Below, one piece after another: positions 1 through 64,000 of a DNA stretch of 64,000 nucleotides; the stretch's first letter is position 1, and the number at the start of each line of letters is the position of its first letter. The notes under the pieces are model-generated. The model made no database searches. It worked only from the letters and a program-made list of their open reading frames with translations, and was not told the origin of the DNA. A program made the position numbers and the translations under genes. Source of the stretch: Acholeplasma hippikon (GTDB taxonomy: Bacteria; Bacillota_I; Bacilli_A; Acholeplasmatales; Acholeplasmataceae); the NCBI RefSeq assembly GCF_900660755.1, contig NZ_LR215050.1, forward strand, positions 124,001 through 188,000. The letters are read 5' to 3'.

Positions 1-15
1 AGAGAGGTCTAATTT

Positions 16-1731
16 ATGAACGACATCAAACAAGGACTAAGCGTTTCAACAGGCGTTGCCATTGCCCGTATTCATCATTTATTTGATTTACCTCAAGTCG
101 TGATTGAAAAGCGTGGTAAAGGCTTAGCATTCGAACAAGAAAGATTAAAAAACGCTTTAGCTGAAGCGGTAAAAGAATTAGAAGCATTAGCGAATCATGC
201 CAAAGAAAAAGTTGGTCATGATGAGTCTAATATTTTTAATGCACAAGCGCTTATGTTAAAAGATCCTATGGTTTTAGATGTTAGTTTTAAAAAGCTTGAA
301 AAGCATAATTATAATGCACCTTATGCTTTTAGAACAACCATGTCAGAAATGATTGATTTATTCGAAGTTTCTGATAACTTATATACAAAAGAAAGAGTAT
401 CAGATTTAAAAGATATTACGAAACGTGTTTTAAATATCTTATCAGAGAAAAAAGAAGATTTAAAAGAAATAAATGAGGATGTAATTTTAGTTGCAGAAGA
501 ATTATATCCATCTATAACAGTTCAATTAGATAAAACACATATTAAAGGCATTATTACAGAGAGAGGAAGTAAAACTTCCCACTCTGCAATTCTTGCACGT
601 CAACTAGGTATTCCAGCAATTACAGGTGTTAAAGTATCTGAATTCATTGAAGGTGAAATCGCAATTATTGATGCGAAAAAAGGATTAGTGATACTTAATC
701 CAAGTGTTTCTTATATTGAAAACTATTTAAGCATTGTTAAAAACATCGAAGCCCAAAATGAACTCTATATGAAAACTAAAGATTTACCAGCCAAAACAAT
801 GGATGGTAAAGAAATAAAATTAAACGCTAATATTGGTTCAGTTGATGACTTAGTCCATGCACATTCATTTGGAGCAGACGGCATTGGGTTATTAAGAACT
901 GAAAACCAATATATGGAATCAACTAACTTTCCAACAGAAGAAGAATTATATACTTTCTATAAAGAAGCATTAGAAGAATTTAAAGATTCTAAAGTTGTTG
1001 TAAGAACTCTGGATATTGGTGGAGATAAAGATGTAGCTTATTTAAACCGTAAACAAGAAGTTAATCCCTTCTTAGGACATCGAGGCATTCGCTACAGCTT
1101 AGGTTACCCATCACTATTTAAAACCCAGTTAAGAGCACTTTTACGTGCATCTAATTATGGGAACTTAAATGTGATGTTTCCAATGATTTCAACAGTTGAT
1201 GAAGTTTTAGAAGCTAAAAAAATAATCAAAGAAGCCAAAGAATCGCTTCATGAAGAGTTTGTTGAAGTGAAAAGCCCAAAAATAGGTATCATGATTGAAG
1301 TACCTAGTGCTGCGTTATTTGTTGATCGCTTTAGTAAACATATTGACTTTGTATCTATTGGAACAAATGACTTAATCCAGTACTTATTTGCAGCAGATAG
1401 AATGAATGATAAGATTAGTTACTTATACCAACCTTATCATCCAGTCTTACTTGAAACAATTGCTAAAATTGTTAAAGATGCACATAAAAATGGTATTAAA
1501 GTTTCTGTATGTGGAGAAATGGCAGGTCATCCAAAGCAAGCCCTTCTTTTATTGGGGTTAGGTGTTGATGAATTATCAATGAATGCCATTCAAATCCCAG
1601 AAATTAAGTATTTAATTTCAAAAACTAATGCATTAGACCTTGAAAAACTAGCACGAAAAGCTGTAAAATTAGATACGAACAAAGAAGTTCAAGAATTAAT
1701 TGAAAAGTATATTGAGAAGCTAGCTATCTAG
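16..1731 (+). CDS. ptsI: Phosphoenolpyruvate-protein phosphotransferase (PTS enzyme I)
   Basis: Cytosolic first enzyme of the sugar phosphotransferase system: it takes phosphate from PEP onto a histidine and passes it to HPr. The 571-residue length is normal for the family. The phospho-histidine motif is seen as SKTSHSAILARQ (around residues 187-198), followed by the PEP-utiliser barrel with the second signature VSIGTNDLIQYLFAADRMN (around residue 448) and the CGEMAG segment near the C-terminus. The start is set by an AGAGAGG ribosome site at bases 1-7. ptsH (HPr) usually lies directly upstream and would be outside the window; that is inference. No terminator hairpin is obvious before the tRNA, so read-through into the tRNA is possible. 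Confidence 0.97.
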   Translation: MNDIKQGLSVSTGVAIARIHHLFDLPQVVIEKRGKGLAFEQERLKNALAEAVKELEALANHAKEKVGHDESNIFNAQALMLKDPMVLDVSFKKLEKHNYNAPYAFRTTMSEMIDLFEVSDNLYTKERVSDLKDITKRVLNILSEKKEDLKEINEDVILVAEELYPSITVQLDKTHIKGIITERGSKTSHSAILARQLGIPAITGVKVSEFIEGEIAIIDAKKGLVILNPSVSYIENYLSIVKNIEAQNELYMKTKDLPAKTMDGKEIKLNANIGSVDDLVHAHSFGADGIGLLRTENQYMESTNFPTEEELYTFYKEALEEFKDSKVVVRTLDIGGDKDVAYLNRKQEVNPFLGHRGIRYSLGYPSLFKTQLRALLRASNYGNLNVMFPMISTVDEVLEAKKIIKEAKESLHEEFVEVKSPKIGIMIEVPSAALFVDRFSKHIDFVSIGTNDLIQYLFAADRMNDKISYLYQPYHPVLLETIAKIVKDAHKNGIKVSVCGEMAGHPKQALLLLGLGVDELSMNAIQIPEIKYLISKTNALDLEKLARKAVKLDTNKEVQELIEKYIEKLAI

Positions 1732-1742
1732 CTTCTTATTTT

Positions 1743-1831
1743 GGAACAATACTCAAGTGGCTGAAGAGGCAGGCTTGGAAAGCTTGTAGGCTGTCAAAGG
1801 CGCGCGGGTTCAAATCCCGCTTGTTCCGCCA
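1743..1831 (+). tRNA. tRNA-Ser (anticodon GGA)
   Basis: Acceptor stem GGAACAA (1743-1749) pairs with TTGTTCC (1821-1827), followed by discriminator G and an encoded CCA (1829-1831). The anticodon stem CAGGC/GCTTG holds loop TTGGAAA with anticodon GGA, reading UCC and UCU. The T arm is GCGGG-TTCAAAT-CCCGC. The long variable arm is the class II feature expected for tRNA-Ser. It lies 12 bp after ptsI. Confidence 0.95.
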
Positions 1832-1843
1832 TATTGAATGCAT

Positions 1844-1872
1844 AGGTTTGATACAATGTCAGACCTTTTTTA
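1844..1872 (+). terminator. Rho-independent terminator after tRNA-Ser
   Basis: Stem AGGTTTGA/TCAGACCT (1844-1851 with 1859-1866, one G-U pair), 7-nt loop, then a T run. Confidence 0.75.
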
Positions 1873-1915
1873 TTTGTTGGCAGAAAGGGGAAAATCTCCT
1901 ATTCGCCAGTTTTGT

Positions 1916-1964
1916 AGAGACTTGTAGTAGTCAGTTTTTAGGCTATTATTAGGTCTCTTTTTTA
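1916..1964 (+). terminator. Possible second terminator or structured element
   Basis: AGAGAC (1916-1921) pairs with GTCTCT (1953-1958), with an inner TAGTAG/CTATTA helix, followed by a T run. It could be a second terminator or the left edge of the restriction island. Together with the terminator at 1844, the direct repeats at 1980 and the promoter at 2071 it accounts for the 305-bp stretch between the tRNA and the first island gene, in which I see no coding sequence. Confidence 0.4.
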
Positions 1965-1979
1965 TTTTCTAATCAACTA

Positions 1980-2030
1980 TTTAACGATTACCATACTTTT
2001 TAACGATTTGACAACAATTTAACGATTTGA
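1980..2030 (+). repeat. Three direct repeats TTTAACGATT at an exact 19-bp period
   Basis: TTTAACGATT begins at 1980, 1999 and 2018; the last two copies extend to TTTAACGATTTGA. A weaker fourth ACGATTTGA match overlaps the -35 region at 2074. They lie just upstream of the promoter of a small XRE-type regulator, so they are candidate operator iterons for that protein (inference). Confidence 0.7.
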
Positions 2031-2070
2031 GACAAAAAGGATACAAACATGCTATTTATAGAGTAATTTA

Positions 2071-2099
2071 TAGACGATTTGATAAAAAAGTGCTATAAT
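2071..2099 (+). promoter_or_regulatory. Promoter of the XRE-hsdMSR operon
   Basis: -35 TAGACG (2071-2076), 17-bp spacer, extended -10 TGCTATAAT (-10 hexamer 2094-2099). The -35 overlaps a degenerate copy of the upstream ACGATTTGA repeat. Confidence 0.7.
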
Positions 2100-2136
2100 C
2101 CTGAGTAGATATAAACATTTATAATAGGAGGTAACT

Positions 2137-2331
2137 ATGGATTACCAACGACTAGTGAAGGAATTAAGACTAAAACTAATTTTATCTCAACAAGAATTTG
2201 CAGATTTGCTTAATGTTTCTTTTGCGTCCATTAATAGATGGGAAACTGGAAAACACGAGCCAACGATTAAAATAAAGAGAAAAATTGTGGAATTATGCAA
2301 ATATAACAACATTAAATTGGAGGATGAATAA
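2137..2331 (+). CDS. Small XRE-family helix-turn-helix regulator
   Basis: A 64-residue protein that is almost only a Cro/cI-type HTH domain: the segment LSQQEFADLLNVSFASINRWE (residues 17-37) contains the two DNA-contacting helices. It has a strong AGGAGG ribosome site and ends 2 bp before hsdM, so it is the first gene of the restriction operon. By analogy with controller proteins of restriction-modification systems it may time or limit hsd expression by binding the 19-bp-spaced repeats upstream; this is inference from position. No partner toxin is seen next to it, so an antitoxin role is less likely. Confidence 0.85.
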   Translation: MDYQRLVKELRLKLILSQQEFADLLNVSFASINRWETGKHEPTIKIKRKIVELCKYNNIKLEDE

Positions 2332-2333
2332 AT

Positions 2334-4901
2334 ATGAATAAACAACAATTAGCATCAAAAATTTGGGAATCAGCTAATAAAATGAGATCAAAAATTGAAG
2401 CTGGTGAATATAAGGACTATATATTGGGTTTCATGTTTTATAAGTTCTTATCGGATAAAGAAGTAAAATTTCTTAAGGATAAGGGATATACCGAAGAAGA
2501 TATTATGATGCTTGATGAATCTGATAGTGAATCTGTAAAGTTTATTCAGAACAACATTGGATACTTTATCGCATATAAAGATTTATTTTCAACTTGGGTT
2601 GAAAAAGGATCTGATTTTGATGTAAGTGATGTACGGGATGCATTAAGCGCATTTGGTAGATTAATTAACAAGTCTCATAAAAAGGTATTTGATAGAATTT
2701 TCAACACACTTGAAACAGGTTTAAATAAACTAGGTGGATCTGCAGCAGAGCAAACAAAAGCCATTAGGGACTTAATTCAGTTGTTAAAGATAATACCTAT
2801 GAACGGAAAACAAGACTATGACATCTTAGGCTTTATATACGAATATTTAATTAGTAACTTTGCTGTTAATGCGGGAAAAAAGGCAGGAGAATTCTACACG
2901 CCACATGAAGTATCTTTGTTAATGTCAGAAATTGTTGCTGATCATTTGAAACATAAAGAAGAAATTAAAATATACGATCCTACTAGTGGGTCAGGATCTC
3001 TATTAATCAATATTGGACATTCTATCTCAAAACATATGTCTAACAAAGACAATATCAAGTACTATGCACAAGAACTAAAAGAAAATACCTATAACTTAAC
3101 ACGTATGAATTTAATTATGCGTGGTATTTTACCAGATAATATTGTTGTTAGAAATGGAGATACACTTGAAAATGACTGGCCATACTTTGACGAATCAGAT
3201 CCTCAGGGAACATATGATCCTTTATATGTTGATGCAGTTGTTTCAAACCCCCCATACTCTCAAAAATGGGATAGAGAAAATAAAGAATCGGATCCACGTT
3301 ATTCAGAATTTGGTTTAGCTCCTAAATCAAAAGCAGATTATGCTTTTTTATTGCATGATTTATTCCACGTTAAACCAGATGGTATTATGACAATTGTTCT
3401 GCCACATGGTGTTTTATTTAGAGGTGGAGAGGAATATGAAATCCGCAAAAATCTAATTGAGAAGAATCATATTGATGCAATCATTGGGTTACCAGCAAAT
3501 ATCTTCTTTGGTACAGGAATACCAACCATAATTATGGTGCTAAAAAAAGAAAGCAAAAAAAGCAATGATATTTTAATTATTGATGCGTCAAAAGGGTTCA
3601 TAAAAGTTGGCAACAAAAATCAGTTAAGAGCATCGGATATTAAAAAAATCACTGATACCGTAATCAACAAAGAAGAAATCGAAAGATATTCAAGAGTAGT
3701 AAGTATTGAAGAAATTAGACAAAATGACTATAACTTGAATATTCCAAGATATGTAGACTCATCAGAACCAGCTGAATCATGGGATATTTATTCTTTAATG
3801 TTTGGGGGAATTCCAAAGAAAGAAATTGAGAGCTTATCAAAATACTGGGAAGCATTTCCAAATTTAAAAAATGAATTATTTGAAGAAGTTAATGATGCAT
3901 ATGTATCCTTAAAACAAGAGGATATAAAACAAGTAATTGTAAAAAATAATGAAGTTAATAATTACATTAATAAATTTAAAGAACATTTCTCTGACTTTAA
4001 ACTTTTTATGCAAAAAAGACTTATTGAAAATATGACTACTTTGAGCATACCAAAAGAAGTCCAAGTTATTAGCAATGAAATTTTCAGAAAAATGGAATCT
4101 TTCAAATTGTTGGATAAGTATAAATCGTATCAAGCATTTGAAGATCAGTGGAAAAAAATAGCAATAGATCTTGAAATCATTCAAACTGAGGGCTTTGATG
4201 CTGTTAAAAAAGTTGATCCTAACATGGTGATAAAGAAAAAAGACAATAGAGAAGAAGAAGTCCAAGAAGGATGGATGGGCAGAGTTATTCCTTTTGAGAT
4301 TGTACAAAATACAGTCCTAAAAGCAGAGTTAACCCAACTTCAATCTAAAGAAGCAAGATTATCTGAAATTTTATCTAGCTATCAAGAAATTATAGACTCA
4401 TTATCTGAAGAAGAAAAAGAATTAGTACTAAATGATAATGGCGATGCATTTGATGCTAAAAAAGTTAAAGAACAAATTAAAGAACTAGATGATGATATAA
4501 ATGATGAAGAATCACTTAAATATAAGCTTGATAAGTATACCAAGCTTGCTTCAGAAGAGAAAGAACTTAAAAAAACAATAAAAAGTGATTCTGAAGATTT
4601 ACATATTAAAACAAAGGAAACAATTGAATCGTTATCGAATGAAAAAGCAATTGATTTATTAATTCATACATGGATTAATCCTCTTATGGAATCAATTAAT
4701 AAATTACCAAATGAAATCGTTAATGAGCTGACTTTAAAAGTCAAATTATTAAAAGAAAAGTATAATACTACATTCTCGGAAATAACAAAAGAAATTGCCA
4801 ACACACAAGAAACTTTACTTTCTTTACTTGATGAATTAGAAGGTGATGATTTTGATATGAAAGGTCTTAGTGAATTAAAATCACTAATAAAAGGTGATTA
4901 A
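2334..4901 (+). CDS. hsdM: Type I restriction-modification system, DNA methyltransferase subunit HsdM, with long C-terminal extension
   Basis: N6-adenine methyltransferase subunit of a type I system; it works with HsdS as methylase and with HsdS and HsdR as nuclease. HsdM_N helical domain at residues 1-150, GEFYTPHEV near 185, SAM-binding motif DPTSGSGSLL at 215-224, catalytic NPPYS at about 305. The family core is about 500 residues; this protein has 855. The extra 350 residues (about 500-855) are Lys/Glu-rich and look like long helices or coiled coil, with no motif I recognise. GGAGG precedes the start. Reading frame passes into hsdS without an intergenic gap. Confidence 0.95.
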   Translation: MNKQQLASKIWESANKMRSKIEAGEYKDYILGFMFYKFLSDKEVKFLKDKGYTEEDIMMLDESDSESVKFIQNNIGYFIAYKDLFSTWVEKGSDFDVSDVRDALSAFGRLINKSHKKVFDRIFNTLETGLNKLGGSAAEQTKAIRDLIQLLKIIPMNGKQDYDILGFIYEYLISNFAVNAGKKAGEFYTPHEVSLLMSEIVADHLKHKEEIKIYDPTSGSGSLLINIGHSISKHMSNKDNIKYYAQELKENTYNLTRMNLIMRGILPDNIVVRNGDTLENDWPYFDESDPQGTYDPLYVDAVVSNPPYSQKWDRENKESDPRYSEFGLAPKSKADYAFLLHDLFHVKPDGIMTIVLPHGVLFRGGEEYEIRKNLIEKNHIDAIIGLPANIFFGTGIPTIIMVLKKESKKSNDILIIDASKGFIKVGNKNQLRASDIKKITDTVINKEEIERYSRVVSIEEIRQNDYNLNIPRYVDSSEPAESWDIYSLMFGGIPKKEIESLSKYWEAFPNLKNELFEEVNDAYVSLKQEDIKQVIVKNNEVNNYINKFKEHFSDFKLFMQKRLIENMTTLSIPKEVQVISNEIFRKMESFKLLDKYKSYQAFEDQWKKIAIDLEIIQTEGFDAVKKVDPNMVIKKKDNREEEVQEGWMGRVIPFEIVQNTVLKAELTQLQSKEARLSEILSSYQEIIDSLSEEEKELVLNDNGDAFDAKKVKEQIKELDDDINDEESLKYKLDKYTKLASEEKELKKTIKSDSEDLHIKTKETIESLSNEKAIDLLIHTWINPLMESINKLPNEIVNELTLKVKLLKEKYNTTFSEITKEIANTQETLLSLLDELEGDDFDMKGLSELKSLIKGD

Positions 4902-4902
4902 G

Positions 4903-6159
4903 ATGGACAAGAATATGCGTACACCTTTATTGCGATTTAAGGGATTTACTGACGATTGGGAACAGTGTAAGTTATCTCAGTTTTATGATTTTTCAAAAGG
5001 TAAAGGCTTGTCATTGAATTCGTTTTATGAAGGAAAAGATTCGTTAGGCATTGCCTATGGTCACTTATACACAAAGTACACTGAAGTGATAAACAAAGTT
5101 AATTTAAGCACATATGATGATAATGGAGTATTGTCTAGAAAAGGAGATTTATTGTTTCCTGGATCAAGCACTGTTCCATTTGGAACAGCTCAATCTAACG
5201 CTATTATGTTGGATAATGTTAAATTAGGTGGAGATGTAATAATAGCTAGAGCAAAAGATTTATCTGTATATGCACCTTTTGTTAGTTATCAAATAAACGC
5301 CCAAAGAAGCAAGCTTTTTCCTATTACAGTAGGAACAACAATTACACATATGTATGGCAAGGACATAGCCAACATAGAATATATGTTTCCAAAATTTGAT
5401 GAACAAGAAAAAATTGGAAGAACTCTAGAGAGTCTGGATTCTCTTATCACCCTTCATCAGCGTAAGTATGATAAGTTAGTTAATATAAAAAAATCATTGC
5501 TAGAAAAAATGTTTCCCCAAAATGGAGAATCAATTCCAAGATTGCGATTTAAGGGATTTACTGATGCTTGGGAACAGTATAAGCTTGGTGATTTAGGATT
5601 TTTCAAATCAAATGGGGTTGATAAATTGTCCAAACCTAACGAGATTCCTGTAAACCTTCTGAATTATATGGATGTATATAATAGACGTGAAGTATCTAAT
5701 AAAAATGCAAATGAATTAATGCAAGTGACTGCAAAACCTAGTCAATTGATTGAGAATAGTGTCATGAAAAATGATGTTTTTTTCACACCAACTTCTGAAA
5801 CACCACAAGATATCGGACGTGTGTATGTTATTGAAGAAACGCTTAATAATACGGTTTATTCATATCATTTGATGAGATTTAGACCTAACCAAGGAACATA
5901 CTATCCAAATTTTCCAAACTATTCGTTAATGACTGAAAATGTTAGAAAGCAATTCTTTCTAGCAGCAAAGGGAGTTCAACGATATGTAATATCCAAAGCG
6001 GATTTCGAATCCATCGTAGATACTATTCCCGAATATAAAGAACAAGCAAAAATAGGGGAGTTTTTTAGATCAATAGATTCTCTTATCACCCTTCATCAGC
6101 GTAAGTATGAAAAACTACAAAATATCAAAAAAGCATTGCTTCAAAAGATGTTTGTCTAG
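4903..6159 (+). CDS. hsdS: Type I restriction-modification system, specificity subunit HsdS
   Basis: DNA-recognition subunit with two target recognition domains (TRD) and two conserved spacer helices. The protein is a clear internal duplication: RFKGFTDDWEQ near residue 10 matches RFKGFTDAWEQ near 215, and DSLITLHQRKYDKL near 182 matches DSLITLHQRKYEKL near 395. TRD1 lies at about 22-150 and TRD2 at about 225-360; the two TRDs differ, so a bipartite asymmetric site is expected. ATG at 4903 is preferred to the in-frame GTG at 4894, because AAAAGGTG sits about 8 bp before it. It is followed 15 bp later by hsdR. The matching DNA repeats make it a recombination target with the silent half at 9355. 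Confidence 0.95.
   Translation: MDKNMRTPLLRFKGFTDDWEQCKLSQFYDFSKGKGLSLNSFYEGKDSLGIAYGHLYTKYTEVINKVNLSTYDDNGVLSRKGDLLFPGSSTVPFGTAQSNAIMLDNVKLGGDVIIARAKDLSVYAPFVSYQINAQRSKLFPITVGTTITHMYGKDIANIEYMFPKFDEQEKIGRTLESLDSLITLHQRKYDKLVNIKKSLLEKMFPQNGESIPRLRFKGFTDAWEQYKLGDLGFFKSNGVDKLSKPNEIPVNLLNYMDVYNRREVSNKNANELMQVTAKPSQLIENSVMKNDVFFTPTSETPQDIGRVYVIEETLNNTVYSYHLMRFRPNQGTYYPNFPNYSLMTENVRKQFFLAAKGVQRYVISKADFESIVDTIPEYKEQAKIGEFFRSIDSLITLHQRKYEKLQNIKKALLQKMFV
4930..4952 (+). repeat. Direct repeat A, copy 1 (23 bp, 5' of TRD1)
   Basis: These 23 bp are identical to 5542-5564. Both are followed, 3-4 bp later, by TTGGGAACAGT. They mark the 5' edge of each half of hsdS. Confidence 0.85.
5442..5467 (+). repeat. 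26-bp hsdS repeat B, copy 1 (central spacer)
   Basis: Encodes the LITLHQRK segment after TRD1. The same 26 bp occur at 6081-6106 and 9864-9889. The last 12 bases, ATCAGCGTAAGT, recur inverted at 10851-10862. Confidence 0.9.
5542..5564 (+). repeat. Direct repeat A, copy 2 (23 bp, 5' of TRD2)
   Basis: Identical over 23 bp to 4930-4952; lies at the junction between the central spacer helix and TRD2. Confidence 0.85.
6081..6106 (+). repeat. 26-bp hsdS repeat B, copy 2 (C-terminal spacer)
   Basis: Identical over 26 bp to 5442-5467 and 9864-9889; encodes the same LITLHQRK segment after TRD2. Confidence 0.9.
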
Positions 6160-6174
6160 AAAGGAGATTGAAAT

Positions 6175-9100
6175 ATGGCTTTTGATAATGAATTAATTTT
6201 TGAAAAAGAACTTATATCAGTCTTGACTCAGTATGGTTGGGAAAGAGAAGTGATTAAGAACCCATCTGAGGAAGATTTAATTAAAAATTGGGCAAACATC
6301 CTTTTCGTAAATAATAGAGAGATTGACAGACTTAACAATCAACCTTTGACTGATACTGAAATGCAACAAATACTTGAACAGATAAAGGCTTTAAGAACAC
6401 CTTTAAAGTTAAATGGATTTATTAATGGAAAAACGGTATCTATCAAAAGGGATAACCCAAATGATACACTTCATTTTGGTAAAGAAATAAGTTTAAAAAT
6501 TTATGACAGAATGGAAATTGCAGCTGGAAGCAGCAAATACCAAATTGCCAGTCAACCCAGATTTAAAACCCCAGGTATATTAAATGATAGAAGAGGAGAC
6601 CTATTACTTTTAATTAATGGGATGCCTGTTATTCATATAGAGCTTAAAAAATCTGGCATACCAGTATCACAAGCTGCTAATCAAATTGAAAAATACTCTC
6701 GTGAAGGAGCATTTAGAGGTATTTTTTCTCTTATTCAGATTTTTGTTGCAATGAATCCGGAAGAAGCGATATATTTTGCTAATCCGGGAGAAGACAACAA
6801 ATTTAATCCAAACTTCTTTTTCCGCTGGGCTGATTTTAATAATGAACCAATTAATAACTGGAAAGAATTTACATCTAAACTTTTATCCATTCCTATGGCT
6901 CATCAATTAATAGGGTTCTACACAGTTGCTGATAATACAGATGGACTTCTTAAAGTTATGAGAAGTTATCAGTATTATGCTGCAAATGCGATATCTGATA
7001 AGGTTTCAAAAACAGATTGGACAGCTAAAAATAATTTAGGTGGATACGTGTGGCATACAACAGGATCTGGAAAAACAATGACTAGCTTTAAGTCGGCTCA
7101 ATTAATTGCATCATCAAAAGATGCTGATAAGGTAATTTTTTTAGTAGATCGTGTCGAACTTGGGACTCAATCATTAAATGAATACAAAAATTTTGCTAAT
7201 GAAAACGAAGACGTACAAGCTACCGAAAATACCAATGCGTTAGTTACAAAACTTAAAAGTAATGATCCCTCAAACACATTAATTGTTACTTCAATTCAAA
7301 AGATGAGTAGAATCAGTGAAGATGAAGGTGGATTAAAGGCTAAAGATATCGAATTAATGAAATCAAAACGCATTGTTTTTATCGTTGATGAAGCCCACCG
7401 ATCAACTTTTGGTGAAATGCTTTATACAATCAAGAAAACCTTCCCACAAGCCATTTTCTTTGGATTTACAGGAACACCTATCCATGAAGAAAACGAGAAA
7501 AATGATTCTACTACAGTGGATGTTTTTGGGGATGAATTACACCGATATAGCATAGCTGATGGAATTAGAGATAAGAATGTTCTTGGCTTTGATATCTATA
7601 AAGTACTGACATTTAAAGACATTGATTTAAGAAAAATGGTTGCTTTAGAAAAGGCAAAAGCTACTAGTGAAATTGAAGCAATTTCCGATCCAAATAAACA
7701 AGCAATTTATTATACATACATTAATGATGTTTCGATGGCGGGTTATTATGATGAAGCTGGTACCTATACTAAAGGTATTGAAGATTATGTTCCAAACTCA
7801 CAATACGATAATATCAAGCATCATGAAATGGTAGTTGAGGATATCCTCACAAATTGGACTACATTAAGTAGAAACTTTAAGTTTCATGCTACTTTTGCAA
7901 CAAGTAGCATAAAAGAAGCCATTGATTATTATAGACTTTTTAAATCTAAAGACTCAAATTTGAAAGTTGTTGGATTATTTGATCCAAGTATTGATAATAA
8001 CGGTAATACAACGTTTAAAGAAGTAGGACTAGTTGAATTGCTAGAAGACTATAATACAAGATATGGAATGTCTTATACACTTGGTAATTGGGATAAATAT
8101 AAAAAAGATATTGCTTTAAGATTAGCACATAAAGAACCATATATTAATATAGATAAAACACCTGAAAAGCAAGTAGATTTGTTAATAGTAGTTGATCAAA
8201 TGTTAACAGGATATGATTCAAAATGGATTAATACGCTATATGTTGATAAAATTTTAAAATATGAGCAAGTCATTCAAGCATTTTCTAGAACCAATCGCTT
8301 ATTCGGTCCTGACAAACCGTTTGGTACCATAAAGTATTATAGAAAACCACATACAATGGAAAAGAATATTGAAAGAGCTATCAAATTATATTCAGGTGAT
8401 AAACCGCTTGGACTATTCGTTCCAAAAATTAAAGAAAATTTAGAACGAATGAATGCGATATACAGAGAAATTGAAGAATTATTCAAAACAAATGGAGAAA
8501 CAGAATTCACAAGATTACCTGAAGATTCAGCATCAAAAGCCAAATTTTCTAAACTATTCAGACAACTTAACGAGGTGTTGGAAGCTGCAAAAATTCAAGG
8601 TTTTAAATGGCAAGACGTTAAAAAAGTAGAACATCTAAAAGGTGATGAATTAGAAATTAAGTTTGATGAAAAAAAATATTTAACATTAGCACTAAGATAT
8701 AAAGAACTACCAACATCTGAAAAAATCAAATTAGATGATGTGCCTTATGAAATTGATGGATACTTAACAGAAATAAACACGGGTTTGATTGATACGAACT
8801 ACATGAATTTAAGATTCGATAAGTATCTAAAAGCTCTTAATGAAGGGAATTTAGAAGAGCAGATGAAAACACTACATGAACTTCATAGTACTTTCGCAAC
8901 ATTAACTCAGGAAGAACAAAAGTATGCAGCAATTTTCTTAAGAGACGTTGAACGTGGTGATGTAAAGATTGTTGAAGGTAAAACTTTACGAGATTATATT
9001 ACCGAGTATCAAGTAAAAACAAAAAATGATCAAATTTCAAAATGTGCGTTATTACTTGGATTAGATGAATCGAAACTTAGACAGCTTTTAACAATTAAGG

Positions 9101-9309
9101 TAACGATGCATTCAATTAATGAATTTGGACGTTTTGATGATCTTAAAAATACAGTTGATATTTCAAAAGCAAGATTGTTCTTTGAAAAAATAGAAAAAAC
9201 AAAACTGACACCTCCAAAAATTCATATTAAGGTCGATGAATTTCTAAGAAAATTCATCTATGAAAGTGGATTTGAAATAAAGTTACCTACTGATGAAGAA
9301 AATGATTAA
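6175..9309 (+). CDS. hsdR: Type I restriction-modification system, endonuclease/translocase subunit HsdR
   Basis: ATP-dependent DNA translocase and nuclease subunit; cleaves unmodified DNA away from the recognition site. The nuclease domain shows the PD-(D/E)xK pattern RRGDLLLL (Asp about residue 142) and HIELKK (about 154-159). The SF2 motor has Walker A TTGSGKTMTS (about 293-302), DEAH box VDEAHRST (about 404) and FTGTP motif III; QAFSRTNRL near 700 is motif VI-like. Length 1044 residues is typical. Start at 6175 has AAGGAG upstream. Third gene of an M-S-R operon; appears intact, so the system should be able to restrict. Confidence 0.95.
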   Translation: MAFDNELIFEKELISVLTQYGWEREVIKNPSEEDLIKNWANILFVNNREIDRLNNQPLTDTEMQQILEQIKALRTPLKLNGFINGKTVSIKRDNPNDTLHFGKEISLKIYDRMEIAAGSSKYQIASQPRFKTPGILNDRRGDLLLLINGMPVIHIELKKSGIPVSQAANQIEKYSREGAFRGIFSLIQIFVAMNPEEAIYFANPGEDNKFNPNFFFRWADFNNEPINNWKEFTSKLLSIPMAHQLIGFYTVADNTDGLLKVMRSYQYYAANAISDKVSKTDWTAKNNLGGYVWHTTGSGKTMTSFKSAQLIASSKDADKVIFLVDRVELGTQSLNEYKNFANENEDVQATENTNALVTKLKSNDPSNTLIVTSIQKMSRISEDEGGLKAKDIELMKSKRIVFIVDEAHRSTFGEMLYTIKKTFPQAIFFGFTGTPIHEENEKNDSTTVDVFGDELHRYSIADGIRDKNVLGFDIYKVLTFKDIDLRKMVALEKAKATSEIEAISDPNKQAIYYTYINDVSMAGYYDEAGTYTKGIEDYVPNSQYDNIKHHEMVVEDILTNWTTLSRNFKFHATFATSSIKEAIDYYRLFKSKDSNLKVVGLFDPSIDNNGNTTFKEVGLVELLEDYNTRYGMSYTLGNWDKYKKDIALRLAHKEPYINIDKTPEKQVDLLIVVDQMLTGYDSKWINTLYVDKILKYEQVIQAFSRTNRLFGPDKPFGTIKYYRKPHTMEKNIERAIKLYSGDKPLGLFVPKIKENLERMNAIYREIEELFKTNGETEFTRLPEDSASKAKFSKLFRQLNEVLEAAKIQGFKWQDVKKVEHLKGDELEIKFDEKKYLTLALRYKELPTSEKIKLDDVPYEIDGYLTEINTGLIDTNYMNLRFDKYLKALNEGNLEEQMKTLHELHSTFATLTQEEQKYAAIFLRDVERGDVKIVEGKTLRDYITEYQVKTKNDQISKCALLLGLDESKLRQLLTIKVTMHSINEFGRFDDLKNTVDISKARLFFEKIEKTKLTPPKIHIKVDEFLRKFIYESGFEIKLPTDEEND

Positions 9310-9323
9310 TTATCTGTTGATTA

Positions 9324-9350
9324 GAAGAACCTATACTGGTTCTTTTTTTC
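9324..9350 (+). terminator. Terminator after hsdR
   Basis: AGAACC (9326-9331) pairs with GGTTCT (9338-9343), 6-nt loop, then seven T. It closes the hsd operon immediately before the silent hsdS half, which therefore should not be expressed from the operon promoter. Confidence 0.85.
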
Positions 9351-9354
9351 TATT

Positions 9355-9912
9355 ACTTGGGAACAGTGTAAAATAGGACAGTTTGGTTTTTATATATCAG
9401 ACGGAAACTACGGCGAGCTTTATCCTAAGGTTGATCAACTGATTAACCAAGGTATCCCATTTATAAGAGTTAATAATATTAAAAACGGTTATCTAACTAA
9501 TAAAGACCTTATTTTTATTCCAGAAAAATTGCACGAAACACTTTTAAGTGGTCATTTAGAAACTGATGATATCCTTATAACGAATAGGGGACAAATTGGC
9601 TTAGTAGCATATGTTGATAGATCCTTTAACAACGCTAATATTAACGCTCAAATTTGTTTGATTAGAACTAGTAAAGAAATGTATAGTAAGTATCTTCATC
9701 AATACTTACAAACAGCAAGTTCACAATCTGAAATACTAGCTTTTCAAACAGGAAGTGCATTAAAGCAATTACCTCGAGCTAGACTAAATGATTTAACAGT
9801 TAAGTTCCCCGTCAATAAGACTGAGCAAAAATTTATTGGAGACTTGTTCTTTAGTATTGATAATCTTATCACCCTTCATCAGCGTAAGTGCGAGTATATT
9901 TTATTAATTTAG
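9355..9912 (+). pseudogene. Silent, start-less hsdS half (one TRD plus spacer helix)
   Basis: An open frame with no start codon at its head begins at TWEQCKIGQF (same as DWEQCKLSQF at the head of TRD1 in hsdS), continues through a different TRD, and ends with FSIDNLITLHQRKCEYILLI. It is thus one complete HsdS half. Its 5' edge shares TTGGGAACAGTGTAA (9357-9371) with hsdS 4956-4970; its 3' edge shares 26 bp (9864-9889) with both hsdS spacers. It lies directly behind the hsdR terminator and has no ribosome site; internal TTG at 9529 would give only a fragment. Best read as a storage cassette for exchanging DNA specificity; a decayed second hsdS is the alternative. Confidence 0.85.
9864..9889 (+). 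repeat. 26-bp hsdS repeat B, copy 3 (silent half)
   Basis: Identical over 26 bp to 5442-5467 and 6081-6106, in the same orientation. Its last 12 bases are the core found inverted at 10851-10862. Confidence 0.9.
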
Positions 9913-10821
9913 TCCTGATAGCAGTCTCATTACTTGATCTATGTCTTTATTTTCTAATTCTTGTATAACATGTAAATATATTTTCTGAGTGGTTGTCATA
10001 CTAGCATGACCAAGTCTTCTAGCTACACTTGCGATCGAAACTCCCGAATATAGCAGCAATGAGGCGTGTGTATGACGCAATCCATGAATTGATATCTGAG
10101 GAATATTTACTCTTTTACAATGTCTAGCTAAAATCTGATTTATAGTAGAATTGTATGTCTTACCATCAATAAAAATAGGTTTATTCTTATCTAAATTATT
10201 TAATAATCCAGCAAATTGCGTAACAGTTTTCCAATCAATCTGTATTTTTCTAATTGATGATTTATTCTTTGTTTCTTGAAAACCTCCTATCCCTTTGTAA
10301 TCCCATGTCTTATTAATTGAAATTGTTTGATTTGCATAATCAAAATCTTTAGCAGTAAGACCAAGTGCTTCCGAAAATCTCATACCTGTTTTAGCGATGA
10401 TAAGTATTAACCAGTCTGCATTAATTTTACTTGATAACTCTAAATTAGATATTAGTGTTTGAAGTTGAAATTGATTTAAGTATTTAATTTTCTTCTCTTT
10501 CGGTTTTTTTCCTTTAATAATCACTTTTCTAGTAGGATCATTTGCAATTAATCCTTCGTCAACTGCATCCAAAATTGATCCTTTAAGTTGGTGATGAAAA
10601 TCCATAGTTGTTTGCTTTTCATGTGTTTTTGCATAATCATTTAGCAACTGTTGATAAATAGTTCTAGTTAACTCGTTAGTTTTTAAATTAGGTACTAATT
10701 TTTTCAACCATCTTAATGTTAAGTAATATTTCTTTAAAGTTACATTTTTAACTGCTCCTTCTTTATATAGTTTTATCCAATTTTCATAATAATCAACAAA
10801 TAGTTTATGTCTTCTTTGCAT
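9904..10821 (-). CDS. Tyrosine recombinase (phage-integrase family), probable hsdS shuffler
   Basis: A 305-residue site-specific recombinase with the full catalytic set: Arg148 (TGMRFSEA), His246-x-x-Arg249 (HGLRHTH), His272 (RLGHAS) and nucleophile Tyr282 (QKIYLHV). An N-terminal SAM-like core-binding domain covers about residues 1-100. It converges on, and overlaps by 9 bp, the silent hsdS half. Tyrosine recombinases next to hsdS genes are known to rearrange specificity domains in mycoplasmas and streptococci; here the flanking 12-bp inverted repeat (9878-9889 and 10851-10862) is a candidate site. It could instead be the integrase of a mobile island; no tRNA-derived att copy was found at the other end. 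Confidence 0.9.
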   Translation of the reverse strand: MQRRHKLFVDYYENWIKLYKEGAVKNVTLKKYYLTLRWLKKLVPNLKTNELTRTIYQQLLNDYAKTHEKQTTMDFHHQLKGSILDAVDEGLIANDPTRKVIIKGKKPKEKKIKYLNQFQLQTLISNLELSSKINADWLILIIAKTGMRFSEALGLTAKDFDYANQTISINKTWDYKGIGGFQETKNKSSIRKIQIDWKTVTQFAGLLNNLDKNKPIFIDGKTYNSTINQILARHCKRVNIPQISIHGLRHTHASLLLYSGVSIASVARRLGHASMTTTQKIYLHVIQELENKDIDQVMRLLSGLN

Positions 10822-10850
10822 TTTAAAATCCTTTTCTATATTTTTATAAA

Positions 10851-10862
10851 ACTTACGCTGAT
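10851..10862 (-). repeat. Inverted 12-bp copy of the hsdS repeat core
   Basis: ACTTACGCTGAT is the exact reverse complement of ATCAGCGTAAGT found at 5456-5467, 6095-6106 and 9878-9889. On the minus strand it is read in frame with the recombinase start as DQRKF, resembling the HQRKY of the HsdS spacer. Confidence 0.7.
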
Positions 10863-10910
10863 CAAAATCAAGTATTAGAAGTATCTAGATATGAATTATC
10901 AGGTATCCAG

Positions 10911-11192
10911 ATGCAAGATAAAGAAAGTTTTGTTCCATATGAAAAATTTCAAGTACATCCAGCATCAGATAAAATAAAAGTTGAAGTCATATCTATTCAA
11001 TCTAAAAATGGATTTTGGACTGAACAAAGATGGAGTTTTGACCAAATAGATGATGATACTGAACTGCTAAATGCTAAATGTGAAATTGAGTACAATAAAT
11101 ATAAAATGGTATATTTCCCAGACTGGTTATATATTCTTTGCTTAATCTTATTTGGATGCTTAGTCGTTGAAATATTTAAAATACTTAATTAG
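10911..11192 (+). CDS. Hypothetical protein with C-terminal membrane helix, possibly 5'-truncated
   Basis: I do not recognise this 93-residue protein. Residues about 72-90 (DWLYILCLILFGCLVVEIF) form one membrane helix at the C-terminus. The frame stays open upstream of ATG 10911 back to 10827 and reads like protein (ADQNQVLEVSRYELSGI), but it has no further start codon and includes the 12-bp inverted repeat at 10851. This suggests an older, longer gene whose 5' end was lost when the recombinase block arrived (inference). The ribosome site is weak (AGGT at 10901). It lies 11 bp before the superoxide reductase gene and may be co-transcribed with it. Confidence 0.5.
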   Translation: MQDKESFVPYEKFQVHPASDKIKVEVISIQSKNGFWTEQRWSFDQIDDDTELLNAKCEIEYNKYKMVYFPDWLYILCLILFGCLVVEIFKILN

Positions 11193-11203
11193 AGGCTACT
11201 TAA

Positions 11204-11584
11204 ATGAAAATATTTGAATGTGAATCATGTAATGATGTTTGGATTAAACTACAAGTAGCTGAAACGATGAATTGTTGTCAAAATGAATTACATCAAGTAA
11301 AAGAGAATATGGACCCTGAAGTTATTGAAACACACACACCAATCATAAAGAAAATGGGAGATTTCATTTACGTAGAAGTCAATAAAGAACATCCGATGCT
11401 TGATGTACATCATTTAGAATTGATTATTATAGAGACCAATCATGGAGTTCATGTAAAAAAACTATTTTCACAAAATTTAATAAAGGCACAATTTATCCTA
11501 ACTGAAGGGGAAGTTATCATCAATATATATGTATATTGTAATGTACATCATTTAATTAAAATAACAGATATAAATCTTTCGTAA
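11204..11584 (+). CDS. Desulfoferrodoxin-type superoxide reductase
   Basis: Non-haem iron protein that reduces superoxide to peroxide without releasing oxygen, cytosolic. The 126 residues match the desulfoferrodoxin layout: a rubredoxin-like centre I with Cys6, Cys9, Cys24 and Cys25, then the catalytic Fe(His4Cys) centre with His44 (THTPII), His63 (EHPM), His69, Cys112 and His115 (YCNVHH). Ligand spacing (19, 6, 43, 3) closely follows the family (20, 6, 41, 3). The conserved Glu is present at 42, but the usual catalytic Lys before the first His is Thr43. Electron donor could be rubredoxin or another reductase; none is adjacent. Assignment is from motifs only. Confidence 0.85.
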   Translation: MKIFECESCNDVWIKLQVAETMNCCQNELHQVKENMDPEVIETHTPIIKKMGDFIYVEVNKEHPMLDVHHLELIIIETNHGVHVKKLFSQNLIKAQFILTEGEVIINIYVYCNVHHLIKITDINLS

Positions 11585-11595
11585 AGTTCAATAAT

Positions 11596-11627
11596 ATTCG
11601 ATACAATTAGTATCGAATTTTTATTTT
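11596..11627 (+). terminator. Terminator after superoxide reductase gene
   Basis: Perfect 9-bp stem ATTCGATAC (11596-11604) with GTATCGAAT (11610-11618), 5-nt loop, T-rich tail. Confidence 0.9.
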
Positions 11628-11669
11628 ATTAATTATCAAGTATAATTTAAATAGATGGAGGAATTAGTT

Positions 11670-12209
11670 ATGAAAGATTATGCAATCATAGTACGATTTG
11701 ATGAGACATCAGAATATATAATTCAGTCATTCATTGAAGAGATTAATTTAAAACTAAATACTAATTTTAATATTCCACCACATATTACATTAGGTGTTTT
11801 TAAAACTGATAATTTAACCTTATTTATGAAGGATTATGATCGTTTTGTAAGTGAGTTAGTAAAAGGAGAAGTAACTTTTTCTTCACTGGGTACATTTGTT
11901 CCTAAAGTGTTATTTTTGGCACCGGTAATAAATGAGGTCTTGCTTAAAAATCATGGAGTCATTCATAGGTTTTTAGAGAATGCGAATAAAGATTTAATTT
12001 ATCCGTCAAATTATTTGTATTATACAAAGAATCACTGGCAACCACATTGTACGATAGGAATTAATTATACAAAAACAAAATTAAAACGTGCAATTGAAGC
12101 CGTTTTACCATTAGTTAAGCCATTAACTGTTCAAATTAAATCAATTCATTTAGTTGAGGCTCACCCATATGTCGAAATAAGTGAATTTGATCGATTAATA
12201 GGAGAATAA
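11670..12209 (+). CDS. 2H phosphoesterase superfamily protein (2'-5' RNA ligase-like)
   Basis: A 179-residue protein with the two His-x-Thr motifs of the 2H phosphoesterases: PHITLGVF near residue 38 and PHCTIGI near 127, each after a Pro. The family acts on cyclic phosphates or 2'-5' linkages of RNA; the substrate here cannot be told. ATG 11670 is chosen over ATG 11655 because GGAGG (11657-11661) sits 8 bp before it and overlaps the first ATG. The next gene starts 2 bp after its stop, so they are probably co-transcribed. Confidence 0.85.
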   Translation: MKDYAIIVRFDETSEYIIQSFIEEINLKLNTNFNIPPHITLGVFKTDNLTLFMKDYDRFVSELVKGEVTFSSLGTFVPKVLFLAPVINEVLLKNHGVIHRFLENANKDLIYPSNYLYYTKNHWQPHCTIGINYTKTKLKRAIEAVLPLVKPLTVQIKSIHLVEAHPYVEISEFDRLIGE

Positions 12210-12211
12210 GT

Positions 12212-12745
12212 ATGGAACTCATTTCCAATAAAGTCATCTTAAGAGATTTTGATGAAACAGATTTTTCATTTTATGAAGCGTTAGAAACTGACCCCAAGAC
12301 ATTAAAATATGAAAGTGATTATATACCAACTAAAGAAGAACTTATAATTAGGTTTCATAATATTTTAGAACTACAAAAAGAAATAGAAAGAAATAAGTTC
12401 TCATTATTAATTGTAGATAAAAAATCAAATACTTTGGTAGGAAAAGTTGTAGCTTGGAAGACAAATGAAGAAATTAGTGAATGGGAAATTGGATGGTTTA
12501 TTCAAAGTAGTTTATATAATAAAGGGTACGCAACTGAAGCAGCTAAACTATTAAAAGACTACTTGTTTTATGTTAAAGGTATAAATAGACTACAATCCCT
12601 CTGTCATGAAGAAAATAAAGCATCAGAAAAAGTGATGATCAAAATTGGTATGCAAAAAGAAGGTACTTTAAGAGCTGCTAGAAAACTAAATGGCGAGTAT
12701 GTGAATATGTTGATTTATTCAATTATAAAAGAAGATTTAGATTAA
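12212..12745 (+). CDS. GNAT acetyltransferase, RimJ/RimL type
   Basis: A 177-residue acyl-CoA N-acyltransferase. It opens with the typical NKVILRDFDETDF strand, has WEIGWFIQSSLYNKGYATEAAK (about 91-112; the G-x-G/A acetyl-CoA loop NKGYAT), and ends with the ENKASEKVMIKIGMQKEGTLR pattern of the RimJ/RimL subfamily. Substrate unknown: ribosomal protein N-termini, antibiotics and small amines are all possible. It directly follows the 2H phosphoesterase gene. A second, different member lies at 13738. Confidence 0.9.
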   Translation: MELISNKVILRDFDETDFSFYEALETDPKTLKYESDYIPTKEELIIRFHNILELQKEIERNKFSLLIVDKKSNTLVGKVVAWKTNEEISEWEIGWFIQSSLYNKGYATEAAKLLKDYLFYVKGINRLQSLCHEENKASEKVMIKIGMQKEGTLRAARKLNGEYVNMLIYSIIKEDLD

Positions 12746-12769
12746 ACACCTTGCCTAAGGTGTTTTTTA
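12746..12769 (+). terminator. Terminator after GNAT gene
   Basis: ACACCTT (12746-12752), loop GCCT, AAGGTGT (12757-12763), then T run. Confidence 0.9.
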
Positions 12770-12888
12770 TTTCTCATAAATTAAATAAATTAACTATTGG
12801 TTAAGTTCTAAATTCTATATAATTAGTGTATTTATCTAACATGAATCGCTATAATGAAGGTGTATATAAAATAAATAGGGGGATTTAT

Positions 12889-13716
12889 ATGCTTAAAATC
12901 AATGAAAATATTCGCATCTTAAGAAAAGATAATAATTTGACACAAGAAAAACTAGCAAGTTATTTAAATTTAAGTGCTGTTTCAGTATCAAAATGGGAAA
13001 GTGGAGAGACTTGTCCGGATATTTCATTAATTCCTGAATTAGCTTACATATTCAAGGTTTCAATAGATGAACTTATGGGATATGATTATACCAAAAAAGA
13101 ATTAGAAATATTAGATATTATGGATAAGTATCAAAAAATAGATAATCATCTTAAGTATAATGGTGAATGTAAGTTAATTAATGATGCATATAGAAAATAT
13201 CCTAATGATTTAAGAATTATTAATTTATATATGTTTGATAAGGCTGGAGGGTATGCTGACAATGATCCTAAAGTACTTATTAAACATAGCGTTGAATTGC
13301 TTCATCTATCTAATAAAATAAAAGAAGAATCAAAAGACTTAAAATTAGTAATTGACGCAATTACTTTAGCAGCAAAAATCTATTTAGCAACAAACCAAAA
13401 AGAAAAATCAATTGAATTAATTCATGGTTTACCTTCCTTATATCACACAAGTAATCAAAGACTTGAACAATTATTTGATAAAAATACTAAAGCGTATATG
13501 GATGTTTTAAATGAGAACTTAAAGGAAGTTAGTTCTTTATTTGGGGATAAACTGATTAAGTCAATTTATTATGATTTAAATTTAACAAATACTGAAAAGA
13601 AAACGAAGATAGAATCACTGTTAAAATGGTTATGCATAGAGAGTAAAAACTATATAGGAGTAGCAGAAATATACAATCAAATATATAATAGAGCTATGCA
13701 TTATAAAATGCTTTAA
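12889..13716 (+). CDS. XRE-family transcriptional regulator with helical C-terminal domain
   Basis: A 275-residue regulator with HTH at the N-terminus (LTQEKLASYLNLSAVSVSKWE, about residues 18-38) followed by a linker ending DELMGYD and a 200-residue all-helical region that may be TPR-like. The N-terminal pattern is shared with the regulator at 18948, suggesting paralogues. ATG 12889 is chosen because AGGGGG (12877-12882) sits 6 bp upstream; an in-frame ATG at 12841 and the ORF head at 12826 lack such a site. Likely TATAAT -10 boxes at 12818-12823 and 12850-12855. Its target is unknown; the GNAT gene 21 bp downstream may be co-transcribed. Confidence 0.85.
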   Translation: MLKINENIRILRKDNNLTQEKLASYLNLSAVSVSKWESGETCPDISLIPELAYIFKVSIDELMGYDYTKKELEILDIMDKYQKIDNHLKYNGECKLINDAYRKYPNDLRIINLYMFDKAGGYADNDPKVLIKHSVELLHLSNKIKEESKDLKLVIDAITLAAKIYLATNQKEKSIELIHGLPSLYHTSNQRLEQLFDKNTKAYMDVLNENLKEVSSLFGDKLIKSIYYDLNLTNTEKKTKIESLLKWLCIESKNYIGVAEIYNQIYNRAMHYKML

Positions 13717-13737
13717 TAATGGAAAGATGGGCTATAT

Positions 13738-14256
13738 ATGAAACTAGAAACCAAAAGACTCATACTAAGAGAGTTAACCATAAATGATTTAGAGGCCCTT
13801 AAAAAAGTTATTGGTGATAAAGATAATATGAAATATTATCATGAAGACTTTGATGAAAAGAAAGTCATAGAATGGATTCTAAGAAATATTGAACGTTATA
13901 AAACTTTTGGGTTTGGTTTATGGGCAGTATGTTTAAAAGAGAGTGGTGAACTAATAGGTGATTGTGGACTTACGCTGCAAAACATTCACGAAGTGATTAG
14001 ACCTGAGATAGGTTATCATATAAGACGTGATATGCAACAAAAAGGTATTGCTAAAGAAGCAGCAATTGCAGTAAGAGATTGGACATTTAGTAATACACCT
14101 TTTAAAGAAATTTATTCATATATGAAAAGTCATAATCATGCATCAAGACAAGCTGCATTATCGTGGGGCTGTCAATTTGTTGAAGAGTATGTATCTCAAA
14201 ATGAATTAATTAGTGTATATAAAATTAAAAAAGAAGATATAAAAAGATATTTATAA
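13738..14256 (+). CDS. GNAT acetyltransferase, RimJ/RimL type
   Basis: A 172-residue acetyltransferase. It begins with LETKRLILRELTINDLEALK, the common head of this subfamily, and has EIGYHIRRDMQQKGIAKEAAIA (about 90-111) as the acetyl-CoA binding loop, then HNHASRQAALSWG (about 138). Substrate unknown. It follows the XRE regulator by 21 bp and is closed by a strong terminator, so regulator and enzyme probably form one unit. Confidence 0.9.
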   Translation: MKLETKRLILRELTINDLEALKKVIGDKDNMKYYHEDFDEKKVIEWILRNIERYKTFGFGLWAVCLKESGELIGDCGLTLQNIHEVIRPEIGYHIRRDMQQKGIAKEAAIAVRDWTFSNTPFKEIYSYMKSHNHASRQAALSWGCQFVEEYVSQNELISVYKIKKEDIKRYL

Positions 14257-14265
14257 AAAATAAGA

Positions 14266-14301
14266 AAATAGAGCTAAACGCACGTTAGCTCTATTATTTT
14301 T
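14266..14301 (+). terminator. Terminator after GNAT gene
   Basis: AATAGAGCTAA (14267-14277) pairs with TTAGCTCTATT (14285-14295), 7-nt loop, then T run. Confidence 0.92.
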
Positions 14302-14436
14302 CTACATATATTGCTTAAACGGACAAAAAATTCAAAAATAGACAAGTGGTTCATATATTTTATGAATAAAAAAATATGTACATGATAAACTGAAAGTATA
14401 AGAACGATTAAAAAAATAAAGTCTATAGGGGTAAGT

Positions 14437-14856
14437 ATGACGAAAAATCATAAAATTGTATTTTATGGGTGTATTTTTATCTTCTTTGTATTTGGTGTGT
14501 TGTTTATAAATAATCAAATGAGTTATGTAAATCTAAAGGAAGAAAATTATCAGTTTGTAAAAGATAATCTTTTATCTTTGACTGAAAGTGATCAAAGAAT
14601 TGAAATTAGAAGTGCATCGATCTATAAAGATAATGAACATACATTTCTAGTGATTGAATATGATTTAGTTTCTGAACGTAAAAAAACATCAAGTTTTTTA
14701 ATTGTACATAAAGAAACAAATACATCAATTAAATCAGGAGAAGAAAAAGAGTTTTTAGATTTAATGGTGCAGTTTGAAAAGACAAAAGATAATTATAATC
14801 AAAAAATAACATACGATTTATTCGATATGAATGAAATAAAAAAAGGTAATGGATAA
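14437..14856 (+). CDS. Hypothetical protein with N-terminal membrane anchor
   Basis: Not recognised. 139 residues: a single hydrophobic helix at about 6-25 (KIVFYGCIFIFFVFGVLFIN) then a charged domain predicted to lie outside the membrane on the trans side, as the N-terminus is Lys/His rich. A GGGG ribosome site lies at 14428-14431. It stands alone between a terminator and the gene at 14921, with which it could share a transcript (64-bp gap). Confidence 0.6.
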   Translation: MTKNHKIVFYGCIFIFFVFGVLFINNQMSYVNLKEENYQFVKDNLLSLTESDQRIEIRSASIYKDNEHTFLVIEYDLVSERKKTSSFLIVHKETNTSIKSGEEKEFLDLMVQFEKTKDNYNQKITYDLFDMNEIKKGNG

Positions 14857-14920
14857 ATTTTATAGAAAATAACTATATAATGAAGATGAACTGATATAGT
14901 TGTTTAAGGGGGATAAATAT

Positions 14921-15454
14921 ATGAATGACTTTATAAATATATTGAAAATGTTTATAGATAGTAAAGAAACGATTGCTTTATATTTGAATCCAGATGATCC
15001 AAATATGTTTGTTGTAGGTGAAGTACTTAATGTTTCTGAAGAATATTTTTTAATTAAAATGACTGATCCATACGGTAGACATGATGGTTACTTACTTAAT
15101 AATATAGAAGATATTACGAAGATTGAAACGGATTCAATTTATTTAAATAAGTTACTACAAATATCTGATCAACTTTCTATGAATATAATATTTTCAGATA
15201 AAGAAGATATTTTACATCAAGTACTGACTTATTTATATGAACATGAAGTGTTAGCAACATTTTCATTCTTATCTTCTGAACATAAAGTGATTGGATACAT
15301 TCAATCTATCCAAGATGGTTTAATCTTTGTTAAACAAATTAATAATGATGGAAAAGTTGATGGTAAAGTGATTTTTCAATTAGATTATCTATCATGGCTA
15401 ACATGGGATACAGATGATGAAACCAGGTTATCCAAACTTGAAAATATAAACTAG
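14921..15454 (+). CDS. Hypothetical protein, internally duplicated beta-rich domain
   Basis: Not recognised by family. 177 residues, no membrane segment. Two halves look related: VVGEVLNVSEEYFLIKMTDP...RHDGYLL (about 24-55) and VIGYIQSIQDGLIFVKQIN...KVDGKVIF (about 121-150), each a G-x-(V/I) turn, a long beta pair and a x-DG- turn. This suggests a duplicated Sm-like or SH3-like barrel (inference). ATG 14921 has AAGGGGGA (14906-14913) upstream and is preferred to TTG 14900. Confidence 0.65.
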   Translation: MNDFINILKMFIDSKETIALYLNPDDPNMFVVGEVLNVSEEYFLIKMTDPYGRHDGYLLNNIEDITKIETDSIYLNKLLQISDQLSMNIIFSDKEDILHQVLTYLYEHEVLATFSFLSSEHKVIGYIQSIQDGLIFVKQINNDGKVDGKVIFQLDYLSWLTWDTDDETRLSKLENIN

Positions 15455-15530
15455 GATATAATAAAAAGTAAAATAAATCATCACACATGTGCACGCATAA
15501 ATATATTAAAATACAACAAAAAATTTAGAA

Positions 15531-15558
15531 AAATGGGCAATATGCTCATTTTTTTTGT
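15531..15558 (+). terminator. Terminator in the 15455-15794 gap
   Basis: AAATGGGCA (15531-15539), loop ATA, TGCTCATTT (15543-15551, one G-U), then eight T. The rest of the 340-bp gap is AT-rich without a coding frame, except for the structured leader at 15693-15771. Confidence 0.8.
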
Positions 15559-15692
15559 AAACCACAAAAAAACACAAAAAAATCTTATATTTTGATTATT
15601 TATCAATCTTTTTTTAGATATTTTTTATTCATAGTTAATATTGTCGTTTTAATTATAGAATTGCTTGAAATATATATTTTATAAACTATAAT

Positions 15693-15771
15693 ATGATTGA
15701 AATCACTCCGAACTGAACGGTTGAATTTTGGGCATGGTGCGCATGTCTAGATTTCATCCTGGATTTCAATT
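15693..15771 (+). ncRNA. Candidate structured 5' leader (three-way junction) of a lipoprotein gene
   Basis: ATTGAAATC near 15693 pairs perfectly with GATTTCAAT near 15762, closing two inner hairpins: CCG-AACTGAA-CGG, and GGGCATG/CATGTCT (with G-U pairs) around loop GTGCG. It is more GC-rich than the flanks and ends about 10 bp before the AAGGAG ribosome site of the next gene. I cannot match it to a riboswitch class; it may be a cis-regulatory RNA or only a stabilising leader. Confidence 0.45.
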
Positions 15772-15794
15772 AAAAATTTAAAGGAGAAAGAAAT

Positions 15795-16643
15795 ATGAAA
15801 TTATTATTTAAAAAAGCATCAATTATATTTGTTGCAAGTGCGTTATTCTTCTTAGTTGCATGTACTAAAAATACTGAAAACTTAGCAAAAGTTGAAAATG
15901 TAAAAGTTGAAGAACAAAAACTTGTATGGGATGAAGTAGCAAACGCTGATTACTACGAAGTATATATCAGCAATGTTGAGGGAAGTCCATTTAAGGTAGA
16001 AGCAAATGAGTTTGCGTTATATGAAAAAATCGTTGCGGGTGTTGAATACTCAATTCAAGTTAAAGCATTAAGCAACAATGAAAAGTTTCTAGCCTCAGAA
16101 TTATCAGCAGAAGTTAAACATTTAAAATATGGTCAACAAAAATTAGCATCACCAGTTGTTACATACGCTGAAAATAAATTATCTTGGGAAGCTGTTGAAG
16201 GTGCTGATTCATACTTAATCGAAATTGGTAACTATAGAATCAATACGAAAGAATTATCATTTGAAGATGATGGTGCTAGATTCAAAGTTGAAAAAGTTTA
16301 TGAAGCTAAAATCTCAGCAATCTCTGCAGTTAATAAAGAATTAAACTCAGTAGCTACTAAGATTGACTATATCTTACATTATAGATTTGTTCAAGCTCCA
16401 GTATTATCATTAGAAGGTTCAGTAATTACTTGGGAAGCAGTTGAATGTGCTACATCATATTTAGTTGTTGTTGATGATGTAGAAGTAGAAGTTAAAACAT
16501 TATCAATTGATTTAGCAGTTAAATTCCCTAAATTAAAAGATGGAGAATATGAAGTTACTGTTACTGCATACAATCCAGCATTCGTTTACAACTTAGATAA
16601 TGCTAAAGCGACATTAACTTACGTTAAACAAACAGTTGAATAA
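15795..16643 (+). CDS. Lipoprotein with three fibronectin type III-like repeats
   Basis: A 282-residue surface lipoprotein: signal peptide 1-22 with lipobox LVAC and lipidated Cys23. Three tandem beta-sandwich repeats follow, each opened by a Trp motif: KLVWDEVANADYYEVYI (about 40), KLSWEAVEGADSYLIEI (about 129) and VITWEAVECATSYLVVV (about 211). This W-x-x-V-x-x-A-x-x-Y pattern is typical of FN3-like domains in lipoproteins of Firmicutes and mollicutes. Role unknown; adhesion or carbohydrate contact are possibilities. Strong AAAGGAG site and a structured leader upstream; terminated at 16654. Confidence 0.85.
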   Translation: MKLLFKKASIIFVASALFFLVACTKNTENLAKVENVKVEEQKLVWDEVANADYYEVYISNVEGSPFKVEANEFALYEKIVAGVEYSIQVKALSNNEKFLASELSAEVKHLKYGQQKLASPVVTYAENKLSWEAVEGADSYLIEIGNYRINTKELSFEDDGARFKVEKVYEAKISAISAVNKELNSVATKIDYILHYRFVQAPVLSLEGSVITWEAVECATSYLVVVDDVEVEVKTLSIDLAVKFPKLKDGEYEVTVTAYNPAFVYNLDNAKATLTYVKQTVE

Positions 16644-16653
16644 GCTTAAAAAT

Positions 16654-16684
16654 AAAAGTCACTCGATTGAGTGACTTTTTTCTT
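16654..16684 (+). terminator. Terminator between convergent genes, probably bidirectional
   Basis: AAAAGTCACTC (16654-16664), loop GATT, GAGTGACTTTT (16669-16679), then T run; the left arm also gives an A run that acts as T run for the minus-strand gene. Confidence 0.92.
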
Positions 16685-16695
16685 TGAAATAAAAA

Positions 16696-17877
16696 TTAAG
16701 CGTGATCAGATACTTTAACAACAACATACTTTAAATATAAAGATGCATCAGCACTGAAAAGCACTGGATGATCAGCATCTTGAATCTTAAAGTCAATCAT
16801 TTGAACTTTACGGTTACTATCAAGTGTTGCATCTGCAATCATTTCTAAGAATAATTCAGGATACATATAATGACTACAACTACATGTAATAAGATACCCT
16901 CCTGATCTTAACATCTTCATTGCTTGAAGATTAATTTCTTTATAGCCTTGATAAGCCTTCTTGATATCTTCTTTTTTCTTAACAAATGCTGGTGGGTCTA
17001 AAACGATGACATCAAACTTTCTATTTTCTTTGTTAAATTCTCTTAGTTTATCAAAGACATCGCAAACTTCAGTCTTAACATTACTAAATCCATTGAGTTT
17101 AGCATTCTTTTCAATTTGAAGTGTTGCATCTTTAGAAATATCTAATGCTAATACTTCTTTAGCACCAAAACTTGCAGCATGTAAGGCAAAGCCACCAATA
17201 TGAGAGAAGCAGTCTAAAACATCTTTATTTTTGACATATGACTTAATAGCGTAATGGTTTGCTTTTTGGTCTAAGAAAGTACCAGTTTTTTGACCATTTT
17301 TAACATCGATAGCGAGTTTAATATGGTTTTCATAAATGATGATTTCATCTGGAACATCACCATATAAGACACCTTTAAATTGTTCTAGTCCTTCTTTAGA
17401 TCTAGATGGTAAATCACTGCGTTCGTAAATTCCTTTAGGGTTAAATAATTCAACCATAATATCTACAAACATTTGTTTTCTTTGGTCAATTCCATATGAT
17501 GAAATTTGAATGACTAAATAGTTATCATATTTATCAATAATTAATCCAGGAATGCCATCAGCTTCAGAAAAGAATAAACGATATGAATTATCAAATCCCA
17601 AGTCTATTCTTGAATCATTAGCCTCTTTAATTAATTTCTTGAAAAAGTTTTTATCTAAATCAACATCTTTTCTAGATAAAATTCTAACAAAGATTTTTGA
17701 ATTGGTATTTAAAAATTCTTTTCCAATAAATTCGCCTCTAGAACTATAAACACTTGCGATTTCTCCAGATTTAATGTCGCCTTCTAACTTATCAATTTCA
17801 TTTGAATAGACGAAGTTTTCTCCATCTTTTAATCTAAATTCTTCTTTCGGTTTTAAAAATACTTTTAACTTTGACAT
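16696..17877 (-). CDS. rlmI: Class I SAM-dependent rRNA methyltransferase, RlmI type (23S rRNA m5C)
   Basis: A 393-residue RNA cytosine-C5 methyltransferase of the RlmI/YwbD group. N-terminal PUA-like domain (about 1-75), then a Rossmann methyltransferase: motif I DCFSHIGGFALHAA (about 223-236), ALDIS (about 246), catalytic-loop VLDPPAFVKKKED (about 292-304) and the conserved LITCSCSHYM (about 330) with the catalytic Cys. The exact rRNA position cannot be read from sequence; E. coli RlmI acts on C1962. Monocistronic on the minus strand, with a TATAAT -10 (complement of 17897-17902) just upstream of its AGGTAATTATT leader. Confidence 0.85.
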   Translation of the reverse strand: MSKLKVFLKPKEEFRLKDGENFVYSNEIDKLEGDIKSGEIASVYSSRGEFIGKEFLNTNSKIFVRILSRKDVDLDKNFFKKLIKEANDSRIDLGFDNSYRLFFSEADGIPGLIIDKYDNYLVIQISSYGIDQRKQMFVDIMVELFNPKGIYERSDLPSRSKEGLEQFKGVLYGDVPDEIIIYENHIKLAIDVKNGQKTGTFLDQKANHYAIKSYVKNKDVLDCFSHIGGFALHAASFGAKEVLALDISKDATLQIEKNAKLNGFSNVKTEVCDVFDKLREFNKENRKFDVIVLDPPAFVKKKEDIKKAYQGYKEINLQAMKMLRSGGYLITCSCSHYMYPELFLEMIADATLDSNRKVQMIDFKIQDADHPVLFSADASLYLKYVVVKVSDHA

Positions 17878-18032
17878 AATAATTACCTCGCAATCAATTA
17901 TAACACGATAATATAGCCGAAAAGTTGGTTTCTTTCGTATTTAATTATAAAAAATACATAATTATGTAAGATGTTTTAATAGAATGAAAGTGAAAGGATT
18001 TTTTATTTCCTATAAGATAAGAGGGGGTTATC

Positions 18033-18791
18033 ATGGATTACTATAAACAAATAAAGTACTATGAGTTTAAAAAATCACTATTGAATAAAGTCATTAATAT
18101 TTTAAATGTCATCTTAATCTTTTTTAATTTGATGGCACTTTTAATCACAGCTTTAATTTTTTTCTTAGCCCTCATGCTACTTGGATGGGCTAAAACAACA
18201 TATTTTAGAACACCTTTATCAAGTAATAACTCTGAATCTGGATTAGTTAAAGTCTATATGGAGCGTTATGAAGAAGAATACTTATATTTTGACTTCATGA
18301 TAAATGACCTTATTTTAGAAGATGATACATTTATTAGTGGCGATGAGGGTGGTAAAAGTTTTGTACTTCAGATTATAGCTGATGGTAGTTTATTAACGAA
18401 AAAAGAAGAAGGATATTATTTGATTCCTAAAGATACGAAAACAATTAGAGTCTCAATGAAACTTTTAACAAATCATAGAACATCAAATAATGAAACAATG
18501 ATTGTTCTTAACTTTGAAGATGAATACACTGTTACATTTTCTAATTTTTTTGATGAAGAAAACAAAAAAATAAATAGAGGGCTTTATAATATCAAAATAA
18601 AAGAAAAGATTGGAGAAAATGAAACATTACTTAATTATGGACCTTTCCGTCGTTTACGCATAATAAGTATTATGACATTATCGTATACATTACTTAATAT
18701 CATTAAAATATTTATTTTAATTGATCGCTTAAAGGGTTTTGATAAAGAACAGTATAAGATTTCCAAACAGTTGAATAAATTAAAAAATTAA
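18033..18791 (+). CDS. Hypothetical membrane protein with two terminal helices
   Basis: Not recognised. 252 residues with a long hydrophobic segment at about 20-52 and another at about 208-232; between them a 150-residue hydrophilic, beta-rich domain that should lie outside the membrane. A basic, Lys-rich C-terminal tail stays inside. Strong ribosome site GAGGGGG (18021-18027). It is alone in its transcription unit, between the minus-strand rlmI and a terminator. Confidence 0.65.
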   Translation: MDYYKQIKYYEFKKSLLNKVINILNVILIFFNLMALLITALIFFLALMLLGWAKTTYFRTPLSSNNSESGLVKVYMERYEEEYLYFDFMINDLILEDDTFISGDEGGKSFVLQIIADGSLLTKKEEGYYLIPKDTKTIRVSMKLLTNHRTSNNETMIVLNFEDEYTVTFSNFFDEENKKINRGLYNIKIKEKIGENETLLNYGPFRRLRIISIMTLSYTLLNIIKIFILIDRLKGFDKEQYKISKQLNKLKN

Positions 18792-18804
18792 ATTAAAAAT
18801 CATT

Positions 18805-18843
18805 AAAAGATGCAACAAAAATGCAAGTTACATCTTTTTTTAT
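18805..18843 (+). terminator. Terminator after membrane protein
   Basis: AAAAGATG (18805-18812) pairs with CATCTTTT (18831-18838), 18-nt loop, T run. Confidence 0.7.
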
Positions 18844-18947
18844 GACAGAACTTTCCTATTGGTTGACAAAGTAGGTGAAAAATTGGAATATAATTGACTT
18901 CTAATTGATATAATAAACATATAAAATAAAAGCAGAGGTGGAAAAGT

Positions 18948-20039
18948 ATGATACAAATTGGAAATAGAATTAAAGAATTAAGAATTGCTAAAAAAATTAG
19001 CCAAGAAAAATTTAGCGAAGATTTATTTGTCACATCCAGTGCAGTTTCTAAATGGGAAAACAATTTAAGTTATCCGGATTTAGATAAGATTGTAGATATT
19101 GCAAATTACTTTAAAGTATCTGTTGATTATTTATTAGACTACAAAATTAAAGATAACCATATTGATGATTTAATTAGTTCAATTGAAACATCATATAAAG
19201 AAAAAACATTTATCTATAAACCTGAAGAATTAGAAAAACTACTAAAGGTTTATAGTCAAAACTTTAAGGTGAATTATTATATTGGTAAGTATTTATCTTT
19301 CTATAGAGATCCAAGTGGAATAGAAAGATTTGATTTAGCATTAAAAGCATTAGAAAATGCAGTCTTACTATTTAGCCAAAATAATAATAAAGCAATTACG
19401 CTATATGATTTACAGTTAGCAATCATTGAATTATATATTCGCATGAGAGAACCACAAAAAGCAATCGACTTTATTGATCAAAACGGATTAGCTTTAGAAC
19501 AGCAAATTACAAAATCAATTGCTTATGAAATGTTAAAAGACCATGATAAAGTATTGGAACATTTCTCAAATGGATTCATCTTAAGTTTAACAAGAATTAT
19601 TAATGGTACATTTACTATCATGACGTCGTTTTTTGAGAATAAAAACTACGATGAAGTAAAGAAGATTGCTGAATGGACAATCAATTTAATTGAAAGTTTA
19701 GTAACTAGAGAATCTGAATGGGCTCTTCAATTATTAAATAATGCGACAAGTTATTTAATGTTTGCTAAGTACGAATTAGGGGGAAATTATTTAGAAGAAT
19801 TAAACAAGATGGTTTATTATGCAACTGTCCCAGTTGATCCTAAATCATTTAAAACAGATACACTAAAATTCAACTATGGTAAATCATTGAGTATTTTCAA
19901 CACTTCTTCAGGAACAAACCTTTATGAAGAAGCGATTGAACAATTCCAATATGCAACCAGATTTGACAATAAATATAAATTATTATTAGATATATATGAG
20001 AAGAGGATTAAAAATGAGAGATCAAAACTTAAGGGGTAA
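18948..20039 (+). CDS. XRE-family regulator with TPR-like C-terminal domain, coupled to an ABC exporter
   Basis: A 363-residue regulator: HTH in residues 1-65 (ISQEKFSEDLFVTSSAVSKWE) ending VSVDYLLDY, then a long helical domain with TPR-like pairs (for example around 145-210). Such HTH-TPR proteins often sense peptides. Its 3' end overlaps the start of the ABC exporter gene, so it probably controls its own operon. TATAAT boxes occur at 18889-18894 and 18909-18914, the first 20 bp from a TTGACA (18863-18868). GAGGTGG is the ribosome site. Related in its N-terminus to the regulator at 12889. Confidence 0.88.
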   Translation: MIQIGNRIKELRIAKKISQEKFSEDLFVTSSAVSKWENNLSYPDLDKIVDIANYFKVSVDYLLDYKIKDNHIDDLISSIETSYKEKTFIYKPEELEKLLKVYSQNFKVNYYIGKYLSFYRDPSGIERFDLALKALENAVLLFSQNNNKAITLYDLQLAIIELYIRMREPQKAIDFIDQNGLALEQQITKSIAYEMLKDHDKVLEHFSNGFILSLTRIINGTFTIMTSFFENKNYDEVKKIAEWTINLIESLVTRESEWALQLLNNATSYLMFAKYELGGNYLEELNKMVYYATVPVDPKSFKTDTLKFNYGKSLSIFNTSSGTNLYEEAIEQFQYATRFDNKYKLLLDIYEKRIKNERSKLKG

Positions 20040-21726
20040 GTATTTAAAATCGTTTTATCGAAAAAACAAATTTAATATGATTTTTTCAATCATATTATCG
20101 ATTACATTAGGAGTTTTTAACGTAGGTATATCAGTATTACTCCAACAAATAATTGACGTAGCAACCTATGGGAATATGGATCAATTCACTGAAGTTTTAA
20201 TTATTTCAGTAGCAGCAATTATTACACTTACAATTGTTTATGCGATACACAATATATTCTTTCCAAGATATATTCATAAAGCATTAAAACAATATAAAAA
20301 TGATGCAGTTAAAGATGTCATGAAGAAAAATATCCAATCATTTAATGAAGTTGGATCAAGTAAGTTCTTAAATTCACTTACAACAGATATTTCTAATATA
20401 GAAGTAAAGTATTTAGAAAATATCCTAGATTTATTTAGCAACTTTGTAATGTGTATTGGCGCAATCATTTCCATGTTAATCTTTAATGTAGAGTTAACAT
20501 TAGTTGCGATTTTATTATCATTTTTTCCAGTTGTTGCGACATTATTAGCTGGTAGACGTTTAGTGAAGTATGAACAAGAAGTATCTGAAAAAAGTTCAAG
20601 TTTCTTACACTTTTTAAAGGATTCATTAAATGGATTTTCAGTTGTTAAGAGTTTTAATGCAGAAGATAAAATTAATGAATTAATTATTGAAAAAAATAAT
20701 GAACTAGAAGAGTCAAAAGAAAAAAGAAGAGTAGCAACTGAGCAAATTAAAATGATTGGTCAGATTACAGCAATTATTTCACAGTTTGCGATTTTCTTAT
20801 ACGGAACCTATTTAGCAATTAATGGAGGTTCAATTACACCAGGGATTATTATTCTATTCTTACAACAAATGAACTTTGTTGTAACGCCGGTAACAAGAAT
20901 ACCAACAGTAATATCTCAAAGAAAAGCAATGTTACCACTTATTGATGAACTCGCTAAAAACACACTAACTGAAGAGTTACATGAAGAAGTAATTGATGAT
21001 GTGACATTAGAAGATGGAATTGAAGTAAAGAACTTAAACTATAATTATGAGAATCACCAAGTCTTAAAAAATATTAATTATAAATTTGAAAAGAATAAGA
21101 GTTATGCTTTAGTTGGTCAATCAGGTTCAGGAAAATCTACCCTACTAAAGGTTTTATCAGGTAATCTTAATGACTTTGATGGTAACATTCATTTTGATGG
21201 TAAACCATTAGAAAAATTAAACAAAGATCGATTAAATGGTATGATTTCTTTAATCGAACAAAATGTCTTTATATTTGATTCAACAATCAATAACAATATT
21301 ACAATGTATGGAAATTTTGCTAGAGAAAGAATCGATGAAGCAATTAAAAAAGCAGGATTAAGACCAGTAATTGATATAAAGGGTGATTTATATCAATGTG
21401 GGGAAAGTGGATCAGGATTATCTGGTGGTGAGAAACAAAGAATCGCTATTGCAAGAGGTTTACTCAGAGATGCAAAACTGCTATTAATTGATGAAGCAAC
21501 CTCAGCTTTAGATAATGAAACCTCAGTTTATGTATCTAATCAAATCTTAAACTTAAAAGATTTAACAAGAATCGTTGTAACCCATCGATTAGAAGAAAGC
21601 GTATTAAGAAAATATGATGAAATCTTAGTTTTAAACAATGGTGAAATTGTAGAATCAGGAAACTTTGATGAATTGATTCTTAAAGATTCTGTATTTAAAT
21701 CAATGTTTGTTCTACAACAAGGCTAA
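20014..21726 (+). CDS. ABC exporter, fused permease and ATP-binding protein
   Basis: A 570-residue half-transporter. Six-helix exporter-type membrane domain at about 20-310, then the ATPase: Walker A GQSGSGKSTLL (about 366), signature LSGGEKQRIAIARG (about 469), Walker B LLLIDEATSALD (about 490) and H-loop VVTHRLEE (about 523). It would work as a dimer exporting peptides, lipids or drugs; substrate unknown. ATG 20014 is preferred to ATG 19996 since AAGAGG (20001-20006) lies 7 bp upstream. It overlaps the XRE regulator by 26 bp, implying translational coupling. Confidence 0.93.
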   Translation: MRDQNLRGKYLKSFYRKNKFNMIFSIILSITLGVFNVGISVLLQQIIDVATYGNMDQFTEVLIISVAAIITLTIVYAIHNIFFPRYIHKALKQYKNDAVKDVMKKNIQSFNEVGSSKFLNSLTTDISNIEVKYLENILDLFSNFVMCIGAIISMLIFNVELTLVAILLSFFPVVATLLAGRRLVKYEQEVSEKSSSFLHFLKDSLNGFSVVKSFNAEDKINELIIEKNNELEESKEKRRVATEQIKMIGQITAIISQFAIFLYGTYLAINGGSITPGIIILFLQQMNFVVTPVTRIPTVISQRKAMLPLIDELAKNTLTEELHEEVIDDVTLEDGIEVKNLNYNYENHQVLKNINYKFEKNKSYALVGQSGSGKSTLLKVLSGNLNDFDGNIHFDGKPLEKLNKDRLNGMISLIEQNVFIFDSTINNNITMYGNFARERIDEAIKKAGLRPVIDIKGDLYQCGESGSGLSGGEKQRIAIARGLLRDAKLLLIDEATSALDNETSVYVSNQILNLKDLTRIVVTHRLEESVLRKYDEILVLNNGEIVESGNFDELILKDSVFKSMFVLQQG

Positions 21727-21752
21727 AGGGAAATTTTGTTTCCCTTTTTTCT
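21725..21752 (+). terminator. Terminator after ABC exporter
   Basis: AAAGGGAAA (21725-21733), loop TTTTG, TTTCCCTTT (21739-21747), then T run; overlaps the stop codon. Confidence 0.92.
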
Positions 21753-21765
21753 TTTATAGAATTGC

Positions 21766-21794
21766 TTTACTTGTTAAGGTAATAAGAGTATAAT
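21766..21794 (+). promoter_or_regulatory. Promoter of arsR-P1B ATPase operon
   Basis: -35 TTTACT (21766-21771), 17-bp spacer, -10 TATAAT (21789-21794); the operator palindrome follows within 10 bp. Confidence 0.65.
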
Positions 21795-21800
21795 ATGAAT

Positions 21801-21820
21801 ATATGAGCAATCATTCATAT
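21801..21820 (+). promoter_or_regulatory. ArsR/SmtB-type operator palindrome
   Basis: ATATGAGCAATCATTCATAT: perfect 6-bp arms ATATGA and TCATAT around 8 bp, in the style of the 12-2-12 sites bound by ArsR/SmtB metal repressors. It lies over the transcription start, between the -10 box and the arsR gene, where a bound repressor would block transcription. Confidence 0.75.
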
Positions 21821-21834
21821 GTATGAGGTGAAAA

Positions 21835-22149
21835 ATGGATAAGGTCACAATTGCAAAACAAAATTTATTGGATGAAGTAACCAAAGGTCAAGTCTCTGAT
21901 CTTTTTAAATCTTTATCAGACCCAACAAGAATCGCAATTATTTTTGCACTTAAGGGTACTGAACTCACCGTAACTGAATTAACAGTTATTTTAGAGATGA
22001 CACAAAGTGCAATCTCACATCAATTAAGAATCTTAAGAGACAACAACATCGTATCAAATAAAAAAATAGGTAAAGAAGTTTATTATAGATTAAGTGATGA
22101 TCATATTTACTCAATCTTTAATCAAGCTATCGAACACGTGAAGGAGTAA
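21835..22149 (+). CDS. ArsR/SmtB-family metal-responsive repressor
   Basis: A 104-residue winged-helix repressor. The HTH is seen as LTVTELTVILEMTQSAISHQLRILRDNNIV (about 44-73, the S-x-x-SHQLRxLR recognition helix) with the wing KKIGKEVYYRLSDDHIYSIF. There is no Cys, so an alpha-3N or alpha-3 thiolate site is absent; a His/Asp alpha-5 site (DDHIYSIFNQAIEHVKE) of the zinc/cobalt/nickel-sensing type is possible. It precedes a P1B metal ATPase by 3 bp and should repress that operon through the palindrome at 21801 until metal binds. Confidence 0.9.
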   Translation: MDKVTIAKQNLLDEVTKGQVSDLFKSLSDPTRIAIIFALKGTELTVTELTVILEMTQSAISHQLRILRDNNIVSNKKIGKEVYYRLSDDHIYSIFNQAIEHVKE

Positions 22150-22152
22150 ATT

Positions 22153-24129
22153 ATGAAAACACATAAAAGACATCATGAACATAGTATTTTAAATCATCCA
22201 GATCCCAACTTAAAACATACACATCACGATGATGATGGTGATGAACATCATCATAATTTAAAATTGATTGTTGGTTTATATTTTATTGGATTAGGTTTAT
22301 TTATCATTTCATTATTCTTTAGAGGAACAACAGCTGAAGTTGTTTTAAATTTAATTGCTATAGTTTTATCAGGATTCCATGTAATTTATGAAGGTATTGA
22401 AGATACAATAACTGAAACAAGAAAACAAAGAAAATTTAGACCAAACGTCCATATCTTAATGACACTTGGTGCGATTGGATCTATGATTATTGGTGACTTT
22501 AATGAAGCCACACTCCTAATCTTGATTTTCGCAGGGTCTCATTTCTTAGAAGACTATGCTGAAGGTAGAAGTCGAAGAGAAATTACAAATCTATTGAGTA
22601 TCACACCTAAAACAGCAAGAAGAATAAAAGAAGATGGCTCAATCGAATTAATTGATGTAAAAGATATTAAAGTTAAAGATCGTTTACAAGTTTTAATTGG
22701 TGATCAAGTACCAACTGATGGTGTGATTATTAAAGGTAACTCTGATATTAATGAATCAGTGATTACAGGGGAATCTATACCAGTCTTTAAAAAAGAAGAA
22801 GATAATGTATATGGTTCATCTATTAACTTAAGTAATGAATTAATTATTGAAGTAACTAAAGATGCTTCAGAAACTGTAATTGCGAAAATTATTGAATTAG
22901 TCAGTCAAACAAAGAAAAATATTTCTAAAACTGCAAAAATTATAAAACGTATTGAACCAATTTATGTAAATATAGTTCTAATTTTCGCTCCAATATTTTA
23001 TCTAATGGGCTTATATTTATTTGGTTGGGGACATGATGTATCATTCTATAAAACATGTGTATTATTAATTGTCACATCTCCATGTGCACTTGCTGCAACT
23101 GATATTCCAGCTACTTTATCATCTATTTCTAACTTAGCTAAACGTGGGGTTTTATTTAAAGGTGGAAGTTATTTATCAAATATTTCTGATATGAAAGCTA
23201 TTGCCTTTGATAAGACAGGTACATTAACAATTGGTAAACCAGTTGTTGTAGATAAATTTGTTGTAACTACAGCTGCAACTAAAGATATTTCTTTATATGA
23301 AAAACTATTAGTTTCAATGGAACGTCAATCAAATCATCCGCTTGCATTAGCGATTTTAAATCATTATCAAAATGTAGAAACAATGGAAATTGAAGTAGAA
23401 AATATTATTGGTGTTGGTCTAAAAACAACATATGACAATAATGTGTATACAATTACTAAACCTGCATATTTAAAAGATATCACTGGTAGTACAAAAGAAA
23501 AAATCGATGAGTTTTCAAAAGAAGGTAAGACAGTCATTGTCTTCGCTAAAAATAATGAAGCAGAAATAATTCTTGCACTTCAAGATATAGCAAAAGATAA
23601 TGTGAAAGAAGTCATTACATACTTTAAAGAAAACGGTGTTAAACCAGTTATGATAACAGGTGACAGTCGCTTGACTGCTACAGCAATTGCAAATCAAGTT
23701 GGTATCGAAGATATTTATGCAAATGTAATGCCAGATCAAAAACAAGCCATTGTCATGGAATTAAAAGAAAAGTATGGTGTCACAACAATGCTTGGTGATG
23801 GTATAAATGATGCACCAGCATTAACTGCAGCTGATATTGGTATTGCGATGAAAGATGGTACAGATATTGCCATTGATGTTGCTGATGGTGTTTTAATGAA
23901 AAATGATTTATCTAAGTTTATTTATACACATCAAATTAGTAAAAAGTTAAGAAGGATTGTTCTTGAAAATATATTCTTCTCAATGGGAGTTGTTTTATTA
24001 CTCTTAATTTCTAATATTATCGGGGTAATGGATATGCCAATTGCGGTAACATTCCATGAAGGTAGTACAATTTTGGTCATTTTAAATGGATTACGTATGC
24101 TCATACCGCTTAAAACAAACATAAAATAA
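22153..24129 (+). CDS. P1B-type (P1B-4) heavy-metal efflux ATPase with His-rich N-terminus
   Basis: A 658-residue metal-exporting P-type ATPase. The N-terminal 40 residues are His/Asp-rich (HHDDDGDEHHHN) and replace the usual HMA domain. TGES near 205, membrane metal motif Ser309-Pro310-Cys311, phosphorylation site DKTGTLT from Asp353, hinge GDGINDAPAL, and HEGSTILVILNG from His635 in the last helix. SPC plus HEG-S/G-T marks the P1B-4 group, whose members export Co, Fe(II) or Zn. The ArsR repressor gene directly upstream supports metal-inducible detoxification. Metal identity is not certain. AAGGAG ribosome site lies inside the end of arsR. Confidence 0.93.
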   Translation: MKTHKRHHEHSILNHPDPNLKHTHHDDDGDEHHHNLKLIVGLYFIGLGLFIISLFFRGTTAEVVLNLIAIVLSGFHVIYEGIEDTITETRKQRKFRPNVHILMTLGAIGSMIIGDFNEATLLILIFAGSHFLEDYAEGRSRREITNLLSITPKTARRIKEDGSIELIDVKDIKVKDRLQVLIGDQVPTDGVIIKGNSDINESVITGESIPVFKKEEDNVYGSSINLSNELIIEVTKDASETVIAKIIELVSQTKKNISKTAKIIKRIEPIYVNIVLIFAPIFYLMGLYLFGWGHDVSFYKTCVLLIVTSPCALAATDIPATLSSISNLAKRGVLFKGGSYLSNISDMKAIAFDKTGTLTIGKPVVVDKFVVTTAATKDISLYEKLLVSMERQSNHPLALAILNHYQNVETMEIEVENIIGVGLKTTYDNNVYTITKPAYLKDITGSTKEKIDEFSKEGKTVIVFAKNNEAEIILALQDIAKDNVKEVITYFKENGVKPVMITGDSRLTATAIANQVGIEDIYANVMPDQKQAIVMELKEKYGVTTMLGDGINDAPALTAADIGIAMKDGTDIAIDVADGVLMKNDLSKFIYTHQISKKLRRIVLENIFFSMGVVLLLLISNIIGVMDMPIAVTFHEGSTILVILNGLRMLIPLKTNIK

Positions 24130-24190
24130 AGTCAACTATGTTAAAATAAAATTGTCAAAAAAATTAAATAGGGGAAAGTAAAATTATTAG

Positions 24191-24210
24191 CACGAACACG
24201 TTCGTTTTTT
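24191..24210 (+). terminator. Terminator after P1B ATPase
   Basis: ACGAA (24192-24196), loop CACG, TTCGT (24201-24205), then T run. Confidence 0.75.
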
Positions 24211-24254
24211 AAACTACTTTTTTCTTATAAATTTTCTATAAAGAGAGATAGACG

Positions 24255-25379
24255 ATGAACTATACGATTAGAGAAGTTACCACAAGAAAAGATGCGAAAG
24301 TATTTACGAAGTTTCCAATTAAGTTATTTAATCATATTGAAGCATTCGTTCCTGCTTTAACATTAGATGAATTAAATGTGTTTGATAAAGAAAAAAACCC
24401 AGTACATGAGTACTGCGAAAGTATTAGATTTTTAGCCTATGATAAAAATAAAGTCGTAGGTAGAATTGCTGGTATTATCAATCATAAATATAATGAGGCG
24501 TTTCAAACAAAAATTGTACGCTTTACACGTCTTGATATGATTGATGATATCAATGTGACAAAGTTATTAATTGATACGGTTGTGTCATGGGGCAAAAGTA
24601 AAGGAATGGATACCATTATTGGTCCAATCGGATTTACAGATTTAGACCGTATGGGTTTATTAGTTGAAGGATTTAATGAATTAGGTTCATTTATTACGAT
24701 TTGGAACCCGGATTATTATCATAAACATCTTGAACAATTGGGATTTGTGAAAGATGTTGATTGGATAGAATCTCAAATCAAATGGCCTGAATCAATGCCT
24801 GAGCGTATTGAACGTGGTGCTAAAATTGTACGTGAACGTTATGGATATGAATTAGTTAAAGTCAATAAAATGAAAGACTTAGATAAATATATTTATGATG
24901 CGTTTAATGTTTACAATAGGGCATTTAGTGAATTGTATGGATTTTTCCCACTCACACAAAAAGTGGAAGATTATTATGTGAAACAAGTTAAATCACTAGT
25001 AAAGTTAGATTTTGTTTGGTTTGTTACCAATAAACATAAAGAAGTGGTTGCAATCGCATGTATGATGCCAAGCTTAGCACTTGCGAATAAGAAAAATAAA
25101 GGGAGCTTGTTCCCATTTGGTTGGGCAAGGATTTTAAGAAGTTTAAGAAAATTTGATGTTATTGACTTTTATTTTGTAGCAGTTGATCCAAAACACCAAG
25201 GGAATGGTGTGATGGCGTTAATTATCGAAGATGGAATTAAACAAGGATTAAAATATGGCGTAAAAATGGCTGAAACAGGTCCGGAACTTGAATTGAATAA
25301 AAAAATTCAAGCACAATGGATGCAGTTTAATCCACATTATCATAAAAGAAGAAGATGCTACACTAAAAAGATTGATTAA
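24255..25379 (+). CDS. GNAT-like protein of the YghO type
   Basis: A 374-residue protein of a widespread uncharacterised GNAT-related group. Recognisable pieces are FLAYDKNKVVGRIAGIINHKY (about 57-78), GPIGFTDLDRMGLLVEGF (about 123-140) and the late acetyl-CoA-type strand and loop FYFVAVDPKHQGNGVMALI (about 310-328). Two GNAT-like folds in one chain are likely, the second being the better conserved. No membrane segments. Substrate unknown. It ends 51 bp before the diguanylate cyclase start and may be co-transcribed with it. Confidence 0.75.
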   Translation: MNYTIREVTTRKDAKVFTKFPIKLFNHIEAFVPALTLDELNVFDKEKNPVHEYCESIRFLAYDKNKVVGRIAGIINHKYNEAFQTKIVRFTRLDMIDDINVTKLLIDTVVSWGKSKGMDTIIGPIGFTDLDRMGLLVEGFNELGSFITIWNPDYYHKHLEQLGFVKDVDWIESQIKWPESMPERIERGAKIVRERYGYELVKVNKMKDLDKYIYDAFNVYNRAFSELYGFFPLTQKVEDYYVKQVKSLVKLDFVWFVTNKHKEVVAIACMMPSLALANKKNKGSLFPFGWARILRSLRKFDVIDFYFVAVDPKHQGNGVMALIIEDGIKQGLKYGVKMAETGPELELNKKIQAQWMQFNPHYHKRRRCYTKKID

Positions 25380-25430
25380 AGTTTAAAGTATTTGAATACT
25401 TTGGATTTAGTATTGGGAGGTACTAATCCT

Positions 25431-26618
25431 ATGATTGATATGAACTTGATACTGTTCGGGGTATGTTTTCTCATAACAGTTATTTTGATAAGTTTAATTT
25501 TTACAAATTTATATGCAAATCACATCTATAAAGGCATTAGACAATGGCTTTATGGCAGTGTTTTATTCTTTTTTGCAGTCTTAATTTATAGTTTTGACCC
25601 CACACAAACACAAGAAATTAATTTTATATTTGGGAATACTGCAGTAGCGTTTTCAATGGTTTTATTCAGTCATGGTACAACTAAGTTTTTAGATCATGAG
25701 AATGATTCAAAAGAACTCTCCTTATTATATTTAGTAGTTTTTGGACTATTGTGTGTCTTTAAATATATTAATAATCAAGTTGAAATCAGACAAGTTTTAA
25801 TGAGTTTTTATGTCATATATGCAATGTTAAGGCTAGCATTTGTTTCATTTAAATATTTTGATAAACCTGGGTTTAATTATTTAAAAATTCACTTTGCTTT
25901 AGGTCTAGGTATTTCAATATTGCACACGCTTAGAATTGTTCTTATTTTATTAGGTATAGCACCTCAAACATCTAATCTTTTTGGGGTTAAATATGATGAA
26001 CTCATTCTTGCCTCAATCGCATTATATATTACAGTCATGATTGCAATAATGACAGTATATATTAACTATAAATCAACTGGTATTTTAAAAAATGAAAGAC
26101 ATAATTTAGAATTAGAATCAATGACAGATTATTTAACACAACTTCCAAATAGAAGAATGCTTCAAAGTTATTTGTCAAACTTAATGTCAAAACATAAACG
26201 ATTTGCTTTAATCATTACCGATGTCGATGGATTTAAGGACATTAATGATCAGTATGGTCATGATATTGGAGATTTAGTTTTAAAAGAGTATGCACGCGTT
26301 TTAAACCAACATAAACGACAACAAGATTTTATTGCCCGCTATGGCGGAGATGAATTCATTATTGTGATTGATGATTATGAAACAAATGATACATTAGAAA
26401 AGAATTTAAAATCTAAATTAGCTGAGGTAGCGACAGGAATTGAAGTTGCAAGTATTCAGTTTAGAATAAAAACATCTGTAGGGGTTGCTTTATATCCAAC
26501 AGATGGATTAACGCTTGATGAATTGTTTAAAAAAGCTGACTCTGCTTTATATCATGTTAAGTCAAATGGTAAGAATCAGATAGCGTTTTATCAAGATATT
26601 AAATCAGAGAGAATTTGA
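25431..26618 (+). CDS. Membrane-bound diguanylate cyclase (GGDEF protein)
   Basis: Makes the second messenger c-di-GMP from GTP. 395 residues: about six membrane helices in 1-210, then a GGDEF domain opened by DYLTQLPNRRML; the active-site motif YGGDEF is intact (GGDEF at 305-309). The product-inhibition site RxxD (RQQD) sits exactly five residues before GGDEF. ATG 25431 is chosen because GGGAGG (25415-25420) precedes it by 10 bp; the frame extends up to a TTG at 25392. The helical N-terminus probably senses a signal at or in the membrane. No EAL or PilZ gene lies in this window. Ends with TGA. Confidence 0.92.
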   Translation: MIDMNLILFGVCFLITVILISLIFTNLYANHIYKGIRQWLYGSVLFFFAVLIYSFDPTQTQEINFIFGNTAVAFSMVLFSHGTTKFLDHENDSKELSLLYLVVFGLLCVFKYINNQVEIRQVLMSFYVIYAMLRLAFVSFKYFDKPGFNYLKIHFALGLGISILHTLRIVLILLGIAPQTSNLFGVKYDELILASIALYITVMIAIMTVYINYKSTGILKNERHNLELESMTDYLTQLPNRRMLQSYLSNLMSKHKRFALIITDVDGFKDINDQYGHDIGDLVLKEYARVLNQHKRQQDFIARYGGDEFIIVIDDYETNDTLEKNLKSKLAEVATGIEVASIQFRIKTSVGVALYPTDGLTLDELFKKADSALYHVKSNGKNQIAFYQDIKSERI

Positions 26619-26650
26619 AACTAGATTTTAAGTAATCTAGTTTTTATTTT
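26618..26650 (+). terminator. Terminator after GGDEF gene
   Basis: AAACTAGATT (26618-26627), 6-nt loop, AATCTAGTTT (26634-26643), T-rich tail. Confidence 0.9.
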
Positions 26651-26697
26651 TCTTAAAATAGCTAAATGAAAAATTTATCATAATTGATTCATTTGGA

Positions 26698-26727
26698 TTG
26701 ACTATAATCAAATATAAACCGTATAAT
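26698..26727 (+). promoter_or_regulatory. Promoter of the rhodanese/CsoR-like operon
   Basis: -35 TTGACT (26698-26703), 18-bp spacer, -10 TATAAT (26722-26727). A second TATAAT at 26745-26750 lacks a -35 and overlaps the operator. Confidence 0.75.
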
Positions 26728-26731
26728 AAAC

Positions 26732-26747
26732 ATACCCCGGTGGGTAT
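26732..26747 (+). promoter_or_regulatory. CsoR/CstR-type operator
   Basis: ATACCCCGGTGGGTAT: perfect 6-bp arms ATACCC and GGGTAT around CGGT. This G/C-rich core flanked by A/T is the form of CsoR/CstR-family sites, and the last gene of the operon encodes such a repressor. It covers the expected transcription start. Confidence 0.8.
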
Positions 26748-26768
26748 AATTAGAAAAGGGGAATTGTC

Positions 26769-27044
26769 ATGTTATTTAAAAAAATACCTAGCATAAAATG
26801 GAGTGAACTTAAAGATGATGACTTCATAATTGATGTAAGAGAGCCTTATGAATTCGAAGCATTTCATGCTAAAGGTGCTAAGAATATACCGTTAGGACAA
26901 ATTCGTAAATTTAATACAAACAAACGTGTTTATGTTACATGTCAATCAGGAATGAGAAGTAAACTGGCTGTTAAGATATTAAGAGCTAATGGAATAGATG
27001 CCATCAATATTAAAGGTGGCATGATGAAATACTACACGAAATAG
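26769..27044 (+). CDS. Rhodanese-like sulfurtransferase
   Basis: Single-domain rhodanese of 91 residues. The active-site loop CQSGMRS carries Cys58, which would hold a persulfide; the DVREPYEF motif is near residue 22. Cytosolic. First gene of a four-gene unit with a CoA-disulfide reductase/rhodanese fusion, a second rhodanese and a CsoR-family repressor, so its job is likely carriage or detoxification of sulfane sulfur. Separated from the next gene by 8 bp. Confidence 0.92.
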   Translation: MLFKKIPSIKWSELKDDDFIIDVREPYEFEAFHAKGAKNIPLGQIRKFNTNKRVYVTCQSGMRSKLAVKILRANGIDAINIKGGMMKYYTK

Positions 27045-27052
27045 GAGTTTAT

Positions 27053-28690
27053 ATGGCAAAAATTGTTGTTGTTGGTGGCGTTGCAGGAGGAATGAGTTTT
27101 GCAACTAGATATAGAAGATTAAATCAAAATGATGAGATTATCGTTTTTGAAAAAGGACCATTTGTATCATTTGCAAATTGTGGACTTCCTTATTATCTTT
27201 CAGGTGAAATTAATAGTTTGGATCAGTTATTAGTAGCTAAAGATACAATGCTTCTAAAAAGATTTAATCTTATGATTAAACAAAATCATGAAGTTGTAGC
27301 AATTCACCCAGAAAATAAGGAAATTATTGTTAGAAATGATGGTCGTGATTCATCATATTTTTATGATAAGTTGATATTATCAACAGGTGCTAATCCAGTT
27401 ATTCCTGAGATTAAGGGTCTAGGATTAATGAAACACTTTGTGTTAAGAAATATCCCTGGGTTAGAAAAGATAATATCTTATATCAAAGATAATAATCCAA
27501 AAAAAGTCAGTATAATTGGTGCTGGTTTTATTGGATTAGAAGTTGCTGAAAACTTAGCAAAATTAGGTATGGATGTATCAATTATTGAAAAATCAAATCA
27601 AATTTTAGGGCCAGTAGACTTAGAAATGTCTAAATTCATTGAAAACGAGTTAATTAGAAATAACGTAAAAGTTTATACTTCAAAAGATATTTTAGAAGTT
27701 AAAGAAAAAAGTATCCTTTTAAATGATATTGAACTTGAAACAGACTTTTTAATTATATCAATTGGAGTTAAGCATCATAGTAACCTTGCCAAAGAAGCAG
27801 GTGTTAAATTAGGTTCTAAAGAAGGAATTTTAGTTAATGAAAAGTTTGAGACTTCAATCAAAGATATTTATGCGGTAGGGGATGCGATTATTGTAAAAAA
27901 CTACCTTACTCAAGAAGATACTTTAATTCCATTAGCAAGTCCTGCAAATAGACAAGGTAGACAACTAGCAGATATTTTAAATGGTATGGATGTAAGTTAC
28001 CAAGGAACACTTGGAACGTCTATTGTTAGAGTGTTTGATTTAACGATTGCTCAAACTGGCTTAAATGAAAAACAACTTTTAAATAGGGATTATAAAGTCA
28101 TCCATTTAATGGCAAATGACCATGCAGGATATTATCCGAATGCCACACCTATTAACTTAAAAGTCATTTTTGAACCTAAAACAGAAATGATTTTAGGAGC
28201 GCAAGCAGTTGGAAAAAAAGGTGTTGATAAGAGAATAGATATTATCGCTACTGCAATCAAGGCTAAATTAAAAGTAAGTGAGCTACAGGAGTTAGAATTA
28301 AGTTATGCTCCACCATTTGGTAGCGCGAAAGATATTGTAAACTTAGCAGGTTATGTTGCTCAAAATATAATCCTAGGCTTATCAAAAACGGTTCAATGGC
28401 ATGAAGTAGAAACTTTAGTTAATGAAGGTGCATACTTACTTGATGTTAGAAGTAAAGAAGAATATAAAAACCTAGGTAAGATTATGGATGCTATCAATAT
28501 TCCAATTGATGAACTTAGAGATAGAGTAAATGAAATACCTAAAGATAAAAAGATTATTCTATACTGTCAAAGTGGAACAAGAAGTTATAATGCAGAACGT
28601 ATTTTAAGACCATTAGGTTATGACTGCTATAACTTAGATGGATCATTTAGTATATATAGTAAGGTTAAAAAGGTAAATAATAATGTATAA
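27053..28690 (+). CDS. CoA-disulfide reductase fused to rhodanese (CoADR-RHD)
   Basis: FAD/NAD(P)H flavoprotein of 545 residues. FAD motif VVGGVAGGMSFATR at the N-terminus, single redox Cys43 in FANCGLPYY (the CoA-disulfide/persulfide reductase signature), second dinucleotide motif IIGAGFIGLEVAENLAKLG (about 159), FAD contact DIYAVGDA (about 273), dimerisation domain, then a rhodanese domain (about 455-540) with CQSGTRS and Cys505. Enzymes of this layout reduce CoA persulfide or polysulfide, or CoA disulfide. The rhodanese genes on both sides and the CsoR-like regulator point to sulfane-sulfur reduction. Its 3' end overlaps the next gene by 8 bp. Confidence 0.93.
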   Translation: MAKIVVVGGVAGGMSFATRYRRLNQNDEIIVFEKGPFVSFANCGLPYYLSGEINSLDQLLVAKDTMLLKRFNLMIKQNHEVVAIHPENKEIIVRNDGRDSSYFYDKLILSTGANPVIPEIKGLGLMKHFVLRNIPGLEKIISYIKDNNPKKVSIIGAGFIGLEVAENLAKLGMDVSIIEKSNQILGPVDLEMSKFIENELIRNNVKVYTSKDILEVKEKSILLNDIELETDFLIISIGVKHHSNLAKEAGVKLGSKEGILVNEKFETSIKDIYAVGDAIIVKNYLTQEDTLIPLASPANRQGRQLADILNGMDVSYQGTLGTSIVRVFDLTIAQTGLNEKQLLNRDYKVIHLMANDHAGYYPNATPINLKVIFEPKTEMILGAQAVGKKGVDKRIDIIATAIKAKLKVSELQELELSYAPPFGSAKDIVNLAGYVAQNIILGLSKTVQWHEVETLVNEGAYLLDVRSKEEYKNLGKIMDAINIPIDELRDRVNEIPKDKKIILYCQSGTRSYNAERILRPLGYDCYNLDGSFSIYSKVKKVNNNV

Positions 28691-28988
28691 AACAGTCATG
28701 ACTTTTGAATTAGAACAATTAATGAAAAAACAAAAATTAAATATTATTGATGTAAGAGAACAAGATGAAGTAGATAATGGGCATATTAAGGGTATTATTC
28801 ATATGCCATTATCATCATTTGGTAGACACTTAAATAAAATTAATAAAAATGATGAATATTATGTCATTTGTTACTCTGGTGCTAGAAGTACACAAGCGGC
28901 TCAGTTTTTAGCCAATCAAGGCTATAAAGTAACAAATGTTATGGGTGGAATGAGTATTTATCAGGTGGAATTAGTTTATGAAGTGTGA
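28683..28988 (+). CDS. Rhodanese-like sulfurtransferase
   Basis: 101 residues, single rhodanese domain with DVREQDEVDNGHIKG (about 22-36) and active loop CYSGARS (Cys63). Starts inside the end of the CoADR-RHD gene and overlaps the repressor gene by 11 bp, so the four genes are tightly coupled. The third rhodanese domain in the unit; the loop sequences differ (CQSGMRS, CQSGTRS, CYSGARS), suggesting different partners or substrates. Confidence 0.92.
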   Translation: MYKTVMTFELEQLMKKQKLNIIDVREQDEVDNGHIKGIIHMPLSSFGRHLNKINKNDEYYVICYSGARSTQAAQFLANQGYKVTNVMGGMSIYQVELVYEV

Positions 28989-29229
28989 TACAGCGATTAT
29001 TAATAGAATTAAAAGAACACATGGTCAAATGACTGGGGTATTAAATTTAATAAATGAGGAAGCGACTTGTGAAGAAATTATTATGCAACTTAAAGCAATT
29101 AAATCAAGTATTGAAAAAACAATTGGCCTGATTACAACAACCAATTTATTACAAAAAATAGAAGAAAAAAATGATCTAAAAATTGAAAACGTTGATGAAG
29201 CATTAGCACTTTTATTAAAGAGTATTTAA
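28978..29229 (+). CDS. CsoR/CstR-family repressor (DUF156), one-cysteine variant
   Basis: 83-residue all-helical repressor: INRIKRTHGQMTGVLNLI at the N-terminus is the family DNA/tetramer helix. Cys31 (EATCEEI) aligns with the first conserved Cys of CsoR and CstR. The second conserved Cys (60 in CstR) is Lys60, and the His of the copper site is not visible, so copper sensing by the standard site is unlikely. Cys3 is the only other thiol. With rhodanese neighbours it is best seen as a persulfide sensor related to CstR, acting at 26732. How it would sense with Cys31 and Cys3 is open. Confidence 0.85.
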   Translation: MKCDTAIINRIKRTHGQMTGVLNLINEEATCEEIIMQLKAIKSSIEKTIGLITTTNLLQKIEEKNDLKIENVDEALALLLKSI

Positions 29230-29234
29230 AAATC

Positions 29235-29264
29235 ACCCTAGCTCAAATGAGTTAGGGTTTTATA
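29235..29264 (+). terminator. Terminator of sulfane-sulfur operon
   Basis: ACCCTAGCTC (29235-29244), loop AAAT, GAGTTAGGGT (29249-29258), T-rich tail. Confidence 0.9.
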
Positions 29265-29321
29265 TTTTAAAATAGGTATCTTATTTCATGTATAATAAGT
29301 ATATAAGTAAGGGTGATCATT

Positions 29322-30683
29322 ATGAAATTTGATGTACTATTCACATCACACAAGAAGTTTTATCAAACAAAAATAACTAAATCATATCAATTTAGAATTG
29401 AACGATTGAGAAAACTACAAACAACGATTAAAAAATATGAACCTAAAATACTAGAAGCTTTAGCATTAGATTTGGGTAAATCACATGAAGAAAGTATACT
29501 CACAGAGGTAAGTGTTGTTTTAAGTGATTTAAATCATACAATCAAAAACTTAAGAAGATGGATGAAATCAAAAAAGGTTAAAACGCCACTGGTTTTATTT
29601 CCTGGAAAATCAAAAATAGTAAAAGAACCTTATGGAACTGTTTTAATCTTAAGTCCTTGGAACTATCCATTCCAATTAGCAATGAATCCTTTAATTGGTG
29701 CGATTGCAGGTGGTAATACTGTAGTGTTAAAACCTAGTCCATTAAGTGAACATACAAGTTTAGTGATTAAAGAAATTATTGATGAAATTTTTTCAAGTGA
29801 CTTTGTATCATGTGTATTAGGCGGTATCGAAGAAGCAAATCAACTATTAGATTTAAAATTTGATTATATCTTCTTTACAGGTAGCACAAATGTAGGAAAA
29901 CATGTCATGGAAAAAGCAAGTAAAAACTTAACACCTGTCACATTAGAATTAGGTGGTAAGAGTCCGGTTTATATTGATGAGACATTTGACTTAGACTTGG
30001 CAGCTAAAAGAATTGTTTTTGGCAAGTTAATTAATGCAGGTCAAACTTGTATTGCCCCTGACTATTTATTTATTAAAGAAGGTTTAGAAGAAACTTTTAT
30101 TAAACATGCTATGAAACATGTTGAAGCATTTTATACTGCAAATCCAATTGAAGCAAATAATTATCCAAAGCTAATCACAGAAAGACATTTAAAACGCCAA
30201 TTAGCATTAATTGAGCCACATCATGTGGTTTATGGAGGAAAATCAAATAAAGAAAAATTAGAACCGACTTTCTTATTAAATGTTAAAAAAGAAGATCAAG
30301 TTATGCAAGAAGAAATCTTTGGACCTATATTACCAATCATGATCTATCAAGAACTTGATGAAGTTATTTCATATATTTTAGAACATGATAAGCCATTAGC
30401 TTTCTATGTTTTTTCTAATAATAAAAACGCAGTTAAAAAATTAATGCATACCATATCGTTTGGTGGTGCGACTGTTAATGATACATTAATGCATTTTGTT
30501 AATCAAAACCTACCTTTTGGAGGTGTAGGTGGATCTGGAATGGGTGCCTATCATGGTAAATATAGTTTTGATACATTTACGCATCAAAAACCAATCTTAA
30601 CAAGAGGGAAACTTGATTTACCTTTTAGATATCAACCAGTAAATAAAAGAACATTAAAGATACTTAGAAAGTTCACGAAATAA
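29322..30683 (+). CDS. NAD(P)-dependent aldehyde dehydrogenase (class 3-like)
   Basis: Oxidises aldehydes to acids. 453 residues, the shorter class 3/YwdH-like form. Catalytic Cys243 in NAGQTCIAPDYLFI and general base Glu209 in TLELGGKSPV are both present, as is the cofactor loop FFTGSTNVGKHV (about 187). SPWNYPFQLAMNPLIGAIAGGN (about 107-128) is the typical coenzyme-binding stretch. ATG 29322 is preferred to the in-frame GTG 29313, because AAGGG (29309-29313) is the ribosome site. Monocistronic. Membrane association through the C-terminal basic tail (RYQPVNKRTLKILRK) is possible but not shown. Likely role: clearing fatty aldehydes. Confidence 0.93.
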   Translation: MKFDVLFTSHKKFYQTKITKSYQFRIERLRKLQTTIKKYEPKILEALALDLGKSHEESILTEVSVVLSDLNHTIKNLRRWMKSKKVKTPLVLFPGKSKIVKEPYGTVLILSPWNYPFQLAMNPLIGAIAGGNTVVLKPSPLSEHTSLVIKEIIDEIFSSDFVSCVLGGIEEANQLLDLKFDYIFFTGSTNVGKHVMEKASKNLTPVTLELGGKSPVYIDETFDLDLAAKRIVFGKLINAGQTCIAPDYLFIKEGLEETFIKHAMKHVEAFYTANPIEANNYPKLITERHLKRQLALIEPHHVVYGGKSNKEKLEPTFLLNVKKEDQVMQEEIFGPILPIMIYQELDEVISYILEHDKPLAFYVFSNNKNAVKKLMHTISFGGATVNDTLMHFVNQNLPFGGVGGSGMGAYHGKYSFDTFTHQKPILTRGKLDLPFRYQPVNKRTLKILRKFTK

Positions 30684-30712
30684 AAACCAGAAATTAATTT
30701 CTGGTTTTTTTA
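30682..30712 (+). terminator. Terminator after aldehyde dehydrogenase
   Basis: AAAAACCAGAAA (30682-30693), loop TTAA, TTTCTGGTTTTT (30698-30709), overlapping the stop codon. Confidence 0.93.
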
Positions 30713-30793
30713 TCTTTAGTTATGTATAGATAGTTATCTATAAAAAAAAACAATGTATAATTATATTGAGATATATAGTGGGAGGATTAATGG

Positions 30794-33700
30794 ATGCAAA
30801 TAGATTATGCAAATTATCCTGATTTATTTTTATATGCACAGTTAGGTGCGGTAGGACTTGCGGCTTTATCAGGATTTCTATTTGGTTTAAAAAGGGGATT
30901 TTATAAAGCGTTATGGAATTTGGTTTCTAGTGTTGTGGTTTACGGAGGTTTTATTGCACTCCTTAGTTTAGTGCATTTAACTGATGTAGTTAAACCGGAA
31001 ATGCTAAATCAAATTGTTCAAATGATTAACATACCTGAAGTAACAAAATATTATAACTATGTCATTGAGGCAAATGCTTTAAATGCGGTGTTATCAATTG
31101 TTGATTTAGTGATTAAAATTATTTTATTTGTTGTCTTAAGTGGATTTTTAAGATGGTTAATTAATGCACTAACATTCGGTATTGTTTGGTTATTTATTCG
31201 AAAAAAAGTTAAAAGATTACCTAAGCACCGTTTCTTAGGTGGTATGGTAGGTATGGTAAAGGGTGCAGCATTTTCTGTCATTCTTTTTATACCTGCATTA
31301 GTTTTATTTGATACCATTGTCGGCGATGGTTTAGAATCAAGTGAACCTGAACTTCAAGAAATAACAGAAGGTTTATCAAAAGCAAACGAAGTCAACATGA
31401 TTCGTTATATTAATGAAATTGAAATTAATGGTGTTGGTGCTGGGAATTATTTATTTGACTTAGTATTTACATCAAAAGTTGATGAAACACAAACAATTAC
31501 TTGGCGTGAAGAGTTAGTGTGGGTAGCAGAAGGCGTAAGAACTGCACTTCCTCAGTTATCAGAATTAGAAAATGGTGGATTTGAAAATTTCACAATTGAC
31601 GATATCATTAGATATGAAGGCTTTTTCGTTAAGTTTTCAGAATCTAAGTTCTTAAATTCCCTTGTAAAACCAGGTATTAAAGTTGGATTAACCTTCTTAG
31701 CGGATGATGAATCAAATACATTTATTTCAAAAGATGATTTAGAAGCATTATATGCTAGAGTTGATGCCACAGAGATTGTCTTAAGTGAAGATATTTATGA
31801 TATTTATTTAGCAGTTAAAGATTTATTAACAATCCAAGATTATCAAGCATGGCAAGCTTTATTTAATGATTATTCTAGGGTTGCTTTATTCGATGAAACA
31901 CAACAAGCTTTATTTGTGAGTGCATTAAATAAAGTTGCTAACCTAGATTTAATCGAATTAGGTGATATTGCATTAGAAGTTGCTATCTTCATGGATGAAG
32001 TGAAACACAATATCACATGGATACAAACAGATGAACAAAAGGTTCAATTCTTAAATAATGTAAAAACAAAGATTACTGCCTATGAAGGCAATTTCATTCG
32101 TTCTGTATTAAATCAAACTGTTGATTTATTTGAAACAGTATTATACGAATTCCCAGGAATTGATCTAGATAATGATGGTATCGCAGATGTTGAATTAAAA
32201 GACTTCTTATCTAGAATTTCTGATTTGACGGTTATTTTAAATAGTGATGATACGTATCATGCATGGTTTAAAGATGCGTTAACTAAGTTTGGTGATTATC
32301 AAATTATTGATACATTTATGGAAGAAATCACTGATTATATGTTCTTCTCAATTAGTAATGCGGCAACTGGATGGGCTGAAGAAGAACTTGATTTATTATT
32401 AGAAATTATTAATGAAAACTTTGGTAGTACTGATGATTTAAAACGTGAGTTAGCATGGATTGCTGATGTTTATAAAGAATTAGGAAAATTAAATATTGCT
32501 GTTGATTTAGCAAATAATGAAGATTTTGTTGTAATTTTAGATAACTTATTAACAACTAATGATGGCAGAGAACAATTTAAAATTACATTCAATAAGATTT
32601 TAGATGGACAAACAATTAGTCAATTAACAAATCGCATGAGTAGAGCTTTAGTTGATAAATTCTTGACAGAGCCGCTTGAGTTAGTTGAACCAATCACTGC
32701 TGCAATGGATATTCCTACTTTCCAATTTAGAACTGAAATGGATGCAGTCGTAGACATTGTATTAGGTTTATATGAAGAAGGGTTAACATTAGCTGATGCA
32801 TTTAGTGACAATGCGAATATGATTGCAACCTTACTGCCAGCATTAATTGAGTTTGTCAAAGATGAAGACAATAAAAATTCAGTTTTATCATCAAATATCT
32901 TATACTCATTTATTAACTATAATTTAACTAAACTTGATGCCATTACCGTTCCGGATACAGCATTTGAAACAACTGGTGTTTATGCAACATGGATAAAAAA
33001 ATCTGAATTATCAGTTGTCTTAGATGTATTAGGTGGTTTAGCTGATGAAATGGAAGCACAAGGATTAAATATTGCTGATTTATTCAGTGGTGAAAATGCT
33101 GATTTATTAACGGACTTATTGCCAGTGATTAAAAATTATGCTTCAGATGATGATAATAGAACATTATTATTAAGTTCTGAAATTCTATACTACACATTAT
33201 CTGAAAATCTAAAAGAAGTTGATGCACTTGAAGTTCCAGAAGATGCATTAGATACGCTTGCTCCATATGAAAATTGGATTTTAAGAACAGAATTAGATAA
33301 GTTATTAAGAGCAATTATTATTATTGATATCGACATTCCTGCTGAAGGTGAATCACTTGATTTATCAGGTATTACAGGAGAAAAATTACGAGATGTTATT
33401 GCAGTAGAATCTGCAATTATTAGACGTAATATAACAACACAATTATTAGCAGCTAATCTATTAACAATTCCAACGCCAGCCTTTATGAATCCAATTGATT
33501 TAAAAGACTTGAAACAAGAAGAGTTATTATCGTTAGCTGATTTACTAGTAACATTAAACTTAGACTTAGGTGCATTAGGAGAGGATTCAGATCCTACTTC
33601 AATTCTAAATACTGTTTTAGTGGATAACTTAATTTCAATTGATTATGAAGACTCATTCTTAATCCGTTCATTCATTACAATGGGTATTGAATCCGGATTA

Positions 33701-35725
33701 ACATTGCATCCATTAGCAATGGATCCAGTACATAACGAAATACTATCTGCAACAGAAATTGGCGAATTGTTCAAGATTTTAGATACTTTAGACCCAGATG
33801 ATAACATGACTGTTCAAGAATTATTAGACACAATGAGTGACCCTAATAACTTAACATTCAAACAAGTAAGTGATATTGTTAATGCGGGTGATTCAATTAT
33901 TATTCGTTCATTACTATCAGAAAATCTATTAGCAATCAGTTTAATTAGTGATTTAAATCTCAAAGAAGAAGTCTACCATAATGATGGTACGGCATACGTA
34001 CATGATTTATTAAGTTATGATGAAGTGAAACGATTAGTTGCTTCCTTAATTCATGTAGCTGATAGTGAAGACGATTTCGTTATGGATTTAGCATCTGGTT
34101 TAGATGTGAATGCAATAACACTAGATAAGATTAACTTAATGATTGGTGAAAGTTCATTAATCGTCAATACATTAGTTTCAACGAAAATTGATGAGTTAGG
34201 CGTCATTGATATTCATCCGGATGCACAAGATCAAGATGGTGAAATTATGAATGTTCACTTACAAGGCATGATGCAAGCATTAGCTAATACATTAGGTGGC
34301 ACAACAACAATTAACGACTTAGACACAATTCAAGATGAATTATCAATTGGTAATTTAAGAACACTGATTACATCAGATTCATTAATCATTAATTACTTCA
34401 TGACTAAGATGATTCTTGATAATGTTGGCCAACAATATGATCGTACATTAGCGCATGATTCAGATCCATTAGTCTTCTCATCAACTGAATTTACAAACTT
34501 ATTTAATGGCTTAGCAGTCTTAGACCCTGCAGGCGATGAAACAACACAAGTTGTGGAAGTTGTTGGTTCATTAAACGACTTAACAATTACTGAAGTATCT
34601 CAAGTGGTTGCCTCTGGATCTCATATTTTAAGAGCAAGAATTTCTCATGAATTAATTACAAATCTTGGTGAAGATGATATTCATCCACATACAATAGATG
34701 GAAATGGTGATATCTTACAAGCAGATTTAGATGATTTATTCTTAGCATTAGCAATCTTAGGTCCAAATACAAAAGTCACTGAATTAGGCACATTAGTATC
34801 TGATAATATGACTTTACAAACAATTAGTGATATGAGACAATCTAATTCAAGAATCTTTGAAGGTATGTTATCTAAGATTATTGTTCGCACAATGAGCGCG
34901 CAAGACGTTGAAATTCGAGATGATGTATATGTGAATGATATCGAATTAGGTAAAGATGGATTTGGTTTATTAACTGCAACTGAAGTTACAAGTTTATTAA
35001 ACTCAATTGGTATCTTATCAGGTAATCCAAATAGCCCACTGCTAAGTGTTGTACAAGGCGTAAATATCAATACAATTTCACCGTTAATGTTAGGAGATAT
35101 CGCAGATGAAGAATCAGTAATTATCTATAGATTAATTACCAAAAATATTATTGATTCAGGAATCTCAGTACCAACTGATTCATTACAAGCGGGATACTTG
35201 AATGAATATCTAACTAAACTTGAATTAACAAACATTGGATTAGCGTTAGATGCGTTTGGATTAACTTCTCTAGAAGTAAACTCAATTAACTCACAAACAA
35301 CTTCATTTACAATCTTACGTAATGTAGTTGCTAAAGACTCAATGATTGTGAATAGAAAAGTATCTGAAGGTATTGTAAGTGCGAACCTTGATACAGTTGA
35401 ATCACATGAAACTATGGAAGATAATGATATTCAAACAGAAGAAATTCTTAACTTATTTGATGCGTTTGAAGCGTTAAGCCTATCAAATATTGCTGATAAA
35501 GATAGCATATCTGTATTCCAATTATTCGCAGCTGCACAAAGCATACCGCAAGCAGACTTTGAAACTTATATTGGTTATGGAGAATTAGATGAAGAAAAAG
35601 GTATGACAATTGTTAAGGACTTCTTAATTGAAAGACTTGATGATCAAATCCCTGACTTCTCAAATCCAGGTCAAAATATTCGTGTTCAAACAAGACAAGA
35701 TTTAATTGATTTAATCTACGGATAA
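30794..35725 (+). CDS. Giant repeat protein with CvpA-like membrane domain
   Basis: 1643 residues. Residues 1-175 hold four membrane helices (about 12-30, 40-63, 97-135, 150-175) resembling the CvpA family; basic loops LKRGFYK and RKKVKRLPKHR put the even loops in the cytosol, so the remaining 1460 residues should lie outside. From about residue 680 the chain is built of about eleven diverged repeats. Nine have a clear anchor S-x-(I/L)-I-x-R near residues 871, 951, 1031, 1117, 1193, 1273, 1349, 1438 and 1514, i.e. about 76-89 apart; each contains an acidic E-(I/L)-x-x-L stretch and a (L/I)T-(L/I) turn. Very acidic. No LPxTG, no lipobox. ATG 30794 follows GGAGG (30781-30785) by 8 bp. Function unknown. 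Confidence 0.85.
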   Translation: MQIDYANYPDLFLYAQLGAVGLAALSGFLFGLKRGFYKALWNLVSSVVVYGGFIALLSLVHLTDVVKPEMLNQIVQMINIPEVTKYYNYVIEANALNAVLSIVDLVIKIILFVVLSGFLRWLINALTFGIVWLFIRKKVKRLPKHRFLGGMVGMVKGAAFSVILFIPALVLFDTIVGDGLESSEPELQEITEGLSKANEVNMIRYINEIEINGVGAGNYLFDLVFTSKVDETQTITWREELVWVAEGVRTALPQLSELENGGFENFTIDDIIRYEGFFVKFSESKFLNSLVKPGIKVGLTFLADDESNTFISKDDLEALYARVDATEIVLSEDIYDIYLAVKDLLTIQDYQAWQALFNDYSRVALFDETQQALFVSALNKVANLDLIELGDIALEVAIFMDEVKHNITWIQTDEQKVQFLNNVKTKITAYEGNFIRSVLNQTVDLFETVLYEFPGIDLDNDGIADVELKDFLSRISDLTVILNSDDTYHAWFKDALTKFGDYQIIDTFMEEITDYMFFSISNAATGWAEEELDLLLEIINENFGSTDDLKRELAWIADVYKELGKLNIAVDLANNEDFVVILDNLLTTNDGREQFKITFNKILDGQTISQLTNRMSRALVDKFLTEPLELVEPITAAMDIPTFQFRTEMDAVVDIVLGLYEEGLTLADAFSDNANMIATLLPALIEFVKDEDNKNSVLSSNILYSFINYNLTKLDAITVPDTAFETTGVYATWIKKSELSVVLDVLGGLADEMEAQGLNIADLFSGENADLLTDLLPVIKNYASDDDNRTLLLSSEILYYTLSENLKEVDALEVPEDALDTLAPYENWILRTELDKLLRAIIIIDIDIPAEGESLDLSGITGEKLRDVIAVESAIIRRNITTQLLAANLLTIPTPAFMNPIDLKDLKQEELLSLADLLVTLNLDLGALGEDSDPTSILNTVLVDNLISIDYEDSFLIRSFITMGIESGLTLHPLAMDPVHNEILSATEIGELFKILDTLDPDDNMTVQELLDTMSDPNNLTFKQVSDIVNAGDSIIIRSLLSENLLAISLISDLNLKEEVYHNDGTAYVHDLLSYDEVKRLVASLIHVADSEDDFVMDLASGLDVNAITLDKINLMIGESSLIVNTLVSTKIDELGVIDIHPDAQDQDGEIMNVHLQGMMQALANTLGGTTTINDLDTIQDELSIGNLRTLITSDSLIINYFMTKMILDNVGQQYDRTLAHDSDPLVFSSTEFTNLFNGLAVLDPAGDETTQVVEVVGSLNDLTITEVSQVVASGSHILRARISHELITNLGEDDIHPHTIDGNGDILQADLDDLFLALAILGPNTKVTELGTLVSDNMTLQTISDMRQSNSRIFEGMLSKIIVRTMSAQDVEIRDDVYVNDIELGKDGFGLLTATEVTSLLNSIGILSGNPNSPLLSVVQGVNINTISPLMLGDIADEESVIIYRLITKNIIDSGISVPTDSLQAGYLNEYLTKLELTNIGLALDAFGLTSLEVNSINSQTTSFTILRNVVAKDSMIVNRKVSEGIVSANLDTVESHETMEDNDIQTEEILNLFDAFEALSLSNIADKDSISVFQLFAAAQSIPQADFETYIGYGELDEEKGMTIVKDFLIERLDDQIPDFSNPGQNIRVQTRQDLIDLIYG

Positions 35726-35730
35726 AAAGT

Positions 35731-35766
35731 AAAAGGGCTAGTTTTGATAAACTAGTCCTTTCTTTT
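35731..35766 (+). terminator. Terminator after giant repeat protein
   Basis: AAAGG-GCTAGTTT pairs with AAACTAGT-CCTTT around loop TGAT, with a T-rich tail (35731-35766). Confidence 0.88.
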
Positions 35767-35842
35767 ATGATTTCCTTTTGTAAACATTAGTTATTTTGAT
35801 ACAATCAAATTAAGAATAGAAATCATTAATAAGGTGAAAAAA

Positions 35843-36727
35843 ATGATAGCAGATAAATTTACGCAGCCGTTTGGAGCAGAAACATCTGACAAAGGTGTTA
35901 CTTTTGTGTTAAACGATTATGAAGGGGTCATGTTAGAAGTTAAATATAGTTTTGTAAATTATGTTTTTGCAGGATTTATACTTGAGCGAACATTAACAAG
36001 ACAAGAAATTGGTGAACTTGCATCAGTTGCGGGCATGCGACTACAAGTACTTTCAACATATAAAGAATTTAATTTAGTTGGTCTTATGTTAAATATGAAG
36101 TTGGATATGGCAAAATCTATCTTAGAAAAAATTGTAGAAAAATTAAAAACAATGAATATTAATGTATTAACAAATAATATTTTTAGTGATAAAGAAAAAG
36201 ATGCATATTTTGATTTTTTATTTAACTTTAATCAATTTAAATTTAAAGGCTTAAAACTGCCTGTTAATAAAGAAGATTTAGAAAAACGTATGAAGTACAA
36301 TGAAGCAGTAGAAAAAGAAAAAGAATCAAACTTTACGCATGCAATTGTATTAGCATTTGTAGGTTCAGTTTTAGGTGCAATTCCAGCGTTTTTAGCTTTA
36401 TTCATGGGTGGATTCATGCACTTCCTTTTATATCTACCAATTCCAATTGTTTCAGTCTTTTTATATAAACGCGCCAAAGGTCCTTCAAAACCTTTAGCAA
36501 CCATTTTAGTCAGTGTATTTACGTTAGTTATTGTTGTGGGGATGATTTTATTTGCCTATAGTTCACTTGCACTTTATGAAAATATGACATTATCTCAACT
36601 GCTTAATCAAGAAGGCATCATGGCAGAGTTTGTTTCAAATATGTTATTTAGTTTGTTAGGTGCTTGTTTTGCTATTTATGCTTCATTTAGATATATTAAT
36701 CTATCAGGAAATAAAGAAAGTATTTAA
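35843..36727 (+). CDS. Hypothetical membrane protein
   Basis: Not recognised. 294 residues: a soluble N-terminal half of about 155 residues, then four membrane helices at about 163-183, 186-206, 215-241 and 260-280. The N-terminal half ends in a charged helix (KEDLEKRMKYNEAVEKEKE). ATG 35843 is chosen as AAGGTG (35831-35836) lies 6 bp before it. Upstream TTTGATACAATCAAA (35795-35809) is a near palindrome over a possible -10; its half-sites resemble those at the fab promoter but with a 5-bp spacer. Own terminator, so monocistronic. Confidence 0.65.
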   Translation: MIADKFTQPFGAETSDKGVTFVLNDYEGVMLEVKYSFVNYVFAGFILERTLTRQEIGELASVAGMRLQVLSTYKEFNLVGLMLNMKLDMAKSILEKIVEKLKTMNINVLTNNIFSDKEKDAYFDFLFNFNQFKFKGLKLPVNKEDLEKRMKYNEAVEKEKESNFTHAIVLAFVGSVLGAIPAFLALFMGGFMHFLLYLPIPIVSVFLYKRAKGPSKPLATILVSVFTLVIVVGMILFAYSSLALYENMTLSQLLNQEGIMAEFVSNMLFSLLGACFAIYASFRYINLSGNKESI

Positions 36728-36742
36728 CTCAATCTAAATTTT

Positions 36743-36772
36743 AAAGAACTCAAGTGTTTGAGTTCTTTTTTA
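36743..36772 (+). terminator. Terminator after membrane protein
   Basis: AAAGAACTCAA (36743-36753), loop GTGT, TTGAGTTCTTT (36758-36768), T run. Confidence 0.92.
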
Positions 36773-36874
36773 TTACTTAAGTAGGGATAGTTTTAGTTAT
36801 GGAAAGATATTTTTTCTTTATCAAAAATAAATATAGTATAATTAAAGTAGTAAATAATAAAGAGGGGAAAAATA

Positions 36875-37555
36875 ATGAAAAAAGCAAGTTATGGTTGGTT
36901 ATTAAAGTTTATTCTTGCAGCAATTTTAATTACTGTGGGTGCCACAATGTTCTTTAGACAAGAACTCGTTTATTTAATCACAGGATTAGGTATTGTGATC
37001 TTTAGTTTATTTAGAATTGTTCCATTAATGAAATCGCTAAATAAAGAAGTGTTAAGAACAATTAATTTAATTGAAGTATTAATTGATACAATTCTTGGCG
37101 CGATTATGATTTATGCTGGCATACAAGCGTTAAATAATGAATTAGCATTAAATGATGGTTGGGGATTAGTTTACCGTTATACATTAGTGACTGTGTTTGT
37201 TATTCGTGCAATTGTCTTCTTATATTCAGTTACTTTCTTAGGTGAAAAAACTGAACAAGTTAAATTCTGGAGTCATATAATTGTGTTTGCTATTGGGGTT
37301 GCGATGGCAGCTTACCAAGACTTTAATGCAGAATGGGTTGCATGGTTAATTCTATTTATTTCTGTATTAGGTGGCGGCTACTTAATTTATGATGGAACAA
37401 GAGGTTACGGTAAATATCGTGAATTTAGTAAAGAATTAAATGAAGGTAAAGTAAAAGAAAAAGAAGTTAAAAAAGATAAACGTATTGAAAAAGAATTACC
37501 TAAAGAAAGTGAAGTCATTATTGAAAAAGATGATGATAGACCATACGTTAGTTAA
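36875..37555 (+). CDS. Hypothetical six-helix membrane protein
   Basis: 226 residues, not recognised with confidence; the helix pattern resembles DUF308/HdeD-like small membrane proteins. Helices at about 8-27, 29-48, 62-85, 98-120, 131-147 and 151-171, followed by a strongly charged cytosolic tail (KEKEVKKDKRIEKELPKE). Ribosome site GAGGGG (36863-36868). Monocistronic, closed by a strong terminator before the fab operon. No functional residue stands out. Confidence 0.65.
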   Translation: MKKASYGWLLKFILAAILITVGATMFFRQELVYLITGLGIVIFSLFRIVPLMKSLNKEVLRTINLIEVLIDTILGAIMIYAGIQALNNELALNDGWGLVYRYTLVTVFVIRAIVFLYSVTFLGEKTEQVKFWSHIIVFAIGVAMAAYQDFNAEWVAWLILFISVLGGGYLIYDGTRGYGKYREFSKELNEGKVKEKEVKKDKRIEKELPKESEVIIEKDDDRPYVS

Positions 37556-37563
37556 TTAAAATC

Positions 37564-37599
37564 AAAGTGCTATTAAACTTAGTTTAGTAGCACTTTTTA
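37564..37599 (+). terminator. Terminator before fab operon
   Basis: AAAGTGCTATTAAAC (37564-37578) pairs with GTTTAGTAGCACTTT (37582-37596, one G-U), loop TTA, T run. Confidence 0.93.
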
Positions 37600-37621
37600 T
37601 TATATAAAGATGTAAGCGATT

Positions 37622-37650
37622 TCAAATAGTTTGAATTTCAAAATATTTGA
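37622..37650 (+). promoter_or_regulatory. Upstream operator array of fab operon: TTTGA/TCAAA half-sites every 8 bp
   Basis: Four alternating half-sites: TCAAA (37622), TTTGA (37630), TCAAA (37638), TTTGA (37646), each separated by 3 bp, giving overlapping palindromes such as TTTGAATTTCAAA (37630-37642). The last half-site is part of the -35 box. TTTGA-N3-TCAAA is the form I recall for FabT (MarR-family) fatty acid regulators of lactic acid bacteria. Confidence 0.75.
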
Positions 37651-37674
37651 CATATAAAATAAAAGGTGTATAAT
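37647..37674 (+). promoter_or_regulatory. Promoter of the acc-fab operon
   Basis: Consensus -35 TTGACA (37647-37652), 16-bp spacer, consensus -10 TATAAT (37669-37674). It sits between two operator arrays. Confidence 0.88.
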
Positions 37675-37683
37675 CAAAATATG

Positions 37684-37704
37684 TTTGAATTTCAAAATGT
37701 TTGA
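37684..37704 (+). promoter_or_regulatory. Downstream operator array of fab operon
   Basis: TTTGA (37684), TCAAA (37692), TTTGA (37700), again every 8 bp. The 13-bp palindrome TTTGAATTTCAAA (37684-37696) is identical to the one at 37630. It covers the start of the transcript. Confidence 0.75.
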
Positions 37705-37729
37705 TATTAAAAATAGAGAGGGAAAAGAC

Positions 37730-37957
37730 ATGTTAGAACAAGTTATTGAAATCATTTCAGATGAATTAAATTTAGATAAAGAGCAAATTAAAAAAGAATC
37801 AAGATTAAGAGAAGATTTAGGCGTTGACTCATTAGACGTTGTTGAATTAGTAATGCGTTTAGAAGAAACATTTAATGTATCTGTTGCAGATGACGCAGCA
37901 CAAAAATTAGAAACTGTTGGAGACATTGTAGATTATTTAGCAACTCTAAAAGCTTAA
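37730..37957 (+). CDS. acpP: Acyl carrier protein
   Basis: 75-residue acidic carrier for growing acyl chains. The phosphopantetheine attachment site is Ser34 in GVDSLDVVELV. ATG 37730 follows AGAGAGGG by about 8 bp and gives the normal ACP length; the frame stays open further upstream into the operator region but that part is not ACP-like. First gene of the acc-fab operon, directly behind the dual operator promoter. Confidence 0.97.
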   Translation: MLEQVIEIISDELNLDKEQIKKESRLREDLGVDSLDVVELVMRLEETFNVSVADDAAQKLETVGDIVDYLATLKA

Positions 37958-37976
37958 TTTACAATCATCATAAGAC

Positions 37977-38411
37977 ATGAAAATAAATGAGATTAAGAGT
38001 ATCATTAAAGATTTTGAAAACTCTAATTTACAAGTATTAGAGTTTGAATCAAATGATGTAAAACTTAAGTTATCAAAAAATAAAAACGAAGAAGTAACTA
38101 GATTGAATGAACCTCAAGCACATAAAGAAGTTAAAGAGGTTGTTAGTCTTAGTGAAATCAAAGAGCCAAATTTACCTAAATCTGTGATTAAGTCACCTTT
38201 AGTAGGGACATTCTATGAATCCAGTACACCAAATGGTAAACCGTTTGTAAGTGTTGGACAAGAAGTCAAAAAAGGGCAAGTTGTTTGTATCGTTGAAGCA
38301 ATGAAAATTATGAATGAAATTACGTCTCCAGTTGATGGAAAGATTGAATCTGTTAACTTTAAAAATGGAGATGTTATTGGCTTTAACGATGCACTCTTCA
38401 CATTGGTGTAG
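37977..38411 (+). CDS. accB: Biotin carboxyl carrier protein of acetyl-CoA carboxylase
   Basis: 144 residues. N-terminal helical part, a flexible middle, and the biotinyl domain (about 65-144) with VEAMKIMNE; Lys110 is the biotinylation site. It carries CO2 between AccC and AccAD to make malonyl-CoA. ATG 37977 has no strong ribosome site, so translation may depend on coupling to acpP, 19 bp upstream. Its biotin would be attached by the BirA encoded at the end of the same operon. Confidence 0.95.
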   Translation: MKINEIKSIIKDFENSNLQVLEFESNDVKLKLSKNKNEEVTRLNEPQAHKEVKEVVSLSEIKEPNLPKSVIKSPLVGTFYESSTPNGKPFVSVGQEVKKGQVVCIVEAMKIMNEITSPVDGKIESVNFKNGDVIGFNDALFTLV

Positions 38412-38414
38412 CAT

Positions 38415-39794
38415 ATGGGGATCAATAAAATATTAGTAGCTAACAGGGGTGAAATTGCCGTTCGCGTCATTCGAACTTGTAAAGAGTTAGGCATTCCTGT
38501 TGTTTCAGTATACTCTACTGCAGATGAAAGTAGTTTACATGTTAAGTTGGCAGATGAAGCTGTTTGTATTGGAACGCCTCGTTCTAAGGACAGTTATTTG
38601 AATATGCAATCTGTATTATCAGCTGCAATAGCAACCGGATGTAACGCGATTCATCCAGGATATGGATTTTTATCTGAAAATCCTAAGTTTATTGAAATGG
38701 TAGAAGCTACTGGAATTACATTTATTGGACCGAGTGCGAACGTTGTTAGCCGATTAGGAGATAAAGCAACTGCTAAAATGATTGCTAAACAATGTGGTGT
38801 GCCTGTTGTTGAAGGTTCAGATGGAATTATTTTAGATCAAGAAGATGGCTTAAAAATAGCAAGAAAAATTGGATATCCAGTGATGATTAAAGCAAGTGCT
38901 GGTGGTGGTGGACGCGGAATTGCAATAGCAAATAGTGACACTGAGTTCTTAAAAGCATTTGAAATGACATCAATGGAAGCAGAATCATCATTTGGTGATA
39001 AATCAGTCTATATCGAAAAATTTGTAGAAAATCCAAGACATGTTGAAATTCAAATCATGGCTGATAAGCATGGCAATGTTGTTCATCTATTTGAACGTGA
39101 TTGTTCAATGCAAAGACGTAACCAAAAGATGATTGAAGAAGCACCAAGTTCAATGCTAGATGATAGTTTAAGAAAAAAAATGGGAGAATCTGCAGTAAAA
39201 CTTGCCAAACATGTTGGTTATGTTGGTGCTGGTACCATTGAATTTTTAGTCGACTCAAGAAAAAATTATTATTTCATGGAAATGAACACAAGAATTCAAG
39301 TTGAACATCCAGTAACAGAAATGATTACTGGTATTGATCTTGTGAAAGAACAAATTAAAGTAGCTTACGGTAAAGAATTATCATTTAAACAAAAAGATTT
39401 ACAAATTTTAGGACATTCAATTGAATGTCGTATTAATGCTGAAAATCCGTTAAATAACTTTATTCCAACGCCAGGTAAAATCAAAAAGATTTTATTCCCG
39501 GGTGGTTTTAATGTGAGATTTGATTCGCATATTTATCCGGATTATGAAGTGCCTCCTTTTTACGATTCGATGTTAGGTAAACTAATTGTTTTTGCCCCTA
39601 CACGAAAAGAAGCAATTAGAAAAATGAGGGTTGCACTTGAACAATTAGTTATTGAAGGTATTACAACAAATATTGAATATCAGTATGCAATTATGCATAC
39701 ACCAGAGTTTATTAAAGGGGCTTACGATACTGGGTTTATCGCTAAGTTTAATGGGTTAATCCAAGGTGAATACAATGAAGAACTTCTTGGATGA
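38415..39794 (+). CDS. accC: Acetyl-CoA carboxylase, biotin carboxylase subunit
   Basis: 459 residues, ATP-grasp enzyme that carboxylates biotin on AccB. N-terminal KILVANRGEIAVRVIRTCKELG, Gly-rich ATP loop KASAGGGGRGI (about 157-167), active-site EMNTRIQVEHPVTEMITG (about 287-304) with catalytic Glu/Arg. Standard length and motifs. Starts 3 bp after accB; its end overlaps accD by 20 bp. Confidence 0.97.
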   Translation: MGINKILVANRGEIAVRVIRTCKELGIPVVSVYSTADESSLHVKLADEAVCIGTPRSKDSYLNMQSVLSAAIATGCNAIHPGYGFLSENPKFIEMVEATGITFIGPSANVVSRLGDKATAKMIAKQCGVPVVEGSDGIILDQEDGLKIARKIGYPVMIKASAGGGGRGIAIANSDTEFLKAFEMTSMEAESSFGDKSVYIEKFVENPRHVEIQIMADKHGNVVHLFERDCSMQRRNQKMIEEAPSSMLDDSLRKKMGESAVKLAKHVGYVGAGTIEFLVDSRKNYYFMEMNTRIQVEHPVTEMITGIDLVKEQIKVAYGKELSFKQKDLQILGHSIECRINAENPLNNFIPTPGKIKKILFPGGFNVRFDSHIYPDYEVPPFYDSMLGKLIVFAPTRKEAIRKMRVALEQLVIEGITTNIEYQYAIMHTPEFIKGAYDTGFIAKFNGLIQGEYNEELLG

Positions 39795-40653
39795 ACGAAG
39801 AGAAAGATTAAATAAGTTTCAAGAACTTATCAATCGTAAACAAGTTGAATTTAAACCAATTGATATACCAGATGGTGTATTTACACAATGTGAGCAATGC
39901 AACTCTGCAATTTATAATAAAGATTTAATGCAAAATCTAGATGTTTGTCCATTCTGCGGATATCACTTAAAAATCGATGCGCATAAGCGTATCCTTTTTA
40001 CAGTAGATGAAAACTCATTTGTAGAACTAGATAAAGAGGTAACTTCATTAAATCCTTTAGGGATGCCTGAATATGAAGATAAGTTAAATAAAGGCAAAAG
40101 AATGAGTAAGATGAATGAAGCTTTTTTATCGGGTACTGCAACACTAGATGGAATAAAGGTTGCAATTGGTGTCTTAGACTCATACTTTATGATGGGTTCT
40201 ATGGGGAGTGCAGTAGGAGAAAAAGTAACTAGACTGATTGAATACAGTGCGCATAACAATTTACCTTTAATCATCTTTAGTGCATCTGGTGGTGCACGTA
40301 TGCAAGAAAGTATCTTATCGTTAATGCAAATGGCTAAAACATCAGCAGCGTTAAATTTATTAGAACAAAAGAAAATTTTATATATATCTGTTTTAACTAA
40401 TCCAACAACTGGTGGTGTTGCAGCTAGTTTTGCAAGTTTAGGTGACATTATGATTGCTGAGCGCTCTAGTGTGATTGGATTTGCTGGTGCTAGAGTGATT
40501 AAACAAACCATTGGGCAAGATTTACCAGCTGGATTTCAAACAGATCAATTTCAACTTGAAAAAGGTCAAGTTGATATGGTTGTTTTAAGGAAAAACATGA
40601 AAGAAACTTTAGTTAAATTATTAAAACTACATCAGTACGAGGTCAAGCGATGA
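39775..40653 (+). CDS. accD: Acetyl-CoA carboxylase, carboxyltransferase beta subunit
   Basis: 292 residues. N-terminal zinc ribbon with four Cys: CEQC (about 35-38) and CPFC (about 57-60). Crotonase-like domain with SASGGARMQESILSLMQMAK (about 173-192) and GGVAASFASLGD. Works with AccA to transfer CO2 from biotin to acetyl-CoA. ATG 39775 has AAGGTG (39763-39768) upstream and is preferred to GTG 39766. Overlaps accC by 20 bp and accA by 4 bp (ATGA). Confidence 0.97.
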   Translation: MKNFLDERRERLNKFQELINRKQVEFKPIDIPDGVFTQCEQCNSAIYNKDLMQNLDVCPFCGYHLKIDAHKRILFTVDENSFVELDKEVTSLNPLGMPEYEDKLNKGKRMSKMNEAFLSGTATLDGIKVAIGVLDSYFMMGSMGSAVGEKVTRLIEYSAHNNLPLIIFSASGGARMQESILSLMQMAKTSAALNLLEQKKILYISVLTNPTTGGVAASFASLGDIMIAERSSVIGFAGARVIKQTIGQDLPAGFQTDQFQLEKGQVDMVVLRKNMKETLVKLLKLHQYEVKR

Positions 40654-41471
40654 ATCATGTAGATAATGTATGGAATAGAGTAAAAACTGCTCGTAATCAA
40701 AATCGACCAACTTCAGTAGAATTAATCAAACATTTGTTTCCTGATTTTATTGAATTACATGGGGATAGAGCCTTTTTAGATGATCAAGCAATGATTGGTG
40801 GGTTAGCAACACTAGATGGTATTCCTGTGACGATTATTGCAGAAGAAAAAGGAACAACAACCGAAGAAAAAATTAAGCACAACTTTGGCATGCCACATCC
40901 AGAAGGGTATAGAAAAGCCTTAAGGTTAATGAAGCAAGCCGAAAAATTCAAACGTCCAATTATCACAATTATTGATACACCTGGAGCATATCCAGGAATT
41001 GGTGCTGAGGAACGTGGTCAAGCGCAAATGATTGCAGTATTATTAAAAGAACTATCTGTTCTAAAGACACCAATTTTAGTGGTGATCTTAGGAGAAGGTG
41101 GTTCTGGAGGAGCACTAGCAATTGGTGTTGGAGACTATATTATGATGTTTGAAAATGCAATATATTCAATTTTATCTCCAGAAGGTTTTGCATCAATTTT
41201 ATTTAAAGACAGTACAAAAGCAAAAGAAGCTGCAGCTTTAATGAAAATGACTGCAGAAGATTTAAAAGAATTGAAAATTATTGATGAAATCATTCCTGAA
41301 GGTGAAGGACTTCATATAGAAAATTCGGTTGGTTTTAAAAATTTAAGGAAAAGTTTAAGCAAAAAATTAAAAGAACTCATCAAATTAGATAGTGAAACAT
41401 TAATTCAAAAACGTATTTTAAAGTTTAGGGTGATGGGTGTATACAAAGAGGAAATATCACATGAAAATTAA
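40650..41471 (+). CDS. accA: Acetyl-CoA carboxylase, carboxyltransferase alpha subunit
   Basis: 273 residues, shorter than the 315-320 of E. coli because the N-terminal helix is reduced, as in other Gram-positive lineages. Crotonase-fold with PIITIIDTPGAYPGIGAEERGQ (about 108-129) and GEGGSGGALAIGVGD (about 149-163). Pairs with AccD. Linked by ATGA overlap to accD and overlapped by the fabH start (11 bp). Confidence 0.96.
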   Translation: MNHVDNVWNRVKTARNQNRPTSVELIKHLFPDFIELHGDRAFLDDQAMIGGLATLDGIPVTIIAEEKGTTTEEKIKHNFGMPHPEGYRKALRLMKQAEKFKRPIITIIDTPGAYPGIGAEERGQAQMIAVLLKELSVLKTPILVVILGEGGSGGALAIGVGDYIMMFENAIYSILSPEGFASILFKDSTKAKEAAALMKMTAEDLKELKIIDEIIPEGEGLHIENSVGFKNLRKSLSKKLKELIKLDSETLIQKRILKFRVMGVYKEEISHEN

Positions 41472-42387
41472 AGTCATATCAACTGGGAAGTACGTTCCAA
41501 GTCGTGTGGTATCCAACGCTGATTTTGAGAAAACAATTGATACTTCAGATGAATGGATTGTAACTAGAACTGGAATTAAAAGAAGACACTTTGTAAATGA
41601 AAATGAAAACGTCGTTGACTTAGCATACAATGCAGCAATTGATGCAATTAAAAAAGGGCACGTTGATGTTAATGAAATAGATTTAATTATCGTTGCAACA
41701 ATTACCAATCAAGTAAGAACACCATCTGTTGCCAATCTTGTTCAAGCAAGATTAGGCTTAAATCAAAAAAATGTGATGACTTTTGATATGAATGCAGCCT
41801 GTTCAGGTTTTGTATATGCACTTGAAGTGGCAAGTAGTTTATTAAATAGTAGTTATCATAAAAAAGCACTCATCATTGGCAGTGAACATATGAGTTCAAT
41901 TATTGACTTTACCGATCGTGGCACTTGCATACTCTTTGGAGATGGGGCAGGGGCAATGATTGTAGAAAAGAGTCAAAATAAAACAGATGAAGTTTTCTTC
42001 TATAATGCGTCAAAAGGTGATGATGAAGGTATTTTATGGATTAATCCAATCGTAAAGATGGATGGTAAAGAAGTTTATAAATTTGCCACAGACATTATGC
42101 CTAAGGCAATTATAGAAGTTTTAAATAGAGCAAATTTAAGATTAGAAGAAATTGATTTAATTATTCCGCACCAGGCCAATTTAAGAATTATTCAAAGTGT
42201 AAGTAAATCAATGAATTTACCGATGGATAAATTCTTGGTTAACATTGATGAGTATGGAAATACTTCATCAGCAAGTATTCCAATCTTAATTGATGAATAC
42301 AAAGAAAAAAATAAAGAAAATAAAAAAGTATTACTCGTAGGATTTGGCGGTGGATTTACATGGGGAGCCGCAATCCTCAACCTATAA
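41461..42387 (+). CDS. fabH: Beta-ketoacyl-ACP synthase III
   Basis: 308 residues. Starts each fatty acid by condensing an acyl-CoA primer with malonyl-ACP. Catalytic triad visible: Cys114 in NAACSGFVYAL, His in IIPHQANLRII (about 240) and Asn in EYGNTSSASIP (about 270). ATG 41461 is chosen since AAGAGGA (41446-41452) precedes it and the 24-bp in-frame extension is not FabH-like. Primer choice (straight or branched) cannot be read from sequence. Confidence 0.97.
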   Translation: MKIKVISTGKYVPSRVVSNADFEKTIDTSDEWIVTRTGIKRRHFVNENENVVDLAYNAAIDAIKKGHVDVNEIDLIIVATITNQVRTPSVANLVQARLGLNQKNVMTFDMNAACSGFVYALEVASSLLNSSYHKKALIIGSEHMSSIIDFTDRGTCILFGDGAGAMIVEKSQNKTDEVFFYNASKGDDEGILWINPIVKMDGKEVYKFATDIMPKAIIEVLNRANLRLEEIDLIIPHQANLRIIQSVSKSMNLPMDKFLVNIDEYGNTSSASIPILIDEYKEKNKENKKVLLVGFGGGFTWGAAILNL

Positions 42388-42396
42388 GGAGAATAT

Positions 42397-43329
42397 ATGA
42401 AAAACATATCTGAATTATTTAAAACAAAGTATCCTGTGATTCAAGGCGGTATGGCTAACATTGCAACGCATCAGTTAGCATCAGCAGTTTCAAACGCAGG
42501 AGGATTAGGCTTAATTGGTGCTGGTGGCTGTGATGCAAACTGGGTAAGAGAAGAAATTAGAAAGACCAAAGCATTAACAGATAAACCTTTTGGTGTAAAC
42601 GTGATGTTAATGAGCCCTCATGCTGAAGCAATTTCGGATGTAGTTGTAGAAGAGGGTGTAAAAATTGTGACAACTGGTGCAGGTAATCCTGGTCCATACA
42701 TGGAAAAATGGAAAAAAGCTGGAATTATCGTAGTGCCTGTTGTCCCAAGTGTTGCCTTAGCAATTCGTATGGAACGCGCTGGTGCAGATGCGGTTGTTGT
42801 TGAAGGAACTGAGGCAGGCGGTCATATTGGTGAATTAACAACAATGGCACTTGTTCCTCAAGTGTCTGATGCGGTAAACATTCCTGTTATTGCAGCTGGT
42901 GGTATTGCTGATAAACGTGGTGTATTAGCGGCGTTTGCATTAGGAGCTAAAGGTGTTCAAATTGGTACAGTTTTTCTTGCAAGTGAAGAAGCACCAATTC
43001 ATGAGAATTATAAACATAAAGTTGTAGATGCGCGTGATACTGAAACGGTTGTTACAGGACGTGGAACTGGTGCACCGGTTCGTGTATTAAAAAATAAAAT
43101 GAGCCAAGAATACTTAAGAATGACAAAAGAGGGTGTTCCTTTAGAAGAATTAGAAAAATTAACTTTAGGATCACTTCGTCGTGCAGTATTTGATGGTGAT
43201 AAAGATACGGGTTCATTTATGGCAGGACAAATTGCAGGTTTAGTTAAAGCAGTTAGACCAGTAAAAGATATCCTTTCTGACTTATTTGATGATGTAAATA
43301 ACTATAAAGAAAGATTAGAAGTTTTATGA
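42397..43329 (+). CDS. fabK: Enoyl-ACP reductase II (FMN, FabK)
   Basis: 310-residue FMN-dependent TIM-barrel enoyl-ACP reductase, the last step of each elongation round. Key segments are YPVIQGGMANIATHQLASAVSNAGGLGLIG (head), EGTEAGGHIGE (about 136-146, catalytic His) and AAGGIADKRGVLAAFALGAKGVQIGT (phosphate loop). Related nitronate monooxygenases share this fold, but the position inside a fab operon and lack of fabI support FabK. FabK enzymes are not inhibited by triclosan (family knowledge). ATGA overlap with fabD. Confidence 0.95.
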   Translation: MKNISELFKTKYPVIQGGMANIATHQLASAVSNAGGLGLIGAGGCDANWVREEIRKTKALTDKPFGVNVMLMSPHAEAISDVVVEEGVKIVTTGAGNPGPYMEKWKKAGIIVVPVVPSVALAIRMERAGADAVVVEGTEAGGHIGELTTMALVPQVSDAVNIPVIAAGGIADKRGVLAAFALGAKGVQIGTVFLASEEAPIHENYKHKVVDARDTETVVTGRGTGAPVRVLKNKMSQEYLRMTKEGVPLEELEKLTLGSLRRAVFDGDKDTGSFMAGQIAGLVKAVRPVKDILSDLFDDVNNYKERLEVL

Positions 43330-44246
43330 AATTAGCAGTCTTATTTGCAGGTCAAGGTGCTCAAGTAAAAGATATGGGTTTAGACTTTATTAATTTAAAT
43401 TCTACGCTTAAAACTTTGGCAGAAGAAATCAGTAAATATTTAGACTTCGATTTTATTCATTTATTAAGTGATGAAGAAAAAATTAATGATACAAGATACA
43501 CGCAGCCTTTAATGATTGGTGTTGAAATTTTAATTTATGAATATTTAAAAAAAATGGGATTAAAACCCGATGGCTTTACTGGATTTTCATTAGGGGAGTA
43601 TGCAGCACTTTATGCATCAGGTATTTATGACATACCATCCATTATGAAGTTAATTGACTATAGAGCGCAACTTATGAGTGAAGTTTCTAAAACAACACAA
43701 GGAAAAATGGCAGCAATTTTAGGACTTGAAGATACGTTAGTTGATGAAGTTTGTAAGGTAATTTCAAACGAAACTGAGATCGTTGTTGCAGCAAACTTTA
43801 ATTCAAGTCATCAAACAGTTATATCAGGTAGTGAAAAGGCTGTTTTAACAGCAATTGAAGTGTTAAAAGAAAAGGGAGCAAAAAGAGCATTGCTTCTTAA
43901 TGTAAGTGGTGCATTCCATTCACCTTATATGAAGGAAAGTGGAATTAAATTAAGAGTCTTTGGAAATGACTTTAAGAGAAACCCAATTCAAACACCTCTT
44001 TATAAAAATACAGATGCCAATCGATTGAAAGATGAAGAAGTATTAGATGAAATAGAAAAACAAATCTATTCACCGGTTTATTTTAAACAAACGATTGAAC
44101 AGATGGTTATAGATGGATATACACATTTTTTAGAAATAGGTCCAGGATCAGTTTTAACTTCTCTTGTGAAAAAAATTAATCCAGATTTAATCACATTCAA
44201 TGTATCCAAAGTAGAAGATATTGAAAAAATAAAAGGAGTCTTATGA
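43326..44246 (+). CDS. fabD: Malonyl-CoA-ACP transacylase
   Basis: 306 residues. Loads malonate onto ACP. Nucleophile elbow GFSLGEYAALYASG with Ser88; FAGQGAQ at the N-terminus; catalytic His in SGAFHSPYM (about 198). Normal length and motifs. Overlaps fabK by 4 bp and its TGA stop overlaps the fabG start. Confidence 0.97.
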   Translation: MKLAVLFAGQGAQVKDMGLDFINLNSTLKTLAEEISKYLDFDFIHLLSDEEKINDTRYTQPLMIGVEILIYEYLKKMGLKPDGFTGFSLGEYAALYASGIYDIPSIMKLIDYRAQLMSEVSKTTQGKMAAILGLEDTLVDEVCKVISNETEIVVAANFNSSHQTVISGSEKAVLTAIEVLKEKGAKRALLLNVSGAFHSPYMKESGIKLRVFGNDFKRNPIQTPLYKNTDANRLKDEEVLDEIEKQIYSPVYFKQTIEQMVIDGYTHFLEIGPGSVLTSLVKKINPDLITFNVSKVEDIEKIKGVL

Positions 44247-44992
44247 TGATTTTAAAAGATAAAGTTGCCTTAGTTACAGGTTCATCCACTGGGATTGGTA
44301 AAGCGATCGCTACTAAATTAGCATCAATGGGTGCAAATGTTGTTATTAATTATTTTGTTGGACCAGAAGAAGCTGAAAGAGTTGCTGAAGAAATTAGAAA
44401 AACTTATGGCGTAAAAGCAGTTGCTTTACATGCGGATGTTTCTAGTTTTGAATCAAGTCAAAAGTTGATTGAAGATACGATCAAAGTATTAGGTGGATTA
44501 AATATTGTTGTTAATAACGCAGGGATTACCGATGATGGACTAATTTTAAGGATGACTGAAAATCAGTTTGATCGAGTTATTAATACAAATTTAAAAGGTG
44601 TATTTAATATTTGTAAACATTCAGCAAGAGTATTATTAAAGTCTGATTATGGAAGAATTATTAATATTGCTTCAGTCATTGGTGAATACGGTAATGTAGG
44701 TCAAGTCAATTATGGTGCAGCAAAAGCTGGTGTGATTGGAATCACAAAAACACTTGCTAAAGAATTTGCAAGTAGAAAAGTTACAGTGAATGCAGTTGCC
44801 CCAGGATTTATTGAAACGGCAATGACTGCTAAATTACCAGAAGAAATAAGAAATGAAATGTTAAAACATATTGCGATGGGATCTTATGGAAGACCAGAAG
44901 ATATCGCTAATGTGGTGGCATTTTTAGCATCACCAGATGCTTCATATGTAACAGGAGTTGTTATTGATGTTGATGGTGGGCTAACTATTTAA
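44246..44992 (+). CDS. fabG: 3-oxoacyl-ACP reductase
   Basis: 248-residue short-chain dehydrogenase. NADPH motif TGSSTGIGKAIA (about 10-21), NNAGITDDGL, catalytic Ser in NIASVIGEYGN (about 140) and Tyr-x-x-x-Lys in VNYGAAKAG (about 153-157). C-terminal TGVVIDVDGGL is typical of FabG. ATG 44246 is preferred to ATG 44243 because AGGAG (44234-44238) is then 7 bp away. Confidence 0.96.
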   Translation: MILKDKVALVTGSSTGIGKAIATKLASMGANVVINYFVGPEEAERVAEEIRKTYGVKAVALHADVSSFESSQKLIEDTIKVLGGLNIVVNNAGITDDGLILRMTENQFDRVINTNLKGVFNICKHSARVLLKSDYGRIINIASVIGEYGNVGQVNYGAAKAGVIGITKTLAKEFASRKVTVNAVAPGFIETAMTAKLPEEIRNEMLKHIAMGSYGRPEDIANVVAFLASPDASYVTGVVIDVDGGLTI

Positions 44993-45002
44993 AGGAGCTA
45001 TT

Positions 45003-46241
45003 ATGAAAAGAAGAGTCGTTATTACTGGGTTAGGTGCATTAACGCCAGTAGGTAACAATGTAGAAGACACATTTAATAATTTAATCAATGGTGTAAACGG
45101 AATTGATACAATTACCCACTTTGATACGAAAAATGTGAAAGTAAAATTAGCTGGTGAACTTAAGAATTTAGATCTTGAAACATACTTTGATAAAAGAGAT
45201 ATCAGAAGATCTGACCGAGTGATGTTGTTAGGAACAGCTGCAGCACAACAGGCATATGATCATGCAAAACTTAAAAGTGATGATTATGATCCATATCGCT
45301 TTGGTATCTTTGTTACCAGTGGTATTGGTGGATTAGGTACATTAGAACAAGATATTACGACAACTGCAACGAAAGGCATTGACCGTATTTCACCATTCTT
45401 TATCCCAAACTCAATTGTGAATATGGTTGGTGGTATGATATCGATTCGTTTTGGTGTGAAGGGTCCAAATATACCTGTTGTCACTGCATGTAGTGCAGCA
45501 ACAAATGGCATTGGTGAGGCATTTAGATACATTAGAGATGGTTACTTAGATTTAGCCTTTGCTGGTGGAGCTGAGGCTGCAATTAATGAAGTTGGTATTG
45601 GTGGTTTTAGTGCGATTCGTGCATTATCAACAGAACCTAATAAGGATAAAGCAAGTCGTCCATTTGATTTAAACCGCAGTGGTTTTGTGATGGGGGAAGG
45701 CGCAGGTGTATTAATTTTAGAAGATTATGAGCATGCAATTAAGCGTGGTGCTAAAATTTACGGAGAGATTGTTGGATATGGTTCAACATCAGATGCATTT
45801 CACATGACTGCACCAGATGATGAAGCAAAAGGAATTACAAAGGCGATTGAACTAGCTATTCTTGATGCGAAAATTCATCCATCTGATATTGGCTATATTA
45901 ATGCGCATGGAACATCAACGCTATTAAATGATAAGATTGAAACTTTAGGTATCAAGAATGCATTTAAAGACCATGCAAAAAAACTAAATATTTCAAGTAC
46001 GAAGGGTGCAACAGGACATATGTTAGGTGCAACAGGAGCTGTTGAATCAATTGTATGTTTAAAAGCACTTGCAACAAGTTTAATTCCGCCAACGATTCAC
46101 TATGAGACACCGGATCCTGAATGTGATTTAAACTATACACCAAATCAAAGTGTAAAAAGAAATTTAGATTATGCAATGAACATCAATATTGGATTTGGTG
46201 GTCAAAATGCAGTCGTTATCTTTAAGAAAGTAGGCGAATAA
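45003..46241 (+). CDS. fabF: Beta-ketoacyl-ACP synthase II
   Basis: 412 residues, elongating condensing enzyme. Catalytic Cys163 in VTACSAATNGIGEA, His in NAHGTSTLLND (about 303) and His in STKGATGHMLGATGAVE (about 340). Full-length with normal motifs. As the only KAS I/II gene in the operon it probably does all elongation. AAAGGAG ribosome site (44992-44998). Confidence 0.97.
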   Translation: MKRRVVITGLGALTPVGNNVEDTFNNLINGVNGIDTITHFDTKNVKVKLAGELKNLDLETYFDKRDIRRSDRVMLLGTAAAQQAYDHAKLKSDDYDPYRFGIFVTSGIGGLGTLEQDITTTATKGIDRISPFFIPNSIVNMVGGMISIRFGVKGPNIPVVTACSAATNGIGEAFRYIRDGYLDLAFAGGAEAAINEVGIGGFSAIRALSTEPNKDKASRPFDLNRSGFVMGEGAGVLILEDYEHAIKRGAKIYGEIVGYGSTSDAFHMTAPDDEAKGITKAIELAILDAKIHPSDIGYINAHGTSTLLNDKIETLGIKNAFKDHAKKLNISSTKGATGHMLGATGAVESIVCLKALATSLIPPTIHYETPDPECDLNYTPNQSVKRNLDYAMNINIGFGGQNAVVIFKKVGE

Positions 46242-46242
46242 A

Positions 46243-46671
46243 ATGGCGTTACTCAATCGTGAACAAATTAAACAAATCTTACCGCATCGTGATCCCTTTT
46301 TAATGGTTGATGAAGTTATTGAACTAGTGGATAGCGAAAAATGTGTTGGTATTAAATACGTCAATAAAGATGAGTATTATTTTAAAGGGCATTTCCCAGA
46401 ATATCCTGTAATGCCTGGCGTTTTAATCTTAGAAACTATGGCGCAAGTCGGAGCAATTGCCTTACTTTCAATTCCTGAGTTTAAAGGTAAAATTGGATTT
46501 TTTACAGGTGCTAATAATGTTAAATGGAGAAAACAAGTGTTACCAGGAGACACGTTAAAAGTAGAAACTGTGATTACAAAGATTAGAGGACCATTTGTCT
46601 TTGGGGCTGGTAAAGCATATGTTGAAGATAAGTTAGTTTGTGAAGCAGAGATAAGTTTTGCTATTGGTTAA
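46243..46671 (+). CDS. fabZ: 3-hydroxyacyl-ACP dehydratase
   Basis: 142-residue hot-dog fold dehydratase. LPHRDPFLMVDEV (about 13-25) and the catalytic FKGHFPEYPVMPGVLILETMAQ (about 47-68) with His and Glu. No fabA or fabM homologue is nearby. One base after the fabF stop, so translation is probably coupled. Confidence 0.97.
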   Translation: MALLNREQIKQILPHRDPFLMVDEVIELVDSEKCVGIKYVNKDEYYFKGHFPEYPVMPGVLILETMAQVGAIALLSIPEFKGKIGFFTGANNVKWRKQVLPGDTLKVETVITKIRGPFVFGAGKAYVEDKLVCEAEISFAIG

Positions 46672-46676
46672 ACATT

Positions 46677-47192
46677 ATGAAAATCAAATTAGTAGAATTT
46701 GCTAAATTAACTTCCACGAACGACTATTTAAAAGAAAACTATGAATCCTTACCGAGTTTTACCTTAGTGAGAACAGATTTTCAAACGAGTGGTCGTGGTC
46801 AGTTTGATCGTAAATGGGTATCAAGTAAAGGAAAGAATTTGTTGTTTTCTTTACTCTTAAAAGATGTTCCTTTTGATCAAATTACGCATATTAAAGAATG
46901 GGTAAAAAGTTCTTTATTTGCCTCATTTGGCAAGTTAGGATTAGATGCTTATTTTAAAGAACCTAATGACTTTTATACTAATGAAAAGAAATTATGTGGT
47001 ATTTTAATTGAGACAAAAAACAACGAAGAACGATTTGAATACATTATAATTGGGGTAGGGGTTAACGTTAATCAAATACTTTTTAGAGACTTTAAAGCAA
47101 CCTCAATCTTAAAGGAGACCAAAAAACAAGTAGATGTTCGAAAAGTATTAAGCATTATCGTGAATAACTTACTCGAAAACTACTTTGGATAA
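46677..47192 (+). CDS. birA: Biotin-[acetyl-CoA-carboxylase] ligase (short form)
   Basis: 171 residues: only the ligase domain without the N-terminal repressor HTH, and shorter than usual, so the C-terminal SH3-like domain is reduced or lost. TSTNDYLKENY (about 12), QTSGRGQFDRKWVSSKGKNLLFSLL (about 37-61) forms the biotinyl-AMP loop, and KLCGILIET (about 102) carries the conserved Lys/Cys-Gly. It biotinylates AccB from the same operon. No regulatory role is possible without the HTH. Confidence 0.93.
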   Translation: MKIKLVEFAKLTSTNDYLKENYESLPSFTLVRTDFQTSGRGQFDRKWVSSKGKNLLFSLLLKDVPFDQITHIKEWVKSSLFASFGKLGLDAYFKEPNDFYTNEKKLCGILIETKNNEERFEYIIIGVGVNVNQILFRDFKATSILKETKKQVDVRKVLSIIVNNLLENYFG

Positions 47193-47196
47193 AAAC

Positions 47197-47727
47197 ATGA
47201 AAATTAGAAGAATCGTTTTATTAGCGATGTTTACAGCATTAATGGCTGTCATGAGTTTAATTCAAATACCGGTTTATCCAATTGTGTTTACTTTACAAAC
47301 GTTTATGGTAATTTTAATTGCCTTAATTTTTAAACCATTAGATACATTTTTAATTGTGTTTACCTATTTGGTGATTGGCTTAATAGGCATTCCAGTCTTT
47401 TCATCAGGCGGTGGATTTCAAGCATTTGTTAGTCCTACTGGAGGGTTTTTAATTGGCTTATTAGTTTCATCACTTTTAATTTCAATTTTTAAATCAAAAA
47501 CTAAAGTAATGCTTTATGATTTAATTGTGATTATTATCTTTGGATTTGTTGTCTTATATATGATAGGACTTCCGGTTTTAATGATGACAATAGGTATGAA
47601 GTTTACAGATGCATTAATTGCTTTTATTCCATATTACTTATGGGATTTCTTAAAAATCATTGTTGCTTACGCGGTTTATCGTGCATTACCCGAGGATTTA
47701 CTTAAAAAGATTGAAACTTCAAATTAG
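47197..47727 (+). CDS. bioY: Biotin transporter substrate-binding component BioY (ECF type)
   Basis: 176-residue S-component with five or six membrane helices and the family pattern TALMAVMSLIQIPVYPIVFTLQTF and GGFQAFVSPTGGFLIG (about 65-80). It binds biotin and works with a shared ECF module, not encoded here. Shorter than average in the middle. ATG 47197 is favoured; TTG 47185 would overlap birA by 8 bp. Placed last in the acc-fab operon, so biotin import, attachment and use are co-regulated. Confidence 0.92.
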   Translation: MKIRRIVLLAMFTALMAVMSLIQIPVYPIVFTLQTFMVILIALIFKPLDTFLIVFTYLVIGLIGIPVFSSGGGFQAFVSPTGGFLIGLLVSSLLISIFKSKTKVMLYDLIVIIIFGFVVLYMIGLPVLMMTIGMKFTDALIAFIPYYLWDFLKIIVAYAVYRALPEDLLKKIETSN

Positions 47728-47745
47728 AAGAAGTTTCTTTTTTTA
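47713..47745 (+). terminator. Terminator of the acc-fab operon
   Basis: GAAACTTC (47713-47720) and GAAGTTTC (47730-47737), 9-nt loop, T run; overlaps the bioY stop. Confidence 0.88.
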
Positions 47746-47840
47746 TCTTAAAAATGCCATATTTCATATAAAAAAAGCACAAGATTACTTTAATTAGTAA
47801 TAATTTGTTATACTTGTATCTTAGATAAAGAGGTGTATTT

Positions 47841-48806
47841 ATGTTAGAAGTATTAATCATCGGAGCTGGGCCAACAGGACTTTATGCAGCTTTTTTAGCT
47901 GGACTAAGAAAATTAAATGCTGCAGTGATTGAATCTGCTGGTGAAGCTGGGGGACAACTAACTGCTGTATATAAAGATAAATTTATTTATGATATTCCAG
48001 GTTTCCCAAAAATTACAGCTTTAGACTATATTAAAGAACAAGTTAAACAATTAGATAGATTTAAAGATGAAATTCCTTTCTATTATGATAATGAAGCTTT
48101 AGAAATCAATAGAAAAGAAGATCATTTTGAAGTTATTACCAATAAACAAACGTTATTAACTAAAAATATCTTAATTGCACATGGTGGTGGCGGATTCGTT
48201 CCACAAAAATTAAAATTAGATAAAGAATATGACAATGTTTTATACTTTGTTAAGGATTTAACAATCTTTAAAGATAAAAAAGTTGCTGTATTAGGTGGTG
48301 GGGACAGTGCTTTAGACTGGGCTGTATCTATTGCTGATAATGGTGGAAATGTAACCCTTGTTCACCGTCGTAATGAATTTAGAGCTTTACCATCAACGGT
48401 AGAAGAGTTTAAAGAAAAAGGTACAATTTTAACACCACAATTAGTTGAAGGTGTTATTGGTGAAGAAAAAATCGCTAAAAAATTAGTGTTAAAAAATGCT
48501 GAAACTAAAGAGTTAAGTGAATTAGATGTAGATTATATCGTTGTTAACTATGGATTTGTCTTATCTAAGTCTAAATTAGCTGAGTGGAATATTGAAGGCG
48601 ATAAAGGCTTAATCAATGTTGATTCTAGAATGCAAACTTCTCAACCAGGTATTTATGCTGCAGGTAATGGTGTAAACTACATGGGTAAGGTGAAATTAAT
48701 TTCTGTTGGACAAGGTGAAGCGGCAATCGCAATTCAAGCAATCGCTAATAACTTATACCCAGAAAGAAATAACTCAGAACACTCAAGTTCATTAATTAAA
48801 GAATAA
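47841..48806 (+). CDS. Ferredoxin/flavodoxin-NADP+ reductase, thioredoxin-reductase-like (YumC type)
   Basis: 321-residue FAD/NADPH flavoprotein. GAGPTGLYAAFLAG (about 7-20) is the FAD motif, AGGQLTAVY follows, VLGGGDSALDWAVSIADNG (about 151-169) is the NADPH motif, and YAAGNGVNYMGK the late FAD contact. The CxxC of thioredoxin reductase is missing, which together with length identifies the ferredoxin reductase group found in Bacillus and relatives. Electron partner not in this window. Monocistronic with its own terminator. Confidence 0.9.
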   Translation: MLEVLIIGAGPTGLYAAFLAGLRKLNAAVIESAGEAGGQLTAVYKDKFIYDIPGFPKITALDYIKEQVKQLDRFKDEIPFYYDNEALEINRKEDHFEVITNKQTLLTKNILIAHGGGGFVPQKLKLDKEYDNVLYFVKDLTIFKDKKVAVLGGGDSALDWAVSIADNGGNVTLVHRRNEFRALPSTVEEFKEKGTILTPQLVEGVIGEEKIAKKLVLKNAETKELSELDVDYIVVNYGFVLSKSKLAEWNIEGDKGLINVDSRMQTSQPGIYAAGNGVNYMGKVKLISVGQGEAAIAIQAIANNLYPERNNSEHSSSLIKE

Positions 48807-48814
48807 ATAAAATG

Positions 48815-48841
48815 CCAAACTTAAAAAGTTTGGTTTTTTTA
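48815..48841 (+). terminator. Terminator after ferredoxin reductase gene
   Basis: CCAAACTT (48815-48822), AAGTTTGG (48826-48833), 3-nt loop, T run. Confidence 0.9.
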
Positions 48842-48917
48842 TACATAAATATGTGATTTAGGGTAAGATAAAAGGGTGAAATATTAAATTTGATATAATT
48901 AAAGTAGGGTGAGGAAC

Positions 48918-50213
48918 GTGATTGCAAGATATCAACGAGACATTTTTAAAAACATTTGGAGTGACCAAAATAAGTTTGATACATATTTGAAAGTTGAATT
49001 AGCAAGTTCAAAAGCTTTTCATGAATTGGGTTTAATTCCTAAAGAAGATTTAGAAAAGTTAATGAAAGCTTCGTTTAAACTATCAGATGTAGAACGCTTA
49101 GAACAAGAAACAAAACATGACATCGTCGCATTTACAAGAGCAGTTTCTTTATCACTGGGTGAAGAAAAGAAATGGTTCCATTATGGATTGACTTCAACAG
49201 ATGTGGTTGATACTGCATACGGTGTTTTATTTAAAGAAGCTAATGAAATTATTGAACAAGGTTTATTAACTTTCATGGAAACATTAAAATCATTAGCATT
49301 AAAATATAAAAATACTCCAATCATGGGACGCACACATGGCATGCATGCAGACATCACATCGTTTGGCTTAAAATTTGCCCTATATTACGATGAAATGAAT
49401 CGAAACCTAGAACGATTCAAGTTAGCGAGAAAACAAATTGAAATTGGCAAGATTTCAGGCGCAGTTGGAAATTTTGCGAACATTCCACCAGAAATCCAAC
49501 ATTTTGTATGTAAAGATTTAGGTATTTATGAAGCAAACATTTCAACTCAAACATTACAACGTGATCGTCATGCTTTTTATTTACAAGTGCTTGCGTTAAT
49601 TGCTAGCACAATTGAAAAAATTGGTGTTGAAGTAAGACACTTATCAAGAACTGAAGTCTTAGAAGTTCAAGAAGGGTTTTCCAAAACACAAAAAGGTTCT
49701 TCGGCAATGCCACACAAACGTAATCCAATTGCCTCAGAAAATATGGCAGGGATTGCAAGAGTTGTAAGAGGTTATAGCTTAACTGCAATGGAAAATATTG
49801 CCTTATGGCATGAACGTGATATTTCACATTCATCAGCCGAGCGTATTATTATGCCAGATGCAACTTCATTAATCGACTATATGTTAACAAGATACAACAA
49901 AGTATTAAATGAATTACAAGTTAATGATGAGAAGATGCTTAAGAATATTAACTTAAATCATAAAGTTATTTATGCGCAACGCGTTTTACATCTTTTAATT
50001 AATAAAGGTTTATCACGTGAAGCGGCATATGATAAAGTACAAAGTTTAAGTTTTTATGCTTTAAGTATAGAAAGTGATTTTGATATCGTATTAAAACAAG
50101 ATAAAGAAATAATGCGTTTGGTTAATCTAGAAGAAATTGATAACTGCTTTACACTTGATTATTATTTCAAGCAGGTTAATACGATCTATCAAAACGTTGG
50201 TATATATTCATAA
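48918..50213 (+). CDS. purB: Adenylosuccinate lyase
   Basis: 431 residues. Acts in AMP synthesis (and in IMP synthesis if the full pathway exists). Lyase signature GSSAMPHKRNP (about 255-265), with HYGLTSTDVVDTA (about 85) and GRTHGMHADI (about 135). GTG 48918 (MIARYQRDIF) matches the family start; GTG 48909 is three codons upstream. Ribosome site AGGGTG (48906-48911). TATAAT at 48894-48899 is a possible -10 but would leave a very short leader. Confidence 0.95.
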   Translation: MIARYQRDIFKNIWSDQNKFDTYLKVELASSKAFHELGLIPKEDLEKLMKASFKLSDVERLEQETKHDIVAFTRAVSLSLGEEKKWFHYGLTSTDVVDTAYGVLFKEANEIIEQGLLTFMETLKSLALKYKNTPIMGRTHGMHADITSFGLKFALYYDEMNRNLERFKLARKQIEIGKISGAVGNFANIPPEIQHFVCKDLGIYEANISTQTLQRDRHAFYLQVLALIASTIEKIGVEVRHLSRTEVLEVQEGFSKTQKGSSAMPHKRNPIASENMAGIARVVRGYSLTAMENIALWHERDISHSSAERIIMPDATSLIDYMLTRYNKVLNELQVNDEKMLKNINLNHKVIYAQRVLHLLINKGLSREAAYDKVQSLSFYALSIESDFDIVLKQDKEIMRLVNLEEIDNCFTLDYYFKQVNTIYQNVGIYS

Positions 50214-50227
50214 AGGAGGAAATAATT

Positions 50228-50416
50228 ATGAATGTAAAACAATATTTAGAAACAAATAAACCAGAAAAATACATCATCTGTGATCGCATGAGAGTCACTT
50301 TAAAAGAAGAACAGTTAAAGTGGTTAAATCTTGAGGATTTAGACATTAGACATGTTGATACATTAAGTGATGGAACAGTAAGAATTCAAACTGATTATAT
50401 GCCAGATGGTTGCTAA
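50228..50416 (+). CDS. Small hypothetical protein
   Basis: 62 residues, no family recognised. Soluble, no membrane segment, ends in the dipeptide Gly-Cys. Strong ribosome site AAAGGAGG (50213-50220), overlapping the purB stop, so it is translated from the purB transcript. Pattern SDGTVRIQTDYMPDGC looks beta-rich. Confidence 0.65.
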   Translation: MNVKQYLETNKPEKYIICDRMRVTLKEEQLKWLNLEDLDIRHVDTLSDGTVRIQTDYMPDGC

Positions 50417-50421
50417 AAAAT

Positions 50422-50449
50422 AAGGTCCCTAAACATGGGACCTTTTTCA
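50422..50449 (+). terminator. Terminator after purB unit
   Basis: AGGTCCC (50423-50429), loop of 7, GGGACCT (50437-50443), T run. Confidence 0.92.
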
Positions 50450-50472
50450 TTGAAATTTTTTTTGTTAATTTA

Positions 50473-50500
50473 TTGACATCTGTAAATAATTATATATAAT
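50473..50500 (+). promoter_or_regulatory. Promoter of potABCD
   Basis: -35 TTGACA (50473-50478), 16-bp spacer, -10 TATAAT (50495-50500). About 105 nt of leader follow before potA. Confidence 0.88.
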
Positions 50501-50506
50501 ATATGC

Positions 50507-50552
50507 AGTTTGGTTTATTATAGTTTAACACTCTGTTTACGTTAACTAAACT
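50507..50552 (+). other. Possible structured leader of potABCD
   Basis: AGTTTGGTT (50507-50515) can pair with AACTAAACT (50544-50552, one G-U), right at the transcript start, enclosing AGTTTAAC and GTTTAC segments that could form an inner helix. No known riboswitch recognised; AT-rich chance pairing cannot be excluded. Confidence 0.3.
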
Positions 50553-50613
50553 TTTAGACAATATTAGAAAAGTTATTTTACTGTGAGTAAACATAGCGTA
50601 GAAAGGATCGTAT

Positions 50614-51792
50614 ATGGCTGCATTAATTGAGTTAAAAGACGTTACAAAAGAATATAATGGTCAAGTAGTATTAAGAGGAATCGACTTAGAAATTAAGAGT
50701 AATGAGTTCGTTACCTTTCTAGGACCATCTGGTTGTGGTAAGACAACAACCCTAAGAATTATTGGTGGTTTTATTGAACCAACCGGCGGAGAAGTGTTAT
50801 TTGATGGCGTAGATATTCTACAATTACCAGCATATAAACGTCCAACCAACACAGTCTTCCAACGTTATGCTTTATTCCCACATTTAAACGTGTTTGAAAA
50901 CGTTGCTTTTGGTTTACGTGTAAAAGATAGAAACGAAGCTAAAAAAGAAGAAATCAAAGCATTAAGAAAAGAATTAAAAGAAAAATTAAAAACTAACAAG
51001 AACAAAGTTACATTAATTAAAGAATATACAGATAAGATTCAAGCCATTAGAAAATCATTTGTTTCTAAACGTGACTTTGAAGAAGTCATTAAAGAAAAAG
51101 TATCTAAATATTTAAAAATGGTTAACCTTGAAGGATATGAAGATAGAAGTGTCTTAAAACTTTCAGGTGGACAACAACAACGTGTTGCAATTGCACGTGC
51201 CTTAATTAATGAACCTAAAGTGTTACTACTGGATGAACCACTTGCAGCGCTTGACTTAAAATTACGTCAAGAAATGCAATATGAATTAAAAGAAATTCAA
51301 AGAAATGCTGGAATTACATTCATCTTTGTTACACATGATCAAGAAGAAGCATTAACAATGTCAGATAAGATTGTTGTTATGAATAAAGGTGAAATTCAAC
51401 AAGTTGGTACACCAATTGATATTTACAATGAACCAATCAATAAGTTTGTTGCAACCTTTATTGGTGAATCAAATATTATTCCAGGTATTATGAAACAAGA
51501 CTTCTTGGTTCATTTTGATGGAAAAGATTTTGAATGTGTTGATAAAGGATTTGACGTTAATCAAGAAGTTGATATCGTTATTCGTCCTGAAGATTTAGAT
51601 ATTGTTGAACGAGGAACTGGAAAAATTTCTGGTGTTGTCGATTCAGTTGTATTTAAGGGTGTTCATTTTGAAATTGATGTAAAAACTGAAGAAAGAATCT
51701 ATACAGTTCATACAACAGACTTCAAACCTGAAGGTATGGAAGTGGACTTAGATTGGTGGCCAGAAGACATCCACGTGATGGAGGTTTGGTAA
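50614..51792 (+). CDS. potA: Spermidine/putrescine ABC transporter, ATP-binding protein
   Basis: 392-residue ATPase of the polyamine importer. Walker [11 protein letters not shown] (about 37), Q-loop [20 protein letters not shown] (about 84), signature [14 protein letters not shown] (about 185), Walker [12 protein letters not shown] (about 207) and C-terminal TOBE domain. Between Q-loop and signature there is a Lys/Glu-rich insertion of about 55 residues (about 108-165); I recall insertions at this place in mycoplasma PotA proteins. AAAGGA ribosome site. Its TAA overlaps the potB ATG by one base. Confidence 0.95.
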
Positions 51793-52664
51793 TGGACAAC
51801 ACTTTAAAAACACAAAATGTGAAAAAGAAAAAAATTTCTTTTAACTCATTTTTAGGTATTCCATATTACTTAGTATTAGCGATACTTGTTATCTTACCTT
51901 TATTTATTATGTTACTTTATGCATTTACAAGTAACAATTCATCAATCTTTAATATTCAATTTACATTAAACAACTTTATTAAATTTTTTAGTACCAGAGA
52001 TTATGTTGGTATTATGTTTGAATCAATTTGGTTAGCAATCCGTTCAACATTCATATGTTTACTTATTTGTTACCCATTAGCTTACTTTATTTCCAAATTA
52101 CCAAAAAGAACACAAACAATCTTGGTGTTATTATTCACTTCAACGATGTGGATTAACTCATTAATTTTGATGCATTCACTTAAAAACGTATTTTTAATCG
52201 CAGCATCGTTTGTGGTTGGTGGAAATGCAGAATATAGTCAGTTAACTATTTTCTTAGGACATGATTATTCAATTATTATTGGGACAATCTTCCTATATAT
52301 GCCTTACATGTTCTTACCAATTTATACACAAATGACCAAAATTGATAAAAATTTATTAGAAGGAGCGGCTGACTTAGGAGCAAATAAGTTCCAAACATTA
52401 GTTAGAGTTGTCTTCCCATTAACCTTATCAAGTGTCATTTCAAGTTGTTTAGTTGTCTTATTACCAGCAACAACCACACTGGTTGTATCAGAAATCATGG
52501 GGAATGGACAACGCCCATTAATTGGTAACTTAATTGAAAGACAAACTGGTTCACGTTTTGGTGAAATGGCAGCATACTCAATTATTCTTGCGGTTGCCAT
52601 GCTTATTATTGTTGCAATTCTTAAGTCAATGGATAGATATGAGGAGGTGCTTTCTAATGAATAA
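51792..52664 (+). CDS. potB: Spermidine/putrescine ABC transporter, permease PotB
   Basis: 290 residues, six membrane helices, with the permease EAA-type loop LEGAADLGANKFQTLVRVVFPLT (about 190-212) that contacts PotA. ATG 51792 overlaps the potA stop as TAATG and has GGAGG (51780-51784) upstream. Ends overlapping potC by 8 bp. Confidence 0.95.
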   Translation: MDNTLKTQNVKKKKISFNSFLGIPYYLVLAILVILPLFIMLLYAFTSNNSSIFNIQFTLNNFIKFFSTRDYVGIMFESIWLAIRSTFICLLICYPLAYFISKLPKRTQTILVLLFTSTMWINSLILMHSLKNVFLIAASFVVGGNAEYSQLTIFLGHDYSIIIGTIFLYMPYMFLPIYTQMTKIDKNLLEGAADLGANKFQTLVRVVFPLTLSSVISSCLVVLLPATTTLVVSEIMGNGQRPLIGNLIERQTGSRFGEMAAYSIILAVAMLIIVAILKSMDRYEEVLSNE

Positions 52665-53442
52665 AAAAGTACCTATCTGGCAATATGTATTTATTGGATT
52701 AATCTTAGCATTCGTTTATGTGCCATTAATTGTGATGGTTGTATTCTCGTTCAATCAGTTACAAAGCCAAACTGTTTTTCAAGGTTTCACATTCAAATGG
52801 TATCGTGAAATCTTTGTGAATAGAGAATTATCAAAAGCATTAAGAAATACAGTAATTGTTTCATTTACAGCAATGGTCGTTTCAACTATTCTTGCAACAC
52901 TTGCAGCAATTGCGGTAAGTAAACAAAAGAAGGTCTTTAGAGAAATTGTCTTAAATGCGAATAACATTCCTATTTTAAGCCCAGACATCTTAACGGCCGT
53001 GGCGTTCTTACTATTCTTAATTGCGATTAATGTAGAACCAAATTTAGGAACGATGGTACTTGCACACGTGACAATCTGTACACCTTATGCATTTGTAACT
53101 ATTTATCCGAAAGTTAGATCATTAGATCCTAATATCATTGAAGCTTCAGCTGATTTAGGAGCTAACCCATTAAAGACACTAACGAAAGTTATCATCCCAC
53201 AACTACGAGGTTCAATTATTGCTGGGGCTGCGATAGCGTTCACCATGTCATTTGATGATTTCATTGTTTCACAATTATCATCAGGTGGCGTTCAAAACAT
53301 TTCTATGTACCTATATGGTCTAAAGAAAGGTATTGAGCCAAGTGTCAATGCGTTATCAACGATTATCATTGCGGTTATTGGCATTAAAATTGTTTATGAT
53401 TTAATAAAATCAAGAAGAGAGAAGACAGGAGAAGAAGATTAA
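52657..53442 (+). CDS. potC: Spermidine/putrescine ABC transporter, permease PotC
   Basis: 261 residues, six membrane helices, EAA-type loop IIEASADLGANPLKTLTKVIIPQL (about 166-189). ATG 52657 has GAGGAGGTG (52641-52649) upstream; longer readings would lie inside potB. The stop overlaps the potD start (TAATG). Confidence 0.95.
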   Translation: MNKKVPIWQYVFIGLILAFVYVPLIVMVVFSFNQLQSQTVFQGFTFKWYREIFVNRELSKALRNTVIVSFTAMVVSTILATLAAIAVSKQKKVFREIVLNANNIPILSPDILTAVAFLLFLIAINVEPNLGTMVLAHVTICTPYAFVTIYPKVRSLDPNIIEASADLGANPLKTLTKVIIPQLRGSIIAGAAIAFTMSFDDFIVSQLSSGGVQNISMYLYGLKKGIEPSVNALSTIIIAVIGIKIVYDLIKSRREKTGEED

Positions 53443-54512
53443 TGAAAAAAATATTAGTAGCAATGTTATTAGTTTTATCTACACTTGTTTTAACAGCATG
53501 TGGAGGAAATAAATTAGTTATCTACTTACCAAACGAGTATATCGCTGATGGGATTGTAGAAGCATTTGAAAAGGAAACTGGTATCAAAGTTGATATTAGA
53601 ACTTTCGATTCAAATGAAATTGCTTTAACACAAGCAAGAATCAATAAATACGATTTAATCATCCCTTCAGATTATGCAATTGAAGAATTTGCAGCAGAAG
53701 GTTTAATTCAAGAATTAGATTGGTCAAAAATTGAATTTGATCAAGCGTTATTCTCAACAAGTTTAAAAAATATTTTAGAACAAATGGATGAAGAAGGATT
53801 TGACTTCTTAAAGTATTCAATGCCTTACTATTGGGGAACATTTGGATTCTTATATAAGAATGAAAAATTCACTAAAGAAGAAGTTGAAACAGCTGGTTGG
53901 AGCATGTTCCAAAATCAATCAATTACTAAGATGATTTATGATTCTCCAAGAGATGCATTCATGACTGCATTATATTCATTAAATCCAGTAGTTAAAATGG
54001 CAGATGCAACAGAACAAGATGTTGTAAGAGCTAAAGACTGGTTAATTGCTGCAAAAGGCGCTAATACTGTATTAAAATCAGATGAAATCTTAGATGAAGC
54101 ATCTGGTGGAAGCATGCCTTATGATATCGCAATGGTTTATTCAGGAGATGCTGTTTACTTATTACAAGAAACTGAAGGGTATTCATTTGCGATTCCAGAA
54201 AACACAAACGTATTTATTGATGGATTTGTGATTCCATCAAATGCTAGAAATGTTGATTGGGCTTACGAGTTTATCAACTTCATGTCAACATACGATGTGA
54301 TGTTAGAAAACACTTCTTGGATTGGTTATTCACCAGTTAGACAAGATGTATTAGAAGCATTATTAGCAGATGAAGAATTCACATATGATGAAAGAATCGA
54401 GTATGCATTTGATATTGATGTTACTGCATTTAATTATGAATTCTATCGCTTTAATAACGACTTAAAGAAATGGATCGATGATAACTACGATCTATTCACA
54501 TTTGCTAAATAA
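53442..54512 (+). CDS. potD: Spermidine/putrescine-binding lipoprotein PotD
   Basis: 356 residues. Signal peptide with lipobox LTAC and lipidated Cys20, so the binding protein is anchored on the outer face of the membrane. Periplasmic-binding-protein fold: LVIYLPNEYI at the head, YDLIIPSDYAIEEFAAEGLIQELDWSKI (about 66-93), PYYWGTFGFLYKNEKF (about 128). Delivers polyamine to PotBC. Last gene of potABCD. Confidence 0.95.
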   Translation: MKKILVAMLLVLSTLVLTACGGNKLVIYLPNEYIADGIVEAFEKETGIKVDIRTFDSNEIALTQARINKYDLIIPSDYAIEEFAAEGLIQELDWSKIEFDQALFSTSLKNILEQMDEEGFDFLKYSMPYYWGTFGFLYKNEKFTKEEVETAGWSMFQNQSITKMIYDSPRDAFMTALYSLNPVVKMADATEQDVVRAKDWLIAAKGANTVLKSDEILDEASGGSMPYDIAMVYSGDAVYLLQETEGYSFAIPENTNVFIDGFVIPSNARNVDWAYEFINFMSTYDVMLENTSWIGYSPVRQDVLEALLADEEFTYDERIEYAFDIDVTAFNYEFYRFNNDLKKWIDDNYDLFTFAK

Positions 54513-54526
54513 ATCGTATTTTATGT

Positions 54527-54558
54527 AAAAGGACCTAATTTTTGGGTCCTTTATTTTT
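54527..54558 (+). terminator. Terminator of potABCD
   Basis: AAAGGACC (54528-54535) and GGTCCTTT (54545-54552), 9-nt loop, T-rich tail. Confidence 0.9.
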
Positions 54559-54599
54559 ATATAATAAAAAAAGTGATATAATACTAGCGAGGTAATTTT

Positions 54600-54980
54600 A
54601 TGACAAATGCACTATTAGAAAAATATACAAAATTAATGGAACTTTTATATCAGTTTGAAATTTTACAATCATTCCAATTCGTAGATTTTGAAAAAGCTGA
54701 TAGCGAGTTAAAAACAAAGATGACTGAAATTTTAAATAATATTTCAATAATCGATGATTTAATCTCATCAAATCTAACAAATTATACAATCGATCGATTA
54801 AATCGTGTTGACTTATCAATTATTAGAATGTCAGTATTTGAATTAATGAAAAAGGAACTACCAGCTGAGGTTGTAATTAACTTAGCAGTTGAATTATCTA
54901 AAATTTATACAGATTTAGATGATGAAAAACAACATAAGTTTACCAATAAGCTATTAGATACAATTTATAAAAATCTATAA
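54600..54980 (+). CDS. nusB: Transcription antitermination factor NusB
   Basis: 126 residues, all-helical RNA-binding factor needed for rRNA antitermination. The C-terminal family pattern is clear: RLNRVDLSIIRMSVFELM (about 62-79), LPAEVVINLAVELSKIYTD (about 84-102) and KFTNKLLDTIYKNL at the end. The N-terminal R-x-x-A-x-Q motif is poorly kept. First gene of the conserved nusB-xseA-xseB-tlyA-recN order; TATAAT at 54577-54582 is the likely -10, with GAGG just before the start. Confidence 0.9.
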   Translation: MTNALLEKYTKLMELLYQFEILQSFQFVDFEKADSELKTKMTEILNNISIIDDLISSNLTNYTIDRLNRVDLSIIRMSVFELMKKELPAEVVINLAVELSKIYTDLDDEKQHKFTNKLLDTIYKNL

Positions 54981-54992
54981 AAGTAGGTTAAT

Positions 54993-56327
54993 ATGCAACA
55001 ACAATACTTAACTGTTACTGCACTAACTACATATTTAAAAGTTAAATTAGAAAATGATCCCCATTTAAAGAAGATTCTTCTTAAAGGGGAAATTTCTAAT
55101 TTTAAGCGTCATTCTTCAGGGCATTTATATTTTTCATTAAAAGATGAGAAAGCTCAGATATCTGCAATGATGTTTTCGACTTACACAAAAAATTTATCCT
55201 TTGAACCAAAAGATGGAGATAAAGTTTTGGTTGAAGGATATATTTCGTTATACGAGGCAAGAGGGACTTATTCTTTAAGTATTTATTCACTTACCCTTGA
55301 TGGTATTGGTGAGTTATACATGAAGTATGAAAAACTTAAGAAAGACTTTGAAGCACTAGGTTATTTTGATCAAGTACATAAAAAGCCAATTCCTAAGTAC
55401 CCTAAAGCAATTGGGGTCATTACATCACCTACAGGAGCAGTCATTCAAGATATTAAAACAACTGTTGAACGTCGTTACTTACTAACAAAAATTATTTTAT
55501 ACCCAGCACTTGTTCAAGGTGAAGGTTCAAAAGAAGATTTAGTTAAGAAAATTAAACGTGCCAACTTAGATAATGAGGTTGATGTGATTATCCTTGGTCG
55601 TGGTGGTGGTTCCATTGAAGATTTATGGAGTTTTAATGAACCAGAAGTTGTAATGGCAATTTTCGAATCAAAAATTCCAATTATTACTGCTATTGGGCAT
55701 GAAACGGATACGACATTATCTGATTATGTTGGTGACCTAAGAGCACCAACGCCAACAGCTGCTGCGGAATTAACAACACCAAATGTTACAGATTTATTAA
55801 ATGAAATAAAAGAAAAAAGAAGACTTTTAAACTACTATATGAATGAGGAGTTAAAAAACTTACGCCAAAAACTCCTACATCTAGATGAACGTCTTTCAAT
55901 TTCAAGTCCAAAATCAAAAATTGAGCAATTAACTGATAAAGCTAATCAGTTAACTACAAACTTACACAGAAACTTTAGTCATAAATTAAACGAACTAACC
56001 TACATAGTAACAATTCTTTCCAAGCGTTTATTAAATCCTAGTGAGAAACTACTTAATTTTAAAGATAGGTTAAATCATTTAAGTATTCAGATGGACCAAC
56101 TTTATAAAAATCAAATTATGAAAAAAACATATGAACTGCAAAGACAAACTGAAAAGTTAAAATCAGTTAATCCTTTAGCAATTATGGAACGTGGTTTCGG
56201 TTTAGTAACAAAAGAAAATAAAGTGTTAACGAGTGTTAAAGATATTAGGGTTGATGATTTCATTGACATTGAGTTAAAAGATGGAAAAGTAAGTACGAAA
56301 GTAATAAATAAAGAGGTAAAATCATGA
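54993..56327 (+). CDS. xseA: Exodeoxyribonuclease VII large subunit
   Basis: 444 residues. N-terminal OB fold (LKGEISNFKRHSSGHLYFSLKDE, about 29-51), catalytic core with IGVITSPTGAVIQDI (about 135) and GRGGGSIEDLWSFNEP (about 199-214), then GHETDTTLSDYVGDLRAPTPTAAAEL (about 232-257) and a coiled-coil C-terminus. Degrades single-stranded DNA together with XseB. ATGA overlap with xseB. Confidence 0.97.
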   Translation: MQQQYLTVTALTTYLKVKLENDPHLKKILLKGEISNFKRHSSGHLYFSLKDEKAQISAMMFSTYTKNLSFEPKDGDKVLVEGYISLYEARGTYSLSIYSLTLDGIGELYMKYEKLKKDFEALGYFDQVHKKPIPKYPKAIGVITSPTGAVIQDIKTTVERRYLLTKIILYPALVQGEGSKEDLVKKIKRANLDNEVDVIILGRGGGSIEDLWSFNEPEVVMAIFESKIPIITAIGHETDTTLSDYVGDLRAPTPTAAAELTTPNVTDLLNEIKEKRRLLNYYMNEELKNLRQKLLHLDERLSISSPKSKIEQLTDKANQLTTNLHRNFSHKLNELTYIVTILSKRLLNPSEKLLNFKDRLNHLSIQMDQLYKNQIMKKTYELQRQTEKLKSVNPLAIMERGFGLVTKENKVLTSVKDIRVDDFIDIELKDGKVSTKVINKEVKS

Positions 56328-56509
56328 GCGAAAAATTAAACTTTGAAGAAGTAATGAAAAAACTAGAAAGTGTTGTTAAAACATTAGAAAGTAAAGATAT
56401 CTCATTAGAAGAATCTGTAAACAAATATAAAGAAGGTTTAGAATTATCTAAATCACTTTATGAAATGATTAAAGATGCTGAAAAATTAATTGTAGAAGTT
56501 AAAGAATGA
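56324..56509 (+). CDS. xseB: Exodeoxyribonuclease VII small subunit
   Basis: 61 residues, two-helix protein with LNFEEVMKKLESVVKTLESKDISLEESVNKYKEG-type pattern (residues 4-37, the FEE and LEES motifs of the family). Binds XseA. Overlaps xseA and tlyA by 4 bp each. Confidence 0.95.
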   Translation: MSEKLNFEEVMKKLESVVKTLESKDISLEESVNKYKEGLELSKSLYEMIKDAEKLIVEVKE

Positions 56510-57210
56510 GATTAGATGTTTTTTTAGCAGAAAACTATAGTGAGTATACACGTTCTAAAATATCTGACTTAATTAAAAGAGGTTTTGTCACAGTGAATGA
56601 TAAAACAGTTACAAAACCAGGTTATGAAGTCATAGGAACGGAAGATGTCAAAATAGTTAAAGAAGATATTTATGCATCTCGAGCAGGTGAAAAACTAGCC
56701 CATGCAATAGAAATTTTTTCTTTAAATTTTAAAGATTTAACGGTTATTGATGTAGGGGCATCAACAGGTGGGTTTACCGATGTTTCTCTTAAAAATGGAG
56801 CTAAACACGTCTTTGCCTATGATGTTGGAACGATGCAACTCTTAGAACGTTTAAAAAACGATGAGAGAGTAACTAGTTTAGAAAATACGAATATTTTAGA
56901 TGTTATGGTGCCTGAAAATGATATTTGTGTTATTGATGTATCTTTCACATCAGTTTTACCAATTTTAGATCATTTAAAAGAACAAACGAATGAAATTGTC
57001 TTTTTATTAAAACCTCAATTTGAAGCAACTAAAGATGCGTTAAATAAAAAAGGTGTTTTAAAAGATCAAAAAGTATTAAGTCGAATCATTGAAAAAACAA
57101 CAAAGTTTATTACCACAATTGGTTATGAAGTCAAAGGATTTACGAAATCTCCAATTAAAGGTAAAGAAGGTAATGAAGAGTTTTTATTCTATATACGTAG
57201 GAGAATGTAG
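56506..57210 (+). CDS. tlyA: TlyA-family rRNA 2'-O-methyltransferase (S4 plus FtsJ-like)
   Basis: 234 residues. Residues 1-60 form an S4 RNA-binding domain (RLDVFLAENYSEYTRSKISDLIKRG), followed by an FtsJ-type methyltransferase with SAM motif DVGASTGGFTDVSLKNGA from Asp82, CVIDVSFTS (about 145) and LLKPQFEA (about 167). The K-D-K-E set of ribose methyltransferases appears present. Often annotated as hemolysin A, but an rRNA methyltransferase role is better supported for the family. Between xseB and recN, as in Bacillus-type genomes. Confidence 0.92.
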   Translation: MRLDVFLAENYSEYTRSKISDLIKRGFVTVNDKTVTKPGYEVIGTEDVKIVKEDIYASRAGEKLAHAIEIFSLNFKDLTVIDVGASTGGFTDVSLKNGAKHVFAYDVGTMQLLERLKNDERVTSLENTNILDVMVPENDICVIDVSFTSVLPILDHLKEQTNEIVFLLKPQFEATKDALNKKGVLKDQKVLSRIIEKTTKFITTIGYEVKGFTKSPIKGKEGNEEFLFYIRRRM

Positions 57211-58860
57211 ATGCTTAAACATTTAGATGTTAAAAATTTTGCATTAATTGATGATTTAGAAATTGATTTTCATGATGGCCTAACTGCCCTAACTGGAGAA
57301 ACAGGCTCTGGTAAATCAATTTTATTAGAATCACTTTCTTTATTATTCGGTAAACGTTCTGATGCGGAATATATTAGACATGGGGCTTCAAAAGCACTTG
57401 TTACGGGGAACTTTATCTTAAATGACGAACAACAAAAATCACTTGATTTGCCGCGTGAAATAACACTTTCTCGTGAAATTGATGCAACAGGACGTCATTT
57501 AATTAAAATTAATCATGAGACATCTACATTACAACGCTTAAAGCAAATTGCTAATAAAATTGGTTTAATTCATGGTCAAAATGACACCCATATGTTAATG
57601 GACAAGGCGAGTTATGTTGACTTTGTCGATCAATTAGATAAATCAAGGACACAAAACTTATTAAATAATTATTTATTAAAAAGAAGTACGTATCATGAGT
57701 TAAATAAGCATTACGAATCTTTAAAAAGTAAAAAGAAAGAGACTTTAGAAAGAGTTGATTTCTTAACTTATCAAGTTAAAGAATTAGATGCTTTATCTTT
57801 AAAGACGAATGAATTAGAAGAACTTCAGGAACAAGTTTCGAAATTAAAAAACTTTGACCGTATTCAACAGGCATTAAAAGAAACTGTTGAACTTCTTAAT
57901 GGTCCAAGTTTTGCGTTAGATAATTTATATGATGGGTTTAAAAACTTACAAAAGATTTCAAGTTTTGATAAATCATATGAAGTTGAAGCTAAAGTCTTAG
58001 AAGATAGTTACTATAATTTAGAAGATTCAATCAAAAATATAGAAAATCTATTTAAGTCATTAGATTTTGATGAAGAATCCTTCAATCTTAAACAACAAAG
58101 AATCTTTGAACTCAATAAGATTGAAACAAAGTATGGTAAGTCTATTAATGACTTAGTTATCTATTTAGCTCAAATTAAAGAAGAATTAGCTTTATCAACA
58201 GATTATGATGGGTATTTAAAAGACCAAGAAATTAAGTTAAAAAAAGCTTATGAAGATGCATTAAAAGAAGGTCTAGTCTTAAGAAAGTATCGAATGGAAC
58301 TTGCTAAAAAATTAGAAAAAGAATTAACGGAAAGTCTACATCAATTAGACTTAACGAAAGCAAAATTTGAAATTCAATTTGAAACATTAAAAGACAATCA
58401 AGCATTAGAAGAAAATGGCATTGATTCACTTGAATTTATGATCAGTTTAAATGAAGGTGAACCATTAAAACCACTTGCAAAAGTTGCATCTGGCGGTGAA
58501 AAAGCTAGATTCATGTTCTCACTTAAATCAATTTTTGCTAGAAACTCAAAATTAAGTATGCTTGTCTTTGATGAAATTGATATCGGAATTAGTGGTAAAA
58601 CTGCATCGAAAGTTGCAACTAAAATGAAAGAACTTTCAAAGGATATTCAAACGCTAACGATTACGCATTTACCACAAGTAGCAGCTAAGGCTGATCACCA
58701 TTATGCAATCTATAAAGAAAAGAAAGATGGCAGAATTCAAACATTTATTGATATTTTAGATAAAGAAAAGCGTATTTTAGCAATTGCAAGTATGTTATCT
58801 GATGAATCAATCTCACCGTTTGCTATTGAGCAAGCCAAAGCTTTATTAAATCAAAACTAA
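57211..58860 (+). CDS. recN: DNA repair protein RecN
   Basis: 549-residue SMC-like ATPase in double-strand break repair. N-terminal Walker A GETGSGKSILLESL (about 28-41), LIHGQNDTHMLMD (about 118) of the RecN type, long coiled-coil arms (about 150-380), then signature VASGGEKARFMFSLK (about 426-440), Walker B LVFDEIDIGISGKTASKV (about 451-468) and the TITHLPQVAAKADHH motif (about 483). Starts one base after the tlyA stop. Last gene of the operon. Confidence 0.96.
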   Translation: MLKHLDVKNFALIDDLEIDFHDGLTALTGETGSGKSILLESLSLLFGKRSDAEYIRHGASKALVTGNFILNDEQQKSLDLPREITLSREIDATGRHLIKINHETSTLQRLKQIANKIGLIHGQNDTHMLMDKASYVDFVDQLDKSRTQNLLNNYLLKRSTYHELNKHYESLKSKKKETLERVDFLTYQVKELDALSLKTNELEELQEQVSKLKNFDRIQQALKETVELLNGPSFALDNLYDGFKNLQKISSFDKSYEVEAKVLEDSYYNLEDSIKNIENLFKSLDFDEESFNLKQQRIFELNKIETKYGKSINDLVIYLAQIKEELALSTDYDGYLKDQEIKLKKAYEDALKEGLVLRKYRMELAKKLEKELTESLHQLDLTKAKFEIQFETLKDNQALEENGIDSLEFMISLNEGEPLKPLAKVASGGEKARFMFSLKSIFARNSKLSMLVFDEIDIGISGKTASKVATKMKELSKDIQTLTITHLPQVAAKADHHYAIYKEKKDGRIQTFIDILDKEKRILAIASMLSDESISPFAIEQAKALLNQN

Positions 58861-58886
58861 AAAAAGGTGCGTGTGCACCTTTTAAT
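58861..58886 (+). terminator. Terminator after recN
   Basis: AAAAAGGTGC (58861-58870), loop GTGT, GCACCTTTTA (58875-58884). Confidence 0.88.
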
Positions 58887-58927
58887 TTTGTGAAAAATGT
58901 GAAAATGCATTTCTGAAAGTCTTTCAT

Positions 58928-58955
58928 TTGACTTTTCATACTAACATGATAGAAT
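58928..58955 (+). promoter_or_regulatory. Promoter of the small-peptide transcript
   Basis: -35 TTGACT (58928-58933), 16-bp spacer, -10 TAGAAT (58950-58955). Gives a leader of about 130 nt before the ATG at 59094. Confidence 0.65.
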
Positions 58956-58978
58956 AAGTGTACAAGAAACAGAAACGT

Positions 58979-59086
58979 ATAGCTAATTCGGGATAGTTAT
59001 ATACAAAACGGATACTTGCAAATAAGGTCTTTAGAAGACCTCCTTTTCCATCTTTATATGGATAAAAATTATAAAGTAAGGGAGGT
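58979..59086 (+). ncRNA. Structured leader with alternative ribosome-site pairing
   Basis: Hairpin 1: TATAGCTA/TAGTTATA around 58979-58999 with loop ATTCGGGA. Hairpin 2: AGGTCTT (59025-59031) and AAGACCT (59035-59041) with loop TAG. The 3' arm of hairpin 2 is shared with ACCTCCTTT (59038-59046), which can instead pair with AAGGGAGGT (59078-59086), the ribosome site of the peptide, enclosing a small TCCAT/ATGGA hairpin. The two pairings exclude each other, so the leader can in principle expose or hide the ribosome site. No known class recognised. Confidence 0.55.
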
Positions 59087-59093
59087 GTATGAG

Positions 59094-59177
59094 ATGGAAA
59101 AAAAGAAAAAGGCAAGTTTTTTAAGTAGACTAGGTGAATTATTTCTAGCAGTGTTCTTACAAAACGAAAGGAATTAA
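59094..59177 (+). CDS. 27-residue basic amphipathic peptide
   Basis: Small ORF: four Lys after the start (MEKKKKASF), then LSRLGELFLAVFLQ, which can form an amphipathic or short membrane helix, ending NERN. Near-perfect ribosome site GGGAGGTG (59080-59087) 6 bp before the ATG. It lies on a short transcript with its own promoter, leader and terminator, which argues that it is expressed. No family recognised; leader peptide, toxin-like or membrane-associated peptide are all possible. Confidence 0.55.
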   Translation: MEKKKKASFLSRLGELFLAVFLQNERN

Positions 59178-59206
59178 GTTAAATGCTAAACTTAATAGAT
59201 AAATAA

Positions 59207-59246
59207 AAATGAACTTTGAGTTGCTACCTAAAGTTCATTTTTATTT
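59207..59246 (+). terminator. Terminator between convergent small genes, probably bidirectional
   Basis: AAAATGAACTTT (about 59207-59218) pairs with AAAGTTCATTTT (about 59230-59241), 11-nt loop, T run to the right and A run to the left. Confidence 0.88.
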
Positions 59247-59267
59247 TTTTATTAACTTAAATTTCGA

Positions 59268-59444
59268 TTATCCAAAATATTCGATGAGAGCAAATACTGT
59301 ACTTATTAATACAGTTGCAACTGTTCCGAAGATGATAACTCCGATGACAATCTTACCCCATAATGTTTCACTTGGATCTTTAAAAACGATTGGTTTGCTT
59401 TTTCTTGATTCTAAAACTTCTTGTTTTAATTTTTTCTTTGCCAT
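59268..59444 (-). CDS. Small single-pass membrane protein, 58 residues
   Basis: Reads on the minus strand from ATG (complement of 59442-59444) to TAA (complement of 59268-59270). Lys-rich head MAKKKLKQEVLESRKSKP, then one membrane helix KIVIGVIIFGTVATVLISTV (about 31-50), short tail. A GGAGTG ribosome site lies upstream of it (complement of about 59451-59456). Not recognised; such proteins can be accessory subunits. Divergent from dinB and convergent with the 27-residue peptide gene. The plus-strand frame over the same bases looks unlike protein. Confidence 0.7.
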   Translation of the reverse strand: MAKKKLKQEVLESRKSKPIVFKDPSETLWGKIVIGVIIFGTVATVLISTVFALIEYFG

Positions 59445-59517
59445 ATTAATTCACTCCAAATGTTTATTTACTAAAGATATTATACTATATAATATTAATT
59501 AAAGGAAGAAAATAATT

Positions 59518-60618
59518 ATGCAAAAAGGGATAAAAATTATATTTCATATTGATATGAATGCATTCTATGCCTCATGTGCCATGATCAAAGAACCTTATCT
59601 AAAAAATAAGGTGTTTGCCATTGGTGGACCAACCTCAAGTGCAAAAGGTGTTTTATCAACAGCGAGTTATAAAGCACGTAAACTAGGTATTCATGCTGCA
59701 ATGTCAATGGCAGAAGCGTTAAAAATATATCCAAGGCTTACTGTTGTACCAGTAGATTTCCCTTTTTATCGTCAAAAAAGTGAAGAGTTTATTGATTTAT
59801 TAAAAACGTATAGTCCACTTATTCAACAAGCATCGATTGATGAGGCTTACATAGATGTAACTGAAAGGTCTAAAGAGATTCATCCTTTAAAACTTGCAAA
59901 AGAAATACAAACAAGAATTTATAACGAACTTAAATTGCCATGTAGTATTGGTATTGCACCAACATTGTTTTTAGCAAAAATGGCAAGTGATTTAAAAAAA
60001 CCTATGGGTATATCAGTCATTCGTAAACGTGATGTTGAAAAAATACTATATCCAATGGATATTAAAGATTTATTTGGCATTGGTAAACAAACTGCGCCAA
60101 GACTTAAAAATTTAGGAATTGAAACTATTGGAGATTTCATGAATGTTAATAATTTTGATAAGATTATGAAAATTATGAAACCTAAAACATATGAAGGGTA
60201 CCGTGATGAAGTTTTAGGGAAAGGAAATGATATTGTTGATCCTGATAAATATAAAATTCCAAAATCTATTTCAAGTGAGTCAACTTTTAATTATGATGTA
60301 TCTGAATCTAAAATTATCTTAGATGAATTAAATGTGCAACTTGAAGAAGCACATAGAAGATTAAAAAAACACCAGATGAAGGCTAAAACAGTAGGTTTTA
60401 AATTGAAAAAATCAGATTTTTCAATTATTACGCGTTCAACAACACTTAAAGAGCATACAAATGACTTAGTCGTTTTAAAAGATGCGTTAGAAACATTATT
60501 CTATGATATTTATGAAAATGAGAAATTAAGATTAGTTGGAGCAACCTTATCAAATTTAATAACGGAAAATGATGTAAAAATGCCGTTTGATTTGTTCACA
60601 TACGATAAATTTGAGTGA
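59518..60618 (+). CDS. dinB: DNA polymerase IV (Y-family)
   Basis: 366-residue translesion polymerase. Catalytic FHIDMNAFYASC (about 9-20), KGVLSTASYKARKLGIHAAMSM (about 42-63), and QASIDEAYIDVT (about 103-114) with the acidic pair; helix-hairpin-helix DLFGIGKQTAPRLKNLGI (about 183-200) and little-finger domain after 245. No beta-clamp motif is obvious at the very C-terminus (DLFTYDKFE is a weak candidate). TATAAT at 59488-59493 is the likely -10 and AAAGGAAG the ribosome site. No LexA-type box recognised. Confidence 0.94.
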   Translation: MQKGIKIIFHIDMNAFYASCAMIKEPYLKNKVFAIGGPTSSAKGVLSTASYKARKLGIHAAMSMAEALKIYPRLTVVPVDFPFYRQKSEEFIDLLKTYSPLIQQASIDEAYIDVTERSKEIHPLKLAKEIQTRIYNELKLPCSIGIAPTLFLAKMASDLKKPMGISVIRKRDVEKILYPMDIKDLFGIGKQTAPRLKNLGIETIGDFMNVNNFDKIMKIMKPKTYEGYRDEVLGKGNDIVDPDKYKIPKSISSESTFNYDVSESKIILDELNVQLEEAHRRLKKHQMKAKTVGFKLKKSDFSIITRSTTLKEHTNDLVVLKDALETLFYDIYENEKLRLVGATLSNLITENDVKMPFDLFTYDKFE

Positions 60619-60650
60619 TTATTATGATATAATCTAGTAGGTGATTTTAT

Positions 60651-61910
60651 ATGACAATACAAGAAATGTTACAGAGGTTAAACTTTAGTAATTTATCGCC
60701 AATCCAAGAACAAGTAATAGAGAATTTCTCTAAATCACAAAACATTGTCGGATTGGCACCAACCGGTACAGGGAAAACACATGCTTACCTCTTACCATTA
60801 TTAGAAAATATTAAAAGAAAAGAAAACGCAGTGGAAGCTGTTATTTTAATTCCTACAAATGAACTTGTTATGCAAGTTTCTAAGATGCTTGAAGAAACAG
60901 ATCCAACAGTTAACTATAAGAGTTATTATGGTTCTATGGATATGGAACGTGAAGCAAAGAAATTAGAAAATAGCCATCCCAATATTGTAATTACAACGCC
61001 TGCTAAATTAGTAGATTTAGTCATTACTAAAAATGCGCTTAACTTAAAACATTTAGACTACTTCATTTTAGATGAAGCAGACATGATGTTTGATGAAGAC
61101 TTCATGAGTTTATTAGACCCGGTTTTAGTTAACCAAGAAATTCAAAAATTCATGTTATTTTCAGCAACTATTACAAGAACGATGGAACCATTTATTAAAA
61201 AATATTTTGGTTCATATATATTCTTAGATACAGTTAAAGATACAAAATTAAAAATTAATCATAAATTGATTCGTGTAGGAGATTCTAGATTAAAAACTTT
61301 ACAACAAGTCATTGATCGAATTAATCCTTACTTAGGTATTATTTTCGTAAGTAAAAATGAAGATATCAAACGTGTTTATGAAACATTAATTGATAAGGGT
61401 TTAAATGTCATTCAGATTTCATCTGAAATTGGCGTTAAACAAAGAAAGAAAATCTTAGAAGATATTTTTAATAATCGTTACCAATATGTTGTATCAAGTG
61501 ATTTACTTGCTAGAGGTTTAGACTTTAAAGCAAGTCATGTCATTAACTACGATCTACCGTATATGTTAGAATTCTTTAAACATAGAAGTGGTAGAACGGG
61601 TCGTATGGGAGATGAAGGTGATGTAATCACTTTATTTGATGATAACGATCAAAAGAAAATTGATAAACTAAGAAACAAAGGCGTACCATTCGTTTTATAT
61701 ACATTATCGGATAATGGATTAAAATCAACACAAAGAAAATCTAAAACTTATGATAAGAAAATAGCAGAAGAGATTAAAAAGATTCCAAAACCAAAACGTG
61801 TAACACCAGGTTATAAGAAGAAACATCAAGAAGAAGTCAAAGCTGCAATTAAAAAAGTAAAGAAAGCGAGATATAGAAATGCTGCTCTTAGGAAGTCACG
61901 TGGGGCTTAG
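60651..61910 (+). CDS. DEAD-box RNA helicase
   Basis: 419 residues. Q-motif FSNLSPIQEQVIENF (about 10-24), Walker A APTGTGKTHAYLLPLL (about 36-51), DEAD at about 141-144, SAT (about 173), and HRSGRTGRMGDEGDV (about 309-323). Lys/Arg-rich C-terminal tail for RNA binding. Probably a CshB-like helicase for ribosome assembly or mRNA decay. An extended -10 TGATATAAT (60625-60633) precedes it. Its end overlaps the nfo start by 32 bp. Confidence 0.93.
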   Translation: MTIQEMLQRLNFSNLSPIQEQVIENFSKSQNIVGLAPTGTGKTHAYLLPLLENIKRKENAVEAVILIPTNELVMQVSKMLEETDPTVNYKSYYGSMDMEREAKKLENSHPNIVITTPAKLVDLVITKNALNLKHLDYFILDEADMMFDEDFMSLLDPVLVNQEIQKFMLFSATITRTMEPFIKKYFGSYIFLDTVKDTKLKINHKLIRVGDSRLKTLQQVIDRINPYLGIIFVSKNEDIKRVYETLIDKGLNVIQISSEIGVKQRKKILEDIFNNRYQYVVSSDLLARGLDFKASHVINYDLPYMLEFFKHRSGRTGRMGDEGDVITLFDDNDQKKIDKLRNKGVPFVLYTLSDNGLKSTQRKSKTYDKKIAEEIKKIPKPKRVTPGYKKKHQEEVKAAIKKVKKARYRNAALRKSRGA

Positions 61911-62772
61911 TGGAAGCGAAATGTACCTTGGAAGTATTAAAGAAGCTTTAGGGTACGAAGCAACTGCAATGATGGTTTATACCGGCGCACCACAAAATAC
62001 AATTAGAAAGCCTTTAGAATCAATGAAGATTGAAGAGGCATTAGCGTATATGAAAGAACACGATTTTGATATCAAAAATGTGGTTGTTCATGCACCTTAT
62101 ATTATTAATTTATGTAATCCGGACGCTGAAAAGCGTGCGTTTGCTATTGAGTTTTTAACAAAAGAAATTATAAGAACTGCTGCAATGGGGGCAAATCAAA
62201 TTGTTTTACACCCTGGTAGTGCAGTTGGTGGAGATAGAGAAGAAGCGGTTAGATGGATTGCTGAAGGTATTAATCAAATAAATGAAAATACAAAAGATTT
62301 ATCTGTACGCATTGCCTTAGAAACAATGGCTGGTAAAGGTAACGAAATTGGTAGAACGTTTGAAGAAATTCGTGCAATTATTGATTTAGTTCAAAATCAA
62401 GAAAGAGTATCAGTATGTTTTGATACATGTCACGTGAGTGATTCAGGATATGATTTAAAAAATGATTATCAAAATGTGATGAAGCATTTTGATGAAGTTG
62501 TTGGATTAAATCGTATATCAGTTATTCACGTTAATGACAGTAAAAATGAAATGGGTGCTCGAAAAGACAGACATGAAAATATTGGATTTGGTTATTTAGG
62601 GTTTGATCGTTTAGTAACAATCATCTATGATGAACGTTTTGTAAATATTCCAAAAATTCTTGAAACACCATATGTTGAAGAACTTCCTCCTTATTATCAT
62701 GAAATTAAAATGATTAAGAACAAGACATTTGTACCTTCTTTAAAAGAAGATATAAAAAATAACATTGAATAA
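61879..62772 (+). CDS. nfo: Endonuclease IV (AP endonuclease)
   Basis: 297 residues, zinc-dependent base-excision repair enzyme. Metal ligands lie in VVHAPYIINL (about 71), IVLHPGSAVGG (about 110), ALETMAGKGNEIG (about 148), CFDTCHVSDSGYD (about 180), VIHVNDSKNEMGARKDRHENIGFGYLG (about 215-241) and ILETPYVE (about 258). The start overlaps the helicase gene by 32 bp and has no strong ribosome site, suggesting coupling; no later in-frame ATG would keep the first strand. Confidence 0.95.
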   Translation: MLLLGSHVGLSGSEMYLGSIKEALGYEATAMMVYTGAPQNTIRKPLESMKIEEALAYMKEHDFDIKNVVVHAPYIINLCNPDAEKRAFAIEFLTKEIIRTAAMGANQIVLHPGSAVGGDREEAVRWIAEGINQINENTKDLSVRIALETMAGKGNEIGRTFEEIRAIIDLVQNQERVSVCFDTCHVSDSGYDLKNDYQNVMKHFDEVVGLNRISVIHVNDSKNEMGARKDRHENIGFGYLGFDRLVTIIYDERFVNIPKILETPYVEELPPYYHEIKMIKNKTFVPSLKEDIKNNIE

Positions 62773-62793
62773 TAACAGTATTCATGCTATAAT
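62765..62793 (+). promoter_or_regulatory. Promoter of the thioredoxin-fold membrane protein gene
   Basis: -35 TTGAAT (62765-62770), 17-bp spacer, extended -10 TGCTATAAT (-10 at 62788-62793). The -35 overlaps the end of nfo. Confidence 0.75.
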
Positions 62794-62824
62794 CTAAATT
62801 GCGAATATAAAAGGAGTTTATTAA

Positions 62825-63451
62825 ATGGCAAAGAAATATCAGGCAATACAAACTAAAGTTCATTGGTTAACATGGACAATTATTGGTGTAGTTGTAGTAA
62901 GTTTAATCGGATTATTAATCGCTTTACAACCATCTGCGAAAGATAATTTTTATAATGATTACCTTGTAAATACACAAGATTACCAATTTGAAAGTAAATT
63001 ACCAAAGAACAACAAATTTGAACTAGTAAATTCTCGTAAAGGTCTTTATTCATTAGCTGACAGAGATAACCATTTAACAATCGTATTCTTCGGGGATTCA
63101 AGCAATCAAGCCAGCGTGGGAGCTATTGCTAATGTTTATGCAAGATTATTCGGAGCAGCAGATGCCGATCCAAAAATCAACCCATCAGCATTATACGAAG
63201 CTTTAGGGGATGCTAAATTAACTTTATACCATTATTCAGTTAAAGAAGCTTCATTCTTAGATTTAATGAACCAATTAAATGAAAAATATGATGCAAAAAT
63301 TAATGCAGCAGCAATGCCTACATTAGTTGTGTTCTTAGACGGAGAAGTTGTAGATTTCTTACAAGTTGCTGAAAGCAGTCAAGCTTCACAATTATTCAAG
63401 TTCTACAATGACATTCTTGACAAAGACGTAGTTCAAGATTTATTAAAGTAA
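62825..63451 (+). CDS. Membrane-anchored thioredoxin-fold protein without CxxC
   Basis: 208 residues: one N-terminal membrane helix (about 15-36, WLTWTIIGVVVVSLIGLLIAL), then a domain predicted outside. It has the beta-strand LTIVFFGDSSNQASVGAI (about 80-97), where thioredoxins carry CxxC but this protein has none, and the cis-Pro strand AAMPTLVVFLDGEVVDFL (about 161-178). A thioredoxin-like fold is likely; oxidoreductase activity is not. Role unknown, possibly binding or chaperone-like. AAAGGAG ribosome site. Confidence 0.7.
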   Translation: MAKKYQAIQTKVHWLTWTIIGVVVVSLIGLLIALQPSAKDNFYNDYLVNTQDYQFESKLPKNNKFELVNSRKGLYSLADRDNHLTIVFFGDSSNQASVGAIANVYARLFGAADADPKINPSALYEALGDAKLTLYHYSVKEASFLDLMNQLNEKYDAKINAAAMPTLVVFLDGEVVDFLQVAESSQASQLFKFYNDILDKDVVQDLLK

Positions 63452-63484
63452 TTCATAATAAGCTAATATTTGATTACAAAAAAT

Positions 63485-63512
63485 ATCACCTCAAACGAGG
63501 TGATTTTTTTAT
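63485..63512 (+). terminator. Terminator after thioredoxin-fold gene
   Basis: ATCACCTC (63485-63492), loop AAAC, GAGGTGAT (63497-63504), T run. Confidence 0.93.
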
Positions 63513-63553
63513 CTATATTTATCTTTAAAGCACAAAATGATGAATAACTTCAC

Positions 63554-63582
63554 TTGACTATACAACAGAAAACGTTTACAAT
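63554..63582 (+). promoter_or_regulatory. Promoter of lipoprotein gene at right edge
   Basis: -35 TTGACT (63554-63559), 17-bp spacer, -10 TACAAT (63577-63582). AAAACGTTTACA over the -10 resembles part of a cre site, with mismatches. Confidence 0.7.
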
Positions 63583-63644
63583 TGAAGAGTATACAAACGA
63601 AATTTTTAAAAAGGGAATTTAAAAATATAAGAGGAGAGATAAAT

Positions 63645-64000
63645 ATGAGAAAGATACTATTTACATTCATCATGTTACTTATGTTGAGTTTTATGCTTAT
63701 AGCATGTACAACTGATCCAAGTGACAATCCAGATGATGAAAAGCCAATTGAACAAACACCGGGTGAAACAGATCCAGATGATGATAAACCAAAAGATACA
63801 AAAGCGCCAGTTTTTAAAGATATCTATGATGGTTTTTTATCTGATGTTGAACATCTAGCACATATGACATTTGATTTATTCGAGGGTGTTGTAGTGACTG
63901 ATGATGTCACACCATCCAATTCAATTTTATTAGAAATTATTGATGATGGTGGATATCAAAATGATATACCTGGAGTATATACTATTACAATTCAAGCCTC
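63645..64000 (+). CDS. Lipoprotein with acidic linker, N-terminal part (runs off window)
   Basis: Start ATG 63645 after GAGGAGAG (63631-63638). Signal peptide with lipobox LIAC and lipidated Cys21, then an Asp/Pro/Thr-rich linker (DPSDNPDDEKP, ETDPDDDKPKDTK), then a domain starting APVFKDIYDG with VTDDVTPSNSI and DIPGVYTITIQA, the pattern of Ig-like surface domains (DUF5011 type). No stop before the window end, so at least 118 residues. Surface-exposed; function unknown. Confidence 0.85.
   Translation, partial: MRKILFTFIMLLMLSFMLIACTTDPSDNPDDEKPIEQTPGETDPDDDKPKDTKAPVFKDIYDGFLSDVEHLAHMTFDLFEGVVVTDDVTPSNSILLEIIDDGGYQNDIPGVYTITIQA

Follow-up and report, generated by a model that had tools for sequence, protein, structure and literature searches.

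A silent, directly oriented specificity cassette beside a tyrosine recombinase gene points to target switching in an Acholeplasma type IC restriction-modification system

How might an HsdS half-gene stored in silent form behind a complete type I restriction-modification system reach expression, when every TRD of the locus points in the same direction? The window (i.e., the whole 64,000-nucleotide stretch of DNA that was analysed) carries hsdM, hsdS, and hsdR in this order on the plus strand. According to Pfam, hsdM and a two-TRD hsdS are accompanied by an HsdR with an EcoR124-type C-terminal domain (EcoR124_C), and the system is therefore of type IC. The genes and the elements that follow them are:

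2334–4901, plus strand: hsdM, modification subunit of 855 aa (Pfam N6_Mtase, E 3e-105; HsdM_N)
4903–6159, plus strand: active hsdS with two TRDs (Methylase_S in two stretches)
6175–9309, plus strand: hsdR, restriction subunit, type IC (HSDR_N, SWI2_SNF2, EcoR124_C)
9323–9346, plus strand: terminator-like hairpin, then a T run (hairpin search)
9358–9912, plus strand: silent HsdS half with TRD3, without start codon (Methylase_S, E 8e-12)
9904–10821, minus strand: tyrosine recombinase of an hsdS-associated family (Phage_integrase, E 7e-23; relatives)

The frame at 9358–9912 is open over 184 codons, and its earliest start is a TTG inside it, at position 9529. When this AT-rich segment was shuffled 20,000 times, the frame never remained open, and the TRD3 cassette is therefore not a random frame. 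It spans WEQCK to LHQRK, that is, a single TRD between a 5' and a 3' site, and lacks the linker that is present after each TRD of the active hsdS. Directly before the cassette lies the hairpin at 9323–9346, the sole plus-strand terminator-like hairpin in 8900–11300; with one found versus 0.7 expected from shuffles, it is telling by its position and not by its count. The first-pass annotation had described a start-less HsdS half with a third TRD, set behind a terminator and edged by repeats shared with the active hsdS, and each of these elements was recovered here, the repeats as exact direct copies of 15 bp and 26 bp. These repeats, together with one inverted element, are located as follows:

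4956–4970, plus strand: 5' site before TRD1, TTGGGAACAGTGTAA (15-bp repeat)
5442–5467, plus strand: 3' site after TRD1, 26-bp repeat TCTTATCACCCTTCATCAGCGTAAGT (exact repeat)
5568–5582, plus strand: 5' site before TRD2, TTGGGAACAGTATAA, one mismatch to the other two (repeat comparison)
6081–6106, plus strand: 3' site after TRD2, 26-bp repeat TCTTATCACCCTTCATCAGCGTAAGT (exact repeat)
9357–9371, plus strand: 5' site before silent TRD3, TTGGGAACAGTGTAA (15-bp repeat)
9864–9889, plus strand: 3' site after TRD3, 26-bp repeat TCTTATCACCCTTCATCAGCGTAAGT (exact repeat)
10852–10866, minus strand: site D, an inverted, degenerate 3'-type core upstream of the recombinase gene (2 mismatches)

TRD1 and TRD3 have 5' sites identical across 15 bp, and the one-base core difference at the TRD2 5' site means that exchange there may be weaker. 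An exact 13-mer, CATCAGCGTAAGT, occurs three times in the 1.47-Mb genome, every time in this locus. Site D, which contains GATCAGCGTAAG and represents the fourth copy of the 3' core, in inverted orientation 30 bases before the recombinase start, is one of four one-mismatch matches to this 13-mer in the genome; when the 130 bp upstream of the recombinase gene were shuffled 100,000 times, an equally good site arose five times. The statement that all copies are direct thus holds for the TRDs and fails for the sites. Both site D and the recombinase gene had been overlooked in the first-pass annotation.

The recombinase gene overlaps, with its 3' end, the end of the silent frame. R148, K185, H246, R249, H272, and Y282 of its product, which we take to be the expected catalytic set of tyrosine recombinases, do not vary among the 86 family members aligned. 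In a scan of species genomes (one genome per species), the best 80 of 363 relatives were 66–83% identical across nearly the whole protein, and their hosts were mostly Firmicutes, along with Actinobacteria, Succinivibrionaceae, and others. The genes hsdM or hsdR or TRD cassettes lie near the recombinase in 71 of the 83 loci examined, many of the remainder being on short contigs. On the start side of the recombinase gene, a plus-strand 3' site was found no more than 130 bp away in 50/75 loci; on its stop side, a minus-strand 3' site was found over the same distance in 49/81; and both sides had such a 3' site in 35/73. The window shares the hsd neighbours and flanking 3'-type sites that mark this hsdS-associated family, one of its sites having two mismatches. 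Relatives encoded on L. salivarius plasmids were set aside; the adjoining genes there encode adhesins, not hsd subunits.

Across relatives, the 5' site of the family is TGGGAACAGCGTAAG and the 3' site is CTTCATCAGCGTAAG, with CAGCGTAAG inside both. The three direct 3' sites of the window match the family 3' site exactly, and its 5' sites (CAGTGTAA for TRD1 and TRD3, CAGTATAA for TRD2) are 1–2 bases off the consensus. The closest recombinase among the matches listed (83% identical) belongs to L021, an Acholeplasmataceae locus (JAUSOA010000106.1) with the same order of hsdS, hsdR, direct silent TRD, recombinase, and inverted 3' site. Unlike in the window, the recombinase gene of L021 is reversed, both flanking 3' sites are exact, and the contig ends on either side. 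Its orientation suggests that the recombinase gene may itself invert between its two flanking sites.

We consider it likely that the recombinase drives exchange of TRD cassettes, via excision and reintegration or between sister chromosomes. Judging from the similarity of the family and of the sites, the enzyme would act on the 5' and 3' sites described above, recognising TTGGGAACAG[CT]GTAA (coding WEQ[RC]K) ahead of each TRD and the 3' site (coding LHQRK) behind each TRD. Strand exchange at one 5' pair and one 3' pair would put TRD3 in the expressed hsdS, replacing the N-terminal TRD and possibly the C-terminal one too; the displaced TRD would be stored behind the terminator, and the methylated and cut sequence would change. 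Because all TRDs have the same direction, such an exchange cannot be a single inversion. Simple inversion was accordingly rejected: an inverted TRD or 5' site is absent from the locus, and recombination of 9874 with 10852 flips only the recombinase gene. On one route, an excised circle would go back in through the site type not used for its excision, as happens in the pneumococcal tvr locus; on another, exchange would take place between sister chromosomes and would also yield copies.

Recombination in silico was compatible with the first of these routes. Joining the 5' sites of TRD1 and TRD3 produced a circle with TRD1, TRD2, and hsdR and left a 202-aa half HsdS, and reintegration through the 3' sites of TRD1 and TRD3 then gave a 425-aa HsdS with TRD3-TRD2, a silent TRD1, and intact hsdR and recombinase genes. 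Reintegration at the other 3' site gave a 212-aa half HsdS, and TRD3 could also take the place of the C half without a frame shift (416 aa). One point against this explanation is that excision in cis would carry hsdR off on a circle at risk of loss. Another is that, with one genome per species covered, the locus was seen in its present form only and never rearranged.

Evidence that cassettes move comes from related loci. On megaplasmids of two Enterococcus raffinosus strains (L201 and L202, recombinase 62% identical to that of the window), N-terminal TRDs were reciprocally exchanged between active and silent hsdS, and the exchange is bounded by the 5' and central sites. In Collinsella, two TRDs occupy different positions in L078 and L089: the first (96%) forms the C half in the former locus but the N half in the latter, and the second (97%), active in L078, is silent in L089. 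Within each of four further loci, TRD copies were 99.6–100% identical at two positions (ungapped comparison): the active N TRD equals a silent TRD in L056 of Catenisphaera adipataccumulans, the N and C TRDs of the same active HsdS are near-identical in L087, the near-identical pair is silent in L079, and a silent TRD equals the active C TRD in L093 of Clostridiaceae BL-3 (99.8%). Identity ends no more than 1–2 bases from the site on both sides in L056, L079, and L093, with unrelated adjoining DNA, and upstream of the 5' site in L087 it runs 15 bp further, into hsdS sequence that is conserved anyway. No inverted TRD was found in the stretch examined of these four loci. Some of the identical copies stem from draft or metagenome assemblies (L087 and L079), where exact repeats could be assembly artefacts; L093 is on a 3.1-Mb contig. 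Since a conservative swap confined to one chromosome does not account for near-identical copies, we infer a further route, namely exchange between sister chromosomes. In-frame exchange of the stored TRD, as proposed in the first-pass annotation, is thus well supported by related loci and by recombination in silico. TRD3 itself was sought in an active position among near relatives, where the best match was only 53% identical; it forms the C half of an HsdS of 430 aa from genome G107, on a contig that is possibly a contaminant.

How common is the all-direct layout? Among 33 loci with hsdM on the contig, an automatic and rough classification, whose active/silent rule misplaces some cassettes (e.g., in L035, L065, L069, and L084), assigned silent TRDs in direct orientation only to 12 loci, in both orientations to nine, and in inverted orientation only to four, with none detected in eight. 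Approximately 12 of the 25 hsdM-linked family loci with a silent cassette are therefore direct only, the window included, and direct orientation is no exception. In REBASE, type I systems that switch were surveyed solely through inverted repeats of 20 bp or more (PMC7394358), so direct-only loci would be missing from the counts of that survey.

Compared to known systems, the window would work most like pneumococcal tvr (SpnIV, PMC6265443), a likeness of layout and parts. In both, direct silent TRDs are bounded by direct repeats of two types that recur in the active hsdS, a tyrosine recombinase is encoded within the locus, and TRDs are exchanged, or predicted to be exchanged, in frame. However, tvr holds its silent parts and recombinase between hsdS and hsdR, whereas hsdR lies between hsdS and the cassette in the window, and the tvrAT genes and attenuator of tvr (PMC6265443) were not found here. 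No tvrAT-like open frame exists between hsdR and the recombinase gene, and Pfam recognises nothing in 10842–11189; the window is for this reason not filed as a tvr locus. The cod/ivr systems with PsrA (SpnIII/Spn556II; PMC4948785, PMC7096588) are likewise of type I, with silent start-less hsdS parts and a tyrosine recombinase that uses a 15-bp repeat inside hsdS, comparable to the window, but they differ in their inverted silent genes, long inverted repeats, and mainly inversional switching. The inverted silent hsdS typical of such inverting systems (cod/ivr, 'epigenetic inverton') has no counterpart in the window, where site D is the sole inverted element.

The inversion breakpoints mapped in Listeria monocytogenes ST8 are agcttgggaacagcgt and ctatcgctcttcatcagcgtaagttagat / cttcatcagcgtaag (PMC4783014). 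agcttgggaacagcgt and cttcatcagcgtaag match the 5' and 3' sites of the window, the former with 1–2 mismatches, although ST8 has two full, inverted hsdS genes around an integrase and switches by inversion, whereas the window has one direct half-cassette (PMC4783014). A Listeria innocua plasmid locus of the arrangement hsdS-int-hsdS (L203), whose recombinase is 61% identical to that of the window, carries both ST8 breakpoint sequences exactly, as inverted pairs. In Mycoplasma agalactiae, an hsd locus with a possible recombinase was reported (PMC9465063).

The surroundings bear on the history of the locus. In the six members of the genus for which the downstream stretch was compared, tRNA-Ser(gga) consistently comes after ptsI; a clean empty site was sought in the genus and none was found, the genes after ptsI and tRNA-Ser being different. 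The gene at 10842–11192, right of the recombinase gene, aligns (BLASTP E ~3e-7) with a 172-aa protein of genome G006, starting near residue 56 of that protein, and G006 also has a match to the gene that comes next. The first ~55 residues of the gene at 10842–11192 thus appear to be missing, with the break at inverted site D, which suggests a rearrangement of the right side of the locus at a recombinase site. An inverted TRD, as L022 still has, was possibly lost in that rearrangement.

This raises the alternative of a frozen relic, in which cassette and recombinase are left over from a richer locus that had an inverted silent TRD beyond the recombinase, as in L022, and in which switching has ceased. 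A degenerate site D and the lack of a silent TRD on that side mean that part of the locus may have decayed, and the single remaining silent TRD, the one-base deviation of the TRD2 5' site, and the truncated neighbour point the same way. We nevertheless regard a relic as unlikely: TRD3 has kept a frame that no shuffle reproduced, the recombinase is full length with its catalytic set, the three direct 3' sites are exact, and the TRD1 and TRD3 5' sites agree over all 15 bp. The broken right-hand gene would also suit a recombinase that chiefly inverts its own gene (3' sites at 9874 and 10852) or mobilises the island, with TRD exchange being incidental. Although inverted sites flank the recombinase gene in the window and in relatives, and the gene of L021 is oppositely oriented, this is very improbable given that the 3' sites lie within coding sequence at TRD ends, that every silent TRD also has a 5' site, needless for self-inversion, and that no second attachment site was found at the left of the locus within the first 20 kb.

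RecA-dependent gene conversion or homologous recombination at the repeats, without the recombinase, would fit their direct orientation, and near-identical copies in related loci are also expected from conversion. Conversion is unlikely, however, because the homologous stretches are short (5' edge, 15 bp; 3' edge, 26 bp) and the copies found in relatives stop at the sites, for which reasons it was rejected as the main route. Moreover, a site-associated recombinase gene adjoins in most of the family, and in pneumococcal tvr, circles still form when recA is absent, and short-repeat shuffling requires the recombinase (PMC6265443). We therefore hold this route to be very improbable. The first-pass annotation had named gene conversion or excision as the agent, an incomplete account in which the adjacent tyrosine recombinase had gone unseen.

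Recombinase-driven cassette exchange thus remains our preferred explanation. We infer that the locus switches and that the organism can probably change which of its DNA sites are methylated and cut. The kind of switch is already known; what is new is this example and its less-studied, all-direct layout, which is common in this recombinase family, and it adds a recombinase-linked specificity switch in low-GC, Acholeplasma-like bacteria. More tentatively, and with some doubt on our part, direct-oriented, recombinase-linked TRD cassettes may constitute a large class of type I switches missed by inverted-repeat surveys, one that spreads TRDs by copying between sister chromosomes and lets any TRD serve as N half, as C half, or as both. 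If so, the class would include HsdS proteins with two identical TRDs, whose targets would be expected to be symmetric. Copying of cassettes in addition to swapping, if it occurs, could let the repertoire of TRDs change more rapidly, and through a greater number of combinations, than by inversion alone.

The order ptsI then tRNA-Ser(gga) is common to the window and the genus members examined, and the genes 3' of the tRNA vary among them. The spot after this tRNA may therefore be an insertion place for islands, because the conserved ptsI-tRNA-Ser pair precedes differing genes.

1743-1831, + strand: tRNA-Ser(gga), after ptsI
2137-2331, + strand: small HTH gene, immediately 5' of hsdM
2334-4901, + strand: hsdM, 855 residues
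10842-11192, + strand: gene adjoining the locus on the right

After the same tRNA-Ser, the related genome G007 encodes an HTH protein 70% identical to the 2137-2331 product, and hsd genes are absent there. In HsdM, the methylase domains stop near residue 480 and are followed by a long C-terminal extension. On the right, the 10842-11192 product aligns only with the later part of a 172-aa protein of the related genome G006, relative to which the gene appears to lack its first ~55 residues; this break coincides with the inverted recombinase site (10852-10866, - strand).

Among the loci with relatives of the recombinase are these two (own locus numbering).

L087, from 4384 on: active HsdS gene, N TRD the same as C TRD
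L182, 12001-12924: recombinase gene, Ligilactobacillus salivarius plasmids, product 58% identical to the window's recombinase

In L087, on a contig assembled from a metagenome, the two TRDs show 501 bp of complete identity, and a symmetric target would be expected for such an HsdS. Beside the L182 gene lie genes for an adhesin with a GbpC/Spa domain and for a toxin of the PemK type, but no hsd gene. Surface genes may be a further rearrangement target of this recombinase family.

What the first reader, a model, noticed from the sequence alone, without database searches (positions are those of the whole stretch)
30794..35725. 1643-residue CvpA-like protein with about eleven extracellular 80-residue repeats of unknown family
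A four-helix CvpA-like membrane part is fused to a huge acidic repeat region. The repeat anchor S-x-(I/L)-I-x-R recurs about every 80 residues from 871 to 1514, and two related but longer units lie before it. By the positive-inside rule the repeats are outside. It is the largest gene in the window, well expressed by its start signals, and I know no described family for the repeat. It may be a surface scaffold, adhesin or lipid-contact protein of a wall-less cell.
Basis: partly seen in the sequence, partly recalled or inferred. Interest (0 to 1): 0.75.

Follow-up and report, generated by a model that had tools for sequence, protein, structure and literature searches.

The report
Giant CvpA-anchored repeat protein of Acholeplasma
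A wall-less bacterium makes a very large protein that is predicted to be held in the membrane by a small four-helix anchor and to carry eleven copies of an undescribed helical repeat outside the cell, and the same design, up to about 6,000 residues long, turns out to be common among its relatives.

Summary
The 1643-residue ORF is real and conserved in all seven same-genus genomes (38-45% identity); named relatives are Acholeplasma granularum and A. oculi. A repeat profile finds exactly eleven units: two longer ones from residue 687, then nine of about 80 residues. Shuffled controls give none. The repeat matches nothing in Pfam, NCBIfam, PHROGs or PDB sequences. A three-repeat model is confident (pLDDT 89) and has no good PDB match. 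The N-terminus is a distant CvpA (Colicin_V) relative: eight of 17 homologues hit PF02674 (sub-threshold), profile comparison gives about 96%, and one relative keeps the Firmicute-like cvpA-mutS2 order. Charge pattern and cysteine exclusion (5 Cys in 63,309 residues, about 250 expected) put the array outside. Repeat number varies through tandem duplication. Phytoplasmas lack it, and it is commoner in genomes without penicillin-binding transpeptidases. Adhesin or surface-scaffold function remains inference. New variant of a known kind, with a new repeat family.

The parts
30780..30785 (+). Ribosome-binding site GGGAGG of the giant gene
   Evidence: read directly
30794..35725 (+). Giant CvpA-anchored repeat protein gene, 1643 aa
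   Evidence: homologues
30818..31336 (+). CvpA-like four-helix membrane anchor, residues 9-181
   Evidence: hydropathy; PF02674 hits in homologues; hhalign
31337..32851 (+). Membrane-proximal region, residues 182-686, acidic, predicted helical; conserved over the class
   Evidence: low-confidence model
32162..32194 (+). DLDNDGIADVE loop (residues 457-467), calcium-loop-like, seen in several genus members
   Evidence: metal binding is inference
32852..33136 (+). Repeat 1 (long unit), residues 687-781
   Evidence: profile hit
33137..33370 (+). Repeat 2, residues 782-859 (closest to repeat 1, 37% identical)
33371..33613 (+). Repeat 3, residues 860-940
33614..33850 (+). Repeat 4, residues 941-1019
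   Evidence: structure model
33851..34114 (+). Repeat 5, residues 1020-1107
   Evidence: structure model
34115..34339 (+). Repeat 6, residues 1108-1182
   Evidence: structure model
34340..34579 (+). Repeat 7, residues 1183-1262
34580..34807 (+). Repeat 8, residues 1263-1338
34808..35074 (+). Repeat 9, residues 1339-1427
35075..35299 (+). Repeat 10, residues 1428-1502
35300..35479 (+). Repeat 11, residues 1503-1562
35480..35725 (+). C-terminal cap, residues 1563-1643, conserved in the genus; ends ..RQDLIDLIYG, no sorting signal or membrane helix
35732..35761 (+). Terminator-like hairpin after the gene; with the one at 30682-30709 it suggests a single-gene transcript

Best explanation
It is a surface protein. 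A CvpA-like bundle of four helices, with both ends outside, anchors the chain in the plasma membrane. A membrane-proximal helical region of about 500 residues follows, and then a tandem array of eleven all-helical units of about 80 residues, each with a variable loop of roughly ten residues between its two conserved helices. The array most likely stands off the membrane of a cell without a wall as a long stalk, acting in attachment or as a surface scaffold, with length set by tandem duplication of units in the middle of the array. Shown: the gene, its conservation, the repeats, their expansion and a distant CvpA relationship. Well supported by indirect evidence: outside location. Inferred only: the stalk shape over the full length, and the attachment or scaffold role.
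For: Charge pattern over 17 homologues: loops 1 and 3 positive (2.8 and 5.2 K+R, 0-0.4 D+E), loop 2 and the stretch after TM4 acidic (4.5 and 7.4 D+E). Cysteine: 0 in this protein, 5 in 63,309 residues of the giants collected against about 249-274 expected from neighbouring genes. Repeats: 11 units here, 0-20 per homologue by the same profile. Outer units 1-5 and 10-11 pair one to one between species of the genus while the middle changes; some relatives have neighbouring units 94-100% identical, the pattern of repeat-length evolution common in surface proteins. Three-repeat model pLDDT 89, pTM 0.86. Absent from all 29 genomes of the phytoplasma-type genus (23 carry the phytoplasma SVM signal), present in 46 of the other 59 genomes of the family. 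Anchor plus outside-domain precedent: MarP.
Against: No experiment. No Pfam adhesin, carbohydrate-binding or other binding domain was found. Cysteine is scarce in this genome generally (0.39%), so for this protein alone zero has probability about 0.0015; the strength comes from the family, whose members are related. The full-length model is poor, so stalk geometry is not shown. Genomes with transpeptidases also carry relatives (19 of 94), so it is not special to wall-less cells.
Confidence: 0.5

Rival explanations
1. Transport first: the CvpA-like bundle works as a small exporter or channel component, and the outside array captures, shields or gates its substrate. CvpA in enteric bacteria is needed for deoxycholate resistance and is placed by Pfam in the LysE exporter clan.
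For: CvpA phenotypes and clan placement from PMC6705877. Conserved G31, R34/G35, K38, G149, G153, G157 and P167 in the membrane part suggest more than a passive anchor.
Against: Transport by any CvpA is itself unproven. The array is far larger than a gate needs and varies several-fold in length between species, unlike a tuned transporter.
Confidence: 0.2
2. Envelope-sensing or mechanical role: the array bears load or senses the surface in cells with reduced or no wall, signalling through the CvpA bundle.
For: Profile hits are commoner in genomes without PF00905 transpeptidases (53 of 104) than with them (19 of 94), Fisher p 8e-6.
Against: The test ignores shared ancestry. About half of transpeptidase-free genomes lack it, and in the family-level search so do all phytoplasmas.
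Confidence: 0.15
3. Opposite topology: the repeats are cytoplasmic, a scaffold inside the cell.
For: No signal peptide and no direct localisation data.
Against: Positive-inside pattern and cysteine exclusion both point outside across the whole family.
Confidence: 0.06

Closest known systems
CvpA / Colicin_V family (PF02674; E. coli CvpA, B. subtilis YshB)
   Same: Four-helix membrane part, conserved glycine-rich last helix, sub-threshold Pfam hits in homologues, and mutS2 next door in one relative
   Different: CvpA is about 160-250 residues; here about 1460 residues are added after the fourth helix
MarP (Rv3671c) of Mycobacterium
   Same: Four N-terminal membrane helices followed by a domain outside the membrane (PMC4992679)
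   Different: MarP's outside part is a serine protease; no protease domain was found here, only helical repeats
Repeat-variable surface adhesins and stalk proteins of bacteria (general class, from memory)
   Same: Tandem units outside, unit number variable between species, near-identical neighbouring units in some
   Different: Most known ones use beta-sandwich or coiled-coil repeats with a signal peptide and wall anchor; here the repeats are helical, with no signal peptide or sorting motif, and the anchor is CvpA-like at the N-terminus
EF-hand / dockerin-like calcium loops
   Same: One DxDxDG loop at residues 457-467 and D/N/G-rich loops in some repeats; EF-hand chains appear among weak fold matches at Z about 2
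   Different: No Pfam EF-hand hit; DxDxDG is only about 2.5 times above shuffled sequence over the family

Membership tests
CvpA / Colicin_V (PF02674) | Score above Pfam's gathering cut-off (29.3 bits) | tested here: not met
   Window protein: no hit. Best homologues about 24-25 bits, E 1.5e-5 to 2.8e-5. So it is called CvpA-like, not a Pfam member.
CvpA / Colicin_V (PF02674) | Four membrane helices with the family's sequence pattern | tested here: met
   Four segments; profile-profile match to class CvpA proteins, probability 95.7-97%, 135-198 columns
CvpA / Colicin_V (PF02674) | Gene neighbourhood with mutS2 (Firmicutes) | tested here: inconclusive
   Seen in one homologue, L055: next gene has PF00488 MutS_V, E 1.9e-26. 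Not at the window, where neighbours are an aldehyde dehydrogenase and a membrane protein.
MarP-type CvpA protease | Trypsin-like protease domain after the membrane part | tested here: not met
   No Pfam or NCBIfam family above threshold anywhere in the protein
EF-hand proteins | EF-hand sequence profile | tested here: not met
   No EF-hand hit in repeats or membrane-proximal region
EF-hand proteins | EF-hand fold | tested here: inconclusive
   EF-hand chains only at Z 2.0-2.2
Wall-anchored surface proteins (LPXTG type) | C-terminal sorting motif, hydrophobic tail and charged end | tested here: not met
   C-terminus ..RQDLIDLIYG; no hydrophobic segment near the end
Wall-less host | No penicillin-binding transpeptidase in the genome | tested here: met
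   PF00905: no match in G000; other wall genes not tested

The most novel reading that the evidence does not exclude
A class-wide, undescribed family of giant CvpA-anchored surface proteins forms a proteinaceous coat that takes over some jobs of the cell wall in wall-less and thin-walled Bacilli, built from a new helical repeat whose number sets the thickness of the coat.
Probability: 0.17. Interest if true: 0.85.

Novelty: new variant of a known kind. Interest (0 to 1): 0.6.

Why it matters
Acholeplasmas and their free-living wall-less relatives have little known surface machinery. A gene that is usually single-copy, conserved through most of the family, lost in phytoplasmas and shared in outline with many other Bacilli, is a strong candidate for a main surface protein. 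It also gives CvpA, a widespread protein of unclear function, a natural fusion that may show which side of the membrane it works on. The repeat is a new family with a confident predicted fold and no clear match among solved structures.

Tried and rejected
Known repeat family: Pfam, NCBIfam, PHROGs and PDB by sequence, single proteins and family members, gave only chance-level hits. Fold: Foldseek on PDB best E 0.98; VIA-align best Z 4.1 (YmgD, 82 residues, 4.4 A), others below 3; viral library best E 0.17. By the tool's own note this does not prove a new fold. Full N-terminal model (residues 1-1014, four sequences): pLDDT 53, too poor to use. First repeat alignment A3 was discarded because overlapping windows aligned by identity, not by register. 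PF02674 in the window's own genome: no hit. Viral contigs: no relative. EF-hand idea: not supported by profile. Papers on A. laidlawii vesicle proteomes: main texts do not name the protein; their supplements could not be read.

Full report
WHAT IS THERE. The ORF at 30794-35725 (+) encodes 1643 residues. It has a GGGAGG ribosome site and terminator-like hairpins before and after it, so it is probably transcribed alone. Residues 9-181 hold four hydrophobic segments; nothing after that looks like a membrane helix. The remainder is acidic and the whole protein contains no cysteine.

THE REPEATS. A profile from the nine regular units, iterated over 29 homologous sequences, recovers eleven units in this protein, each at E 3e-9 or better, and none in shuffled sequences. 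The most conserved positions are a Thr, the anchor Ser and a Glu, with a regular hydrophobic pattern; the strict motif in the finding matches only three places. In its own genome the repeat occurs in this gene alone. Predicted with twelve non-overlapping three-unit stretches, residues 938-1182 fold with pLDDT 89 and pTM 0.86 as short helices with a small beta bridge closing a loop between the two main conserved helices. No solved structure matches well, and no sequence library searched knows it.

THE ANCHOR. The window protein alone does not reach Colicin_V. Its homologues do, weakly: one at 1.9e-5 in a genome scan, eight of 17 at E<=0.1 with a best of 1.5e-5. Profile-profile comparison with small CvpA proteins of the same class gives 95.7-97%. 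In one relative the giant gene is followed directly by a MutS-domain-V gene, recalling the cvpA/yshB-mutS2 region of Firmicutes (from memory). Together these make a distant CvpA relationship likely, without formal Pfam membership.

WHICH SIDE. Over 17 homologues the loop between helices 1 and 2 and that between 3 and 4 are positive, the other loop and the start of the long tail are acidic. That predicts both ends outside. Independently, the giants hold 5 cysteines in 63,309 residues where about 250-270 would be expected from neighbouring genes. Cysteine exclusion is known in Gram-positive bacteria (Daniels et al. 2010, as cited in PMC8425097; that citing paper applies it to cytoplasmic proteins as well, so it is supporting and not decisive). 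MarP gives a precedent for a four-helix anchor with an outside domain (PMC4992679).

THE FAMILY. All seven other genomes of the genus have it at 38-45% identity; three are named: A. granularum, A. oculi and UBA4853. In the taxonomic family 46 of 88 genomes have it. The 29 genomes of one genus, 23 of which carry the phytoplasma-specific SVM signal, all lack it. In 198 genomes sampled over the class, 72 match the N-terminal profile, in open frames up to 6056 residues. Of the 42 genomes with the repeat profile, 38 also have the anchor profile (Fisher p 2e-16), usually in the same open frame. So repeat and anchor travel together. The profile A7 includes the CvpA-like part, so some of the weakest of the 72 may be other CvpA proteins; 60 remain in a set chosen as stronger hits (about E<1e-10), 14 of them in genomes with a transpeptidase.

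HOW IT EVOLVES. Within the genus, units 1-5 and the last two pair one to one between species, while the middle of the array is gained and lost. A relative with 19 units shows units two steps apart 53-63% identical, that is, duplication of two-unit blocks; more distant relatives show neighbouring units 94-100% identical. That is recent tandem duplication.

WALL OR NO WALL. The N-terminal profile is commoner in genomes without a PF00905 transpeptidase (53 of 104) than in genomes with one (19 of 94), p 8e-6. This is not corrected for shared ancestry. Peptidoglycan has been lost several times in this part of the class (PMC10868615).

VERDICT. Function is not shown; attachment or surface scaffold is the most likely use, at about even odds. 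The new points are the class-wide giant family, the coupling of repeat and anchor, the cysteine exclusion, and the absence from phytoplasmas.

Noticed in passing
L033:3341-3500 (G002, 1,496,992-base contig, the size of A. laidlawii PG-8A from memory): The first roughly 40 codons of the homologue are in another frame than the rest, so the anchor's first helix is out of frame in this genome. Could be a real lesion, phase change or sequencing error.
   Followed up: partly
L034:2650-2760 (G001): The homologue lacks its ribosome site, start and first helix, apparently by deletion between short similar sequences; the same genome has another copy with a full N-terminal part on contig C52.
   Followed up: partly
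L059:63-4481 (G001 contig C22): A second repeat-bearing ORF of 1472 residues with ten repeat units but no CvpA-like start in the part seen; may be cut or a paralogue.
   Followed up: no
L039 (G032), residues 1916-2450 of the giant: Seven or so neighbouring repeats are 93-100% identical at protein level, a very recent expansion.
   Followed up: no
L039:1280-2167, L049:3163-4047, L052:2448-3332: In several relatives a cation-efflux (CDF) transporter gene lies just before the giant gene on the same strand (Pfam-confirmed in L039 only), and DNA polymerase III alpha lies upstream in others.
   Followed up: no
G169 contig C7 (6056 aa), G228 (4803 aa), G186 (4250 aa): Even larger CvpA-anchored open frames in another family of the class, in genomes that do have transpeptidases; their repeats were not matched by this profile.
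   Followed up: no
window 35834-36727: Neighbouring 297-residue membrane protein with only a weak, sub-threshold SpoIIGA (Peptidase_U4) hit, E 0.0068.
   Followed up: no
window 36875-37555: Six-helix membrane protein of 226 residues that stays near the giant gene and a biotin-carboxylase-like gene in several genus members.
   Followed up: no
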